Source: Clostridia bacterium (lineage in GTDB: Bacteria; Bacillota_A; Clostridia; Oscillospirales; CAG-272). From it: 51,371 bases of DNA. The first letter of the stretch is position 1; every line of letters begins with the position of its first letter. The translations under genes were made by a program, and so were the position numbers. The notes beneath the pieces are model-generated. The model was not told the origin of the DNA and ran no database searches. It saw nothing but the letters and a program-made list of their open reading frames with translations. The stretch covers positions 1 to 51,371 of the forward strand of contig JAFTLD010000028.1 of assembly GCA_017452945.1 (NCBI GenBank). Reading direction: 5' to 3'. This document shows, in pieces, positions 1 through 51,371 of this stretch.

Positions 1-138
1 CGCTGGGATGAATGAGCGTCCGAATGGGAACCCCCACCGTCGCTTCGCGCCACCTCCCGCAGCGGGGAGGCTTTGCAGAGCGCATCCGTTTTGATCAAAG
101 CAGCATTTCTTTCGCGGAGTGCAAGGACATCCGTTCAT
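1..138 (+). repeat. Direct repeat copy 1 (3' flank of first lipoprotein gene)
   Basis: This stretch is essentially identical to 1477-1614. It contains a palindromic GC-rich core (CCTCCCGCAGCGGGGAGG around 52-69) and lies just beyond the stop of the minus-strand lipoprotein gene. The same core family recurs at 1336-1412 (reverse) and at 41788-41966. It is a non-coding intergenic repeat, possibly a palindromic mobile repeat copied together with the gene. Confidence 0.8.
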
Positions 139-1274
139 CATTCAAACGGATTATATCTGATCAGCTTATATTCTCCCGTGACTACGTTGACGATCAACAG
201 GTCAGTGTCGGTGAACTCATAGCCGTGTGGACCATCATATATACTGCTTGTGATAAAGCCGACCCAATCCCCACAGCAAAGTTCATTGTTCCTGTGTCCG
301 GCAGTGCCTAATATCATGCAATTATCCACGTGGCATAGCAAACGCTTATCTGAACCATTCAAGTTCATCACATATACATTGCCACCAAGTGTGTCATAAT
401 AATCTATGCCATCTATTGTAACAAAAATTTTGGGGTCTTCTACAGGCTTGCAATAAATAATTTTTTCGCCATAGAAGAAAAAGAAATCGATATCCTCGTC
501 TGCAATCAAGATTTCTTGGCCTGTGGCAAGATCCTTACAGTACATTTTCTCGACATATTTTCCTGGCCACTCCCATCTGAAAATGTAGTTGCCCCACTGT
601 CGGCTGTAATGAAAAACAACAACCTCTTCATTGTTACCATCCAGATCGGTGGAAAAATAAGTATTACTTTCTTTCCAGATGATCTTGCTATCCTTTATTT
701 CATGGATAGTTGCAGATGGATGACCGCAATCGATGGTTTCGAGCGTGTCGCTTTGTGTATCCAAACGATATACCGTTGTTCTGCATTCGGCTTCATTTTT
801 GGTAGGCAGTTTTTCAGAGAAGAACAAATAGCCATTATAGGAAAACAAGTGTGATAATACTCCATCCGAGATGTATATTTCATCTATTTCCATATCATCA
901 CCATTATAGGAACGGATGTGAGCCTTGCCCTCAACTCTGACCATATAATATAATATGTTGCCAATAGAAGCCATGCCTGAAGCCTGGATAGAAAATGGAC
1001 ATGCCATAGTATTGTGTGTGCAAAACGGGTCCTGGCAGACGGTTGAGGCCGTACCGGTGGGAATGTGATATTTAAGCAATAAGTTATATGAACTAAATAC
1101 GGCTGTTTTGTATATATAGTCTCCCGCAACGGTTCCGGTTTCAATGACGCTGTTATTCATTTCACTGGAAGTGATCTTTTCATACGTTGGCTGCCGTGGC
1201 GGCTTTTCCTGCTCACAGGAGCAGAACAATATTGTCAATGCCGCAAGGGTGATAAGTAAGACTTTGCGTTTCAT
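138..1274 (-). CDS. Beta-propeller-like lipoprotein, paralogue A
   Basis: A 378-residue secreted lipoprotein of unknown function. The N-terminus MKRKVLLITLAALTILFCSC is a lipoprotein signal peptide with the lipobox Cys near residue 20. The body has repeated short beta-strand blocks (VYRLDTQSDTLETI, STDLDGNNEEVVVF, VYVMNLNGSDKRLL) like TolB or DUF5050 propeller proteins, and a Cys-rich motif CQDPFCTHNTMACPF seen in many clostridial surface lipoproteins. The start is fixed by AAAGGA upstream of the ATG. It is a tandem paralogue of the gene at 1611-2843; the ends KLIRYNPFE and the region EKPPRQPTYEKITSSE are shared. The ligand is unknown. Location (membrane outer face) is inferred from the lipobox. 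Confidence 0.75.
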   Translation of the reverse strand: MKRKVLLITLAALTILFCSCEQEKPPRQPTYEKITSSEMNNSVIETGTVAGDYIYKTAVFSSYNLLLKYHIPTGTASTVCQDPFCTHNTMACPFSIQASGMASIGNILYYMVRVEGKAHIRSYNGDDMEIDEIYISDGVLSHLFSYNGYLFFSEKLPTKNEAECRTTVYRLDTQSDTLETIDCGHPSATIHEIKDSKIIWKESNTYFSTDLDGNNEEVVVFHYSRQWGNYIFRWEWPGKYVEKMYCKDLATGQEILIADEDIDFFFFYGEKIIYCKPVEDPKIFVTIDGIDYYDTLGGNVYVMNLNGSDKRLLCHVDNCMILGTAGHRNNELCCGDWVGFITSSIYDGPHGYEFTDTDLLIVNVVTGEYKLIRYNPFE

Positions 1275-1610
1275 AAAGTGTCCTTTCGTGATTTTTCATT
1301 CTTCACAAGGAATGTTTGGATAAGTAAGTAATGCGGACGCGCGTTGCAAAGCCTCCCCGCTGCGGGAGGGGACCGCGATAGCGGTGGTGGGGGTCACCAT
1401 AAAACCGCTCTGTACCGTCTTTTTCGTCTATCCAATAAGACAACGGAATGATCTTTCTCCGAAAAAAGTGCATGTCCGCTGGGATGAATGAGCGTCCGAA
1501 TGGGAACCCCCACCGTCGCTTCGCGCCACCTCCCGCAGCGGGGAGGCTTTGCAGAGCGCATCCGTTTTGATCAAAGCAGCATTTCTTTCGCGGAGTGCAA
1601 GGACATCCGT
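1275..1610. repeat. Intergenic region with palindromic repeats
   Basis: No gene is visible. It holds a reverse-orientation palindromic repeat at about 1336-1412 (core CCTCCCCGCTGCGGGAGGGG, flanked by ACCGCGATAGCGGT) and the second copy of the long direct repeat starting at 1477. The reverse copy has the same order of blocks (GGTGACC, GC-rich inverted core, GCGTCCGC tail) as the elements at 9-105 and 41788-41966. Confidence 0.7.
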
Positions 1611-1614
1611 TTAT
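1477..1614 (+). repeat. Direct repeat copy 2
   Basis: Near-perfect second copy of bases 1-138, offset by 1476 bp, in the 3' flank of the second lipoprotein paralogue. The first differences appear at the stop-codon side (CCGTTCATCATTC versus CCGTTTATCCTTC). The flank is far better conserved than the coding sequences beside it. Confidence 0.8.
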
Positions 1615-2843
1615 CCTTCAAACGGATTATATCTGATCAGCTTATATTCTCCCGTGACCACGTTGACGATCAGCATATCGGTATCTATGAATTCCTCGGT
1701 CAACTCAGGGCCGTTAGGTCTGAGATAAATATTCTCTACCCCAATACCAACCCAATCTCCGCAATTATATTCGTTGTTTCTGCTTGTCGAAGTCATGCCA
1801 ATCACACAATCCTCTACATGACACAACAGCCGATTGTCCGAGCCGTCTAAATTCATGACGTACACGTTGCCGCCAAAGCGATCGGTATAGTCCAACCCGT
1901 CCATCACAGCCCAGACACGCGGATTTTCTTCGTACATGAAATAGATGATCTTGTCACCGTAGAAATAGATGATCTTGTCACCGTAGAAATAGCTGGGGCC
2001 TATATGCTCCGCAACCACAATTTCCTCCTTGGTGACAGGGTCTTGGCGATATATCGTCTGGGTAAAGATCGTGATATCCTCGTGATCATCGACCTCCCAT
2101 CTGTACCTGTAGCCGCCCCACTGTCTGCCGTAATCAAAAACGTACACGTCCGTGTCGTTGCCGTCAAGATCGGTTGATAAATACCCGGCTCCTTCCTTCC
2201 AGATAATCATATTATCCTGTACGGAGTAGATCTTAGCTGAGGGATATCCGCAGTTAATGACGTCAAGCGCACCGCTTTGTGTATCCAGACGGTAGATGGT
2301 GGTCTTGAATTCCTCTTCCACACCGGTAGGCAACTTTTCATAAAAATACAGGTAGTAATTGTACGCAAACAGATTGCCGATCACCCCGTTTGAGACACGG
2401 AGTTCTTTGATCTCCATACTGTCGCCATCATAAGAGCGCAGGTGCATCTGCTCGTTGTCTTGGCTTCTGACTACGTAATAGAGCACGTTGCCAATGGCGG
2501 ATATTTGTGAAGGCCCGAGTGCGAAGGGGCAGGTGACGGCGTCGTGGTCGCAGAACGGATCCTGGCAGACCGTGGTTGCCGTACCCGTAGGAATATGGTA
2601 CTTTAATACGAGCCCCTTGTTAGCGACGTGCATTGCACGGTAAATATAATCTCCCGGAATTGTGCCTGTCTCCACCTCTCCGCCCTGCAGCTCACTTGAC
2701 GTGATCTTTTCGTACGTTGGCTGCCGTGGTGGCTTTTCCTGTCGGCAGGAGCAGAGCAGTATGGCCGATACAGCGAGAACAAAGAGTAAAATATTGCGTT
2801 TGATAGTGAGAGCGCCCCGAATGGGCTTTTTTGCAGCTTTCAT
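1611..2843 (-). CDS. Beta-propeller-like lipoprotein, paralogue B
   Basis: About 410 residues, a clear paralogue of 138-1274. The chosen ATG at 2843 (MKAAKKPIRGAL) lies about 6 nt from AGGAG; the ATG two codons upstream is only 1 nt from it. A basic N-terminal extension precedes the signal peptide core, which ends in the lipobox LLCSC. It shares EKPPRQPTYEKITSSE, CQDPFCDHDAVTCPF and the C-terminus KLIRYNPFEG with paralogue A. An internal 24-bp tandem duplication (about 1944-1991) repeats the residues YFYGDKII. Likely a surface-exposed binding or sensor protein; function unknown. Confidence 0.75.
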   Translation of the reverse strand: MKAAKKPIRGALTIKRNILLFVLAVSAILLCSCRQEKPPRQPTYEKITSSELQGGEVETGTIPGDYIYRAMHVANKGLVLKYHIPTGTATTVCQDPFCDHDAVTCPFALGPSQISAIGNVLYYVVRSQDNEQMHLRSYDGDSMEIKELRVSNGVIGNLFAYNYYLYFYEKLPTGVEEEFKTTIYRLDTQSGALDVINCGYPSAKIYSVQDNMIIWKEGAGYLSTDLDGNDTDVYVFDYGRQWGGYRYRWEVDDHEDITIFTQTIYRQDPVTKEEIVVAEHIGPSYFYGDKIIYFYGDKIIYFMYEENPRVWAVMDGLDYTDRFGGNVYVMNLDGSDNRLLCHVEDCVIGMTSTSRNNEYNCGDWVGIGVENIYLRPNGPELTEEFIDTDMLIVNVVTGEYKLIRYNPFEG

Positions 2844-2990
2844 TGTCATTCTCCTTTGCTTTTTTCAGTGATGGAAGCTTTTGTAGGAGCCTACATCATA
2901 TAACTCGCCAATCCTTTGGCTTCAGTGTTACTTTTTGTTGTTAACATTTTGTGAATTCTGCCAAGAATCACAAAAATCCCATGCAAGCAA

Positions 2991-3032
2991 ACAAAAAAGA
3001 GCTGCATCAAAGCAATTTGATGCAACTCTTTA
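2991..3032 (-). terminator. Rho-independent terminator after glycyl radical enzyme gene
   Basis: Stem AAAGAG-TGCATCAAA pairs with TTTGATGCA-CTCTTT around a short GCAA-type loop. On the minus strand it is followed by TTTTTTGTTTG. It lies about 40 bp past the stop of the 3071-5374 gene. Confidence 0.8.
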
Positions 3033-3070
3033 GGTGATGTGTATGATTCTACGGCTTGAAGATTACCGGA

Positions 3071-5374
3071 TCACTCTGCTGTGTATCGGCTGATGATCTC
3101 ATCCTGCATAGCCTGATCCAGCTGGACGAATTTGGCACTGTAGCCGCCTACGCGAACGGTCAGGTTTCCGTGGCGCTCGGGATGCACCTTGGCGTCCAGC
3201 AGATCCTCGAGATTGGCTGAGGTGATCTGTGCCATGCAGCCGCCGTGCAGCATGAAATCGGTCATGGTTGCGCCAATGCTTGCGCGCAGTTCGGGAGTGG
3301 ACAGCATTTTTTGCGAGAGGATGACGTTGAGTGTGGTGCCTCCCACGCCCAGCTCCATAGGCAGCTTGGCAACCGAATTGAGCATGGCGGAAAGTCCGTT
3401 TGTATCTGCGCCCGGACGCGGTCCCATGGTGTTGCCGAGCGGTTCGCAGGCAAAGCGGCCGTCGGGGAATGCGCCAAGCGTTTGTCCGTAGGAAATGCCC
3501 GCTCCCAACAGAGAACAAGCACCTGTATAAATACCGCCTCGGCCGGATTCGTATTTGGCAATCTCTTCCCAGTAAAGGCGCAGTACGCGTGCCGCCATTT
3601 CATCAGCGGTGTCGTCATCGTTGCCGAATTTGGGTGCGACATGCAAAAGCATTTGTCTTGTGCGCTCGTAGCCTTCAAAGTTGGTGTTCATCGCTTCTGT
3701 CAGCTGCTCGGCTGTGATGCGCTTTTGCTCGAATATCAGCAGCTTGATGGCGGTCATAGCGTCTGCCACCGCAGCAAGGCCTGCCGTTTCCATTACGCCG
3801 TAGCCGTAGATCGGGCCGCCCGCATCGTGCGGTAGCCCTCGTTCAAGACATCCGGTGGTGAAAACGCCCTTCACTAATTTTGCGTGGTTTGCACCGCGGA
3901 TCTCCTGACCCTTGCGGCACAGAATGCAATGGATCTTGGTAAAGAATCTGAGCTGCTCGGCAAAGCCCTCGAAGAATTCTTCAAAGCTCTCGCATTCCGT
4001 CAGCGGCTTGGTTACGGGTCCCAATTGGAAATCGGGGCGCTTGGTGGCACGGCCGCCCAGCATAGCAATCTCAAATACCTTGGCAAGGTTAAAGGATCCG
4101 TCCTCGCAGCCGGTGTTACTCATACCCGGCACCTCAATCTCCTGGCAGCCAAGCGTTGCATAATTGCGTGCGTCCTGCAGCGTGACACCGAGCTTGACAA
4201 GTCCCGGGATGACGGTCTCGTCGCTGACGACCGTGGGGTCGCACATGCCCTCGCTCCAAAGCAAAACCGCAAGATCGATCAAGTCCTTGGGGGTATCCTT
4301 GGCAATGCGCACGACCATACGCGGATGCGTGTCGTGAATGTTGCGCAGCACCTGCAAAAACAGATAGGAAAGGGAATTGGTGGCATCCGTGCCGTCTTCG
4401 GGCAGGCAGCCGCCAACTGTCGCGTTGTGTGCACCGCACTCCCAGATCTTGAACATGAACGAGGTAATGGATTCCTCCACCGAGATCACGTCACCGTGTT
4501 CAAGAGAATATTGATAGAAGGGATAAAAGAACTGATCCACGCGTCCAAGGCAATCCACCCAATCCCACAGGGAGAGTACCCATGCAAGCTGGACGGCCTC
4601 GTAAAGTGTGTTGGGTGCGTTGTGTGCCACCTTGGCGCAGTTTTGAGCGATTTCTCCATAGTAACGCTTTTGCACGGCATTCGTTTCGGTTTCGGCCAAA
4701 GCTGCAGCGTATGCAGCGTATTTTTCGAGAAATGCAATCATACCGCGCACGATGATGCGGTTGGCCTCGTAAAAATCCTGTGTGGTCTGATCTTGGGCAT
4801 TTTTCTGGGCGCACTCGTCTATATAAGCCAGCATGCCGTCAAGCCCGCGGGAGAGTAGCGTGACGTAATTGGGAATGGTATGTCCCTGGTAACCGCCCGC
4901 ATTGAACATCCACTCGTGTCCCAGCGTTTGATAGGCTTCTTTTCCCAGAACGCGGTCGCCCTCGGCAAGCAGGTGCCTGTAGTCCAGGGGAGTCATGCGG
5001 TCGCGCAGCTTGTCGGTGCGTTCGCGTTCGCCTGCAGGGTAGTTGTAGTGGTCGTAAATATGGTCGTGGAACTGAATGCCCCACGAAAAGTGCTCCAGGA
5101 TCGGGTAGGTCGGGCGCGTGATACCAACCACGGCCTCGTGCGGATAGATTACGCAGGGTGTGTCCAGCCATGAGCGCACGATTGCGTGAGCCAAGGCAAT
5201 GACGTAAGGTGCGTCGGGCATTTCTTCAAACACGTCGGCAAAGGGGTTGCCCACGGGAGGAACAGGGTCGATAAAGGTCCCCTCACGTGCGTCGCGATGA
5301 CGCAGGCGGGGCAGGATGTCGGCGTGTACGTGCGCCATTCTGTCGGTAAAGATCAATTTGTCATGAATGTTCAT
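3071..5374 (-). CDS. Glycyl radical enzyme (PFL-like family), substrate unknown
   Basis: A 767-residue member of the pyruvate formate-lyase/dehydratase superfamily. The C-terminal radical loop RVGGYSAKF carries the predicted radical Gly744, and the mid-protein thiyl site is GCQEIEVPG with Cys410 and Glu412, matching the CxE pattern of dehydratase/lyase-type members rather than the CC pair of true PFL. Start ATG at 5374 is chosen because AAGGAGG lies just upstream; an open frame extends further but lacks such a site. It sits 10 bp after its activase, so the two are probably one operon. The exact substrate cannot be read from sequence; choline, glycerol, hydroxyproline or an undescribed substrate are possible. 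Anaerobic, cytosolic. Confidence 0.88.
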   Translation of the reverse strand: MNIHDKLIFTDRMAHVHADILPRLRHRDAREGTFIDPVPPVGNPFADVFEEMPDAPYVIALAHAIVRSWLDTPCVIYPHEAVVGITRPTYPILEHFSWGIQFHDHIYDHYNYPAGERERTDKLRDRMTPLDYRHLLAEGDRVLGKEAYQTLGHEWMFNAGGYQGHTIPNYVTLLSRGLDGMLAYIDECAQKNAQDQTTQDFYEANRIIVRGMIAFLEKYAAYAAALAETETNAVQKRYYGEIAQNCAKVAHNAPNTLYEAVQLAWVLSLWDWVDCLGRVDQFFYPFYQYSLEHGDVISVEESITSFMFKIWECGAHNATVGGCLPEDGTDATNSLSYLFLQVLRNIHDTHPRMVVRIAKDTPKDLIDLAVLLWSEGMCDPTVVSDETVIPGLVKLGVTLQDARNYATLGCQEIEVPGMSNTGCEDGSFNLAKVFEIAMLGGRATKRPDFQLGPVTKPLTECESFEEFFEGFAEQLRFFTKIHCILCRKGQEIRGANHAKLVKGVFTTGCLERGLPHDAGGPIYGYGVMETAGLAAVADAMTAIKLLIFEQKRITAEQLTEAMNTNFEGYERTRQMLLHVAPKFGNDDDTADEMAARVLRLYWEEIAKYESGRGGIYTGACSLLGAGISYGQTLGAFPDGRFACEPLGNTMGPRPGADTNGLSAMLNSVAKLPMELGVGGTTLNVILSQKMLSTPELRASIGATMTDFMLHGGCMAQITSANLEDLLDAKVHPERHGNLTVRVGGYSAKFVQLDQAMQDEIISRYTAE

Positions 5375-5384
5375 AAAGTCCTCC

Positions 5385-6272
5385 TTAATTGACTGTAACT
5401 TTTTTGCCGCAAAGGGCATGCAGCTGTTGAGCCAGATCCGCAACCGTTGTCGGATCAAGCGGCTGCGCCTGCATCATGGGGGATTGTCCCAGCTGTGCGG
5501 ATTTGGGAATACCCAGGCGGTGATAGGGCTGAATGTGAATTTCGCGGATGCAGCTGTACGTACGTGCCCATGCGGCAACGCCTGCGATGTGCGCGGCTGT
5601 GTCGTTGACTGCAGGAATGATGGGACAGCGCAAAATGATCTGTGCACCGTGCCTCTCCAGCAGCTCCAGATTGCGTAAAACCACCTGCAGCTCACCGCCG
5701 CACCACGTGCGGAAGGCTTGAGGCTCGGTCAGCTTGCAATCAAACAAAAACAGATCGGTGACCTTGGCCAATGCGGCCAACTTGTCGGTACTGCCATAGC
5801 CGGAGGTTTCCACGCATACGTGTATGCCTTCGGCATGCGCTGCCGTTGCCAAAGAAATGGCAAAATCAGCCTGATAGAGCGGCTCACCACCGGATACGGT
5901 CAAGCCTCCGCCGCTTGCAGCAAACACACGGACATCGCGGCGAAGCACGGCTATGATCTGCTCTTCCGACATAATCTCTCCCGCCAAGCTTAAAGCTCCG
6001 CTGCAGCACTCCCGGGCACACATCCCGCATGCGGTGCAAAGAGCACGATCAAAGCCTTGACCGTTATGCGCCCCGTTTTTGCAGACCTCGGCACATGCAC
6101 CGCAGCCAATGCAGCGGTCAGCGTTGTACATGATTTGCGGTGTGTGCAAGAGCCCCTCGGGATTGTGGCACCAAGCGCAACGCAGAGGGCAGCCTTTGAG
6201 AAAGACCACGGTGCGTACACCGGGGCCGTCGTAAAGCGAGGTGCGCTCGATATTAAAAACCGTTCCTTGCAT
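5385..6272 (-). CDS. Glycyl radical enzyme activase (radical SAM)
   Basis: A 295-residue radical SAM enzyme that would install the glycyl radical in the neighbouring enzyme using S-adenosylmethionine. The radical SAM motif CPLRCAWC (Cys28, Cys32, Cys35) is followed by a ferredoxin-like insert with two CxxCxxCxxxC clusters (CIGCGACAEVC and CTACGMCAREC), typical of activases for non-PFL glycyl radical enzymes. A GGE motif (SGGEPLYQ) binds the SAM amino group in this family. The start has AAAGGAGG upstream. It is transcribed before the glycyl radical enzyme with a 10-bp gap and follows the DUF3592 gene by about 30 bp. Confidence 0.92.
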   Translation of the reverse strand: MQGTVFNIERTSLYDGPGVRTVVFLKGCPLRCAWCHNPEGLLHTPQIMYNADRCIGCGACAEVCKNGAHNGQGFDRALCTACGMCARECCSGALSLAGEIMSEEQIIAVLRRDVRVFAASGGGLTVSGGEPLYQADFAISLATAAHAEGIHVCVETSGYGSTDKLAALAKVTDLFLFDCKLTEPQAFRTWCGGELQVVLRNLELLERHGAQIILRCPIIPAVNDTAAHIAGVAAWARTYSCIREIHIQPYHRLGIPKSAQLGQSPMMQAQPLDPTTVADLAQQLHALCGKKVTVN

Positions 6273-6304
6273 AAGAGCCTCCTTTGAAAGACATTGCGTG
6301 GGAT

Positions 6305-6739
6305 TTATCCTGAAAAACGCACAGAGAAGCGTGTCGGCAATCTCTTGCAGATCACAAGGAATACGCCGATACCCGTTACCGGTGCTCCCGCGATGGGGAA
6401 GATGATCAGCAGTGCCTCACTGCCTTTGGTATATGCCATTTCTGTATCATGATCAAAATAGTAAATCTCCAGCTCTTTGCCGACGTAATAAGCAGAGCTG
6501 TACGTATTCAATTCGGTTTCGGTTGCTGTTCCGTTTGCTTGAAATTCTACGTAGACATGGTGCCCCACGGGATTTTCCGAATCATTTGTTTTGTATTCTT
6601 CGATTCTTGTGATGGTAGCCGTCGTGTATATGCGGTCATCTTTTTCCGAGAGCGTTGTGATATACTGGGCTGTTCCGGTGATCAGAAATAACAATCCGAC
6701 GAAAATGAAAAGCACTCCCGCTATCATTGTTTTTTTCAT
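6305..6739 (-). CDS. DUF3592-type membrane protein
   Basis: 144 residues from the ATG at 6739, preceded by AGGAGAAG. One membrane segment lies at the N-terminus (about residues 5-25, IAGVLFIFVGLLFLITG) and one near the C-terminus (about 108-128), with an extracytoplasmic beta-rich domain between them (YTTATITRIEEY, HHVYVEFQANG, GKELEIYYFD), the layout of DUF3592 proteins. Function is unknown. It precedes the activase and glycyl radical enzyme on the same strand and may share their promoter, but a functional link is only suggested by position. Confidence 0.7.
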   Translation of the reverse strand: MKKTMIAGVLFIFVGLLFLITGTAQYITTLSEKDDRIYTTATITRIEEYKTNDSENPVGHHVYVEFQANGTATETELNTYSSAYYVGKELEIYYFDHDTEMAYTKGSEALLIIFPIAGAPVTGIGVFLVICKRLPTRFSVRFSG

Positions 6740-6770
6740 ACGCTTCTCCTGCCATATTTTTCTTGGCTTT

Positions 6771-6799
6771 ATTATAACATATGCGTGCCCGAAAAGCAA
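6771..6799 (-). promoter_or_regulatory. SigA-type promoter for DUF3592-activase-GRE operon
   Basis: On the minus strand, TTGCTT (6799-6794) and TATAAT (6776-6771) are separated by 17 nt and lie about 30 bp before the DUF3592 start. Confidence 0.55.
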
Positions 6800-6880
6800 G
6801 ATTTTGTGTGAAATTGATATTGAAGAAAAGGAAGATAACGTGGCAAAAACAAAAGAGGATGTCCTTTGGATTTTTTTTCA

Positions 6881-7040
6881 AGTTGCCCGTGTGGCGCGGG
6901 ACTCAGAACATCGCAAGCGCGGTGCGCTTGCACATTTGCGCCAATAGGTGTATAAAGTGTTTGGGCAACCTGCGCAAATCTGCATGTCGCGTCGCATAGG
7001 CGACGCTTATGCAGGGGTTCTGAGTCGTGAAGCTGCAAAA
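6881..7040 (+). ncRNA. Candidate structured RNA with four-way junction
   Basis: No plausible protein. A perfect 10-bp closing stem (6900-6909 with 7017-7026, GACTCAGAAC/GTTCTGAGTC) encloses three hairpins: 6913-6920/6924-6931 (GCAAGCGC/GCGCTTGC), 6934-6941/6972-6979 (ATTTGCGC/GCGCAAAT) and 6980-6985/7009-7014 extended by 6989-6994/7001-7006 (CTGCAT, GCGTCG). GTTGCCC at 6882-6888 can pair with GGGCAAC (6963-6969) in the loop of the second hairpin, a possible pseudoknot. A terminator follows on the plus strand, so plus is the likelier orientation, although stems read on both strands. I did not recognise it as tmRNA, 6S, SRP or RNase P RNA. Confidence 0.55.
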
Positions 7041-7042
7041 AG

Positions 7043-7083
7043 AAAAAAGATAAGGAGTCCTTGTGGACTCCCTATCCTTTTTC
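7043..7083. terminator. Bidirectional terminator between RNA candidate and tRNA-Arg
   Basis: The stem GATAAGGAGTCC / GGACTCCCTATC has a 4-nt loop and one mismatch. On the plus strand CTTTTTCTT follows; on the minus strand TTTTTTCTTTTT follows. It can end both the structured RNA (plus) and tRNA-Arg (minus). Confidence 0.8.
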
Positions 7084-7084
7084 T

Positions 7085-7161
7085 TGGCGCGGCGTAAGGG
7101 ACTCGAACCCCTGACCTTTTGGTTCGTAGCCAAACACTCTATCCAGCTGAGCTAACGCCGC
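7085..7161 (-). tRNA. tRNA-Arg (anticodon ACG)
   Basis: Read on the minus strand: acceptor GCGGCGT pairs with ACGCCGC, discriminator G, encoded CCA; anticodon stem TTTGG/CCAAA with loop CTACGAA gives anticodon ACG (inosine-modified, CGN codons); T arm GGGGTTCGAGTCCC. It has its own promoter at 7189-7217 and a terminator directly downstream. Confidence 0.95.
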
Positions 7162-7188
7162 AGGCCATACGCTTTCGCGTACCCATAT

Positions 7189-7217
7189 ATCATAGCACAA
7201 GTCATTTTGTTTGTCAA
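7189..7217 (-). promoter_or_regulatory. Promoter of tRNA-Arg
   Basis: Minus strand TTGACA (7217-7212), 17-nt spacer, TATGAT (7194-7189), about 28 bp before the tRNA 5' end. Confidence 0.8.
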
Positions 7218-7285
7218 GTGCTTTTTTCAAAAAAATCTTGAAAAATTGCACAAAAATTGCCCGAAAAGTTCGTGATTTCATTGTC

Positions 7286-7314
7286 TTGTCAAGCAGCTGT
7301 TTTTATGGTATACT
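7286..7314 (+). promoter_or_regulatory. SigA promoter of SGNH hydrolase operon
   Basis: TTGTCA (7286-7291), 17-nt spacer, TATACT (7309-7314), 40 bp before the ATG at 7355. Confidence 0.75.
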
Positions 7315-7354
7315 GAAAAAAACACTTGAAATATAAGGAGAAAGGGCAAAATAT

Positions 7355-8158
7355 ATGAACATCAACGATTTTTACGCCATTCCAGATGAAAAGCCTTTGG
7401 ACCGTTTGGTCAGTGACGGAGGCTTTGTCGGTATCTTCCGCTCGATCGGCTGTATCGGAGACAGCCTTTCTTCAGGCGAGCTGGAATCCATGACTCCCGA
7501 GGGGGAGAGAGGCTACCACGATTATTACGACATTTCCTGGGGCCAGTTCATTGCCCGCATGGCAGGCACCAAGGTATACAATTTTTCTCGCGGCGGTATG
7601 ACTGCGCGCGAGTATCTGCAATCCTTTGGCGAGGCAAACGGCTTTTGGAATCCCGAGCTTGCCTGCCAGGCGTATATCATGGCACTGGGCTGCAACGACC
7701 TCTGGGGACTTGGCTTGCCTGTCGGAACCGTGGATGATATCGATCCCGAGGATCCTTCCAAGAACGCACCGACTTTTGCCGGTGAATTTGCTGCTGTCTT
7801 ACAGAAATACAAGCAGATCCAGCCCAAAGCCAAATTCTTCCTTGTCACCATGCCCAAAACGCCTCACCACGGTCCCGAGGCGGAGGCAAAGGCCAATGCA
7901 CAGCAAAAGCTGATGTACGAGCTGGCTGAATATTTTGACAATACCTATGTCATTGACCTGCGCGAATACGGCCCTGTTTACGATCAGAAATTCTGCGATC
8001 ATTTCTGGATCGGTGGACATCTGAATGCACAGGGGTATCTGCTGACCGCACGCATGATCGTGTCCTATATGGATTACATCATTCGCCATAACCCTGAGGA
8101 TTTCAGACAGGTTGGCTTTATCGGAAAGGGACCGTACTATCACGGTATTAAATGGTAA
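7355..8158 (+). CDS. SGNH/GDSL-family hydrolase
   Basis: A 267-residue esterase or lipase of the SGNH superfamily. Block I is GDSLSSGE with catalytic Ser37; the Asn block is ALGCNDLWG; the final block WIGGHLNAQGY provides the catalytic His. No signal peptide is visible, so it is probably cytosolic and may deacetylate imported or surface-derived carbohydrates. It has a good AAGGAG site and lies 12 bp before the DUF4838 lipoprotein, with which it likely forms an operon. The substrate is not predictable by eye. Confidence 0.85.
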   Translation: MNINDFYAIPDEKPLDRLVSDGGFVGIFRSIGCIGDSLSSGELESMTPEGERGYHDYYDISWGQFIARMAGTKVYNFSRGGMTAREYLQSFGEANGFWNPELACQAYIMALGCNDLWGLGLPVGTVDDIDPEDPSKNAPTFAGEFAAVLQKYKQIQPKAKFFLVTMPKTPHHGPEAEAKANAQQKLMYELAEYFDNTYVIDLREYGPVYDQKFCDHFWIGGHLNAQGYLLTARMIVSYMDYIIRHNPEDFRQVGFIGKGPYYHGIKW

Positions 8159-8170
8159 GAGGAGAAAATA

Positions 8171-10027
8171 ATGAAAAAACTATTTTCGGGCATGCTTGCT
8201 GTACTGATGCTGCTTGGTGCTCTTGCTGCATGTACGCCTGCCGAGCAACCGCAGGAACAATCCACAGAACAGGAGAATCAGGAAATGAATCAGGAAATGA
8301 ATCAGGAAACCACCGTTCATGAAACCGAAGCCGAAACCCAAGAAACCGTGCCGGATACCGGCTATCCCGTGGATCTTTTTGAGATCGGCGGTGTGGCGTT
8401 CTCCGAGTTCACTTTGCATGTGGAATCGAATCCGTCCGATGCTATGCTCACGGCGATCGGATATCTGATCCAATATGCCCAGCAGGCAACCGGCCACAGG
8501 CTGAAGGTAAACGCAGGTTCGCCCGACGCACATGAGATTGTGATCGGCTTGACCGATCGCGACACCGAGGCAGTCACAGCAGCGCGTAATCAGATCCGAA
8601 ACGACGGCTATGCCATCGTGGAGGACGGGGGCAGCCTGTATATCACGGGCAACTGCACAGCAGGCACGTTGTACGGCATCATTACGTTTTTGGAAAATTT
8701 CCTTGGCGTGCGCTTTTACACCGAGGACTTTACCTGCGTACGCGACAATCCCATCGTGCGCATTCCCAAGGACTATTGCGAGGTCTACAGCCCCGCGTTT
8801 ATGCTGCGCGATACTTATTGGTATGACGTCAACAGCAATCAGGAGTTTGCTGCTTTGCTCAAGGACAACAGTGGCTACAATCCCATGATAGAGGGCGGTA
8901 TCAGTTATGCGGGCGGCTTTGTGCATACGCTGGCGGCGCTTTCGGAGATGCCGCACGAGGTAGGGAAGCAGCCCTGTCTGACCGATGAAGACGTATATCA
9001 GACCGTGCTTCGCAACGTTAAAATATGGCTCAGAGGCCATCCCGATGCCAAGATCATTTCGGTATCGCAGAATGACTCGTATGCCGAGCAGCTTGGCTGT
9101 CAGTGTGAGAACTGCAAGGCGATCGACGACCGTGAAGGCACGCCTATGGGCTCGCTTCTGACCTTCGTCAACCGCATAGCGGGCGATATCAAGGACGAAT
9201 TTCCGGGCGTTTACGTGGATACACTGGCATACCGCTATACCAGAAAAGCCCCCAAGACCATCAAGCCTGCGGACAACGTCATCATCCGTCTTTGTTCGAT
9301 CGAGTGCTGCTTCGGTCACCCGCTGTCGGATGAAAGCTGCGAAAATAACGTGGCGTTCAAGAAAGACATAGAAGAATGGAGCGAGATCTGTAATAACCTC
9401 TACATCTGGGACTACACCACAAACTTCATGTATTATCTTGCACCGTTCCCGAACTTGGGTGTGCTGCGTGAGAACGTGAAATTCTATAAGGATCACCACG
9501 TGATCGGTATGTTCGAGCAGGGCAACTATCAGTCCACCTCGGGTGAGTTTGGCGAACTTCGCGCATATCTGCTGGCTAAGCTGCTTTGGAATCCGGATAT
9601 GAGCGAAGAAGAATATGACCGCCATATCAATGAGTTCCTCCAGGACTACTACGGTGCGGGTTGGGAGCATATCCGTGCGTATATTGACATGACCACCGAG
9701 GCCGCAGCCCAAAACCAAGTGGGCATTTATGACAGCGTCAGACACATGATGCAGCAGAATATGGACAACGACGAGATGATCGCTTTTGGCGATGACGTGC
9801 TGGATCTTTGGGAGAAGGCGTTGGAAGAGGCCGAAACCGAGCGGGATAAGGAGCACGTGGAAAAATCCATGGTGCAGGCGTATTACGTAGCGCAGCTACG
9901 CGGCAAGAAGCGCAAGGAATATCTGAATAAGATATACGAGCTGTGTGAAAAGTACGGCATTACGCATTACCGCGAGGGAACACTGATCGATTTCTCGCAA
10001 AAGGGACAGCCGGGAAGTCTGGGATGA
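8171..10027 (+). CDS. DUF4838 lipoprotein, glycosidase-related
   Basis: 618 residues. The signal peptide ends in the lipobox LAAC (Cys21), followed by a low-complexity Gln/Glu/Asn linker with a short tandem repeat (NQEMNQEM). An N-terminal alpha-glucuronidase-like beta domain (about 75-205) precedes a TIM-barrel-like DUF4838 region with ISVSQNDSYAEQ, CQCENCKAID and SIECCFGHPL (about 295-390). Proteins of this family resemble GH20/GH67 enzymes and occur in glycan-use loci of gut bacteria. It is co-directional with the SGNH hydrolase, which may remove acyl groups from the same glycan. Enzyme activity is inferred, not shown. Confidence 0.8.
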   Translation: MKKLFSGMLAVLMLLGALAACTPAEQPQEQSTEQENQEMNQEMNQETTVHETEAETQETVPDTGYPVDLFEIGGVAFSEFTLHVESNPSDAMLTAIGYLIQYAQQATGHRLKVNAGSPDAHEIVIGLTDRDTEAVTAARNQIRNDGYAIVEDGGSLYITGNCTAGTLYGIITFLENFLGVRFYTEDFTCVRDNPIVRIPKDYCEVYSPAFMLRDTYWYDVNSNQEFAALLKDNSGYNPMIEGGISYAGGFVHTLAALSEMPHEVGKQPCLTDEDVYQTVLRNVKIWLRGHPDAKIISVSQNDSYAEQLGCQCENCKAIDDREGTPMGSLLTFVNRIAGDIKDEFPGVYVDTLAYRYTRKAPKTIKPADNVIIRLCSIECCFGHPLSDESCENNVAFKKDIEEWSEICNNLYIWDYTTNFMYYLAPFPNLGVLRENVKFYKDHHVIGMFEQGNYQSTSGEFGELRAYLLAKLLWNPDMSEEEYDRHINEFLQDYYGAGWEHIRAYIDMTTEAAAQNQVGIYDSVRHMMQQNMDNDEMIAFGDDVLDLWEKALEEAETERDKEHVEKSMVQAYYVAQLRGKKRKEYLNKIYELCEKYGITHYREGTLIDFSQKGQPGSLG

Positions 10028-10071
10028 TTCTCTTTTCGGAGTGATATCATCGTTTTTATAAGAAATAAAAG

Positions 10072-10106
10072 GGATTGCGTCAAGCTGTTGGCGCAATCTC
10101 TTTTTG
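10072..10106 (+). terminator. Terminator after DUF4838 gene
   Basis: GATTGCGTCAA pairs with TTGGCGCAATC around a short loop, followed by CTCTTTTTG. Confidence 0.75.
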
Positions 10107-10170
10107 CTGCTCTGAAATTGTAAATTTTTTTCTTTGCATGTAGAAATTGTGCATCATGCCCCCAAAGCCC

Positions 10171-10200
10171 TTGAAAAAAGGTGGGAAAATATGCTATAAT
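10171..10200 (+). promoter_or_regulatory. SigA promoter of moxR-DUF58-transglutaminase operon
   Basis: TTGAAA (10171-10176), 18-nt spacer, TATAAT (10195-10200), 35 bp before the ATG at 10236. Confidence 0.75.
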
Positions 10201-10235
10201 GACTCTATATTGTTTTGAAAGGAAGTAAACCAAAC

Positions 10236-11246
10236 ATGAATAACGAAAGCCAAAACACCACCCCCGCTCTTTCTCCCGAAATGCAGGCTGCGCATCAGAA
10301 GATCATGGCTGCCATTGATCAGGTTGAAAAGGTCATCGTGGGCAAGAGAAATGAGATCATCATGCTCATGACTGCCATGCTCTCGGGCTCTCACGTGCTG
10401 ATCGAGGACGTTCCCGGTACGGGTAAAACCACGCTGGCGTCCGCCTTGGCAAAGACCACGGGACTTTCCTTTAAGCGCGCGCAGTTCACTCCCGACGTTA
10501 TGGCTTCCGACATCACGGGTTTCCACATTTATAACAGACAAAAGGAAGAATTCGAATTCCGTACCGGCCTTGTCATGTGTAATCTGCTTTTGGCAGACGA
10601 AATCAACCGTGCCAGCCCCAAGACCCAGTCCGCGCTGCTTGAGGCTATGGAAGAGAACAAGGTCTCGGTTGACGGTGAGACTATGGCCGTACCGGATCCC
10701 TTTATGGTAATTGCTACCCAGAACCCCACCGGTTACGTGGGTACATATCCGCTGCCCGAGGCACAGCTGGACCGTTTTGCGCTCAAGATCTTTATGGGCT
10801 ATCCCAGCGCGCAGGAGGAGATCAATATCATCAAGGCACGCCGCGATCACAGCCCGCTTGACGAGGTGGAGGCAGTGCTCAGCGAGCAGGAGATCCGCGA
10901 GATCCGCGAGCTGGTCACCAAGGTCGAGATCAACGACGAGCTGTATAAGTACATGGTCGATCTGATCTGCGCTACGCGTAAGCATCCCTCGCTGGCGCTG
11001 GGCGCTTCTCCCCGTGCAACCGTTGCGCTGATGCATCTGGTACGTGCGTATGCGTTCCTGCGCGGCAGAGATTACGTGCTGCCCGATGATATCGCAGCCA
11101 TTTTCCGTTCTGCCATCAGCCACCGTCTGATGCTCAAGCAGGAGGCAAAGCTCAATCATATTACCGCAAACGACGTCTTAGGTGAGATCCTGCGTACGAC
11201 CGAAGTGCCTTACAAGGGCAAAAGAGAAAATAAGACAAACGTATAA
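10236..11246 (+). CDS. MoxR-family AAA+ ATPase
   Basis: 336 residues. Walker A is at about 58-66 (VPGTGKTTL), Walker B is LLLADEINRA, and SALLEAMEE is the MoxR family signature; a C-terminal helical lid follows. MoxR ATPases act as chaperone-like activators, commonly for products of adjacent DUF58/VWA genes. Start ATG is preceded by AAGGAAG; an upstream in-frame TTG is less likely. First gene of a three-gene operon with a zinc-ribbon DUF58 protein (22-bp gap) and a transglutaminase membrane protein (5-bp gap), a classic arrangement linked to envelope or extracellular protein processing. Confidence 0.93.
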   Translation: MNNESQNTTPALSPEMQAAHQKIMAAIDQVEKVIVGKRNEIIMLMTAMLSGSHVLIEDVPGTGKTTLASALAKTTGLSFKRAQFTPDVMASDITGFHIYNRQKEEFEFRTGLVMCNLLLADEINRASPKTQSALLEAMEENKVSVDGETMAVPDPFMVIATQNPTGYVGTYPLPEAQLDRFALKIFMGYPSAQEEINIIKARRDHSPLDEVEAVLSEQEIREIRELVTKVEINDELYKYMVDLICATRKHPSLALGASPRATVALMHLVRAYAFLRGRDYVLPDDIAAIFRSAISHRLMLKQEAKLNHITANDVLGEILRTTEVPYKGKRENKTNV

Positions 11247-11267
11247 TAAACGCATAGGAGAATTTCG

Positions 11268-13652
11268 ATGGAACAGTCCAAACTCTGTCCCCGATGCGGC
11301 AAAAGCATTCCGGCGGGTAAAACGTACTGCATGAGCTGCGGTGCGACGGTGGCAGTCAAATGCCCCGATTGCGGCAAGATTCTGCCGCTGAACCCCAAGG
11401 CGTGCGACGGTTGCGGACATTCGTTTGTGCAAAAGAGAGCCAAAAGCAAGAAAAAGGCAAAGCCGGTGGATTATGCCAAGCTTTACCGCATTCTGCTTTG
11501 GGCGCTTTCGGGCATTTTCCTTGTCTGTCAGATCGTGTTTGTCTGCCTGGATGCCGTTCGAATCACAGTTCCCGACGTATTGGATCTGCATGCGAGCGGT
11601 CTGGGACTATTCGCTTATTTCTCGGGAGGAGAGCTTGCAGGGCTTGCGGATTATCTTGACCTGTTCAAGCTGACCGAGGAGAATATTTTAGGTGCACTGC
11701 TTGGCCTGCAGGCTGCGGGCGTGCTGTATTTTGCTGCGCTGGTCTGCACCTTGATCTACGCTTTGATCGTGGGCTTCAATCTGCTGCGCTTTGGCCAAAA
11801 GAGCGTCAAGGAAATGACGCGCTGGGCTTGCATTGCGGCAGGCCTTGATCTGTTGGCAAGCGTGCTTAGCATCGCGTGCGGTGCAGGACTTGCCGCAAGA
11901 TTGCGCGGCGTGGAGAGCTACGTAGAGGACGGCATCAAGCACACGTGCGTGACCGCCTACGTGCTGATTCCGGCGCTGTTGCTGCTCGGCACGCTGATCG
12001 TGCTTTACGTCATCCATTATAAAAAACAAAAGCCGGATGCAAAAGAGAAGAACTTGAAAGAGATCTTTATCAACGATAAGACAGTTGCTCTTGCGTCAAA
12101 GATCCGTCTGCCCTCTACCAAGCGTGAGCGCGAGGCTTACGCGCGCGGCAAGGGAATGGGCAAGCGCGGTGCAACGATAGGCCTTACCAAGAATTTCTGG
12201 TGGTATCTGGCCATTCTGGGTGCCGTGCTGATCTTTACGCAGGCACTCAACAATGCTTTTTCTCATATTTTGTTCATTTTCCTTGTGCTTTTGCTGCCCG
12301 TTTTGTTCCTTTACATGCTCACGGCCAAGATGTCGCTGAACGTGTACATGATGTCGGACGCCGCAACCGTGGAAAAGAACCAACCTTACAACTACCATTT
12401 CCGTGTCAACAACACCTCGATTTTTGCCTATCCCTTCGTGGAGGCACAGATGTGGCTGCCGCAGGCAAACAGCGTGCGCTGCACCATGCGCACGGTCAAT
12501 CTGTCCATGTCGCCCTTTGCAAGCTATGATGTCAACAATGAGGTTTGCTTCCGCTTCCGCGGCACGTATGACATTGGCGTCAAGTGCTTCTACGTATACG
12601 ATTTCTTCCGTCTGATGCGCGTGCGCGTGGACGTGGAGAACTACAATCAGGTCTACGTTCTGCCCAGAAAGCTCAATCTGGATGAGGCGGCTGCGCAGGC
12701 CATTTCGGACAGCGTGGCAAGAACGGTGCGCTCACCCATTTCGTACGACCGTCTGGAGGTCAGCGATATCCGCGATTACCGCATGGGAGATTCGCTCAAG
12801 AGCATTCACTGGAAGCTGTCCTCCAAGAGCGAGCAGATGATCGTCAAGGAGTACAATACCGGTACTGCCAATATTACCAACGTGTACTGTGACTTAGCGC
12901 GTACCTTCCCGGATGCGCCCCCCGAGCAGCAAACGCCCGAGCAGCAGTCCCGTAAGCAGACCAAGGCACAGAAAAAGGCTGAAAAGCTGCAGCTGGCCTC
13001 TGCGCTGGCCGTTGCCAAGGATCAGGGGCTCAAGCTCAGCCGTGAGCAAAAGGCAAAGCTGCGCGAGGATATCCACGCGTCTGCCGAGGAAAAGCGTGCC
13101 GCAGAGGCCATTCCCGTGCAAGAGGATGAAAACCTGCTGGCCGAGGACGTCTACTACGAGGACATGAACGAATACTTGGCGGACGGTGTGGTCGAGCTGA
13201 CCGTGGCTGTGCTGCTGGAGGAATTCCGAAACGGTAAGATCGTAAATCTGATGTGGTTTGACCGCCGCAGCGAGGCAGGCGCGTATTGCGTCACGCTGCA
13301 CGGCAAGGAGGATTTCGAGCTGATTTTCCGTGAATTTGCCACAGCGCCGCTGTGCGCTCCCGAGGATACGGTGGCAAGACTGTGCGCCATGGCAAGCGAA
13401 ACGCAGAGTACCAAGCAGATCTTTGTGACGGGTGCTGTGGATCGCGCGTCCGTATCCGCACTTTGCTCGATTCCCGGTATGACCGAGGGCGCAACCTTCG
13501 GCTCCTCTCAGGTTATGCTGTATAACCCCGAGGAAAGATTTGCAAATCGCGCACTGAGATTGCGCTATATCGAAGGCTGCCGCGCAAGATTGGCTGAAAA
13601 CGGTCTTGTGCTGGTGGAGGGCAGATTGCCCGAGCAAAAAGAGGGGAGGTAA
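11268..13652 (+). CDS. Zinc-ribbon DUF58 membrane protein
   Basis: 794 residues. The N-terminus carries two zinc ribbons (CPRCGKSIP..YCMSC at about 6-25 and CPDCGKILP..CDGC at about 32-51). A cluster of membrane helices follows (about 75-100, 145-175, 190-210, 225-250) and then another pair (about 307-345). The DUF58 core is around 485-545, with DIRDYRMGDSLKSIHWK and EQMIVKEY; a Lys/Gln-rich charged insert (about 548-620) interrupts its C-terminal half. DUF58 proteins partner with MoxR ATPases. The N-terminal double zinc ribbon plus four-helix bundle is an unusual addition and may be a sensor or docking part. Co-transcribed with the genes either side. Confidence 0.85.
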   Translation: MEQSKLCPRCGKSIPAGKTYCMSCGATVAVKCPDCGKILPLNPKACDGCGHSFVQKRAKSKKKAKPVDYAKLYRILLWALSGIFLVCQIVFVCLDAVRITVPDVLDLHASGLGLFAYFSGGELAGLADYLDLFKLTEENILGALLGLQAAGVLYFAALVCTLIYALIVGFNLLRFGQKSVKEMTRWACIAAGLDLLASVLSIACGAGLAARLRGVESYVEDGIKHTCVTAYVLIPALLLLGTLIVLYVIHYKKQKPDAKEKNLKEIFINDKTVALASKIRLPSTKREREAYARGKGMGKRGATIGLTKNFWWYLAILGAVLIFTQALNNAFSHILFIFLVLLLPVLFLYMLTAKMSLNVYMMSDAATVEKNQPYNYHFRVNNTSIFAYPFVEAQMWLPQANSVRCTMRTVNLSMSPFASYDVNNEVCFRFRGTYDIGVKCFYVYDFFRLMRVRVDVENYNQVYVLPRKLNLDEAAAQAISDSVARTVRSPISYDRLEVSDIRDYRMGDSLKSIHWKLSSKSEQMIVKEYNTGTANITNVYCDLARTFPDAPPEQQTPEQQSRKQTKAQKKAEKLQLASALAVAKDQGLKLSREQKAKLREDIHASAEEKRAAEAIPVQEDENLLAEDVYYEDMNEYLADGVVELTVAVLLEEFRNGKIVNLMWFDRRSEAGAYCVTLHGKEDFELIFREFATAPLCAPEDTVARLCAMASETQSTKQIFVTGAVDRASVSALCSIPGMTEGATFGSSQVMLYNPEERFANRALRLRYIEGCRARLAENGLVLVEGRLPEQKEGR

Positions 13653-13657
13653 GCGGT

Positions 13658-16600
13658 ATGGCTAAAAAAGAGAAGAAAATCAAAGAGAAAAAACAGCCGA
13701 AGCAAAAAAAGCAGGCACCGCTTGTCCCCGAGCATCAAAGACCGCTGATCTGTCCGCCCGACCGCGCGGGCAGGGGGCTTGCCACGCGTGTGTTTGGTTA
13801 CGTGTGCCGCTGCCTTGTGGTCATGTGCCTTTGCTGGGCGCTGATGATGTTCTTTGGCGGTGGCTTCAAGGGCTCTTACGGCTTTGAGGTCTGCGTTTCC
13901 GATATGACCATGCTGGGGCTTGCCGCGTTTGCCACGGCAGTCTTCGGCCTGCTTTGGTATAACCGCTATACCGCACTTGGCGGCTTGGCTTTGGGTGCTG
14001 CGGGGATCGCGCTGCTCTCGCCCAACGTCGTACAGGGTGTGTTGGCGCTTTACAACGGCTTTTTGTGCCGCCTGTACCTGTCCAAGTTCACGCTGTATCT
14101 GAGCAATCTGGGTATCGGTGTACCCAACATGACCTCGGGTGAAGCACTTGCGGGCTACTATCTGGAAAAGCTGACCGCTTACGGTGCGGACGGTATGTTG
14201 GTATTGGCGCTGGTGCTTGCAGCTGTGTTTGTCCCGTGTGTGGCCAAGCGCACGCGCCCCGTGCTGCCCACCATCACCTGCCTTTTGATCATCGTACCCG
14301 TGTGCGTGTTCAATATCGCATCCAGCGGCCTTGGCGCAGGCATGCTGATCGCCTCGATCGCAGCCGTGCTTGTGATGTGGTCTTACGATAAGCTGTTCCG
14401 CCGCGCGGTGGATGCCGATAAGTTTGATACCAAGCTGCAGCTGTTCTCGGAAGAGGGAAAGCCGCAATATCCCGAGGAATATCTGCAAAAGCTGCGCGAA
14501 AAGGCAGAGAAAAAGCAGCAGAAAAAGCTGGCTCGCGCTGCCAAAAAGCAAAAGCGCAAAAAGGATAAAACGGTAGACGAGGAAATTTCCTCCTACTTTG
14601 AAACTCCCAAGAAAAAGGTCAAGGCCAAAAAGCAAAGACTGACCGAGCAGGAGAAAAAGGCGCTCAGGGAGCAAAAGAAGCAGCAGAAGCTGCACCGAAA
14701 AGAGATAAAAAAGCAGATCCGTGAGGTGCGCCGCTACGAGCAGGTGACCGACGGCGCAAAAAGTGCCATGGGCGGCTTTGCGGCTGCCATGATGCTGGCT
14801 GTTTGCGTGCTGATCGTCATCATTCCCGCGCTGACCATCAAAAAGCATATGGTCATCAAGGTGCTGGATGAAAAGATCTCGTACGCACGTGCCTACGTGA
14901 CCGCTGCCCTGATGGGTGACGATGAGCGACTGGACGAGCTGGAATACGAGCTGGATGACGAGAACTTCAAGCCGCACTCCACAGAACTTGAGCACGTGCA
15001 GTTTGACGGCACCCAGATATTCTTTATTGAGTCGCAATATGCTGCGAATTTGTATCTGCGCGGCTGGATCGGTGTGGACTATCGAGATGGCGCATGGTAC
15101 ACAGGGCAATCCACCAACGATGAGGAAAATCCCGGTGTCTTTGAGCAGTACCGTGATCTTTACGACATCGATGAGCATCCCTCGGACCGTATGTTCTACG
15201 ATTTCTATTGGCTCTCGCACGGGGATCTTGAGATTTTTGACCCGGAGCATGACTTCTTACAAAAGTATCACAAATATGCGGATTACGGTTTTGTGGCCAT
15301 GACCGTGCATATGCGCCGCGTCAATAGCCCTTCGTCCCTTCTGTATCTGCCCAGCGTGTTCGATCAGAGCCGCGGGCTGTATGGGTACGGCAACGTGGAA
15401 CCCAGTGAGCACAGCTACGTCAACTATTTTGACGGTGTGCTGACAGGCCGTGATTTCACCGAGCCCGGTACTAAGTACAGCGCGTTGGCCTTTGCACCGA
15501 TCAAGACCGATAAGGATTGGATCGGTATTCTGGGTGCGGATATCGCCAATTACAACTTGCAAAAGGAACTGATTTTAGCGTTCTGCTCGTATGAGGTCAG
15601 GGAAATGTCTTACGGCACCGACGTTACGACCACGTACACAGTCAAGGTGGAAGAGGACGTTCCCTCCAAGGGATTTACCACGATCACCTATCGCAGAAGC
15701 AATAAGGCTGTGGCCTCCTTTATTCATGAGAGCCGGAGCGTGTCGTATTCCTCCAAGGATAAGGTGCTTGTGCTGCATGATACACAGGGCAACGCCTATA
15801 CGCTGGAGCTTGACGATAACTATAAGGTAGAAAATGTATCTACCGAAAACACCGACTCTCTGCTGCACCGCTACGTTTCGGGCAAGGATTCGGACAGACG
15901 CGAGATCGAACGCATCCTGTTTGGCGGTGATGCCGATGAAGCCAAGGATACCACCGACTACACCGAGTACGTATACGCATACTATACCGGCAAGAGCGAG
16001 AGCGAGATCATCGCCGAGCTTGCAAAGGAGATCTTTGAAAACGCTACCTATAAGGAAAAGGTGCAGATCGGCACCGAGCATATCGAGGCCGAAACGCATG
16101 ATGAATATCATCCCATCGGCAGCCAGATGGAGATCGACTTTGAGAATAACACCTACTATATCAAGGAAATCGATGAAAACGGTGCGGAAACAGGGGAATA
16201 TATCGTTTGCGAAAATGCAGACGCGACCATGCTGGACGTTCTGTTTGAAAAAATCACGGTGGTAGACGAGGAGGCGTACGACGCGCCCGTTTACGATATC
16301 AAGGAGTATCCTTACGACTTCACGTCGGCTGCTATGCAGAACGCTACGTTTGACGCTGCCGCCGTGCAGCGTAACGACCTTGTCAAGGCAGTCATTGATT
16401 ACATCATCGAGGAAAAGGGCTGTACGTATACGCTGACTCCCGATCTGGAGATCGTGGATGACTCGTTGGACGGTGTGGAGAATTTCCTGACCAATACCCA
16501 CGAGGGATATTGCGTGCAGTTTGCCTCTGCCGTGGCGCTGATCCTGCGCGAGTACGGCATTCCCACAAGATACGTTGAGGGCTATATCGCATGCGATTTC

Positions 16601-17473
16601 GGTACCAATCATAAGGACGGCAAGGTGGGCAGATTTGCCACCTACGTACACGACTATGAGGCACACGCATGGATAGAGGTATTCTTCGATGGCATCGGCT
16701 GGGTACAGTATGAGTGTACTCCCGCTTATTATGCCGGCATGTACGGCGGAGCGGACAGTAACGGAAACGAGGACAACAGCTCCTCCACACCTCCTCCCTC
16801 GATCAAGGATGAGATCGACGATATGCTTGCCACCGAGGATGAGCAGGAGGAAGAGATCGATGAGGAAGCGCTTGCCGAAGAGGAGGCGCGTCGTAAGACT
16901 ATCATCGCATCTGTGATCTTTGTGGTTGAGGCGGTTGTGGTTGCAGCTGTGATCTGGCTGATCCTGCATCTGAGAAACCGTGCCGCCGGTGCTGAATTCA
17001 AAAAGAACAGCGCGGTGGAAACCATTCTCTCCGAGCATTTCGGGCAGAATACAAGCGAGGATGACCGTCGCGAGTTAAGCTACACGGTCATTGATGCGCT
17101 GCATAACGTCCTGGATATCTACGGACTGGCCCCCGAGACGGGCGAGTTTAAGGATGAATACGCGCGCCGCCTGGCAACAGAGCTTGAGGATATTCTGGGC
17201 AGATCGCCCGAATACGAGGTCGAAAAGCCCGAGAGTGAAGAGGATGCCAAGGATGCCAAGGCGGATCCCAATGCGCCCGCACCGCTGCCCGTCAGCAAGC
17301 ACCGCATGGGTCAGATCATGGATGCCATTGCCGCGGAGGAATTCGGACACGGCATGAGCATTGGACAGATGAAGCAATTGGCAGCTCTTTACCGCGATCT
17401 GCGCGCCAACGTACACAAGCGCGTGCCGTTTGGCAGACGCATGATTCTGCGCTATTTCCGTAACAGACTTTGA
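13658..17473 (+). CDS. Large transglutaminase-like membrane protein (TgpA-like)
   Basis: 1271 residues. After a Lys-rich N-terminus come at least five membrane segments (about 45-245), a highly basic cytoplasmic coiled-coil stretch (about 265-365, KKQKRKKDK, EQKKQQKLHRKE), another membrane helix (about 372-392), and a long extracellular region. The transglutaminase core holds Cys952 (GYCVQFASA), His1003 (EAHAWIEVFF) and an acidic residue in YECTP where many relatives have Asp. One more helix (about 1085-1108) precedes a DUF4129-like cytoplasmic tail. The layout matches TgpA-type proteins that pair with MoxR and DUF58, but it is roughly twice the usual size. The extracellular peptide substrate is unknown. 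Confidence 0.85.
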   Translation: MAKKEKKIKEKKQPKQKKQAPLVPEHQRPLICPPDRAGRGLATRVFGYVCRCLVVMCLCWALMMFFGGGFKGSYGFEVCVSDMTMLGLAAFATAVFGLLWYNRYTALGGLALGAAGIALLSPNVVQGVLALYNGFLCRLYLSKFTLYLSNLGIGVPNMTSGEALAGYYLEKLTAYGADGMLVLALVLAAVFVPCVAKRTRPVLPTITCLLIIVPVCVFNIASSGLGAGMLIASIAAVLVMWSYDKLFRRAVDADKFDTKLQLFSEEGKPQYPEEYLQKLREKAEKKQQKKLARAAKKQKRKKDKTVDEEISSYFETPKKKVKAKKQRLTEQEKKALREQKKQQKLHRKEIKKQIREVRRYEQVTDGAKSAMGGFAAAMMLAVCVLIVIIPALTIKKHMVIKVLDEKISYARAYVTAALMGDDERLDELEYELDDENFKPHSTELEHVQFDGTQIFFIESQYAANLYLRGWIGVDYRDGAWYTGQSTNDEENPGVFEQYRDLYDIDEHPSDRMFYDFYWLSHGDLEIFDPEHDFLQKYHKYADYGFVAMTVHMRRVNSPSSLLYLPSVFDQSRGLYGYGNVEPSEHSYVNYFDGVLTGRDFTEPGTKYSALAFAPIKTDKDWIGILGADIANYNLQKELILAFCSYEVREMSYGTDVTTTYTVKVEEDVPSKGFTTITYRRSNKAVASFIHESRSVSYSSKDKVLVLHDTQGNAYTLELDDNYKVENVSTENTDSLLHRYVSGKDSDRREIERILFGGDADEAKDTTDYTEYVYAYYTGKSESEIIAELAKEIFENATYKEKVQIGTEHIEAETHDEYHPIGSQMEIDFENNTYYIKEIDENGAETGEYIVCENADATMLDVLFEKITVVDEEAYDAPVYDIKEYPYDFTSAAMQNATFDAAAVQRNDLVKAVIDYIIEEKGCTYTLTPDLEIVDDSLDGVENFLTNTHEGYCVQFASAVALILREYGIPTRYVEGYIACDFGTNHKDGKVGRFATYVHDYEAHAWIEVFFDGIGWVQYECTPAYYAGMYGGADSNGNEDNSSSTPPPSIKDEIDDMLATEDEQEEEIDEEALAEEEARRKTIIASVIFVVEAVVVAAVIWLILHLRNRAAGAEFKKNSAVETILSEHFGQNTSEDDRRELSYTVIDALHNVLDIYGLAPETGEFKDEYARRLATELEDILGRSPEYEVEKPESEEDAKDAKADPNAPAPLPVSKHRMGQIMDAIAAEEFGHGMSIGQMKQLAALYRDLRANVHKRVPFGRRMILRYFRNRL

Positions 17474-17548
17474 TTTATACTGTATAATATCAGCAGGAAA
17501 CCCCTTGCGCATAGGCTCGTGATCATAAGGAGGTTTTCCTGACACACG

Positions 17549-17596
17549 GTAGGGGCGAACTGCGTTCGCCCGCGGGCATTCACAGAACGTCCCTAC
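17549..17596. repeat. Inverted repeat element
   Basis: Outer arms GTAGGG and CCCTAC enclose GCGAAC-TGC-GTTCGC. The outer GTAGGG block resembles the ends of the elements at 24725-24776 and 41598-41717. Confidence 0.6.
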
Positions 17597-17607
17597 GGAT
17601 AAGCAAA

Positions 17608-17642
17608 TAACCCCGACAGATCGAAGTCTGTCGGGGATTTCT
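17608..17642 (+). terminator. Terminator of moxR-DUF58-transglutaminase operon
   Basis: Perfect 10-bp stem CCCCGACAGA/TCTGTCGGGG (17611-17634) followed by ATTTCTC. Confidence 0.75.
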
Positions 17643-17732
17643 CATTCATCTTTGCTTTATCTCTCAAAATGCTATTTGACATAATCTCATCATCTCTGCA
17701 ATTATTATGCATCTAAACCGCCAATAAGTCAG

Positions 17733-17862
17733 GTGATATTCCGACTTCGTCGGAGTGATATGATTGCTGTCGCAATCGTGATATTGAAGCCTGCGGCTTC
17801 AGTGATATTTTATTCGCCTTCCAAAACTTGCGTAGCAAATATCACTCGTCGAAGGCGAATAA
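17733..17862. repeat. GTGATAT-spaced hairpin array
   Basis: Four GTGATAT units (17733, 17755, 17778 and 17802) alternate with three different short hairpins (CCGACTTCGTCGG; ATTGCTGTCGCAAT; GAAGCCTGCGGCTTC). They are followed by a larger stem TTATTCGCCTT/AAGGCGAATAA (17810-17862) enclosing a reverse unit ATATCAC (17839-17845). Each hairpin differs in sequence but keeps its pairing, a sign of selection or of a mobile palindromic repeat. A related element lies at 27769-27824. Confidence 0.75.
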
Positions 17863-17865
17863 AAC

Positions 17866-17905
17866 TGCGCAACTTCCTGATGGGAAGTTGCGCAAGCAGG
17901 GGTTT
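17866..17905 (+). terminator. Hairpin terminator
   Basis: TGCGCAACTTCC pairs with GGGAAGTTGCGCA, followed by GCAGGGGTTTTC. It lies just before the next promoter. Confidence 0.6.
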
Positions 17906-17918
17906 TCTGCATTTATCC

Positions 17919-17948
17919 TTGACAGAGAAGAAGCTTTTATGGTATACT
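17919..17948 (+). promoter_or_regulatory. SigA promoter of first solute-binding lipoprotein
   Basis: TTGACA (17919-17924), 18-nt spacer, TATACT (17943-17948), 33 bp before the ATG. Confidence 0.85.
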
Positions 17949-17981
17949 GAAAGCAGAAATAATAAAAGGAGATCAGCTTAA

Positions 17982-19463
17982 ATGAAACGGTCAATTGCAT
18001 TCCTGCTTTTATTTGCTTCGCTGCTTGCGGTGTTTGCTGCCTGCGCGGAGTCGCCCGAAACACCGGAGTCCGAGTACAGCTCGGCAGCGGATGAATCAAC
18101 TGTACCTATCCCAACCGACGACGTTCCCGATGACCTCAAGTTCAACGGTGAGGACGTGGTGATCCTGAGCCGTGCCATGCAGGGCTGGACGTGGGACGAG
18201 GTGGCTGTTCCGGAGCTCAATTCCGAGCCGGTCAACGATGCGATCTTTAACCGTAATATTACGGTAGGCGACCGCTTGAACGTTAACATCGTATCCTCTC
18301 CCATTGAAGACCCCGATCAGTTCAAGCCGATCCGAGAGATTGAGCGCGTGGTCAAGGCAGGCTCTTCGGATTATGATCTGGTTGCAGGTGCATGTTACGT
18401 AGCCATAGCCTCTGCCGTAAACGGCACGTTTTATGATCTTTTGGACTTGGAGTATTTGGATCTTACCAAGGAGTATTGGATGCAGGGGTATAACGACGTG
18501 ATCTCATACGGTGAGAGCCAGTATACCGCTACGGGCATGATTGCGCTGTCCACTTATCGTTTTGCGTTCGTTACGCTGTTCAATAAGAATCTTTTTGATG
18601 ACAAAGGTGTGCCTTACCTGTACGAGGCGGTCGGCAATAACGAATGGACGCTGGACTATCAGGCTGCGCTGGTGGAGAATTTCTATCAGGATCTCAACGG
18701 TAACGCCAAGCAGGATGAGGAGGATTTGTTCGGCCTCGTTTCCTGTCCCGGGCTGACGACAGATGCCTACTGGAGCTCCTGCGATCTGCCTTTGATAGAA
18801 AAGAATGCTGATGGGGAGTACGAGTACGTGCTGGATACCGCGCGCCTGTCCGACGCGGTGGATAAGATCCTGTATCTTTTCTACGATTGCGGCGGCACGT
18901 ATCTTTATAAGGAAGTGGTCAACAATACCGAGCAGGACGAGATCCGACTCATGTTCTCGGATGGGCGTGCTGCCATGGCGTCGCTGCGATTGGTTGCGGT
19001 CGAACAGGGCGACGTGCGGAATATGGAGCAGCAGTACGGGATTGTACCCATACCCAAATACGATCAGAATCAGGCTGAATACGGCACGTTGATGCATGAC
19101 CAATTCACGGTGTTCTGTGTCCCTGCATCGGCTGAGGAAAGCAAGCTGGAGCTGATCGGAGCAACGCTGGAGGTCATGGCCTCCGAGTCGCTGCGCACTG
19201 TCAAGCCCGCGTATTACGAAATCGCGCTCAAGAGAAAGTATATGAGTGATCCCGTTGCGTGGGATATGCTGGATCTGATCTTTGCAAACGTGGTCGTGGA
19301 TGCAGGTGTGGTATACGGAGAAGCATTATCCTATCCGCACCACAAGCTGCGCACAGTGATCGGGGGAAAGGTAAACCGTGTATCCTCTCAGTTTGGAAAG
19401 CTGGAGAAAAATACGGAGAAGTTGTTGAAAAAAATTACGAATAAGTTGGAACGACAGGAGTGA
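17982..19463 (+). CDS. Extracellular solute-binding lipoprotein, paralogue 1
   Basis: 493 residues. The signal peptide ends in the lipobox FAAC (about Cys21). The fold-defining stretches EPVNDAIFNRN, TGMIALSTYRFAFVTLFNK and PAYYEIALKRKYMSDP match family-1 ABC solute-binding lipoproteins abundant in uncultured gut Clostridia. The C-terminus is a Lys-rich amphipathic tail (KLEKNTEKLLKKITNKL). AAGGAG precedes the start. It heads a tandem set with 19469-20953 and 21074-22546, but no permease or ATPase gene is nearby, so the transporter must be encoded elsewhere or the proteins act as surface receptors. Ligand unknown, probably carbohydrate. Confidence 0.83.
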   Translation: MKRSIAFLLLFASLLAVFAACAESPETPESEYSSAADESTVPIPTDDVPDDLKFNGEDVVILSRAMQGWTWDEVAVPELNSEPVNDAIFNRNITVGDRLNVNIVSSPIEDPDQFKPIREIERVVKAGSSDYDLVAGACYVAIASAVNGTFYDLLDLEYLDLTKEYWMQGYNDVISYGESQYTATGMIALSTYRFAFVTLFNKNLFDDKGVPYLYEAVGNNEWTLDYQAALVENFYQDLNGNAKQDEEDLFGLVSCPGLTTDAYWSSCDLPLIEKNADGEYEYVLDTARLSDAVDKILYLFYDCGGTYLYKEVVNNTEQDEIRLMFSDGRAAMASLRLVAVEQGDVRNMEQQYGIVPIPKYDQNQAEYGTLMHDQFTVFCVPASAEESKLELIGATLEVMASESLRTVKPAYYEIALKRKYMSDPVAWDMLDLIFANVVVDAGVVYGEALSYPHHKLRTVIGGKVNRVSSQFGKLEKNTEKLLKKITNKLERQE

Positions 19464-19468
19464 GTACA

Positions 19469-20953
19469 ATGATGAAAAAAGCAATTGCATGGATCTTGTT
19501 GACCGTTACGTTGCTTGCGGCATTGGCAGCCTGTGCCGAATCCTCTGCCGATCAGGAGGGCGACAGCTCTATCGCAGAGGAGAGCACAGACCTCTTGTAT
19601 TTGGACAATATTCCCGAGGATCTCAAGTTTAACGGTGAGGATATCGTGATCCTCAACCGCGAGCTGCAGGGCTGGACGGCAGACGAGGTTGCTGTGCCGG
19701 AGCTCAACTCCGAACCGGTCAACGATGCAATGTTCAACAGAAACGTGGCGATTGCCGACAGATTGGGCATCAACATTGTGTCCGCTGCCATTCAGGATCC
19801 CGAAGAGCAGAAGCCCATCGACGAGATCAAGCGGGCAGTCAAGGCCGGATCGGACGAGTACGACATGGTGGCTGCGGCCGCCTACGTAACTGCGCCCGCT
19901 ATGGTGGAGGGAACGTTTATTGACCTGACACAGTTGAATTACCTGGACCTTTCCATGGATTATTGGATGCAGGATTATAACGAGGCGGTATCGTATCAGG
20001 GTATGCAGCATTCGGCTACTGGTATGATCGCACTGTCTACCTATCGTTTTGTATTTGTTACCATGTTCAACAAGGACGCGTTTGACGACAAGAGCGTGCC
20101 CTATCTGTACGAGGCGGTTGCCAACAACGAATGGACTTTGGATTATCAGGCCTCGCTTGCTGAGGACTTTTACCAGGACATCAATGGCTCGAGCAAGGCG
20201 GACGAGGGCGATTTCTACGGCTTTGTGTCCTGCTGGGGCATCAGCGTAGATGCGTACTGGGCGTCCTGCGATCTGCCTATCGTGCAAAAAAATGAGAACG
20301 GTGAATACGAATACGTGCTGGATCTGGAGCGGTATTCGGGCGTTATGGATAAGGTTTTATACCTGTTTTACGGCTACAACGGTACCGACATACACGATCC
20401 GATTACGTATAACGTCGAGCAGGATAATATGAGAGAGATTTTCTCTCGCGGAGAATGTGCTATGGTCACGCTGCGTCTGATGGCGGTGGAGCAGCCCGAT
20501 ATGCGCAATATGGAGCAGCAGTACGGTATCGTGCCCATGCCCAAGTATGACACAGCGCAGCCCGAATACGGCTCGGTCATGCACGACCAGTTCACGGTAT
20601 TCGCGGTGCCTGCATCCGCAGCCTCGGAAAAGTACGATATGATCGGTGCTGCCATGGAGGCTATGGCGTCCGAGTCCTTGCGTCTGGTCAAGCCCGCATA
20701 TTACGAGATCGCGCTCAAGCGTAAGTATATGAGTGACCTTGTGGCATGCGAGATGCTGGACCTGGTCTTTGCCACCATGCGCACTGACCCGTCGTTTGTG
20801 TACATTACCTATATGGGTAGCCCGCACCACACCATGCGCAATATCGCGCAAAGCAAGAGAAATACGGTTGCATCCTCCTGTAAGAAACTGGGAAACACGG
20901 TGCAAAAGCAGATCTCAAAGCTGCAAAAGAAGCTGGATAAGCTGGGTGAGTGA
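19469..20953 (+). CDS. Extracellular solute-binding lipoprotein, paralogue 2
   Basis: About 494 residues. Signal peptide with lipobox LAAC. It closely resembles its neighbours (VAVPELNSEPVNDAMFNRN, SESLRLVKPAYYEIALKRKYMSD) but differs in presumed ligand-side loops (YLFYGYNGTDIHDPITYNVEQ). The ATG at 19469 is chosen because ACAGGAG lies 8 nt upstream; a GTG at 19460 overlaps the previous stop. It is co-transcribed with paralogue 1 (5-bp gap) and ends in a strong terminator. The C-terminal KLQKKLDKLGE tail is again Lys-rich. Confidence 0.83.
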   Translation: MMKKAIAWILLTVTLLAALAACAESSADQEGDSSIAEESTDLLYLDNIPEDLKFNGEDIVILNRELQGWTADEVAVPELNSEPVNDAMFNRNVAIADRLGINIVSAAIQDPEEQKPIDEIKRAVKAGSDEYDMVAAAAYVTAPAMVEGTFIDLTQLNYLDLSMDYWMQDYNEAVSYQGMQHSATGMIALSTYRFVFVTMFNKDAFDDKSVPYLYEAVANNEWTLDYQASLAEDFYQDINGSSKADEGDFYGFVSCWGISVDAYWASCDLPIVQKNENGEYEYVLDLERYSGVMDKVLYLFYGYNGTDIHDPITYNVEQDNMREIFSRGECAMVTLRLMAVEQPDMRNMEQQYGIVPMPKYDTAQPEYGSVMHDQFTVFAVPASAASEKYDMIGAAMEAMASESLRLVKPAYYEIALKRKYMSDLVACEMLDLVFATMRTDPSFVYITYMGSPHHTMRNIAQSKRNTVASSCKKLGNTVQKQISKLQKKLDKLGE

Positions 20954-20961
20954 CAAAAATA

Positions 20962-21009
20962 CCGCAGAGTAAACGGCCAAGAAGAACTCGTTTACTCTGC
21001 GGTGTTTTA
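20962..21009 (+). terminator. Terminator after paralogue 2
   Basis: Perfect stem CCGCAGAGTAAACG/CGTTTACTCTGCGG with a 13-nt loop, followed by TGTTTTAG. Confidence 0.85.
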
Positions 21010-21012
21010 GTC

Positions 21013-21042
21013 TTGACAAATCCTGTCACTGTATGGTATACT
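21013..21042 (+). promoter_or_regulatory. SigA promoter of paralogue 3
   Basis: TTGACA (21013-21018), 18-nt spacer, TATACT (21037-21042). It shares TATGGTATACTG with the promoter of paralogue 1 at 17939-17949. Confidence 0.85.
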
Positions 21043-21073
21043 GGTAGTATCAATAGGAAAGAGAGCAAACGCT

Positions 21074-22546
21074 ATGAAAAAGTTTTTGGCACTACTCCTT
21101 GTATTTGCAACTTTGGTTTCTGTTTTGGCTGCCTGTGCGGAATCAGGAACAGAGCAGGATGACACCACTGTTGCCGAAGAAAGCACCGAACCCTCTAAGC
21201 TCGACAATATTCCGGACGATCTGAAATTTGGCGGTGAGGACGTTGTCATTCTCAGCCGCGCATTCCTTGGTTGGACCTGGGATGAGGTGGCTGTGCCCGA
21301 GCTCAATTCCGAGCCGGTCAACGACGCGATCTATAACCGCAATATCACCGTGGGCGACAGACTCAACATCAATATTGTGTCCAGCCCTATTGAGGATGCC
21401 GATCAGAATAAGCCGATCGAGGAGATCAAGCGTGCTGTGCTTGCAGGCTCGGATGAATACGACCTGATGGCAGGAGCATGCTATCTGATGCTCACGACCG
21501 CGCTGGAGGGTACCTTCCGCGATATGTCGCAGCTGGAATACCTGGATCTGTCTCAGAATTACTGGACGCAGGACTATAATGAGGTGATCACCTACAACAA
21601 TAGGCAATATACGGCAACCGGTATGATCGCGTTGTCCATCTATCGCTTTGCCTTTGTTACCATGTTCAATAAGGATCAGTTTGATAATAAGGGCGTGCCG
21701 TATCTGTATGAGGCTGTCAACAACGGCGAATGGACCTTGGACTATCAGGCATCGCTTGCCGAGGATTTCTATCAGGATCTCAACGGTAACAGTAAAAAGG
21801 ATGAGGACGATTTCTACGGTCTGATCACCTCTCCCTACATCAGCACCGACCCCTATTGGGCTTCGTGTGACCTGACTTTGGTGGAAAAGAACGCGGACGG
21901 TGAGTATGAGTACGTGCTGGATACTGCCAGACTGTCCGACGTGACCGACAAGATCCTGCACCTGTTCTATGAGAGCGGCACACTTGTGTATCCGCATACG
22001 GGCTTGGATGCGGAACAGGATGACATCCGAATTGCATTTGCTGACGGTAACGGTGCTATGTGTACCACCCGTTTGGTTGCTGCCGAGCAGAGTGATATCC
22101 GTAATATGGAAGAGCAGTACGGTATTGTGCCCATGCCCAAGTATGAAAAAGAGCAGGCTGAATACGGCACACTACAGCATGACCAATTTACGGTTTATGC
22201 CATTCCTTCCACTGTTAAAGAAGATAAGCTTCCGTTGTTGGGTGCTGTTCTTGAGGTGATGGCTTCCGAGTCCTTGCGCACGGTAAAGCCCGCTTATTAC
22301 GAGATCGCGCTCAAGCGTAAGTACATGAGTGACCCCATTGCGTGGGAAATGCTGGACTTGATCTTTAATACCATCAGGATCGATGCGGGTATTGTGTATA
22401 CCGCAGCGCTGGGCAGCCCGCACGACCAGCTGCGTCAGATCATCACTGCCAAGAGAAACACGGTTTCCTCCAAGTTTAAGAAGATGGATAAGACCGTGAA
22501 CAAGAACCTGTCCAAGATGCTGAAAAAGCTGGACGAGCTGGAATAA
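21074..22546 (+). CDS. Extracellular solute-binding lipoprotein, paralogue 3
   Basis: 490 residues. Lipobox LAAC near residue 20. It is closest to paralogue 1 in the N-terminal half (GWTWDEVAVPELNSEPVNDAI). It has its own promoter and a downstream hairpin. Divergent stretches such as YESGTLVYPHTGLDAEQ coincide with those that vary in paralogue 2, which suggests different ligands after tandem duplication. No transporter components are adjacent. Confidence 0.83.
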   Translation: MKKFLALLLVFATLVSVLAACAESGTEQDDTTVAEESTEPSKLDNIPDDLKFGGEDVVILSRAFLGWTWDEVAVPELNSEPVNDAIYNRNITVGDRLNINIVSSPIEDADQNKPIEEIKRAVLAGSDEYDLMAGACYLMLTTALEGTFRDMSQLEYLDLSQNYWTQDYNEVITYNNRQYTATGMIALSIYRFAFVTMFNKDQFDNKGVPYLYEAVNNGEWTLDYQASLAEDFYQDLNGNSKKDEDDFYGLITSPYISTDPYWASCDLTLVEKNADGEYEYVLDTARLSDVTDKILHLFYESGTLVYPHTGLDAEQDDIRIAFADGNGAMCTTRLVAAEQSDIRNMEEQYGIVPMPKYEKEQAEYGTLQHDQFTVYAIPSTVKEDKLPLLGAVLEVMASESLRTVKPAYYEIALKRKYMSDPIAWEMLDLIFNTIRIDAGIVYTAALGSPHDQLRQIITAKRNTVSSKFKKMDKTVNKNLSKMLKKLDELE

Positions 22547-22554
22547 TAAAACGT

Positions 22555-22586
22555 TAGCGGAGTGGCGCAAAGCCACTCCGCTTATT
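22555..22586. terminator. Hairpin between convergent genes
   Basis: AGCGGAGTGGC pairs with GCCACTCCGCT around GCAAA. The T run is weak (TATT). It lies between the third binding protein and dapA, which converge. Confidence 0.6.
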
Positions 22587-22613
22587 CTGTCGAATGGCAG
22601 CCCTTTTTGGCGC

Positions 22614-23510
22614 TCAGCTCGTCAGCCCGTATTCACGCAGCAAATCGGCAAGCTTGTGCTTTTCCTGCGGCATCATGGGGCAGAGCGGCAGGCGGAATTC
22701 CTCTCGGCAAAGTCCCATCATGGCGCACATGGTTTTGATGGGAACGGGATTGACCTGTGCCATGCTTGCATCCATAAGCGCAAGCGCACCAAGGTGGGCG
22801 CGAGCGGCCTGATCGGGTCTGCCAACGAAATATGCGTGGCAAATGGCATGCATGACGGCAGGAATGATATTGCCCACCACCGAGATCACGCCCAGTGCTC
22901 CCATTGAAAGCAAAGGCAGCGTCAGGTTGTCACAGCCCGAGTAAAGCGGCAGGTCGTTGCCGCATGCCGCCATTACGCGCGCAGCAAAGCCCACGTCCCC
23001 CGAAGCCTCCTTGATCCCGCAGACGTTGGGATGCGTTGCAAGGCTTTTACAAACGTCGAGCGGCAGGCTGCAGCCGGTGCGGCTTGGCACGTTGTATAGA
23101 ATGATCGGCTTTTCCGAGGCTTCCGCAATGGCAGAGAAGTGCAGCTCCATGCCGCGCGGTGTGGCCTTGTTATAGTAAGGCGTGACGCAAAGAAGACCGT
23201 CACAGCCGGTGCGGCTGATCAGGCGCGCCAAGTGGCAGGCGTGGACGGTGTCGCTTGAGCCCGCGCCGCCAATGACGGGTACGCGCCCTCCCGTCACCTG
23301 TACAGCACATTCGCACAGTGCTGCCTGCTCCTCGGGAGAGAGCGTGGAGGCCTCGCCCGTTGTGCCTGCCACCACCAAGGCGTCCGCACCTCCTCGAATG
23401 TTGGTTTCAATCAGATTTGCAAAGCTGTCAAAGTCTATTTTGCCGTCCGAGAACGGGGTGATCAACGCTGTGGCGCTGCCGCGAAAGAGCAAAGCTGGAG
23501 ATCTGTCCAT
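22614..23510 (-). CDS. dapA: 4-hydroxy-tetrahydrodipicolinate synthase family protein
   Basis: 298 residues from the ATG at 23510 (CGGAGGA upstream). DapA/NAL-family TIM barrel: GTTGEAST near the N-terminus, LYNVPSRTG with the catalytic Tyr and Arg, and the Schiff-base Lys in GIKEASGD. The GTTGE and SRTG motifs favour dihydrodipicolinate synthase (aspartate semialdehyde plus pyruvate, first committed step to lysine and diaminopimelate) over N-acetylneuraminate lyase. It stands alone, divergent from queA, with no other lysine genes here, so a catabolic aldolase of the same family cannot be excluded. Confidence 0.85.
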   Translation of the reverse strand: MDRSPALLFRGSATALITPFSDGKIDFDSFANLIETNIRGGADALVVAGTTGEASTLSPEEQAALCECAVQVTGGRVPVIGGAGSSDTVHACHLARLISRTGCDGLLCVTPYYNKATPRGMELHFSAIAEASEKPIILYNVPSRTGCSLPLDVCKSLATHPNVCGIKEASGDVGFAARVMAACGNDLPLYSGCDNLTLPLLSMGALGVISVVGNIIPAVMHAICHAYFVGRPDQAARAHLGALALMDASMAQVNPVPIKTMCAMMGLCREEFRLPLCPMMPQEKHKLADLLREYGLTS

Positions 23511-23546
23511 AAAAAGTCCTCCGTGTGCGTGATTTTTTGAAAACTG

Positions 23547-23575
23547 TTGAAAAATACACGAGTTTATATTATAAT
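23547..23575 (+). promoter_or_regulatory. SigA promoter of queA
   Basis: TTGAAA (23547-23552), 17-nt spacer, TATAAT (23570-23575), 58 bp before the queA ATG. Confidence 0.7.
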
Positions 23576-23632
23576 AACAAAGTGAGTGGTTATATGACAG
23601 TATATGACAGAAATTTCGGAAGGACATATATT

Positions 23633-24709
23633 ATGAGCGTTATTATCAACAAAAAAGCACCAACCGATCTGCGCACAGCGGATTTTTATTACGATCTGCC
23701 CGAGCGACTGATCGCACAGCACCCCGCCGAGGTGCGCGACGGCTCACGATTGATGGTGTTGAATCGCGAAAAGGGTACGATCGAGCATAAGCATTTTTAC
23801 GATATCATAGACTATCTGCGTCCCGAGGACGTGCTGGTTATCAACGATTCCAAGGTTATTCCCGCGCGCCTTTACGGCCACGTTGTGGGCAGGGATGAAG
23901 CGAACATTGAGCTGCTTTTGCTCCGCCAGCGAGAGCTGGATACTTGGGAATGTCTGGTCAAGCCGGGCAAGAGAGCCAAGATTGGCATGGAACTGGTATT
24001 TGGGGACGGCATGCTGACGGGTAAGGTGACAGAGATTACCGAGGAAGGCAACAGGCTGATCGCGTTTGACTTTGACCGCGAGGCACACGCCAATATCTAC
24101 GACGTGCTGCACAAGGTTGGTATTTTGCCGCTGCCTCCGTACATTACCGAAAAGCCCAAGGATCAGAGCAGATACCAGACCGTGTATGCAAGGGAAGAGG
24201 GATCGGCTGCCGCGCCCACCGCGGGGTTGCATTTCACGCCTGAGCTTTTGCAGAAGATACGCGATAAGGGTGTGGCAATCGCGCCCGTCATGCTGCACGT
24301 GGGGCTTGGCACCTTCCGCCCGGTCAAGGCGGAAAGGCTGGACGAGCACGTTATGCATACCGAGTTTATTTCGGTGTCGCAGGCAAGCGCGGATATCATC
24401 AACGAGCGTCGCACCAAGGGCGGCAGAGTCATCTGCGTGGGTACCACCTCCTGCAGAACCTTGGAGAGCGTGGCCAACGAGGATGGCACCATTCCCGCCA
24501 TTTCGGGAGATACGGGCATTTTCATCTATCCCGGTTATAAATTCAAGGCCATGGACGCGCTGATCACCAATTTCCACCTGCCCGAAAGCACGCTGATCAT
24601 GCTGGTTTCGGCATTCTACGACAAGGATAAGGTCATGGAGGCGTACGAAACGGCCGTAAAGGAAGAGTATCGATTCTTCTCGTTTGGCGATGCGATGCTT
24701 ATTGAATGA
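23633..24709 (+). CDS. queA: S-adenosylmethionine:tRNA ribosyltransferase-isomerase
   Basis: 358 residues. QueA transfers and isomerises the ribosyl part of SAM onto preQ1 at the wobble position of tRNA, giving epoxyqueuosine. Family signatures visible: DFYYDLPERLIAQHPA at the N-terminus, DVLVINDSKVIPARL, GSAAAPTAGLHFT, HVGLGTFRPV and TNFHLPESTLIMLVSAF. The chosen ATG follows GGAAGGACATATATT; the frame is open further upstream but the conserved N-terminus begins here. Full-length. No tgt or queG homologue is in the window. Confidence 0.95.
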   Translation: MSVIINKKAPTDLRTADFYYDLPERLIAQHPAEVRDGSRLMVLNREKGTIEHKHFYDIIDYLRPEDVLVINDSKVIPARLYGHVVGRDEANIELLLLRQRELDTWECLVKPGKRAKIGMELVFGDGMLTGKVTEITEEGNRLIAFDFDREAHANIYDVLHKVGILPLPPYITEKPKDQSRYQTVYAREEGSAAAPTAGLHFTPELLQKIRDKGVAIAPVMLHVGLGTFRPVKAERLDEHVMHTEFISVSQASADIINERRTKGGRVICVGTTSCRTLESVANEDGTIPAISGDTGIFIYPGYKFKAMDALITNFHLPESTLIMLVSAFYDKDKVMEAYETAVKEEYRFFSFGDAMLIE

Positions 24710-24732
24710 ATTTATAAATTGTCCGTAGGGGT

Positions 24733-24776
24733 CTCCCCTCCCGCGAAATTCATGATGTGAAACGGCGGGAGGGGAG
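24733..24776. repeat. Inverted repeat downstream of queA
   Basis: Arms CTCCCCTCCCGC (24733-24744) and GCGGGAGGGGAG (24765-24776) are perfect complements around a 20-nt loop; GTAGGGG precedes. No T run follows, so it is a repeat element rather than a normal terminator. Confidence 0.65.
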
Positions 24777-24813
24777 CCCCCTCCCCAAATTGTCATATCG
24801 TGGAATAATATTC

Positions 24814-24842
24814 TTGACAAATCCACCTATATATGCTACAAT
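24814..24842 (+). promoter_or_regulatory. SigA promoter of 24938 gene
   Basis: TTGACA (24814-24819), 17-nt spacer, TACAAT (24837-24842). The transcript would have a leader of about 80 nt containing two similar segments (24854-24881 and 24911-24938). Confidence 0.75.
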
Positions 24843-24937
24843 AAAAAATGTGAGCGGGGACGGCACCCATAACAAAAAACGGAGTCACAATATATGCAAA
24901 TTCAAATACAAAGGGGGCGACACCCATCGAAAAAAAC

Positions 24938-25510
24938 GTGATTGTAGTTGATGAGCAGGGTAATGAATATGAAGCGACCTACCCTAAAAGGGCAAAGGGT
25001 CTTGTAAAAAGTGGCAGGGCACGCTTCGTAGCAGAAAATAAAATATGCCTTGCGTGTCCGCCAAATCAAAATTTGGAGGATAATATCATGTCAGAGAACA
25101 ATAGCAATATAGCAGCAGAAGCAACCGCAGAAATCAAGAATACCGAAATCACCGCAGAGTATGCACTCGCGCAGATCGAAAAGATTCTTGCTGACACGCA
25201 GCACATTTATGAGGCGTTGTACGCACTCAGAGACGTGCAATCCAAAGGCCCCGGAGATCTGGGCGCACAGGGAATTGCGCAAGGAATTGCGGATGTGGTC
25301 AGATGCCGCGAAACCACCAATCAGCAGTTGATTGCATTTTATCAAAACATGTATGAGGATTTGAAAAAGGAAAAGGCAAATGTGGAGGTCGATCCTTCCG
25401 TGCGCCAGCAGTTTTTGGATTTTGTCATGGCGACAACAACGACTGCTTCTCCCGCCTCCGAACTGCCTGATTTTTCGGAAATCTGGAACACCGTATTTCT
25501 TGGCAAATGA
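24938..25510 (+). CDS. Small protein with YPKRAKGLVKSGRARFV N-domain, function unknown
   Basis: 190 residues from GTG 24938. An N-terminal basic module (IVVDEQGNEYEATYPKRAKG, then RARFV) recalls RRXRR-like nucleic-acid-binding modules; the rest is an acidic, helical domain (about 55-170) rich in Ala, Glu and Gln. The GTG lies about 20 nt from the ribosome site AAGGGGG. An in-frame ATC at 24926 sits 8 nt from that site and would give MEKNVIVVDEQ, so either a non-canonical start or a mutated ATG is possible. A strong terminator follows. Monocistronic. Confidence 0.6.
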   Translation: MIVVDEQGNEYEATYPKRAKGLVKSGRARFVAENKICLACPPNQNLEDNIMSENNSNIAAEATAEIKNTEITAEYALAQIEKILADTQHIYEALYALRDVQSKGPGDLGAQGIAQGIADVVRCRETTNQQLIAFYQNMYEDLKKEKANVEVDPSVRQQFLDFVMATTTTASPASELPDFSEIWNTVFLGK

Positions 25511-25537
25511 TCTGACAACATAAAATCATGCTTGATT

Positions 25538-25568
25538 TTCCCCGAGGGATTTTCCCTCGGGGTTTTTA
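25538..25568 (+). terminator. Strong terminator
   Basis: CCCCGAGGGA/TCCCTCGGGG stem with a 3-nt TTT loop followed by TTTTTATG. Confidence 0.9.
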
Positions 25569-25631
25569 TGCGCATATCGTGCGAAAACGTGCGCATAAAA
25601 TGTTGACAAACTGCGCATGATATGCTATACT
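25568..25631 (+). promoter_or_regulatory. Promoter and palindromic operator of antitoxin gene
   Basis: TTGACA (25603-25608), 17-nt spacer, TATACT (25626-25631). The palindrome TATGCGCA...TGCGCATA (25567-25597) lies just upstream, and TGCGCAT recurs inside the spacer (25612-25618), as expected for an autorepressing RelB/DinJ-type antitoxin. Confidence 0.65.
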
Positions 25632-25668
25632 GTAATTGAAAACAAGCACACGTGAAAGGAGTAATACT

Positions 25669-25935
25669 ATGGCGAAAGTATCTACGAATATCAGCATTGA
25701 CGCGGAAACCAAAGCGCAGGCACAGGAGCTGTTTGCGGATTTTGGTATGGATCTTTCTACAGCAATCAATATTTTTTTGCGTCAGGCAATTCGTGAAAAT
25801 GCAATTCCGTTTGCAATCACACGTGAGGTGCCCAATGCTACCACGCTTGCTGCCATAGAGGCTGCGGAAAAGGGCGAGGATATGCATGGCCCTTTTGATA
25901 ATGTGGATGCAACGATGAATGCTTTGAACGAATAA
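25669..25935 (+). CDS. RelB/DinJ-family antitoxin, no toxin gene adjacent
   Basis: 88 residues. The ribbon-helix-helix N-terminus (AKVSTNISIDAETKAQAQELFADFGMD, then LSTAINIFLRQA) is typical of DinJ/RelB proteins that bind DNA as dimers and neutralise YafQ/RelE-type RNases. The start has AAAGGAG upstream. The expected toxin is not downstream: the next gene, 27 bp on, is an MBL-fold hydrolase. No toxin remnant is visible on either strand nearby, so this is an orphan antitoxin, a domesticated regulator, or it acts with a distant toxin. Confidence 0.85.
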   Translation: MAKVSTNISIDAETKAQAQELFADFGMDLSTAINIFLRQAIRENAIPFAITREVPNATTLAAIEAAEKGEDMHGPFDNVDATMNALNE

Positions 25936-25962
25936 TCATAAACAAAACATAGGAGAAAAGAC

Positions 25963-26781
25963 ATGAAAAACACGGTACACATGCTTAAATCGATCACCAA
26001 CATTCAGATGATGAGCTTTGTCATCACCACAGAGGACGATAAGGTCATTTTGATTGACGGCGGCTGGCCGCAGGATATGCCTTACTTGGTGGAATACCTG
26101 CAGGGTCTGACCGGTCAGGAAAAGCCCACCGTACATGCGTGGATCCTGACCCATCCGCACAACGACCACATTCGCGGCTTTATCGAGCTGATGGAGGGCA
26201 ACCCCGATGCACTCAACGTAGAGAAGATCTACTATAATTTCCCCTCTGCGCAGTTTATCGCGCGTGAGGATCTTGACACGGCTGCAGCCGAGATGTACCG
26301 CATTCTGCCCCTGATCGCGCATAAGTGCTGTATCGTGTCGGGCGGTGACGAGCTGGACGTGGGAGCCGCGCATTTTGAGTTTTACTACTCGCCCGACAGC
26401 GAATTCAATCATAACGTCTGCAACAATGCCTCTTTGATATTCCGCATGACGCTGGGCGGCAAGAGCGTGCTGTTTACGGGTGACGCGGGCGTTGAGGCAG
26501 GCAAGAAGGTGTTGCGCATGTATGGCGGTACGGGCAAGCTCAAGGCTGACTACGTGCAGATGGCACACCACGGTCAGAACGGCTGCGACCGCGATTTCTA
26601 CGAGGAGGTCGCTCCCAAGGGTGCTTTCTGGTGCGCTCCCGATTGGCTGTGGAACAACGACGCGGGTAAGGGCTACAATACCCATATTTTCAAGACGGTT
26701 GAGGTGCGCGGCTGGATGGACGAGATCGGTGTGACCGAAAACTACGTCATCATGAACGGCACGCAGGTCGTTGAGCTGTGA
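25963..26781 (+). CDS. MBL-fold metallo-hydrolase (ComEC-like domain)
   Basis: 272 residues, cytosolic (no signal peptide). The metallo-beta-lactamase motif THPHNDH binds metals, with further ligands in FTGDAG and MAHHGQNG; the order resembles the stand-alone hydrolase domain of ComEC. An AGGAG site precedes the ATG. It lies between the antitoxin and miaA and overlaps miaA by 4 bp (GTGA), so translation is probably coupled. A secreted lipoprotein with a related MBL domain lies at 47389-48702. Substrate unknown. Confidence 0.85.
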   Translation: MKNTVHMLKSITNIQMMSFVITTEDDKVILIDGGWPQDMPYLVEYLQGLTGQEKPTVHAWILTHPHNDHIRGFIELMEGNPDALNVEKIYYNFPSAQFIAREDLDTAAAEMYRILPLIAHKCCIVSGGDELDVGAAHFEFYYSPDSEFNHNVCNNASLIFRMTLGGKSVLFTGDAGVEAGKKVLRMYGGTGKLKADYVQMAHHGQNGCDRDFYEEVAPKGAFWCAPDWLWNNDAGKGYNTHIFKTVEVRGWMDEIGVTENYVIMNGTQVVEL

Positions 26782-27749
26782 GTACAGAGAAAAAAATGCC
26801 GCGTGTCATTGCCGTGGTTGGCTGTACCGCAAGCGGCAAGAGCGCGCTGGCAATGGAATTGTGCAGACGCCACAACGGAGAGCTTGTCAGTATGGATTCC
26901 ATGCAAATCTACCGCGGTATGGATATCGGCACGGCCAAGCCCACGAAAGAGGAGCAGACCTGCGTGGTGCATCACATGATCGACGTGGTCGATCCTTGCG
27001 AGAGTTATTCGAGCGGGGCGTACGTCGAGGCGGCAACCGAGGTCGTTCGCGATGTTTTTGCGCGTGGCAAGCTGCCCGTTTTGTGCGGCGGCACGGGGCT
27101 TTATTTGGACGGACTGTTGCGCGGGGGATACGGTGAGAACTATGCCGATCCTGCCGTGCGGGCTGAGTTGGAGGATTTTGCCGACACGCACGGTGCGATC
27201 GCATTGCACGGGAGGCTGTCTGCAGTGGATCCCGAGAGCGCAGCGGCCACGCATCCCAATAACGTCAAGCGTGTCATTCGTGCGCTGGAGATCTATTTGG
27301 TCAGCGGTAAGACCAAGACCGAGCTGGACAAGCTGTCGCAATCGGCAGAGCCGCAGATCGACGCGCTGGTGTTCGGCATCCGCTACAATAACCGCGAGGT
27401 GCTGTACGATCGCATCAACCGTCGCGTGGATCAGATGCTGGCCGAGGGATTGGTCGAGGAAACCGAGCGCCTTCTGAAAGCAGGGGTGTTTGAAGCCAAC
27501 GCCACGGCTGCGGGCGCGATCGGTTACAAGGAAATTTTGCCGTACGTCAAGGGACAATGCAGCCTCCAAACAGCAGCGGAGGAATTGAAAACCGCGACAC
27601 GGCGCTACGCAAAGCGACAGATGACGTGGTTTTACGCAAAGCCTTACGTTAACTGGATCGATGCCGATACGGCAGACGGCATGCGCACATTTGAAGAGAT
27701 TGTAAATATTTGTGAAAAAGCGTGCAAAGACAAAGGATTTCTGTTATAA
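26778..27749 (+). CDS. miaA: tRNA dimethylallyltransferase
   Basis: 323 residues. MiaA prenylates A37 of tRNAs that read UNN codons, using dimethylallyl diphosphate. Walker A-like GCTASGKSA near residue 15, then SMDSMQIYRGMDIGTAKPT and GGTGLYLDGLL, and the C-terminal RRYAKRQMTWF motif. GTG start overlaps the MBL gene stop; the next ATG (26796) would remove only six residues. In many Firmicutes miaA follows mutL and precedes hfq; neither is present here. Confidence 0.95.
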   Translation: MSTEKKMPRVIAVVGCTASGKSALAMELCRRHNGELVSMDSMQIYRGMDIGTAKPTKEEQTCVVHHMIDVVDPCESYSSGAYVEAATEVVRDVFARGKLPVLCGGTGLYLDGLLRGGYGENYADPAVRAELEDFADTHGAIALHGRLSAVDPESAAATHPNNVKRVIRALEIYLVSGKTKTELDKLSQSAEPQIDALVFGIRYNNREVLYDRINRRVDQMLAEGLVEETERLLKAGVFEANATAAGAIGYKEILPYVKGQCSLQTAAEELKTATRRYAKRQMTWFYAKPYVNWIDADTADGMRTFEEIVNICEKACKDKGFLL

Positions 27750-27768
27750 TAATAAGATAGGATGCAGA

Positions 27769-27824
27769 GAATTTGCCGATGGCAAATTCTTATCGCAACG
27801 TTCCGCCAAAGCGGAACATATCAC
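27769..27824. repeat. Hairpin pair with ATATCAC unit
   Basis: Hairpin GAATTTGCC-GAT-GGCAAATTC (27769-27789), then GTTCCGC/GCGGAAC (27800-27817), then ATATCAC (27818-27824). The same architecture, reversed, occurs at 17733-17862. Confidence 0.65.
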
Positions 27825-27877
27825 TGCAATGACAACGGTAGCATGCCGGTGACGTTGCTCGGGAAGGGGGGAGAGGT

Positions 27878-29140
27878 TTGGACAGAACCAAGGCAAGAAA
27901 TATTGCACTGCGCTGCTCGGTCGTGTTGGTTGCGATCGGCATGCTGGTGTATATCATCCATTACAGCTTGGGACAATTCAGCACCTCGCTTTCCACACTT
28001 CCCACGCAGGAGATCACAGATTATACCGTGCTGAGCGCTGAGGTGTACGTGTTCCGTGACGAACAAGTCGTGCAAGGAAGCTCCGATGCTCCGGTGCAGT
28101 ACCTGTACCGCGACGGTGCACGCGTGCCCAAGGATGCCGTTTATGCGATCAGTTATCCCAAGGAAGGGGCATCGGCTGCAGAGATTTCCGAGCTGCAGCA
28201 AAGGCTGGACGCAATCGCTGAGCAGATCGCGTTGCTGGAGGATAGCAAGCAGGCAGGCTCCCTGATCACGTCACTCAATGAAAATCAAGCCGCTGTGACG
28301 CAAAGCTACTACCGCGTACTGGAGAGCATTGCCGCAGGCGGATATGCGAATGCGCTTTCCGAGAGCAAAACGCTGCTTTCCCATATCAGCACCTACAGTA
28401 TGCTGACCGGTTCGCAAAAATCGGAGATCATGATCGCATCCTTGAAAAACAACCGACAGAGCTTGCTTGACGCATGGGGCGGAGCTCCGACCAAGTGGGT
28501 GAGCACGCACGGCACCAATTTCGTGCACAAGTGCGACGGATATGAGGGCGTGTTTGATTATGCCGGTGTGATGGATATGACTGCGTCGGAGTTTTACGCT
28601 ATGACCGAGGCTTCTCCCGTATCGACAAAGGGCACGGTGGGAAAAATGATCAATAGCCACACCTGGTATGCAGCCATCCCCATGAATGAGGAAAATGCAG
28701 CCCGCTTTGAAGAAGGCAACACATATACGTTTTCTTTTATCGATAACGACGGCATTGAGCTGCCGCTGACGCTGGAGAGAAAGATCGCAAGTGAGGATAA
28801 GCGTGACGGTGTGTTGGTATTCTCCTGCCGACAGACTCCATCCGGATTTTCGTTCTTGCGCACGCAGCGCGTACAGAGCGTGGTGGAGCAGATCACGGGC
28901 TACCGCGTGCCCACCGAGGCATTGCGCGAGCATAACGGAGAAAAAGGTGTTTACATTCTGGAGGACAGCTCGGTGGAATTCCGACGCATCACCATTATCA
29001 GTGAGGGCGCGGGATATTACATTGTGCAGACCTTTGAACAGGATGCTGTGGCAGGTGCGGGTAAGGCAGAGTATCTGAGGCGCAATGATCTGATCATCAC
29101 CGCAGGAAGAGATCTTTATATAGGCAAAATGTATGGATAA
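27878..29140 (+). CDS. HlyD-like membrane adaptor protein
   Basis: 420 residues from a TTG codon with GGGGGGAG upstream. One membrane helix (about 14-34) anchors a mainly extracytoplasmic protein. A split biotinyl-lipoyl/beta-barrel arrangement surrounds a helical hairpin (about 95-185), as in HlyD/MFP adaptors; the C-terminus LRRNDLIITAGRDLYIG is a beta-barrel end. Clostridial genomes often place such a gene before yggS-sepF, as here (8-bp overlap with yggS), which suggests a cell-envelope or division role rather than drug efflux. No ABC exporter is adjacent. Confidence 0.75.
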   Translation: MDRTKARNIALRCSVVLVAIGMLVYIIHYSLGQFSTSLSTLPTQEITDYTVLSAEVYVFRDEQVVQGSSDAPVQYLYRDGARVPKDAVYAISYPKEGASAAEISELQQRLDAIAEQIALLEDSKQAGSLITSLNENQAAVTQSYYRVLESIAAGGYANALSESKTLLSHISTYSMLTGSQKSEIMIASLKNNRQSLLDAWGGAPTKWVSTHGTNFVHKCDGYEGVFDYAGVMDMTASEFYAMTEASPVSTKGTVGKMINSHTWYAAIPMNEENAARFEEGNTYTFSFIDNDGIELPLTLERKIASEDKRDGVLVFSCRQTPSGFSFLRTQRVQSVVEQITGYRVPTEALREHNGEKGVYILEDSSVEFRRITIISEGAGYYIVQTFEQDAVAGAGKAEYLRRNDLIITAGRDLYIGKMYG

Positions 29141-29834
29141 TAATCAGATGAATCATTTGAAAGAACGGGTGGAAGCGGTGCGCTTGGGCATCGAGCAAGC
29201 GGCACATAAGGCAGGTCGGGATCCTTCACAGATCCTTTTGCTGGCAGCCACCAAGTATGCAACAACGGAGCAGATGAATGCGCTGCCCGCGCTCGGTGTG
29301 CACGACGTCGGAGAGAACCGCGTGCAGGCACTCATGGAAAAGTGGGATGCTTTGGACAAGGAGCAGCTGCGCGTGCATTTTATCGGCTCGCTGCAAAAGA
29401 ATAAGGTCAAGTATATTGCGGACAAGGTCTGTATGATCCACTCGTTGGACAGCGTGGAGCTGGCGCGGGAGATCGATAAGCAGTGCAAAAAGCACGGGCG
29501 TGTCATGGACGTATTGGTTGAGATCAACTGTGCGGGAGAAGAGAGCAAGGGTGGCGTTGCCCCTGAGCAGGCAGAAGAGCTGTGCCTTGCCTTAGCGCAA
29601 TTTGAGGCCATCCGACTGCGCGGATTTATGACCATGGCACCCAAATGTCCCGAAAAAGCGCAATATTATAAATATTTTAGCGAAACTTTTGACCTTTGTC
29701 TTGACATTTGGACAAAAAAACTACATAATATAGGTATACCCATGATTATGTCTATGGGTATGTCGGACAGTTACGACGTCGGAATTGCCTGCGGTTCTAC
29801 GCTGGTGCGCGTCGGAAGCAGTCTGTTTTGTTGA
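29133..29834 (+). CDS. yggS: PLP-binding protein, YggS/PLPBP family
   Basis: 233 residues, TIM-barrel PLP homeostasis protein. PLP Lys41 lies in LLAATKY; VGENRVQ, HFIGSLQKNK, VEINCAGEESKGG and MGMSDSYDVGIACGSTLVRVG are standard blocks. Overlaps the HlyD-like gene by 8 bp and is followed by sepF, the usual Gram-positive order. Confidence 0.94.
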   Translation: MDNNQMNHLKERVEAVRLGIEQAAHKAGRDPSQILLLAATKYATTEQMNALPALGVHDVGENRVQALMEKWDALDKEQLRVHFIGSLQKNKVKYIADKVCMIHSLDSVELAREIDKQCKKHGRVMDVLVEINCAGEESKGGVAPEQAEELCLALAQFEAIRLRGFMTMAPKCPEKAQYYKYFSETFDLCLDIWTKKLHNIGIPMIMSMGMSDSYDVGIACGSTLVRVGSSLFC

Positions 29835-29871
29835 GAAAGTATATGAGAATATAAATTACAGGAGGACGAAC

Positions 29872-30378
29872 ATGAACATTTTCAAGAAATTCACCAAGGA
29901 TCCCGAGCCTGCAGAGTTTTTGGATGACGGCTACGATAACGGTTATTACGATGAGTTTCCCAAGGATGACGAGGGCGTTGTGACCGATGCAGCCATTGAG
30001 GAGGTTGCTGCAGTTGAGGCAGCCGAGGAGCAGGAGGAGCTGCGTGAGCCCCAGCCCATGCCCAAAAAGCCGCTTGAGCCCGCAAAGCCTGCCGTAAAGT
30101 ATTTTGCTCCCATCGATCTTGATGACAGAGAAAAGGCCGTTGCAAAGCTGGCTGACGGTTACATAGTAATGCTCTTGGACGTAGATAAGCTGGAAAGAGA
30201 CGTGTTCCTGCGCTTCTTTGACTACGTGATGGGTGCTGTTCAGGCTTTGGACGGTGACGTTCACAGAATCAGCAAGTCTACCCTTGCGCTCATTCCTTTC
30301 GGTGCAAGCGTGGATGATCTTGACGAGGAAGACATTGCAGCCGCCCAAGAGCAGACCGAAGAGGAAGAGGAAGAATAA
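29872..30378 (+). CDS. sepF: Cell division protein SepF
   Basis: 168 residues. The N-terminal membrane-targeting stretch MNIFKKFTKDP is followed by a long acidic linker (about 15-75) and the SepF core (about 78-155): KYFAPIDLDDREKAV, then DGYIVMLLDVDKL and DVFLRFFDYVMGAVQALDG. SepF binds FtsZ and shapes the division septum at the membrane. AGGAGG precedes the ATG. The acidic tail EEEEE is unusually long. Confidence 0.93.
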   Translation: MNIFKKFTKDPEPAEFLDDGYDNGYYDEFPKDDEGVVTDAAIEEVAAVEAAEEQEELREPQPMPKKPLEPAKPAVKYFAPIDLDDREKAVAKLADGYIVMLLDVDKLERDVFLRFFDYVMGAVQALDGDVHRISKSTLALIPFGASVDDLDEEDIAAAQEQTEEEEEE

Positions 30379-30407
30379 TTTAATCTGATTTAGCGGAGGC
30401 ATTTGTA

Positions 30408-30689
30408 TTGGTGGTCTTTATGTATGTACTGATCAGCACGGTATCGTTGCTGATCGATGGAATCAGTCTGCTTATGCTGGCTCGTGCCATCTTTTCTTGG
30501 TTTCCCACCGAAAATGAGAGCAAGCTTCAGCGGATCCTGTTTCACATGACTGAGCCGTTCATTATTCCTGTGCGCAAGTTTTTGTGGCGCATGAATTGGT
30601 TCCAGGGCTTGCCGATCGATATTTCGTTTATGATCACGTATCTGCTGTTGGGTCTTGTTCGGTTTTCCTTAATGTTTGCAACCTTATGA
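30408..30689 (+). CDS. yggT: YggT-family membrane protein
   Basis: 93 residues from TTG 30408, which is 8 nt after GGAGG; ATG 30420 is the alternative. Two hydrophobic segments (about 5-27 and 68-90) and the motif FSWFPTENES are typical. YggT proteins are conserved in the sepF-ylmH division cluster. The stop overlaps the start of ylmH (ATGA). Confidence 0.9.
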   Translation: MVVFMYVLISTVSLLIDGISLLMLARAIFSWFPTENESKLQRILFHMTEPFIIPVRKFLWRMNWFQGLPIDISFMITYLLLGLVRFSLMFATL

Positions 30690-31471
30690 GTATGCAGGGA
30701 CAGAATTTACAGGATGAGATCTTATATGCGCAGCTGCGTGATATGATGCTGCGCGCGGAGAGGGGAATATGGTCTTGCAGCCATTTTCTGTCGCCGCGCG
30801 AAGCGCGTTTAGCGTCTTCCTTTGTCGAGCGTGCCGGACAAGACGCGGTATGCGTTTTGGATGGCGGGTATGCCGAGGCGGAGCGCGTCAGAGCGTTTAT
30901 TTTGCCCGAGTATCTGAATGAGCCTGCATATTTTGCGCCTATGCTGCAGGAAAAGATCAGTCTGTTATCCTTGCGCGGCGGCGGATTCTGCACGCTCTCG
31001 CACCGCGATTATCTGGGCGCCTTGCTGGCGCTTGGGATCGAGCGGCACGTGCTGGGCGATCTGATCGTGCTGGACGAGCGGCAGGCTGTATTGTTCTGCG
31101 ATGCGGGCATCGCACCCTTTATCTGCACGGAGCTGACACGCGTGGGTAAGGACGGGATCAAGGTAGAGGAGCTGCCGTGGGGGACGCCGATCGAGATTCC
31201 CGAGAGATATAAAAGCGTCAGCGATACGGTCGCGTCTGCGCGCTTTGATTGCATTGCCGCAGCCTTGGCCGGTTTGTCGCGCGATAAGGCACAGATGCTG
31301 ATCCGTGCGGGAGAATGCACGGTGGACTACGAGCCCTGTGACCGCTGCGACAAAACCATTGAGCCCCCTTGCGTGATCTCGCTGCGCGGATACGGAAAAT
31401 TTCGCGTGGATGACGTCAGCATGCAAACCAAAAAGGGAAGACTGCGCATGTATGCGCGAAAATATATCTGA
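30686..31471 (+). CDS. ylmH: S4-domain RNA-binding protein YlmH
   Basis: 261 residues. An N-terminal YlmH domain (SPREARLASSFVERAG, FILPEY, LSHRDYLGALLALGI) precedes a C-terminal S4 RNA-binding domain (about 180-255: ARFDCIAAALAGLSRDKAQ, SLRGYGKFRVDD). YlmH is tied to cell division and has been linked to stalled-ribosome rescue in Firmicutes. Translation is coupled to yggT. The usual downstream divIVA is absent; ileS follows directly. Confidence 0.92.
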   Translation: MSMQGQNLQDEILYAQLRDMMLRAERGIWSCSHFLSPREARLASSFVERAGQDAVCVLDGGYAEAERVRAFILPEYLNEPAYFAPMLQEKISLLSLRGGGFCTLSHRDYLGALLALGIERHVLGDLIVLDERQAVLFCDAGIAPFICTELTRVGKDGIKVEELPWGTPIEIPERYKSVSDTVASARFDCIAAALAGLSRDKAQMLIRAGECTVDYEPCDRCDKTIEPPCVISLRGYGKFRVDDVSMQTKKGRLRMYARKYI

Positions 31472-31516
31472 TTTTGAAAACAATTTAACTTTACACATAA
31501 AAAGGAGCTGTTTATT

Positions 31517-34303
31517 ATGGCTAAGGACTACACAAGTACGCTGAATTTGCCCGCTACGTCGTTTGCAATGCGCGCAAATCTGCCTCAGCGTGAACCCGAA
31601 ATGCTCAAATATTGGGAAGGTATGGATCTGTATGCGCGTCTGCAGGAGCAGAATGCGGATAAGCCTGCGTTCATTTTGCACGATGGCCCTCCCTTCTCCA
31701 ACGGCAATATCCATATGGGTACTGCACTCAATAAAATGCTCAAGGACTTTATCAACAAGTACAAGACCATGAGCGGCTATCGCGTGCCGATCGTTCCCGG
31801 TTGGGACAACCACGGCATGCCCATCGAATCTGCGATTATCAAAAAGAACAAGCTGGACCGCAAGAAGATGGCAACCTCCGAGTTCCGTACCGCTTGCCAC
31901 AAGTTTGCGGAAAAGTACGTGGACATTCAGAGAGGACAATTCAAGAGATTGGGCGTGCTGGCTGACTGGGAGCACCCCTATCTGACCATGGATCCCGCAT
32001 TCGAGGCTAAGGAGGTCGAGGTCTTTGGCGAGATGTTCAAGAAGGGTTATATCTACAAGGGTCTGAAGCCCGTGTACTGGTGCCCCAAGGACGAAACCGC
32101 TCTTGCCGAGGCAGAGATCGAGTATGCAACCGATTCCTGTACCTCCATCTTTGTCAAGTTTGCAATCAAGGACGACGCAGGCAAGCTGGCAGGCGTTTGC
32201 GATCTGTCCAAGACCTATTTTGTCATTTGGACGACTACCACCTGGACGCTGCCCGGTAACCTTGCCATCGCGCTCAACCCCGTGGAGAGCTACGTGGTCG
32301 TCAAGGCAGGTGACGAGTGCTACATCGTGGCCGAGGCTCTGTGCGCCAAGACCATGAAGGCCGGCGGCATTGAGGATTATGAGATTCTGGCTGCATTCCC
32401 CGGCAATACCTTTGAATATATGAAGGCGCAGCATCCTTTCCTGGATCGCGAGTCGCTGATCGTCAATGCGGATTACGTTACCATGGATTCGGGTACAGGC
32501 TGCGTACACACAGCTCCCGGCTTTGGTGCAGACGACTATATCACCTGCAAGAGATACGGCATCGATATCATCGTTCCCGTGGACGACCGCGGATATCAGA
32601 CCGAGGATGCAGGCAAGTACGCAGGTCTTTACTATGCACAGTCCAACGAGGCAATTCTTGCCGATATGAAGGAAAGCGGTGCGCTGTTTGCAAGCGAGGA
32701 AATGAGCCACGAATATCCGCACTGCTGGAGATGTAAATCTCCCATTATCTTCCGCGCAACTCCCCAGTGGTTCTGCTCGGTCGAAGCGTTCAAGGAAGAG
32801 GCTGTTGCCGCTTGTCAGAGCGTTACTTGGCTGCCCGCATGGGGCGGTGAGCGTATGGCGCAGATGGTGCGTGACCGTGCCGATTGGTGCATCTCGCGTC
32901 AGCGTCAGTGGGGCTTGCCCATTCCCGTATTCTATTGCGAGGATTGCGGAGAAGTCATTTGTGACGACGCAACCATTGCGCAAGTTGCCAAGGTATTTGG
33001 CGAAAAGGGCTCCAACTCCTGGTGGGATCTGCCCGTGGAAGAGCTGATGCCCGCTGATTATACCTGCAAGTGCGGCTGCAAGAACTTCCGCCGCGAGAGC
33101 AACACCTTGGACGGCTGGTTTGACTCCGGCTCCTCCCATATCGCAGTGCTTGAGCAGCGTCCCGAGCTGCATTGGCCCTCCGACGTATATCTGGAGGGTG
33201 GCGACCAGTACAGAGGCTGGTTCCAGGCAGCACTGCTGACTGCTGTTGGTGCAAAGGGCGAAGGCGCTCCCTACCATACCGTACTGACCCACGGTTGGGT
33301 TGTTGACGGTGAGGGCAGAGCAATGCATAAGTCGCTTGGCAACGGCGTTGACCCCGATGACGTGGTCAAGAAGTACGGCGGTGATATTGCAAGACTCTGG
33401 GCTGCATCCACCGACTATCACGCAGACGTTCGCTGCTCGGATAATATCTTCCGTCAGCAGTCCGAAACCTATAGAAAGATCCGTAATACCGCAAGGATTC
33501 TGCTTGCAAACCTGGGTGATTTCAATCCCGATACCGATGCGGTTGCTTATGATGAGCTGCCCGCGATCGATCAGTGGATCCTGGCTCGCTATAATAAGCT
33601 GGTCAAGGAGTGCCGCGAGGCGTTTGACGGTTATGAGTTCCACATCGCATATCATGCGCTCAACAACTTCTGCACCATCGATCTGTCCAAGCTGTACGTT
33701 GACATCACCAAGGACAGAGTATATACCGAGCGTGCCGACAGCCACGCGCGCAGAAGCGCACAGACCGCGATGTATATCATCATCTCGGGCATGACCCGTT
33801 TGATGGCTCCTATCATCAGCTTTACCGCTGAGGAGATCTGGCAGAGCATGCCGCACGCAGCATCCGACAAAAAGGAGAGCGTATTCCTCAACGATATGCC
33901 TGCATACGATGCAGCACTGGAGTCCGAAGGCACCAACTCCTGGGACGAGCTGTTCGAGCTGCGTGACGACGTCATGAAGGCGCTGGAGCTGGCAAGAGCC
34001 GAAAAGCTGATCGGTAAGTCGCTGGATGCAAAGGTAACGGTTTACACCACCGATGCCGCTGCATACGCGCTGCTGTCTGCGTTCGCAGAAGATCTGGCAA
34101 CCGTTTATATCACCTCGAGTGCCGAGGTGGTCAACGCAACCGCTCCCGAGGGCGCAGTTGTGGGTGAGGACGGCAGAATTGCCGTTGTGGTTGCTCCTGC
34201 AGACGGCTGCAAGTGTGACCGCTGCTGGGCTTATTCCGAAAAGGGCATTCGCGAGGGCGATAACTTCCTGTGCGAACGCTGCAAGAACATTCTTGAACTT
34301 TAA
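31517..34303 (+). CDS. ileS: Isoleucyl-tRNA synthetase
   Basis: 928 residues, full length for the bacterial type with a C-terminal zinc finger (CDRCWAYSEKG...CERC). Class I motifs are present in variant form: the HIGH equivalent is HMGT in NGNIHMGTALNK, and the KMSKS equivalent is AMHKS in GRAMHKSLGNG. The editing domain includes TTTWTLPGNLAIALN and GTGCVHTAPGFGADDY. AAAGGAG precedes the ATG. Only 45 bp separate it from ylmH, so there is no room for a T-box leader. Confidence 0.96.
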   Translation: MAKDYTSTLNLPATSFAMRANLPQREPEMLKYWEGMDLYARLQEQNADKPAFILHDGPPFSNGNIHMGTALNKMLKDFINKYKTMSGYRVPIVPGWDNHGMPIESAIIKKNKLDRKKMATSEFRTACHKFAEKYVDIQRGQFKRLGVLADWEHPYLTMDPAFEAKEVEVFGEMFKKGYIYKGLKPVYWCPKDETALAEAEIEYATDSCTSIFVKFAIKDDAGKLAGVCDLSKTYFVIWTTTTWTLPGNLAIALNPVESYVVVKAGDECYIVAEALCAKTMKAGGIEDYEILAAFPGNTFEYMKAQHPFLDRESLIVNADYVTMDSGTGCVHTAPGFGADDYITCKRYGIDIIVPVDDRGYQTEDAGKYAGLYYAQSNEAILADMKESGALFASEEMSHEYPHCWRCKSPIIFRATPQWFCSVEAFKEEAVAACQSVTWLPAWGGERMAQMVRDRADWCISRQRQWGLPIPVFYCEDCGEVICDDATIAQVAKVFGEKGSNSWWDLPVEELMPADYTCKCGCKNFRRESNTLDGWFDSGSSHIAVLEQRPELHWPSDVYLEGGDQYRGWFQAALLTAVGAKGEGAPYHTVLTHGWVVDGEGRAMHKSLGNGVDPDDVVKKYGGDIARLWAASTDYHADVRCSDNIFRQQSETYRKIRNTARILLANLGDFNPDTDAVAYDELPAIDQWILARYNKLVKECREAFDGYEFHIAYHALNNFCTIDLSKLYVDITKDRVYTERADSHARRSAQTAMYIIISGMTRLMAPIISFTAEEIWQSMPHAASDKKESVFLNDMPAYDAALESEGTNSWDELFELRDDVMKALELARAEKLIGKSLDAKVTVYTTDAAAYALLSAFAEDLATVYITSSAEVVNATAPEGAVVGEDGRIAVVVAPADGCKCDRCWAYSEKGIREGDNFLCERCKNILEL

Positions 34304-34314
34304 GATAGTGACTG

Positions 34315-34338
34315 CCGAGGGTTGAAATCAACCCTCGG
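34315..34338 (+). terminator. Hairpin between ileS and lspA
   Basis: CCGAGGGTTG/CAACCCTCGG with an AAAT loop. No T run follows, so it may stabilise or pause rather than end the transcript; lspA begins 22 bp later. Confidence 0.5.
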
Positions 34339-34360
34339 TGATTACAAGAAAGGAACATTT

Positions 34361-34912
34361 ATGCTGTATCTGATCTTATGGGCAGCCATTGCCGCGGTCA
34401 TTGTGGGCGCGGATCAGCTGACCAAGTATCTTGTGATACAACACATTCCCGAGGGAGAATCGATCCCCGTGATCGAGGGCGTGCTGCACTGGACGCATAT
34501 CAAGAACGACGGTGCGATTTTCGGTTGGTTTGACGATTCGCGCTGGATGTTCATGGTGCTCTCCACCGTCGGCATCCTGTTCATGATCGGTATGCTGGTG
34601 TATTGGGTCAAAAAAGAGCCCAAGGATAAGCTGATGCAGGTGATTCTGACGCTGCTGATCAGCGGTGGTATCGGTAACATGATCGACCGCTGCACGTTGG
34701 GTGTGGTGACCGACTTTATCGATTTCTGTGCATTCCCCAATCTGTGGAAGTGGATCTTCAACGTGGCGGATTGCGCGGTGACCATTGGCGGCGGCATGAT
34801 GGTGCTGTGGCTGGTGTTGTCTTTGATTGTGGATATCAAAAACAGGAAAAATACTGCTGTGGCCGAGATAGAGCAAAAGAGCGATGATGCAGACACTGAT
34901 ACTGAAAGCTGA
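34361..34912 (+). CDS. lspA: Lipoprotein signal peptidase (signal peptidase II)
   Basis: 183 residues with four membrane helices. The catalytic Asp pair lies in GNMIDRC and FNVADCAVTIGG; VGADQLTKYLV and NDGAIFGWF are family motifs. LspA cleaves the signal peptide of diacylglyceryl-modified prolipoproteins, and this window alone encodes at least eight of these. Start ATG at 34361 follows AAGAAAGGA. Its 3' end overlaps rluD by 29 bp. Confidence 0.95.
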   Translation: MLYLILWAAIAAVIVGADQLTKYLVIQHIPEGESIPVIEGVLHWTHIKNDGAIFGWFDDSRWMFMVLSTVGILFMIGMLVYWVKKEPKDKLMQVILTLLISGGIGNMIDRCTLGVVTDFIDFCAFPNLWKWIFNVADCAVTIGGGMMVLWLVLSLIVDIKNRKNTAVAEIEQKSDDADTDTES

Positions 34913-35852
34913 CGCTGCCGATGCAGGCATGAGAATAGACAAATACCTTTCGGAGCGGGCCGACCTGACCCGCTCCGCTGCGGTCAGATTGCTGGAGGAG
35001 GGCGACGTGTCGGTGTGCGGTGCGTCGGTCTCCAAAAACTATAAGATCAAGTGCGGGGACGAGATCGAGATCCGTTATCCCGAACCCGAGCCGGATACCG
35101 CCCTGCCCGAGGATATTCCCTTGGATGTGGTATACGAGGACAGCGATATCATCGTGATCAATAAGCCCGTGGGCATGGTCGTGCATCCTGCAGCGGGAAA
35201 TCCGAGCGGTACGCTGGTTAATGCGTTGCTGTATCATTGCAAGGGCAGCCTTTCGGGTATCGGAGGCGTGCTGCGCCCCGGTATCGTGCATCGCATTGAT
35301 AAGGATACCAGCGGTCTTTTGGTGGTAGCCAAAAACGACCGCGCGCACCTGCACTTGGCAGAGCAGATCAAGGAACATAGCGCACACCGTATTTACCGCG
35401 CGATCTGCGTGGGCAACGTCAAGGAGGACGAGGGGACGGTCGATCTGCCGATCGGCCGCCATCCGACCGACCGTAAGAGAATGGCCGTGGTGCGCGATCC
35501 CGACCGCGAGGCCAGAGATGCCGTGACGCATTACCGTGTGCTGGCTCGTTTTTCGGGCAGAGCGGTTTGGGGAAATGCCTTTACGTATATCGAGTGCCGT
35601 TTGGAAACGGGCCGCACACATCAGATCCGCGTGCATATGGCTGCCAAGGGGCATCCGCTGCTGGGCGATGAGGTGTATGGCGGCAATAACACACCGTTCG
35701 GCGCACGGCACAAGCACTATATCAAAGGACAATGCCTGCATGCCTGTGAGCTGTATCTGACGCATCCGACCACGGGTGAGCGCATGCATTTTACAGCACC
35801 CGAGCCGCCTGAAATGATCAAGCTTTTGGAGATACTTGGCCAAGATGAATGA
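34884..35852 (+). CDS. rluD: RluA/RluD-family 23S rRNA pseudouridine synthase
   Basis: 322 residues. An N-terminal S4 domain (MRIDKYLSERADLTRSAAVRL, about 16-80) is followed by the synthase domain with the catalytic Asp in HRIDKDTSGLLVVAKN; RLETGRTHQIRVHMAAKGHP is the second signature. Sits directly after lspA, the standard order. The exact rRNA target is inferred from the family. Confidence 0.93.
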   Translation: MMQTLILKADAADAGMRIDKYLSERADLTRSAAVRLLEEGDVSVCGASVSKNYKIKCGDEIEIRYPEPEPDTALPEDIPLDVVYEDSDIIVINKPVGMVVHPAAGNPSGTLVNALLYHCKGSLSGIGGVLRPGIVHRIDKDTSGLLVVAKNDRAHLHLAEQIKEHSAHRIYRAICVGNVKEDEGTVDLPIGRHPTDRKRMAVVRDPDREARDAVTHYRVLARFSGRAVWGNAFTYIECRLETGRTHQIRVHMAAKGHPLLGDEVYGGNNTPFGARHKHYIKGQCLHACELYLTHPTTGERMHFTAPEPPEMIKLLEILGQDE

Positions 35853-36699
35853 GAAGAGATTTGAACATATTGCCATCGTGACCGATCTGGACGGCACGTT
35901 TTTCGGCCTTGGTGCGCAAGTGCCGCAGGCAAATTTGCAGGCGATCACAACGTTTTGTGCGCATGGCGGCCATTTTACGTACGGAACCGGACGTATGCAT
36001 AAGAATATTGCACGCGTGCTGCCCGAATCGGGTACGCTTTGTACGCTGCCTGCCGTGGTGTGCAACGGCTCGTACCTGTTGGATTTTTCTACGGGAGAGC
36101 GCCTGTATCCGCAAAGTATGCAAACGAAGGACGTGATTGCCGTGGCCTCTTATGCAAGAGAATTGGCACCCGATCTGGGCGTGCGCGTGGTGACTCCCGA
36201 CGGCTTTATGTCGGACGGTGTCGGTGCGGATATTCAGCGAGAGATCGCGCGCATTCCGTTTGATTTTCCGCACGTGTTGCCCATCGACAAGTGGCCGACT
36301 GCAAATCCGACCGAGCAGTGGTTCAAGCTGGTGTTTCGTGGGGAACCGGAGCATCTGGTGGCGGCCAGACCCTATCTGGTGGAACGTTTTGGTGACAGAT
36401 TTGAGTTTGCCGTATCAGGCCCGCGGTTCTTGGAGCTGACGGCCAAGGGCTGCACCAAGGCTACGGGGATTCAGAGACTGCGAGAGCTGTACCGCGAGAG
36501 AACGGGGCATGCTTTGAGAGTGGTTGCCTGCGGTGACCAGGAAAATGACCTTGCCATGCTGGCCGCAGCCGATATTGCCTTTTGTCCCGAGAACGCGATT
36601 CCCGAAGTCAAGGCGCTGTGCCGCGCAACACTTTGCCATCATAACGAGGGGATTATGCCGCAGGTTGTGGAGCAAATAGAAATGAATGATGAAGAATGA
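35845..36699 (+). CDS. HAD-superfamily (Cof-type) phosphatase
   Basis: 284 residues from ATG 35845. HAD motif I DLDGTFFGL and motif IV GDQENDLAMLAAADIAF are clear, with a C2 cap between them (about 75-200). Cof-type phosphatases act on small phosphorylated metabolites. It overlaps the rluD end by 8 bp and terminates with a hairpin at 36720-36745. Confidence 0.9.
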   Translation: MNEKRFEHIAIVTDLDGTFFGLGAQVPQANLQAITTFCAHGGHFTYGTGRMHKNIARVLPESGTLCTLPAVVCNGSYLLDFSTGERLYPQSMQTKDVIAVASYARELAPDLGVRVVTPDGFMSDGVGADIQREIARIPFDFPHVLPIDKWPTANPTEQWFKLVFRGEPEHLVAARPYLVERFGDRFEFAVSGPRFLELTAKGCTKATGIQRLRELYRERTGHALRVVACGDQENDLAMLAAADIAFCPENAIPEVKALCRATLCHHNEGIMPQVVEQIEMNDEE

Positions 36700-36719
36700 A
36701 TAATGAAGAATTGTGGTAG

Positions 36720-36745
36720 AAAAGAGCCGTTTCGACGGCTCTTTT
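36720..36745 (+). terminator. Terminator of HAD phosphatase gene
   Basis: AAAAGAGCCGT/ACGGCTCTTTT with a TTC(G) loop; followed by CATTTG. Works in both directions. Confidence 0.8.
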
Positions 36746-37194
36746 CATTTGTTATAAAAAGAAAACGACGCAATAGTCGCGTGGTTCAATGGAGGCTCTG
36801 CCGATGAGCAGAAAACAAATAAAAGGAGGGCGTAGAAAGCTTTTATGCCAAAGGCTCCCTCCGGGAGGGAGCTGTCGCGAAGCGACTGAGGGAGAATGCG
36901 CAACGTCAATCAAGTAGTTGGAATGAGGCGAGAGAAAACGTTAAAGTTTCGCAGGCTCCTTCCACCGCAAGCGGTCCCCCTTCCTCCCGGAGGAAGGCTA
37001 TTTACGCAACCCGTTTATGGGTAGCAAGTAACAATTGCATGGCTGTCAGGCCAACAAAAGAAGCACTTGTGCGCAGCCAGTATTATTAGGGCTATGCCCG
37101 AAACTGAAATACCTCCCGCTATGCGGGTGGACATTTATTTTATGATATTTATTTGATGCAATTATACAGATTTTACGTTTCAACTTCAATTTCA

Positions 37195-37231
37195 ATAAAA
37201 AAGAAGAAATCGGTTGCATGCAACCGATTTC
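37195..37231 (-). terminator. Terminator of hprK (26-bp perfect palindrome)
   Basis: 37206-37231 is a perfect palindrome built on AAATCGGTTGCATGCAACCGATTT; on the minus strand TTCTTTTTTATTG follows. Confidence 0.75.
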
Positions 37232-37260
37232 AACCATTATTATTCATTTTTCATTCCCTA

Positions 37261-38193
37261 TCATTCCAGCCCCATCTGTCCCATCAGCTTTTTGTTGAAT
37301 TCCTCAACAGTGTTGTAGCCCATGCGCTTCTGACGGTTGTTCATGGCCGCGATCTCCAGAATGATGGCTAAGTTTCGGCCCGGCTTGACCGGGATGGTGG
37401 TGCAGGGGATCTTGATGCCCAAAATGTCTACCTTCTGCTCGTCAAGCCCAAGGCGGTCATACATCTTGCCCTGTACCCAAGGCTCCAGATTGATGACAAG
37501 GTCGATCTTTTCGGTCTCCTTGACCGAGCCCATACCAAATAGACGGCGAATATCCACAATACCGATGCCGCGCAGCTCCACGTAATGGCGGATGATCTCG
37601 GGAGCGGAGCCGACCAGCGTTTTGGCGGACACGCGCTTGATTTCCACGGCGTCGTCCGCGATCAGTCGGTGACCGCGCTTTACAAGCTCAATAGCGGTCT
37701 CACTTTTACCAACGCCACTGTCACCCAACAGCAGAATACCTTCGCCATATACCTCGACCAATACGCCGTGGCGTGTGATGCGAGGGGCAAGGTGTTGGTT
37801 AAGCGAAGCGATCAATGCAGCCATAAGGGGGCTGGTATGCTCCTGTGTGCGCAGTATAGGCACCCCCGAGGTCTGTGCTTGGCGGATCAGCTCGGGAAAT
37901 ACTTCGTTGCCCGTGGTGAACAGCACTGCTACGGGAAGTGCCTTGATAAAGGTCACCAATGCCTTTTCACGCTCTTCGGGAGAAAGCTCTATCAAATATT
38001 TGTGCTCAGCGTTGCCGATGATCTGAATTCTGTCGCGCTCAAAAATGCCGTAAAAACCTGCCAATGCAAGGCCGGGACGCGAGACCTCGGGGGTACGCAC
38101 CATTACGGTTTCATAATCCTCGGGTACGTAAATTCGTTCCCATGAAAATTCTTTTTCCAGTTGTGCAAGAGGAATCGTATAAATGTCTTCCAT
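37261..38193 (-). CDS. hprK: HPr kinase/phosphorylase
   Basis: 310 residues. HprK phosphorylates Ser46 of HPr in response to glycolytic intermediates and drives carbon catabolite repression in Firmicutes. Conserved His in RHGVLVEVYG (about 142), Walker A GDSGVGKS (157-164), the acidic pair in LIADDAVE, and the HprK signature VELRGIGIVDI. AAAGGAGAAGG precedes the start. A TATAAT-like box lies at 38228-38223. HPr itself is not in this window. Confidence 0.96.
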   Translation of the reverse strand: MEDIYTIPLAQLEKEFSWERIYVPEDYETVMVRTPEVSRPGLALAGFYGIFERDRIQIIGNAEHKYLIELSPEEREKALVTFIKALPVAVLFTTGNEVFPELIRQAQTSGVPILRTQEHTSPLMAALIASLNQHLAPRITRHGVLVEVYGEGILLLGDSGVGKSETAIELVKRGHRLIADDAVEIKRVSAKTLVGSAPEIIRHYVELRGIGIVDIRRLFGMGSVKETEKIDLVINLEPWVQGKMYDRLGLDEQKVDILGIKIPCTTIPVKPGRNLAIILEIAAMNNRQKRMGYNTVEEFNKKLMGQMGLE

Positions 38194-38363
38194 AATCCTT
38201 CTCCTTTGACGTTTCTGCTTTCATTATAACACGGATTATCGGTTTTGAAAAGCCTTTTTTGCATCGAGCTGATAAAAAAATATGAGATATTCACAGCCAT
38301 GTCATAATAAGGGTGTATAATTAACGTGAAAATTTATGGCCGAAAGGCATAACGGAGGCATAT

Positions 38364-39434
38364 ATGACAAAAATCAGAGCGGTTCGCGCATTTGCAGGAG
38401 TCATGGCGCTGGTGCTGGCGGTGCTGACGCTGACGGGCTGCGGCAACAAGATCGAGCCCGTAGAGAGCACAGAGCAGGAAATGCGAGTGATCGGAAAGTG
38501 CGACGGATACGACGTGTATTATGAAGAGCTGCGCTTTGTGAGGGCAACCTATAAGAATACGCTGGAACAAAAATACGGTCAGGGAATCTGGGATGATCCC
38601 GCAACGGCAGAGAAGTACCGCGAGGAGCTGGAATCCTTGGTGTACGAAAATCTGAAGGCCAATTATGCGGTGCTGGTCGGCTGCAAGAATCTGTTTATCA
38701 ATACCGATGATAAGGAGATCGATACGTACGTACAGGAGCAGATTGAAACACTGGTCAATCAGAGCGAGGATGCAGGCGGCTTTGGCGGTGACTTTGACGC
38801 GTATCTTGCCTGGCTTGCGGACAACGGGCTGACAGACCACTATCTGCGCTTTATCTACCGCGTAGATTATCTGGAATCTGCCATGTATTATGCATTGGTG
38901 GACGGCGGTCTGATGGAATACAGCAACAAAAATTACTCCGACTTTTTGGATTATGTGTTGGCTGGCGAGGACTATGCAAGAACCATTCACGTCTACATTC
39001 CCGTTGAGGATCAGGCCGAAAAGCAGGATTGCTACGATACAGCAAAAGCCATTGCGGACGAGCTTGCAGCCTGTACGGACGATGATGAGAGATATAGCCT
39101 GATGTGCTCACATATCGGCTCTGCGGTCAATAAGGATCTGACCATTACCGAATCGGGCTACTATTTCACGCATAATGAAATGGGTGAGGCGTACGAGGAT
39201 GCCGCCTTTGCGCTGCTGGAGTACCAGACGAGTGACGTCGTGGAATACGGTGGCGGCTATTACGTGATCATGCGTATGCCTATCGAGGAGCTTTACGTGC
39301 TGATGAACGGTGAGCAGCTTTTGCAGTATTATCAGTCTGCGCAGCTTGGTGAGTATGAGGAAAATATCAAGGAAAATATGACGGTTGAGCTCAACGAATA
39401 CGGTAAGAGTTTGGATCTTTTGAATTTGAATTGA
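38364..39434 (+). CDS. PrsA/SurA-like foldase lipoprotein
   Basis: 356 residues with the lipobox LTGC (about Cys26). A helical SurA/PrsA N-domain (VYYEELRFVRATYKNTLEQK) and a peptidyl-prolyl isomerase-like segment (ARTIHVYIPVEDQAEK, YYFTHNEMGEAYEDAAFAL, VVEYGGGYYVIMRM) place it near extracellular foldases. The parvulin domain is divergent, so catalytic activity is uncertain. GGAGG precedes the ATG. Likely co-transcribed with the next two genes. Confidence 0.75.
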   Translation: MTKIRAVRAFAGVMALVLAVLTLTGCGNKIEPVESTEQEMRVIGKCDGYDVYYEELRFVRATYKNTLEQKYGQGIWDDPATAEKYREELESLVYENLKANYAVLVGCKNLFINTDDKEIDTYVQEQIETLVNQSEDAGGFGGDFDAYLAWLADNGLTDHYLRFIYRVDYLESAMYYALVDGGLMEYSNKNYSDFLDYVLAGEDYARTIHVYIPVEDQAEKQDCYDTAKAIADELAACTDDDERYSLMCSHIGSAVNKDLTITESGYYFTHNEMGEAYEDAAFALLEYQTSDVVEYGGGYYVIMRMPIEELYVLMNGEQLLQYYQSAQLGEYEENIKENMTVELNEYGKSLDLLNLN

Positions 39435-39465
39435 CAGGATAAGAGCTTAAGAAAAGAGGAAGAGT

Positions 39466-40437
39466 ATGGCGGTAAAGCGTACGCGTGTGGGAAAACGGCA
39501 TCGTGCGTGGGTCAAGTGGCTGGTAGCTCTTGGCGTCGTGGCTGTTCTTGGCATTGTATTTGCCGCAAGCGTGGGCGTGGGCAGCTGGCTTTTGAAAAAA
39601 GCGGAGCAGTACCCCGCGGGTGACGCGCAGCAAGAGGTCACCGTGCCCGAGGATCAGATTGTGCCGATCAAGGTACCGCTTATCAAGGCATATGCTTATG
39701 CTATAGGAGATCGCTACAGCAGTTATTTGTATTCGGATATTTCGCACCTATGTGCTCCCTTGCGTGCGCAGGATGGTTCACTTTTGTTTGCATCCCGTGT
39801 CTGCGAGCATGCGGGTTGGGATCAGAACGGCACCGCGGATCTTGCGCTCAACGTCTGGGAGCTGCACAAAAACGGTCTGTATCTGTGTACGTATATGCCC
39901 ATCAGCGGCTTTGCGGTTGAGGATGCAGTGCTCAGAGAGCTGGTGCTTTCCTATGAGGCTTCGCTGATTGTTGAGGCTGCCGAGAGCGGTGTGGACGAGA
40001 TTTTTTTGACGGGGGTTACTCCCACACAGACCAATATTACCGAGATCGTGCAGTATCTGAGGCGTATCAAGAGCCTTTCCGGAGATTGCGCGATTGGCGT
40101 AATGATCACACCACAGGTACTGCTGGCAGCGGAGCATGACGTATATCTGGCTGCACAGCTGATGGAAGTGTGTGATTTTCTGGTGTTGGATCTGCGCGGC
40201 TTGCCGCTGCACACATCCGAGGCAGGAACGGAGGCCGAAACGGGAGCCAATACCGAAGCACAGACCGATGGTGCACAGGCAAGCGAATTGACGGTTGCGT
40301 ACGTCATGGAGCATATGCGATACGATCTGACCAGATATTCCCCCAGACTTGCGCTGGGCGGAGATCAGACCGAAGCACTGGATTATATCATTGAACGCGA
40401 TTATGAAAATTGGTTGATCATGGGTGAAGAAAAATGA
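39466..40437 (+). CDS. Membrane-anchored protein of unknown function (TIM-barrel-like)
   Basis: 323 residues. Basic N-terminus (VKRTRVGKRHRAW), one membrane helix (about 20-38), then an extracytoplasmic domain with alternating beta and alpha elements (KAYAYAIGDRYSSYLY, EIFLTGVTPTQTNITEIVQYL, CDFLVLDLRG) reminiscent of a TIM-barrel glycosidase-like fold. A Glu/Ala/Thr-rich low-complexity stretch (about 252-272) lies near the C-terminus. No catalytic signature is recognised. Overlaps the next gene by 4 bp (ATGA), so they are translationally coupled. Confidence 0.6.
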   Translation: MAVKRTRVGKRHRAWVKWLVALGVVAVLGIVFAASVGVGSWLLKKAEQYPAGDAQQEVTVPEDQIVPIKVPLIKAYAYAIGDRYSSYLYSDISHLCAPLRAQDGSLLFASRVCEHAGWDQNGTADLALNVWELHKNGLYLCTYMPISGFAVEDAVLRELVLSYEASLIVEAAESGVDEIFLTGVTPTQTNITEIVQYLRRIKSLSGDCAIGVMITPQVLLAAEHDVYLAAQLMEVCDFLVLDLRGLPLHTSEAGTEAETGANTEAQTDGAQASELTVAYVMEHMRYDLTRYSPRLALGGDQTEALDYIIERDYENWLIMGEEK

Positions 40438-41504
40438 TTTATTGGATTGCAGAAAACAGAATGTATGCGCTGCCCGGGAACGGAGCAAGAGTTATGGAGA
40501 TTCCCAGCGACGTGCTGCGCATATATCGCGATCATATCAGACAAAACGCTGAGCGCACCGATTGGAAAACCAGCGGCAGCGGTGCGGAATTCATGCGTGG
40601 GGGACATGGCGGTGTCATGGGCGGTGCGGACGTGCCAAAGCGTGCGGACGACGTCCCGGCGCAGATCTTTTCGGTGCTGTACGACGGAAAGCGTCTGTTG
40701 TATTCTCTGAGCATTGACACGACGGGCGGTGTTTACGTCAAGGAAAAGGGTGTTCCCGGTGATGGCATTCTGCTCAGTGATAACTTGGGCGGTTTTCGCG
40801 AGTTTGCTTATAAAAACGGTCGTCTGGCGCTGAGCTGCGCACGCGTTGGTGAGGCGCATTTGGGCATTTGGGAAGAGAATGGCGAGAGTGTCAGGGTGCT
40901 GACTGAGGGAAGCACGCGTGAGAGCGATCCTTCTTGGTCGGCAGCAAAAGAGGACGTGATCTGGTATGCGGGCTGCGGCCTTGCCAAGATCGAGCCTGCC
41001 GCCATGTCGCGCAGCCAGGCTATGCAGATGATCATGATGAACGCCATGGGACAGCTTGGCGCAGAGGATCTTTGGAAGCAGTATGCCGAAGGCCCCTGGT
41101 CGATCTTCCGATTCGATTGTCGGGCGTATGAGATGCAAGAGGTGTTGGCGGATAAAAAGACAAATTTCCGTCAGCCCATGGAAACCGAGAACGGAGATCT
41201 GTACTATATTGCGTATCCGTACCGTGAGCCGTACGTCAAAAAGGGCTTGTTTGGAAAAAAGGTGCCTGCAGGCGACGTGCCGCGTGTACACGGCATTCCC
41301 GAGGAGGACGTGCCTGTGCTTTGCTGCCGCGACAGGGACGGCAAGGCGCGCGAGATCCGTAAGGGTGTATTTGCCTATACGATAACTGAAAAGGGTATTT
41401 ATTTCGCGGATAGTAAAGGCCTTGCGCTGCTGACAGCGGATGGCCGCGAACAAAGATTGGCGGAAATGCCGCGCATTTCATATATCTCGGTGGTTGAGGA
41501 ATGA
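40434..41504 (+). CDS. Unknown propeller-like cytosolic protein
   Basis: 356 residues without a signal peptide. Repeated short beta elements such as IFSVLYDGKRLLYSLSID, LGIWEENGESVRVLTEG and ENGDLYYIAYPYREPYV suggest a WD40/TolB-type propeller. A Gly/His-rich loop (RGGHGGVMGGADVP, about 56-70) and a Met-rich helix (SRSQAMQMIMMNAMGQL) interrupt it. It overlaps the upstream membrane protein by 4 bp and likely works with it. Function not recognised. Confidence 0.6.
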   Translation: MIYWIAENRMYALPGNGARVMEIPSDVLRIYRDHIRQNAERTDWKTSGSGAEFMRGGHGGVMGGADVPKRADDVPAQIFSVLYDGKRLLYSLSIDTTGGVYVKEKGVPGDGILLSDNLGGFREFAYKNGRLALSCARVGEAHLGIWEENGESVRVLTEGSTRESDPSWSAAKEDVIWYAGCGLAKIEPAAMSRSQAMQMIMMNAMGQLGAEDLWKQYAEGPWSIFRFDCRAYEMQEVLADKKTNFRQPMETENGDLYYIAYPYREPYVKKGLFGKKVPAGDVPRVHGIPEEDVPVLCCRDRDGKAREIRKGVFAYTITEKGIYFADSKGLALLTADGREQRLAEMPRISYISVVEE

Positions 41505-41597
41505 GTATGCGGGGTATATAAAAAAGGCAGCCCCGTCGGGCTGAAGAAATAGCGTAGAAAAGTCATCTAATCTGTTGACGGAGGGCAATGCAATATT

Positions 41598-41717
41598 CCG
41601 AGGTTTGTAGGGGAGGATATCATCCTCCCGCCCGTCATGAGATTGGGAATCCGTTTGGGTGTCGATACCATTCGTTTATACTGGTGGGAGGATAATATCC
41701 TCCCCTACAAACCTCGG
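41598..41717. repeat. Inverted repeat element with 32-bp arms (MITE-like)
   Basis: Arms 41598-41629 and 41686-41717 (CCGAGGTTTGTAGGGGAGG...) are complementary with one mismatch and enclose a 56-nt non-coding spacer. Inside each arm, GGGAGGAT/ATCCTCCC forms a smaller palindrome. No reading frame of note is inside. Confidence 0.8.
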
Positions 41718-41787
41718 GATTCCATACTAAAAAACAGAAAGCAGAAGTCTTTGATCAAGGCTTCTGCTTTCTGTTATCCAAAGAGAT

Positions 41788-41966
41788 GAAAGAGCGTCCA
41801 TATGGTGACCTCATCCGGCGCTACGCGCCACCTTCCCCAGCGGGGAAGGCTTCTTTAGCGCATCCGTCTTGCTCAATTATCCGCTGAGGGGTTAACTTGA
41901 TGAGCCTTCCCCGCTGGGGAAGGTGGCGCGTAGCGCCGGATGAGGTCACCATACGGTCGCTCTTTC
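41788..41966. repeat. Inverted repeat with 63-bp arms
   Basis: Arms 41788-41850 and 41904-41966 match with two mismatches. Each contains GGTGACCTCATCC, GGCGCTACGCGCC and CCTTCCCCAGCGGGGAAGG. The spacer is 53 nt. Two head-to-head copies of the same family as bases 9-105 and 1485-1581. Confidence 0.85.
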
Positions 41967-42100
41967 ACCAAGAGCAGCGTGTAAAAAAGCCACCACATAC
42001 GTGATGGCAAATTTCATTTATTCCGCTATTTCTTCAGCCCATCGGGCTGCATTATTTGATTTTGCCGACTTGGCAGAGCGCTCCATGCTCTCGCTTTTCG

Positions 42101-42433
42101 TTACCCTAAAAACAAGAGCAGTGCAAGCAGCGGCAGAATTTCGGATGTGTTATCCTGGCCGCCCCCGTTGCGTGACATGAGTAAAATGAGTGCAAGCAGT
42201 AAAAGATCATCCGAGCGCAGGCCGCCAAATCCCGAAAACAGGGAAGGAAGCAGGCCTTTTTCCTCGGTCTTGGCGGTGGGAATTGCGTCGGGGGCAGGCT
42301 CGGGCATGGCTTGATCGGTCAGTGCGTCCTCCTGCTCTTGCACTGCGGGATCCGGCTCTGTAAATGCAGTGCCATTGTAGTTGTCCGGCACAAAGGAGCT
42401 GCCGAATTGCCTGCGCGGTGGTTTTACATACAT
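42101..42433 (-). CDS. Small unknown protein with hydrophobic C-terminus
   Basis: 110 residues from ATG 42433 (AAGGAGG 8 nt upstream; a GTG at 42442 is too close to it). Acidic, Pro-rich N-terminal half (EPDPAVQEQEDAL, MPEPAPDAIP), then GLRSDDLLLLALILLMS and ILPLLALLLFLG, two short hydrophobic segments that could form a membrane hairpin. Third gene of a three-gene minus-strand operon (14-bp gap). Unrecognised; the DDLLLL tail is reminiscent of small clostridial membrane-associated proteins. Confidence 0.6.
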   Translation of the reverse strand: MYVKPPRRQFGSSFVPDNYNGTAFTEPDPAVQEQEDALTDQAMPEPAPDAIPTAKTEEKGLLPSLFSGFGGLRSDDLLLLALILLMSRNGGGQDNTSEILPLLALLLFLG

Positions 42434-42446
42434 ATCTGACACCTCC

Positions 42447-42782
42447 TTACCTCAACTGCCGCAGGATCTCGCTCAGGCGGTTGAACGTGATCAGCTTATC
42501 GATTGCATCACATCGCTGCGGGCTCATGTAGGGCTTGAGAGCCAACAGCAACGCACTTTTGCTGTCCTTGCCCTTGCCGCCTTTGTCGCCCATCATAGGC
42601 CCGATAGCCGACAGGAGCATGGGCAGCTTGCCAAGCAATTCGGGCGGCAGTGCAAGCGGCGCACCTTGGCTTGAAGTGGAAATGGCAGCTGTTTCATCCT
42701 CGTTTTGTCCCGCAGCCACAACCTCCGGATCTTCGAGAATGCGCAGCAGCATATCCTCCTTGCTGCTCTGTTGCTCATCCAT
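42447..42782 (-). CDS. Small unknown helical protein
   Basis: 111 residues from ATG 42782. Acidic N-terminus (MDEQQSSKEDMLLRILEDPE), Pro/Leu segment PLALPPELLGKLPMLLSAIG, a Gly/Lys-rich loop (GDKGGKGKDSK) and a C-terminal helix pair ending in NRLSEILRQLR. No known domain recognised. Its start overlaps the end of the upstream gene by 8 bp, so translation is probably coupled. Confidence 0.6.
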   Translation of the reverse strand: MDEQQSSKEDMLLRILEDPEVVAAGQNEDETAAISTSSQGAPLALPPELLGKLPMLLSAIGPMMGDKGGKGKDSKSALLLALKPYMSPQRCDAIDKLITFNRLSEILRQLR

Positions 42783-43008
42783 GGCCTTGTCCGCCCTTTT
42801 GCATATTGGCAAGCTGTTCGGCAGCCCGTTTGAGATCTTCATCTGTCGCCATAGAAAGCGCGGCACGTACAGCGGCAATGTTGGAGGCGTTGATCTGCAG
42901 AGCTGCGGGATCGATTCCCGCCTCTGCTGTCAGTTTTTTGATCACGAGTGCCAGCTGCTTGTCGTTGAGTGCGAGCAGCCGATCCACTGCGTTGCGATCC
43001 AGTGTCAT
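42775..43008 (-). CDS. Small unknown helical protein, operon leader
   Basis: 77 residues from ATG 43008 (GGAGAGAGAT upstream). Predicted all-helical (DRNAVDRLLALNDKQLALVI, NIAAVRAALSMATDEDLKRA). First gene of the unknown three-gene cluster, divergent from the lipid kinase at 43153. Confidence 0.6.
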   Translation of the reverse strand: MTLDRNAVDRLLALNDKQLALVIKKLTAEAGIDPAALQINASNIAAVRAALSMATDEDLKRAAEQLANMQKGGQGHG

Positions 43009-43078
43009 AATATCTCTCCTCTCCTTGACCTTATTCACCAACAGGATATGATACGAACAAAAAATCTGTGAAAAACGG

Positions 43079-43108
43079 TAGACAAAACGAGCTGACATAT
43101 GGTATAAT
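43079..43108 (+). promoter_or_regulatory. SigA promoter of lipid kinase operon
   Basis: TAGACA (43079-43084), 18-nt spacer, TATAAT (43103-43108). Confidence 0.7.
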
Positions 43109-43152
43109 ACACTGAACAGATGTCACAAATTCCATCAAAGGAAATGAAAAAT

Positions 43153-44121
43153 ATGAGTGAAAATATCAAGCACATTTTTATCCTCAATCCTGCGGCAGGG
43201 AAGGGGCAAATGCAACAGGGACTTGTACAGCAGATCGAAAGCGTTTGTACACAGTACGGTGCATCCTACGAGACCCATTATACCGATGCTCCCGGTGAGG
43301 CAATTGCTTTTGTGCGCTGCAGCTGTGAGCAGAATCCCGATATGCAGCTGCGCTTTTATGCCTGTGGCGGTGACGGCACCCTGTGCGAAACCGTCAACGG
43401 TGCCTACGGTTATGCCAACGCATCCGTTGGCGTGATCCCCGTGGGTACGGGCAACGATTTCGTGCGCAATTTTGAAGGAAATCAAGCCTTCTTGGACGTT
43501 GCTTCTCAGCTGGATGGGGATATGGTTATGCTGGATCTGATGCAGTATAACGGTAAGCTCTGTGCTAATATGGTCAACATTGGCTTTGATTGCGAGGTGG
43601 TCAAGCAGACTACCAAGCTTAAAAGAAATAAACTGATCCCCAAGGGGATGGCGTATATTGCAGGACTGGTGATCACGCTGATCCGCAAGCCCGGTGTCAA
43701 GGCAACCGTATGTGTGGATGGCGGTGAGCCGCAGACAAGACGCATGCTGCTGACTGCCGTAGCCAACGGATCATGGTGCGGCGGCGGATTCCATTCCACC
43801 CCTTTGGCGCTGCTGCATGATGGCGTGCTTGATACGTTGCTGATTGGCAATGTCAGTCGCATCAAGTTTTTGACGTTGGTCCCGCTTTATAAAAACGGAA
43901 CCTTTGTCGGCCATCCGAGAGCGCGGGGTGTGATCGATTACGTCAAGTGTCGTACCGTACGGTATACGTTTGACGGTGTGCAAAGCATATGTGTGGATGG
44001 CGAGATTACAGAGGTCTCTGAGCTTACCGTCAGCGCGGTTGAAAATGCATTGCGACTGATCGTACCGCGCGGTGCAAAGTATCAGCCCGCGCAAGAGGTC
44101 CTGCCCACAGGCGTTTGCTGA
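43153..44121 (+). CDS. Diacylglycerol/lipid kinase (YegS/DgkB-type)
   Basis: 322 residues from ATG 43153 (AAAGGA upstream). ATP-binding motif CGGDGTLCETVNG and the following GVIPVGTGNDFVRNF are diagnostic for the DAGK catalytic domain; HIFILNPAAGKG is the N-terminal signature. Such soluble kinases phosphorylate diacylglycerol or related lipids at the membrane, returning them to phospholipid synthesis. The stop overlaps the next start (TGATG). Confidence 0.92.
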   Translation: MSENIKHIFILNPAAGKGQMQQGLVQQIESVCTQYGASYETHYTDAPGEAIAFVRCSCEQNPDMQLRFYACGGDGTLCETVNGAYGYANASVGVIPVGTGNDFVRNFEGNQAFLDVASQLDGDMVMLDLMQYNGKLCANMVNIGFDCEVVKQTTKLKRNKLIPKGMAYIAGLVITLIRKPGVKATVCVDGGEPQTRRMLLTAVANGSWCGGGFHSTPLALLHDGVLDTLLIGNVSRIKFLTLVPLYKNGTFVGHPRARGVIDYVKCRTVRYTFDGVQSICVDGEITEVSELTVSAVENALRLIVPRGAKYQPAQEVLPTGVC

Positions 44122-44627
44122 TGGAATACTTAGTCATTTCGGATTCGCACGGCAGAGCGGATCTAGTCGATCTCGTAATAGAGCGGCAAGTAAAAAAGCC
44201 GGACGGCGTGCTTTTCTTGGGGGACGGCTTGCGCGATTTGCGCGTGCTGGAGTATCAGGATTATTTTGTGCGCTGTGTGCGCGGAAACTGTGATTTTTAT
44301 ACTCTGTTTGAAGGGACAGGCGTACCCGAGCATGCACTGCTTGAGGTGGGCGCATACCGCATTCTGATGATGCATGGGCACACTCACGGCGTCAAAGGCG
44401 GTATGGAGCGTGCCTGTGCGTTTGCTGCGCAAGCACAGGCTGACGTACTTTTGTATGGACATACACACGTGCAAAAGCAGCAGTGGTTTGCCGCGGGCGA
44501 GTGCTTGGGTGCGCAGGTGCTGCAAAAGCCGCTGCTGGTTTGCAATCCGGGCAGCCTTGCACAAGGCGCGTTTGGTACGCTGTGCGTGCGTAACGAGGGT
44601 GTGCTGTTCGGCACGGGGCATTTATAA
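44121..44627 (+). CDS. YfcE/MJ0936-family metallophosphoesterase
   Basis: 168 residues. Calcineurin-like motifs in order: ISDSHG, LFLGDGLRDL, VRGNCDF, MMHGHTHG and LYGHTHV. Small phosphodiesterases of this family hydrolyse phosphodiester model substrates; the natural substrate is unknown. Coupled to the lipid kinase by the TGATG overlap. Confidence 0.92.
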   Translation: MEYLVISDSHGRADLVDLVIERQVKKPDGVLFLGDGLRDLRVLEYQDYFVRCVRGNCDFYTLFEGTGVPEHALLEVGAYRILMMHGHTHGVKGGMERACAFAAQAQADVLLYGHTHVQKQQWFAAGECLGAQVLQKPLLVCNPGSLAQGAFGTLCVRNEGVLFGTGHL

Positions 44628-44628
44628 C

Positions 44629-44660
44629 GCAAAAAAAGAACTCCCTTGGCGGGAGCCCTC
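44629..44660 (-). terminator. Terminator of spoVG
   Basis: On the minus strand GCTCCC-GCCAA-GGGAG is followed by TTCTTTTTTT. It also lies at the end of the plus-strand phosphoesterase gene. Confidence 0.7.
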
Positions 44661-44679
44661 TCTTTGGCGCATATACGTC

Positions 44680-44976
44680 TTAAACGGTGGCAGGCTGCTC
44701 TTGGCTTTCCTGCGCGGCCAGCTCAACTTCTTTGTGATAAGCCTCGATTACTGCATTCTCCAGCGTAGCACGGAACTGTGCATTGATGGGGTGAGCAATA
44801 TCTCTGTAGGTTTCGTCGGGGTTCTTGCGGCTGGGCATTACGATAAAATACTTGTCACGTGCGTATATGACCTTGATGTCATGTACAGCCAACTGATGAT
44901 CGAAGGTGATGGAAACGATCGCTTTCATCGGGCCTTCATCAAAAAGTTTTCTGATCTTGATATCAGTGATCTGCAT
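44680..44976 (-). CDS. spoVG: SpoVG regulator
   Basis: 98 residues. MQITDIKIRKL, MKAIVSITFDHQLAVHDIKVI and YFIVMPSRK with DIAHPINAQFR are SpoVG family signatures. SpoVG is a site-specific DNA/RNA-binding protein that affects septation in sporulation and other processes. GGAGG precedes the ATG. The long upstream region has two promoter-like stretches, one resembling SigH. Confidence 0.95.
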   Translation of the reverse strand: MQITDIKIRKLFDEGPMKAIVSITFDHQLAVHDIKVIYARDKYFIVMPSRKNPDETYRDIAHPINAQFRATLENAVIEAYHKEVELAAQESQEQPATV

Positions 44977-45087
44977 AAATCAGACCTCCATCTTCATAAA
45001 GTTACAGTGGAAGATCGAAGAGTCATGCTGAAAATGATTAAACTGCATGATATCATTATAAATCCGGAATGTGATAATTATTCAATC

Positions 45088-45112
45088 ACATTCGGTATTT
45101 TCTGTGAATTCT
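45088..45112 (-). promoter_or_regulatory. Possible SigH-type promoter of spoVG
   Basis: Minus strand GTAGAATT followed about 12 nt later by CGAATGT resembles the SigH pattern (AGGA-like -35, GAAT -10). It lies about 110 bp before spoVG, which is SigH-controlled in Bacillus. Only a motif resemblance. Confidence 0.3.
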
Positions 45113-45188
45113 ACTTTATAATGTAAATAAATTTCGTCCAACCAAAATCCATTGTATGAACGTCGCTGATACGTAAAAAGGAGATACT

Positions 45189-46592
45189 ATGGCAACTCCC
45201 AATACACATTTTGGAGCCGCCGCCATTGCACGGATGCTTGACGGCGCAAAGCATATACATTTCATTGGCGTTGGCGGTGTGATGATGTCCTCGCTGGCGC
45301 TGATCACACACCAACGCGGTTATTCGGTCAGCGGTACAGACCGTAGTTGTACTGCCGTTACCGAGTCCCTGGAGCAAGCAGGTATTCGGGTACTGTATGA
45401 GCATGATGCCGCATTTGCACAAGGCGCGGACATGGTGGTGTATACCGTGGCCATCTCACCCGATAATCCCGAATACGCGTATGCCAAAGCCAACGGGATT
45501 CCATGCGTGTCCCGTGCGGATTATCTCGGTTATATCATGATGGGATACGTGCATCGCGTTGGTGTCGCGGGCATGCACGGCAAGAGCACTTGCACGTCCA
45601 TGTGTGCGCAGATCTTTGTGGATGCGGGCGTGGATCCTACCGTGCTTTCGGGGGCGACCACGGCTTGTCTGAACGGTGCATACCGCATCGGCGGCAAGGA
45701 GCATTTTATCTTTGAAGCCTGCGAGTATATGGACTCCTTTTTGGATTTTAATCCAAGCATTGCGATCATTCTCAATGCGGAGATGGAGCACGTGGATTAT
45801 TTCAAAAGCATGGAGCAGATCCGCACCTCGTTTGGCAAATACGCAGCCCTGACGGGTGAGGGCGGCTTTGCCGTGGTCAACTGCGATGATCCCGAGGTCA
45901 TGGCATCTGTGGAACATTACGTGGGCGGTACGGTTACGTTTGGTATTGAGCATGAGTATGCCACCTTCCGTGCGGTCAATCTGACCTATGAGGGTGGTTA
46001 TCCTTCCTTTGATATTTTGCTGGACGGTGAGCTGTTTTCGCATATTCAGCTTTCCGTACCGGGCAGGCATAACGTATATAACGCGCTGGCTGCTGCCGCA
46101 AGCGCACATTTGTGCGGCATTTGCGCTGCAGACATTGCTGACGGGCTGCATCGCTTTGGCGGCGCGGGCAGACGCATGGAATATAAGGGCAGATTGAACG
46201 GTGCTGCTGTATATGATGATTACGGTCACCATCCCACCGAGGTGGCGGCAACTCTGCAGGGAATGAGCAGGATGGGCTTTGACCGCGTGTTCTGCGTATT
46301 TCAGCCGCATACCTATAGCCGTACAGCACAGCTGGCAGATCAGTTTGCGGATGCTTTTGCTGCAGCCGACCGTGTGATTCTGGTGGATATATACGCGGCA
46401 AGAGAGAAGGATAGCCGCGGTGTAAGCTCTGCAAAGCTTGCATCAAAGATCGGCAACCATGCAAAATACGTGCCTGAATATGAAAGGATCGCAGAAATTC
46501 TGACAGATGAGGTCACAGCGCTTGATGCCGTGGTCGTCATGGGTGCGGGGGACGTGTACCGTCTGTTCGATGATTTATCGCTTGAAAAATAA
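45189..46592 (+). CDS. murC: UDP-N-acetylmuramate-L-alanine ligase
   Basis: 467 residues. Rossmann N-domain (HFIGVGGVMMSSLAL, SGTDRS), ATP-binding loop GMHGKSTCTSM, FEACEYMDSFLDFNP, and a C-domain with YDDYGHHPTEV. MurC adds L-Ala to UDP-MurNAc, the first peptide step of peptidoglycan synthesis. The P loop reads GMHGKST where most enzymes have GTHGKTT, and FEACEY replaces FEADEY, so it is a divergent member. AAGGAG precedes the start. Confidence 0.93.
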   Translation: MATPNTHFGAAAIARMLDGAKHIHFIGVGGVMMSSLALITHQRGYSVSGTDRSCTAVTESLEQAGIRVLYEHDAAFAQGADMVVYTVAISPDNPEYAYAKANGIPCVSRADYLGYIMMGYVHRVGVAGMHGKSTCTSMCAQIFVDAGVDPTVLSGATTACLNGAYRIGGKEHFIFEACEYMDSFLDFNPSIAIILNAEMEHVDYFKSMEQIRTSFGKYAALTGEGGFAVVNCDDPEVMASVEHYVGGTVTFGIEHEYATFRAVNLTYEGGYPSFDILLDGELFSHIQLSVPGRHNVYNALAAAASAHLCGICAADIADGLHRFGGAGRRMEYKGRLNGAAVYDDYGHHPTEVAATLQGMSRMGFDRVFCVFQPHTYSRTAQLADQFADAFAAADRVILVDIYAAREKDSRGVSSAKLASKIGNHAKYVPEYERIAEILTDEVTALDAVVVMGAGDVYRLFDDLSLEK

Positions 46593-46603
46593 AGGAGCTT
46601 ACA

Positions 46604-47374
46604 ATGGCAAACGTTAAGGTAATGACTTACAATCTGCGTGTGGACAATACCGGTGACGGGATCAACAGCTTTACCAACCGTCACGAGCGTGTTTTGCGCA
46701 TGCTGGCAGAAACCCGACCCGATATCATCGGTTTTCAAGAGTGTACGCACCATATGCGCGCATATCTGGAGCAGCACATGCCTGATTATGCGTTCGTGGG
46801 CTGCGGCAGAGAGAAGGATTGCACAGGGGAATCCATGGCAATTGCGTACCGTAAGGGCGCATTTGCCGTTGTCAAGGTGGATAACTTCTGGCTGACCGCC
46901 ACGCCAAGCATACCCGGCTCCAATCTTGGCGGGGATCAGAGCGGATGTCCCAGAATGGCAACCGTAGCCGTTTTGCATCAGATCGGTGCGGGGAAGGATA
47001 TTTGCATGTGCAACACCCATCTGGATCATCAGGGTCAGATCGCGCGTCAGATCGAGGCAGCGCTTTTGTGCGCAAGATTGGAGCAGTACGCGCAGCCCAT
47101 CATCCTGACGGGCGATATGAATGCCAAGCCGCACGCGCCCGAAATCGCCATGATCAAAGAAGCTATGCTTGCGCGCGGTGCGCGGGACGTAACCGAGCAT
47201 CTGGGCGGTACCTTCCATGATTTTGGCAGAAAAGCACCCGAAAAGTATTCCAAGATCGACTATATCTTCGCATCGGGTACGTGTACCGATTGTCATATCG
47301 TTCCCGATGATGCGGACAAGCAGGGCCTTTATTATTCCGATCATTTTGCCGTTATGGCAGAAATAGAAATATGA
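46604..47374 (+). CDS. Endonuclease/exonuclease/phosphatase family hydrolase
   Basis: 256 residues. EEP-fold motifs: MTYNLRVDN, PDIIGFQECT (catalytic Glu), CNTHLDHQG, LTGDMNAKPHAPEI and the final YYSDHFAVMAEI. No signal peptide. Members act on nucleic acids, phosphoinositides or sphingomyelin; the substrate here is unknown. 11 bp downstream of murC and just ahead of the MBL lipoprotein. Confidence 0.9.
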   Translation: MANVKVMTYNLRVDNTGDGINSFTNRHERVLRMLAETRPDIIGFQECTHHMRAYLEQHMPDYAFVGCGREKDCTGESMAIAYRKGAFAVVKVDNFWLTATPSIPGSNLGGDQSGCPRMATVAVLHQIGAGKDICMCNTHLDHQGQIARQIEAALLCARLEQYAQPIILTGDMNAKPHAPEIAMIKEAMLARGARDVTEHLGGTFHDFGRKAPEKYSKIDYIFASGTCTDCHIVPDDADKQGLYYSDHFAVMAEIEI

Positions 47375-47388
47375 AAGGACGTTATACC

Positions 47389-48702
47389 ATGAAAAGAAAC
47401 ACTTTGCTGACGTTGACCGTTTGTGCCTTACTGCTTGCAATGCTGCTCCCTATGGCCGCATGCACTTCTTCGGATAGCCAACAAGGTGCTGTAGATCCGT
47501 CTACAGAAACAGAAACCGAGCCTATGGCCGATCCGATCGATCCCGAAAGCCTTGGTAAGGCTGCCGTGGAGTACGTCTGTCAGGATGGCTCCTTGCTGAG
47601 CACTTACAAGAAAAAGACCGCGGAGGATTTTGCAGGGGTCTGCTCTTATTACGTACAGAATGGATACCTGATTTACAGCAGCAGCGAAAAAGCAGGAAAT
47701 CTGTTCGCAACCTACGTCAAGGATCGCGAAATGGCACACGTGTACTGGCTCAAGAGCAGCGGAGAGCTCAATATCATATTCTCCGAGGATGCAGGAGATA
47801 CGTTGCCGCCCTCAGCCTCTCCCGAGATCATGGAAGGGGACTGTGAGGTTACGATCACGCAGATGCGTGACGGCACCAACGTAAACGGCATGTGCTATAT
47901 CGTGCAATTGCCCGACGGTTCGTTCATCGTGTATGACGGTTCTTATGAAAAGCGCGCGAAAAAGGTCATGGCCAAGATCGAGGACTTGCACAAGGGAGAA
48001 GGAGATCCCTTGATCCGCGCATGGATCTTGACGCACTCGCATAACGACCATTATCCCGCCTTCTCTTATTTTTGCAACAAGTACGCGGATGACGTCAAGG
48101 TCGAGTACGTGATCATTGCACCCATCGATCCGGCTCTTTCGAAAAAACAGGCAAGCGATAATTATCTCAACGATCAAGTACACGAGGATATTGCCAAGCT
48201 GGGAGCCAAGACCGTGTATGCACATACCGGTATGGAATTTTCATTCGGTGATTTCAAGCTGGAGATCCTGTTGGCTGCGGATGATCTGTACAAGGTCGGC
48301 AACCATGGAGATAACTTTAACAATACCAGTATCGTGTCCCGTATTTATAAGGACGACTACAGTGCGCTGTTCTTGGCCGATATAGGCAAAGAGGGGGCAG
48401 GCTGGATGATGGACGTGTACGGCAGCTATCTGCAAAGTGATATTTGCCAGGTCTCGCACCACGGTGTGGAGGACGTGCCGCTGGAATTCTATGAGATCGT
48501 TCAAGCGTCGATTTTGTATTACCCTTGCAATCTGTGGCTGTATGATCAGACCGAGCGCCACTATGAGGTGCGTAAGGCTCTGGAGGAGCGCAGCTATACC
48601 AAGGAGATCCTGATTGCAGGTATTGGTGAGTATACACGTGCATGGGGAACCGAGTTTGCCGAGGATGCACCTCTGTCCATGCCGGATTATAAGAAAAAAT
48701 GA
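47389..48702 (+). CDS. MBL-fold lipoprotein
   Basis: 437 residues from ATG 47389. Signal peptide MKRNTLLTLTVCALLLAMLL ending in the lipobox MAAC. After a linker (about 30-130), a metallo-beta-lactamase domain with LTHSHNDHYPAF, FLADIGKEG and CQVSHHGVED. It resembles the cytosolic MBL protein at 25963 and ComEC hydrolase domains. The membrane-tethered extracellular location suggests hydrolysis of extracellular phosphodiesters or esters. Ligand unknown. Confidence 0.85.
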   Translation: MKRNTLLTLTVCALLLAMLLPMAACTSSDSQQGAVDPSTETETEPMADPIDPESLGKAAVEYVCQDGSLLSTYKKKTAEDFAGVCSYYVQNGYLIYSSSEKAGNLFATYVKDREMAHVYWLKSSGELNIIFSEDAGDTLPPSASPEIMEGDCEVTITQMRDGTNVNGMCYIVQLPDGSFIVYDGSYEKRAKKVMAKIEDLHKGEGDPLIRAWILTHSHNDHYPAFSYFCNKYADDVKVEYVIIAPIDPALSKKQASDNYLNDQVHEDIAKLGAKTVYAHTGMEFSFGDFKLEILLAADDLYKVGNHGDNFNNTSIVSRIYKDDYSALFLADIGKEGAGWMMDVYGSYLQSDICQVSHHGVEDVPLEFYEIVQASILYYPCNLWLYDQTERHYEVRKALEERSYTKEILIAGIGEYTRAWGTEFAEDAPLSMPDYKKK

Positions 48703-48738
48703 TCTGAAGGATCAGCGGTACCGATTGAGGAGATCAAC

Positions 48739-49119
48739 ATGACAAAACAACAGTTTCTTGCATACTGCCTGGATACGTACGGCACACAGCCGGATTATCC
48801 GTTTGAGGAAGATTTTGAAACAACGGTGCTGCGGCACAGTGATACGCGCAAGTGGTATGCCCTTGTCATGCGCGTGCCGCGACGCAAATTCGGCTTTGCA
48901 GGCAAGAGCGGTGATGAGGCGGTCGACGTGGTCAATCTCAAGCTGCCGACCGAGATGTTCGGCTCGTTTGGTGCGGACGTCGGTGTCTATCCCGCCTATC
49001 ATATGAATAAGCTGCATTGGATCTCGGTGCTGCTGCCCGATGCTCCCGATGACGTGGTGCAGTTTCTCGTCAGCGTCAGCTTCGAGGCAACCAAAACGCA
49101 GAAAAAGAGATTGAAATGA
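48739..49119 (+). CDS. MmcQ/YjbR-family protein
   Basis: 126 residues. N-terminal TKQQFLAYCLDTYGTQPDYPF, then WYALVMRVPRRKFG, VDVVNLKLP, YPAYHMNKLHWISVLL, the compact MmcQ/YjbR (CyaY-like fold) signature. These proteins may bind DNA; biochemical role poorly known. GAGGAG precedes the ATG. Confidence 0.88.
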   Translation: MTKQQFLAYCLDTYGTQPDYPFEEDFETTVLRHSDTRKWYALVMRVPRRKFGFAGKSGDEAVDVVNLKLPTEMFGSFGADVGVYPAYHMNKLHWISVLLPDAPDDVVQFLVSVSFEATKTQKKRLK

Positions 49120-49120
49120 A

Positions 49121-49173
49121 GATAAGATAAGATAAGATAAGGCGTTGCGTCCCTGTGGGCGCAACGCCTTATC
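49121..49173 (+). terminator. Terminator fused to a (GATAA)4 repeat
   Basis: 49121-49140 is four tandem GATAA units; the last forms the base of a 17-bp stem with 49157-49173 (GGCGTTGCGTCC / GGGCGCAACGCC). Confidence 0.75.
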
Positions 49174-49206
49174 TGTGGGCTTTTTCAACCAATACGTACC
49201 TTACTG

Positions 49207-49608
49207 TCAAGCGGACGCAAAACAGATCTCTTTCACGTTTGCGGCAAATTCCGCGTCCCAACCATCGGGGATGCTGCGGGATTTCCCAACGATCACGATT
49301 TTGCACTGTGGGATATTGCAAAACGCGTGCTTTTCGATGCACGCGACGGTGTCCGGCACAAAAAGCTCCCGAAGACCATCCAACCCCCAGAATGCCTGAG
49401 AGCCGATCTTGTTTACATTTGGGGGAACGTTGATCTTTTGTAATTCGGTCAGATCAAAGAACGCATTTGCTTCAATGATCTCCAGCGTTGAAGGCAGCAG
49501 AATCTCTTTGATTGCATGCACCTGTACGTAACTGCAAATATCGCCAAATCCAATCTTTCTCACCCCTTCGGGAACAATGAGAACAGCTCCGTTAACCACA
49601 TACTCCAT
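49207..49608 (-). CDS. BspA-like leucine-rich repeat protein
   Basis: About 133 residues. Two to three LRR_5-type repeats (IKEILLPSTLEIIEANAFFDL, LQKINVPPNVNKIGSQAFWGL, LRELFVPDTVACIEKHAFCNI). No signal peptide or anchor, so either cytosolic or a fragment of a larger surface protein. Start candidates are ATG 49611 and ATG 49608 behind AAGGTGG; the latter has better spacing. Confidence 0.75.
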   Translation of the reverse strand: MEYVVNGAVLIVPEGVRKIGFGDICSYVQVHAIKEILLPSTLEIIEANAFFDLTELQKINVPPNVNKIGSQAFWGLDGLRELFVPDTVACIEKHAFCNIPQCKIVIVGKSRSIPDGWDAEFAANVKEICFASA

Positions 49609-49663
49609 CATATCCACCTTTTTCTGACGGCATTATAACCTGTAATCCCTTGAAACACAAACA

Positions 49664-50253
49664 TCAAGGAATCATGCCAAGCTCTTTCATGGCATGCATG
49701 AAGGTATCGGTCTGACCGTTCGGATTTGCTTTTTGCGTTGCCTCAATGTCGTACCACGCATATTCAAGTCCGTGGATAATGATGGGAAGCTTTTTTTCAA
49801 AACGAGTCTGTGTATATTCTTCGGATTGCAGCCTTTGCGCGACCTGCGTCACGATCTGCAAAAGCTCGTAATGGCCAACCGGACCTTTGCCGATGTAGTT
49901 GCAATCCTCGTCATAGCAATTCTCGTCTTCCTCCCCGATATTGGTAATGCCATTTTCCGCATACCATTTGAAAAGTAAGTCTGTCAGATCGTTCGGCTCG
50001 CAAGGATCGATGACAGGATTTTCGTCCTGCCGCCAAAACGCATAATTCCAGCGTTCTTCGTCATATTGACCGGCACCCTCACAATCCGACTCAGTATTGT
50101 AGCTGATCGCGAAGGATGATACGTTGCTGTAGTTTTTGTTTCATAGCATTCGTTAGCGTAAACAAAAAAGGAGATAGCATAAATGTCGGGTTCCGACCAC
50201 GTATCCATGATTGACTTGACTTTTTCGTACATGTTCTCTGTGATGTTGATCAT
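49664..50253 (-). pseudogene. DUF4303 gene broken by a frameshift
   Basis: Reading begins at ATG 50253 (MINITENMYEKVKSIMDTWS, AAAGGAG upstream) and stays in frame to about 50145 (YANECYE). The homologous frame then continues one base over (NYSNVSSFAISYNTES, RWNYAFWRQDENP, DLLFKWYAENG, GHYELLQIVTQVAQRL) to the stop at 49664. The total of 590 nt is one base short of 197 codons, and adding an A in the GAAACAAAAAC run restores one frame. RWNYAFW is typical of DUF4303. A good promoter (50313-50285) remains. Confidence 0.75.
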
Positions 50254-50284
50254 TGCAATAAGCTCCTTTCTCCCGATTGACTTC

Positions 50285-50313
50285 ATTATAGCACAACATC
50301 ATACGAATTTCAA
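50285..50313 (-). promoter_or_regulatory. Promoter of DUF4303 pseudogene
   Basis: Minus strand TTGAAA (50313-50308), 17-nt spacer, TATAAT (50290-50285). Confidence 0.7.
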
Positions 50314-50344
50314 TGTAATTTATAATGAAATTCAAGCAAAACCC

Positions 50345-50373
50345 TTGCCAAATGCAAAAGTTTGTGATATAAT
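50345..50373 (+). promoter_or_regulatory. Promoter reading into the tRNA-Ser-like array
   Basis: TTGCCA (50345-50350), 17-nt spacer, TATAAT (50368-50373). The first tRNA-Ser-like segment starts about 30 bp further on. Confidence 0.65.
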
Positions 50374-50447
50374 ACACCTTGTTGGACACAAGAGGTCGGA
50401 ATGAAACGGTCATAACGGATGAGCAAAAACCTTAAAAACCGTTGACA

Positions 50448-50476
50448 TGCCTCTGTAACAACCGAATATGGAGGCA
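50448..50476 (+). repeat. 29-nt hairpin repeat, copy 1
   Basis: TGCCTC...GAGGCA inverted ends enclose AT-rich sequence; near-identical copies lie at 50673-50701 and 50879-50907. The GGAGGCA end forms the acceptor-like start of the next tRNA-Ser-like unit. Confidence 0.7.
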
Positions 50477-50672
50477 GAATTTCAGCAAGGCTGAAACTAT
50501 TTCAGCAAAGCTGAAATGAAGTGGTCATAACGGGTGAGCGAGAAAAAATGATTGAGTATCATTTTTTCGAAGCGATACCGCCCAAAGCAAGGAGTATGGC
50601 AAGCCGAGGTAACGAGGTGCAGACAGACGACTATGCGACGGTGGCGGGCACGAGTCTTGAAAACCGTTGGCA

Positions 50673-50701
50673 CGCCTCTATTACAACTGAATATGGAGGC
50701 A
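50673..50701 (+). repeat. 29-nt hairpin repeat, copy 2
   Basis: CGCCTC...GGAGGCA, identical to the copy at 50879-50907. Confidence 0.7.
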
Positions 50702-50878
50702 GAATTTCAGCATAGCTGAAATGAAGTGGTCATAACGGGTGAGCGAGAAAAAATGATTGAGTATCATTTTTTCGAAGCGATACCGCCCAAAGCAAGGAGT
50801 ATGGCAAGCTGAGGTAACGAGGCGCAGACAGACGACTATGCGACGGCGGAGGGCACGAGTCTTGAAAACCGCTTGACA

Positions 50879-50907
50879 CGCCTCTATTACAACTGAATAT
50901 GGAGGCA
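50879..50907 (+). repeat. 29-nt hairpin repeat, copy 3
   Basis: Identical to copy 2; its GGAGGCA is followed by TATCGAAG, the start of a near-perfect tRNA-Ser 5' half. Confidence 0.7.
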
Positions 50908-51150
50908 TATCGAAGTGGTCATAACGAGGCGGTCTTGAAAACCCGCCCGTAACTATCCCCTTTGTTCCCTCAAAAAGCCCTATTTTATAAGGGTCTTCGG
51001 CATTTTTCAAAGCGCAAAAATTTCATAGTTCTCTCGCGAAATTCTCTCGAAAATACAAAGCATTTCGCAAAAGATAACCTACGGAGGGTTATCGAAGTGG
51101 TCATAACGAGGCGGTCTTGAAAAACTCTCGTTCACTTATTTGCTATGTAT

Positions 51151-51181
51151 CCAAAAACCCTTGTGGTGACTGGGTTTTTGG
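51151..51181 (+). terminator. Hairpin between tRNA-Ser copies
   Basis: CCAAAAACCC/GGGTTTTTGG with an 11-nt loop, followed by CGATTTTCT. Could stop transcription from the array before the intact tRNA. Confidence 0.55.
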
Positions 51182-51283
51182 CGATTTTCTCTGCACCGTG
51201 CAAGAAATCTTTCTTGCAAATTTCTTTCATCTTTCAATTGAATATCAATCTCGGTATTAACTGTGAGAGCAGTTTTTATACAC

Positions 51284-51371
51284 GGAGGGTTATCGAAGCG
51301 GTCATGACGAGGCGGTCTTGAAAACCGTGTGAGAGCAATGTCACGTGAGTTCGAATCTCACACCCTCCGCC
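51284..51371 (+). tRNA. tRNA-Ser (anticodon TGA), cut at the window edge
   Basis: Acceptor GGAGGGT pairs with ACCCTCC (51362-51368), discriminator G at 51369, then CC of CCA at the end. Anticodon stem GCGGT/ACCGT with loop CTTGAAA gives anticodon TGA (Ser, UCA codons). The long variable arm GTGA/TCAC and T arm GTGAGTTCGAATCTCAC are class II tRNA features. The A of CCA would lie just outside the window. Confidence 0.93.

Follow-up and report, generated by a model that had tools for sequence, protein, structure and literature searches.

The last kilobase of the analyzed DNA, a contig of 51,371 nucleotides from a Clostridia bacterium (in the following: the window), is occupied by a ladder of five tRNA-Ser 5' halves which precede an intact tRNA-Ser(TGA). 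Very probably, this ladder is the left edge of stacked integrative elements, each of which carries a complete replacement tRNA-Ser. The comparisons behind this reading were built on related ruminant-gut Clostridia and rest throughout on contigs of metagenome-assembled genomes (MAGs). Left and right element ends, an empty site, carried tRNA genes and the linkage to integrase genes were all observed in these relatives.

Results and Discussion

The tRNA-Ser Ladder at the End of the Window

For the localization of the tRNA remnants a 15-base D-arm pattern with up to three mismatches was used. It gave seven matches in the window, namely the D-arm blocks of the five halves (50403, 50518, 50723, 50912, and 51094), that of the intact gene (51295) and one further match at 15622; shuffled sequence contained 1.03 matches on average and five at most. 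The intact gene was called by ARAGORN as tRNA-Ser(TGA); Rfam at the gathering threshold did not call it, its sole match in the window being a tRNA-Arg at 7088. A 44-mer at 51080 is identical in 41 of 44 positions to the sequence at 50898 and likewise in 41 of 44 to that at 51281, and the latter two share 86% identity. The best match of this comparison within the first 50.3 kb of the window did not exceed 24/44, and the maximum in 50 mononucleotide shuffles was 27. D-arm pattern, 44-mer matches and ARAGORN thus confirm what an earlier note on this DNA had claimed, i.e., five degenerate tRNA-Ser 5' copies in front of an intact tRNA-Ser(TGA). It was also right in stating that the two halves nearest to the gene lose similarity at the anticodon loop, since in the blocks at 50898 and 51080 the resemblance to the tRNA ends immediately past this loop. 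An anticodon-loop-like block had been assigned to four of the five copies; such blocks exist, but all five copies have one, displaced by about 115 nt in copies 2 and 3 through an insert beside the D-arm. Table 1 lists all features of the region.

Table 1. Features of the ladder region, in positions of the window.
Feature	Position	Strand	Reading and remarks
Promoter, consensus-like (TTGCCA, 17 nt, TATAAT)	50345..50373	+	read as original host tRNA-Ser promoter; 90.7% identical over 43 nt to the G001 array's promoter region
Half 1, oldest, very degenerate	50390..50440	+	read as original host tRNA-Ser 5' half
Short cassette 1	50441..50469	+	read as short-type element left end; families D3/D4; cf. 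78-nt units L107, L110, L112
Half 2	50470..50663	+	acceptor GGAGGCA, palindromes, D-arm 50518, insert of about 115 nt, anticodon-loop block 50656
Short cassette 2	50664..50694	+	family D3
Half 3	50695..50868	+	acceptor GGAGGCA, palindrome, D-arm 50723, insert, anticodon-loop block 50861; family D1
Short cassette 3	50869..50900	+	family D3
Half 4	50901..50941	+	5' half of tRNA-Ser brought by short-type element; acceptor GGAGGCA
Cassette A	50942..51082	+	A-type element left end; hairpin and paired TTCTCTC arm-like repeats
Half 5	51083..51123	+	5' half of tRNA-Ser brought by A-type element; acceptor GGAGGGT
D-like cassette	51124..51283	+	read as left end of newest element; cf. L092, L094, L090
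Intact tRNA-Ser(TGA)	51284..51371	+	read as replacement gene of newest element; ARAGORN

Copies 2 and 3 are parts of a 168-nt repeat with 97% identity, and half 3 is therefore probably a tandem duplicate of half 2 and not the product of a separate insertion. For these two halves unequal crossover, one of the alternatives named in the earlier note, is likely.

The window holds at least three cassette types. Judged by position and cassette type, its history would comprise short-type insertions (one to three events), next an A-type insertion and next a D-like element with the tRNA that is now used. The acceptor strands are those which the model requires, with GGAGGCA after every short cassette and GGAGGGT after cassette A. 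The T-arm of the window tRNA (GTGAG...CTCAC) equals the T-arm of the tRNAs behind cassette D in two loci of relatives (L092 and L094). The newest element is predicted to start at about 51124 and to extend past the end of the window. As the final base of the window is the last base of the intact tRNA, the sequence stops before an integrase gene could be included.

Decayed halves contain short palindromes (TTTCAGC...GCTGAAA) in the gap between acceptor strand and D-arm (50477-50517 and 50702-50722), and a palindrome of the same type is found in the first half of the array of the MAG G001 (L027). Part of the insert of halves 2 and 3 (50533-50650 and 50738-50855) was found again elsewhere in G001 (C41:38810-38874, 85% identity), which makes it probably a dispersed repeat. 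The decayed first half of the MAG G066 (L086) holds a similar-looking insert.

Ladders and Cassettes in Related Genomes

Relatives of the protein encoded at 47371-48702 derive from Clostridia MAGs of sheep, deer, and goat guts. G001 is collinear with the 7 kb left of the window ladder (74%) and possesses a ladder of its own, behind a matching promoter region. Matches of 86-88% to the block 50897-51123 were detected in five of seven related MAGs searched and in further MAGs as well. According to a search of 146 relatives and the retrieved loci, ladders recur for tRNA-Ser(TGA) and tRNA-Ser(CGA). The halves in front of TGA genes are of the TGA type and those in front of CGA genes of the CGA type, with the exception of an odd half in L109. 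Across the order, a strict pattern of half plus cassette was matched by 25 of 394 sampled genomes, and across the class by 8 of 391 (G001 and G142 are common to both samples); the reversed control pattern had no match in the tables of either genome set. Recognizable tRNA-Ser(TGA) sites (up to three mismatches) number one per genome in 11 of 14 genomes and two in the other three.

The stretches between the halves belong to a few cassette families, the order of which differs from genome to genome. Cassette A is followed by the acceptor GGAGGGT in 12 of 12 units and cassette B by three acceptor types. Unit sizes are nearly fixed: 34 of 41 units measure 181-201 bp and four 78 bp, and the others have 167, 236, and 347 bp. 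For 56 of the 70 halves looked at, the next half or tRNA is at most 420 nt away, the remaining 14 being equally close to the end of the sequence, and cargo between halves was found in none of the 70. Both observations bear on the model preferred in the earlier note, in which conventional elements, their attachment site containing no more of the gene than its 5' half, rebuilt the host tRNA each time and lost the cargo between the halves by subsequent deletion. The break of the truncated 5' halves in the anticodon loop and the tyrosine integrases nearby agree with that model. Independent deletions would, however, not produce sizes as constant as these, and the cargo that would have to be deleted was seen behind none of these halves.

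Many long cassettes contain a hairpin of the CCTTG...AAGG type (e.g., at 50972-51010 in the window) at a near-constant distance past the anticodon loop. This hairpin is terminator-like, which would be odd upstream of an essential tRNA. The loci L107, L110, and L112 have 78-nt cassettes without the hairpin; two of them, L107 and L110, adjoin a different integrase group, the spacer of which contains TGACGCCC or TGGTGCCC repeats.

A phage origin of the ladders was considered and provisionally rejected: the cassette patterns matched no viral contig in three scans, and a comparison of the ladder with phage records gave no match. Four plasmid records matched the tRNA end only. An IMG/VR viral contig (L002) opens within the right end of a cassette B, which is joined to an intact tRNA-Ser(TGA) (positions 1-130 in total) and then to reading frames.

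Integrase Genes Next to the Ladders

For the integrase count 67 distinct tRNA-Ser(TGA/CGA) loci were available, of which 50 had enough flanking sequence. A convergent tyrosine integrase gene downstream of the intact tRNA was present in 15 of 22 ladder loci and in one of 28 ladder-free loci (Fisher p = 1e-6), in a sample that is not random, as the loci were collected mostly via ladder similarity and the integrase profile was made from integrases of such loci. The ladder-free exception, L091, contains a cassette A and a decayed half. The distance between tRNA and integrase gene is 16-223 bp in the ladder loci with integrase, with a single value of 770 bp outside this range. No neighboring tyrosine integrase was detected in the other seven of the 22 ladder loci; in L193 it is replaced by a serine-recombinase-like fragment (Zn_ribbon_recom, 4956-6095) directly after the ladder-bearing tRNA-Ser(CGA), and the others were inspected by eye. 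A search with PF00589 in ten ladder genomes revealed integrases straight after several resident tRNAs, on the opposite strand, and the integrases of the relatives combine PF00589 with SAM-like domains.

The genes for integrase, relaxase and a NikA-like protein lie side by side in G001 and represent the integrase and relaxase module of an integrative and mobilizable element (IME). Among the five integrase neighbors scanned in G001 a phage structural gene was absent and an S24 peptidase was present. Further gene products at such loci are an excisionase-family protein and a MazF-like toxin in L113 and a MazF-like toxin in L092. A gene for an RtcB-like RNA ligase (L188, 2514-3722) is located about 8 kb past the G001 integrase.

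Our initial working idea had been integron-like, with non-coding mini-cassettes of about 190 bp that are added singly to a resident host tRNA by a stationary neighboring integrase. Cassette families which are reordered among genomes and lie beside an integrase are what such a process would produce. The integron integrase model TIGR02249 scored only 28-57 bits for four of the integrases, far under the NCBIfam cut-off of 265, which argues against the IntI type. Moreover, the last cassette, the tRNA and the integrase move as one, in G001 beside mobilization genes, and displaced 3' halves (see below) mark distant element ends. The idea was dropped on account of these displaced 3' halves and the carried tRNAs, and we regard it as very improbable.

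The last cassette of a ladder covaries with the adjoining integrase (Mantel r = 0.86, p = 3e-4, 15 loci; non-redundant set of 7 loci: r = 0.73, p = 0.03), as determined by a local-score measure that was selected after the result of a first Mantel test had been seen. The first test, based on identity over the shorter cassette, gave an r of about 0 (p = 0.48) and r = -0.64 for the non-redundant set, which we think is due to 38-nt cassettes that align to anything. In A-type elements, paired TTCT-type repeats of the cassette reappear, by eye, near the integrase gene and at the far end, and they look like putative integrase arm sites. Arm-like repeats agree by eye between the cassette and the spacer from tRNA to integrase in about three of seven integrase groups; shared arm sites gained no significant support from a k-mer test (p = 0.34-0.46).

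A-Type DNA in Different Hosts and an Orthologous Locus

In the pairs compared, A-type DNA from different hosts shows 84-96% identity along 0.6-3.6 kb, and this identity begins at the half, with no similarity between the host left flanks in 20 of 21 pairs. The 3' half of the A-type tRNA is identical in nine of nine loci compared (a tenth, L088, is slightly different), which means that the tRNA travels with the A-type element. In L099 and L102 the tRNA of cassette B is kept, and an integrase was not found in the 1.1 kb downstream.

One orthologous locus could be compared in five MAGs. It contains no half in G462, one in G093, two in G463, at least two in G464, where the contig ends, and three in G031. 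The empty site of G462 is composed of a promoter, an intact tRNA-Ser and a tRNA-Leu. In G031, with the cassette order D-B-D, the promoter, three left ends, the resident tRNA, an integrase remnant and a displaced 3' half are all found within about 1 kb. Related genomes with fewer or more copies, by which the earlier note had proposed to check its reading, thus do exist, with 0 to 3 halves at one site. Together with the integrase linkage, this locus supports that note's central proposal of serial integration at the anticodon loop, most likely by a tyrosine recombinase, with displaced 5' halves on one side and an intact tRNA on the other.

Two alternatives are affected by the same data. Unequal crossover or slippage could have multiplied a single tRNA half, as the 168-nt unit of window halves 2 and 3 illustrates. 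As a general cause it is refuted, because a unit and its neighbor are often drawn from unrelated cassette families whose acceptor strands differ, and because the orthologous locus differs by whole cassettes; we give it practically no credence for the ladders as such. A functional array of tRNA-like transcripts under selection would be in line with a first half that often lies behind a promoter and with the hairpin start at a near-constant distance past the half in most pattern matches. The arrays of close relatives differ, though, one relative having none, and the oldest halves decay and acquire inserts, so that such an array is likewise extremely improbable.

Displaced 3' Halves

Displaced tRNA-Ser 3' halves, which a strict regular expression had missed, were detected by nhmmer in G066, G058, G047, and G138 and also in G031, here beside a truncated integrase gene. 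Acceptor pairing was compared in G066, G058, G031, and G047, with G138 outside this set. In all four the displaced acceptor strand pairs in 7/7 positions with a half from that genome's own ladder; with the resident tRNA it forms 6/7 pairs in G066, G058, and G031, i.e., in all three genomes in which the resident tRNA is known. Ladder half and displaced half, joined on paper, yield a tRNA-Ser(TGA) in four of four cases. Since the displaced 3' halves fit ladder halves and do not fully fit the resident tRNA, the latter must have arrived whole with the element. The claim that the host tRNA was rebuilt downstream is contradicted by this misfit in three of three testable genomes and by the identical carried 3' half of the A-type loci. 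Conventional elements which restored the host gene each time are therefore an improbable explanation, even if the loss of older cargo in G031 would suit them.

The displaced half of G066 fits the half before cassette A, and the decayed earlier half of this genome also has a GGAGGGA acceptor. In G031 it fits halves 1 and 3 of three; half 3 precedes the last cassette and comes after cassette B, as nesting requires. Over 53 nt there is no difference between the displaced half of G031 and the tRNA that follows cassette B in L099 and L102, but the viral contig L001 carries the same 53 nt, so that this identity by itself is no proof. The displaced half of G058 agrees with the first of two ladder halves and not with the one preceding the last cassette. 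Either an older element has lost its body, or it is the older element to which the right end belongs; such a loss may have happened, perhaps by recombination between right ends.

The right ends behave as element borders. The displaced half of G066 adjoins rpoA and rpsD, and on the element side G066 and G058 share 89% identity over the 2178 bp that lead to the displaced half, with unmatched flanks beyond. The junctions in G066 and G058 have approximately TCTTGAAAACC in common with the tRNA site, and truncated halves mark both ends, on separate contigs. No single contig was found to contain a complete element with its two ends: G031 is closed and without cargo, and G042 offers a truncated 3' half only. 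The latter (L205, 18600-18636) is located about 22 kb from ladder and integrase on the same contig and is possibly the far end of a complete element.

In G031 the last element has lost its cargo, to the right of the tRNA, and no bodies were seen for the two older elements. The account presented here must therefore include an added step, the loss of older element bodies. Of the cargo deletion postulated in the earlier note, the part concerning the space between the halves is not borne out by the data, whereas downstream cargo of older elements is indeed missing in G031 and possibly in G058.

Proposed Mechanism and Relation to Known Systems

Based on these observations, the tyrosine integrase of each element would recombine a short core of approximately TCTTGAAAACC in the anticodon loop of tRNA-Ser, and the crossover of the A-type integrase is expected in TCTTGAAAA. 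The host tRNA gene would not be rebuilt; its promoter and 5' half would remain on the left and its 3' half would come to lie at the opposite, right-hand border of the element. Some 40-160 bp inward from its left end the element would have a complete tRNA-Ser, identical in isotype, and after it the convergent integrase gene and the cargo. The next element to arrive would enter the carried tRNA and add a further 5' half and left end upstream, and older bodies, pushed rightward, could be lost. Because the carried tRNA lies near the left end, halves would accumulate without intervening cargo.

The closest known system is the tRNA-dependent lysogeny of actinobacteriophages, for which a tyrosine integrase, a short core within the host tRNA, a host tRNA that is not rebuilt and a carried tRNA of the same isotype are described (Guerrero-Bustamante and Hatfull, 2024, PMC10865867). 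In the same article the authors speculate that a second plasmid could enter the carried tRNA gene, and they call the prevalence of tRNA-dependent integration elsewhere and its evolution open. The ladder elements share all four characteristics. Unlike those phages, the carriers of the ladders are apparent mobilizable elements of ruminant-gut Clostridia at tRNA-Ser, their tRNA is placed a short way inward from the left end, where it is aligned with the host promoter and has no recognizable promoter of its own, and the ladders preserve a record of repeated insertion.

Tandem accretion of integrative and mobilizable elements denotes successive elements at one attachment site, as in the ladders. 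In the ladders, however, each new site is the tRNA of the previous element, so that the 5' halves adjoin without cargo. Integrons consist of ordered small cassettes beside a tyrosine recombinase, and ordered small cassettes adjoin a tyrosine recombinase here too; the ladder cassettes differ in being left ends of larger elements, and the recombinases are of phage/ICE type. Canonical tRNA-borne genomic islands also use a tyrosine integrase at a tRNA, and the split gene is restored from island sequence (Islander, PMC4383910); tRNA fragments left by genomic islands are described in PMC9897764. Such fragments mark the ends of the ladder elements as well, but here the split gene is replaced with a whole second gene and several 5' halves are lined up. 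Among the hits listed by full-text searches of open-access PMC, papers describing such ladders were not found.

With these loci tRNA-dependent integration is now seen in apparent mobilizable elements of uncultured gut Clostridia. The ladders order past invasions at one locus and point to the integrase groups involved. For annotation it is of relevance that half-tRNAs of this kind can be left ends of elements and not tRNA-like RNAs.

Promoters and Expression of the Resident tRNA

Strong promoter-like sites, defined by at least 10 of 12 consensus bases (2.7% in shuffles), lie upstream of 16 of 34 first detected halves and of 16 of 33 ladder-free tRNAs, vs. one of 49 inner halves or resident tRNAs. 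The first detected half may not be the true first one, as in G066 an earlier decayed half lies behind a consensus promoter. Since the left ends are devoid of a recognizable sigma-A promoter, expression of the resident tRNA probably depends on read-through that starts at the original host promoter, which the element would have captured. The ladders suggest that an element can take over the expression of an essential host tRNA.

Extending this reading of the sequences, we tentatively consider the promoter-less essential tRNA as a movable landing pad of a class of mobilizable elements, a proposal which may well turn out otherwise. Such a tRNA would be expressed only once it has come to lie behind a tRNA promoter, would make the host dependent on the element and would restore an intact site for the next one; the ladder would be an ordered record of invaders.

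Upstream of many halves and tRNAs, e.g., in L137 and L095, there is a motif like AAAATTGAATAT, which could aid read-through. It resembles boxA-type sequences of rRNA and tRNA operons.
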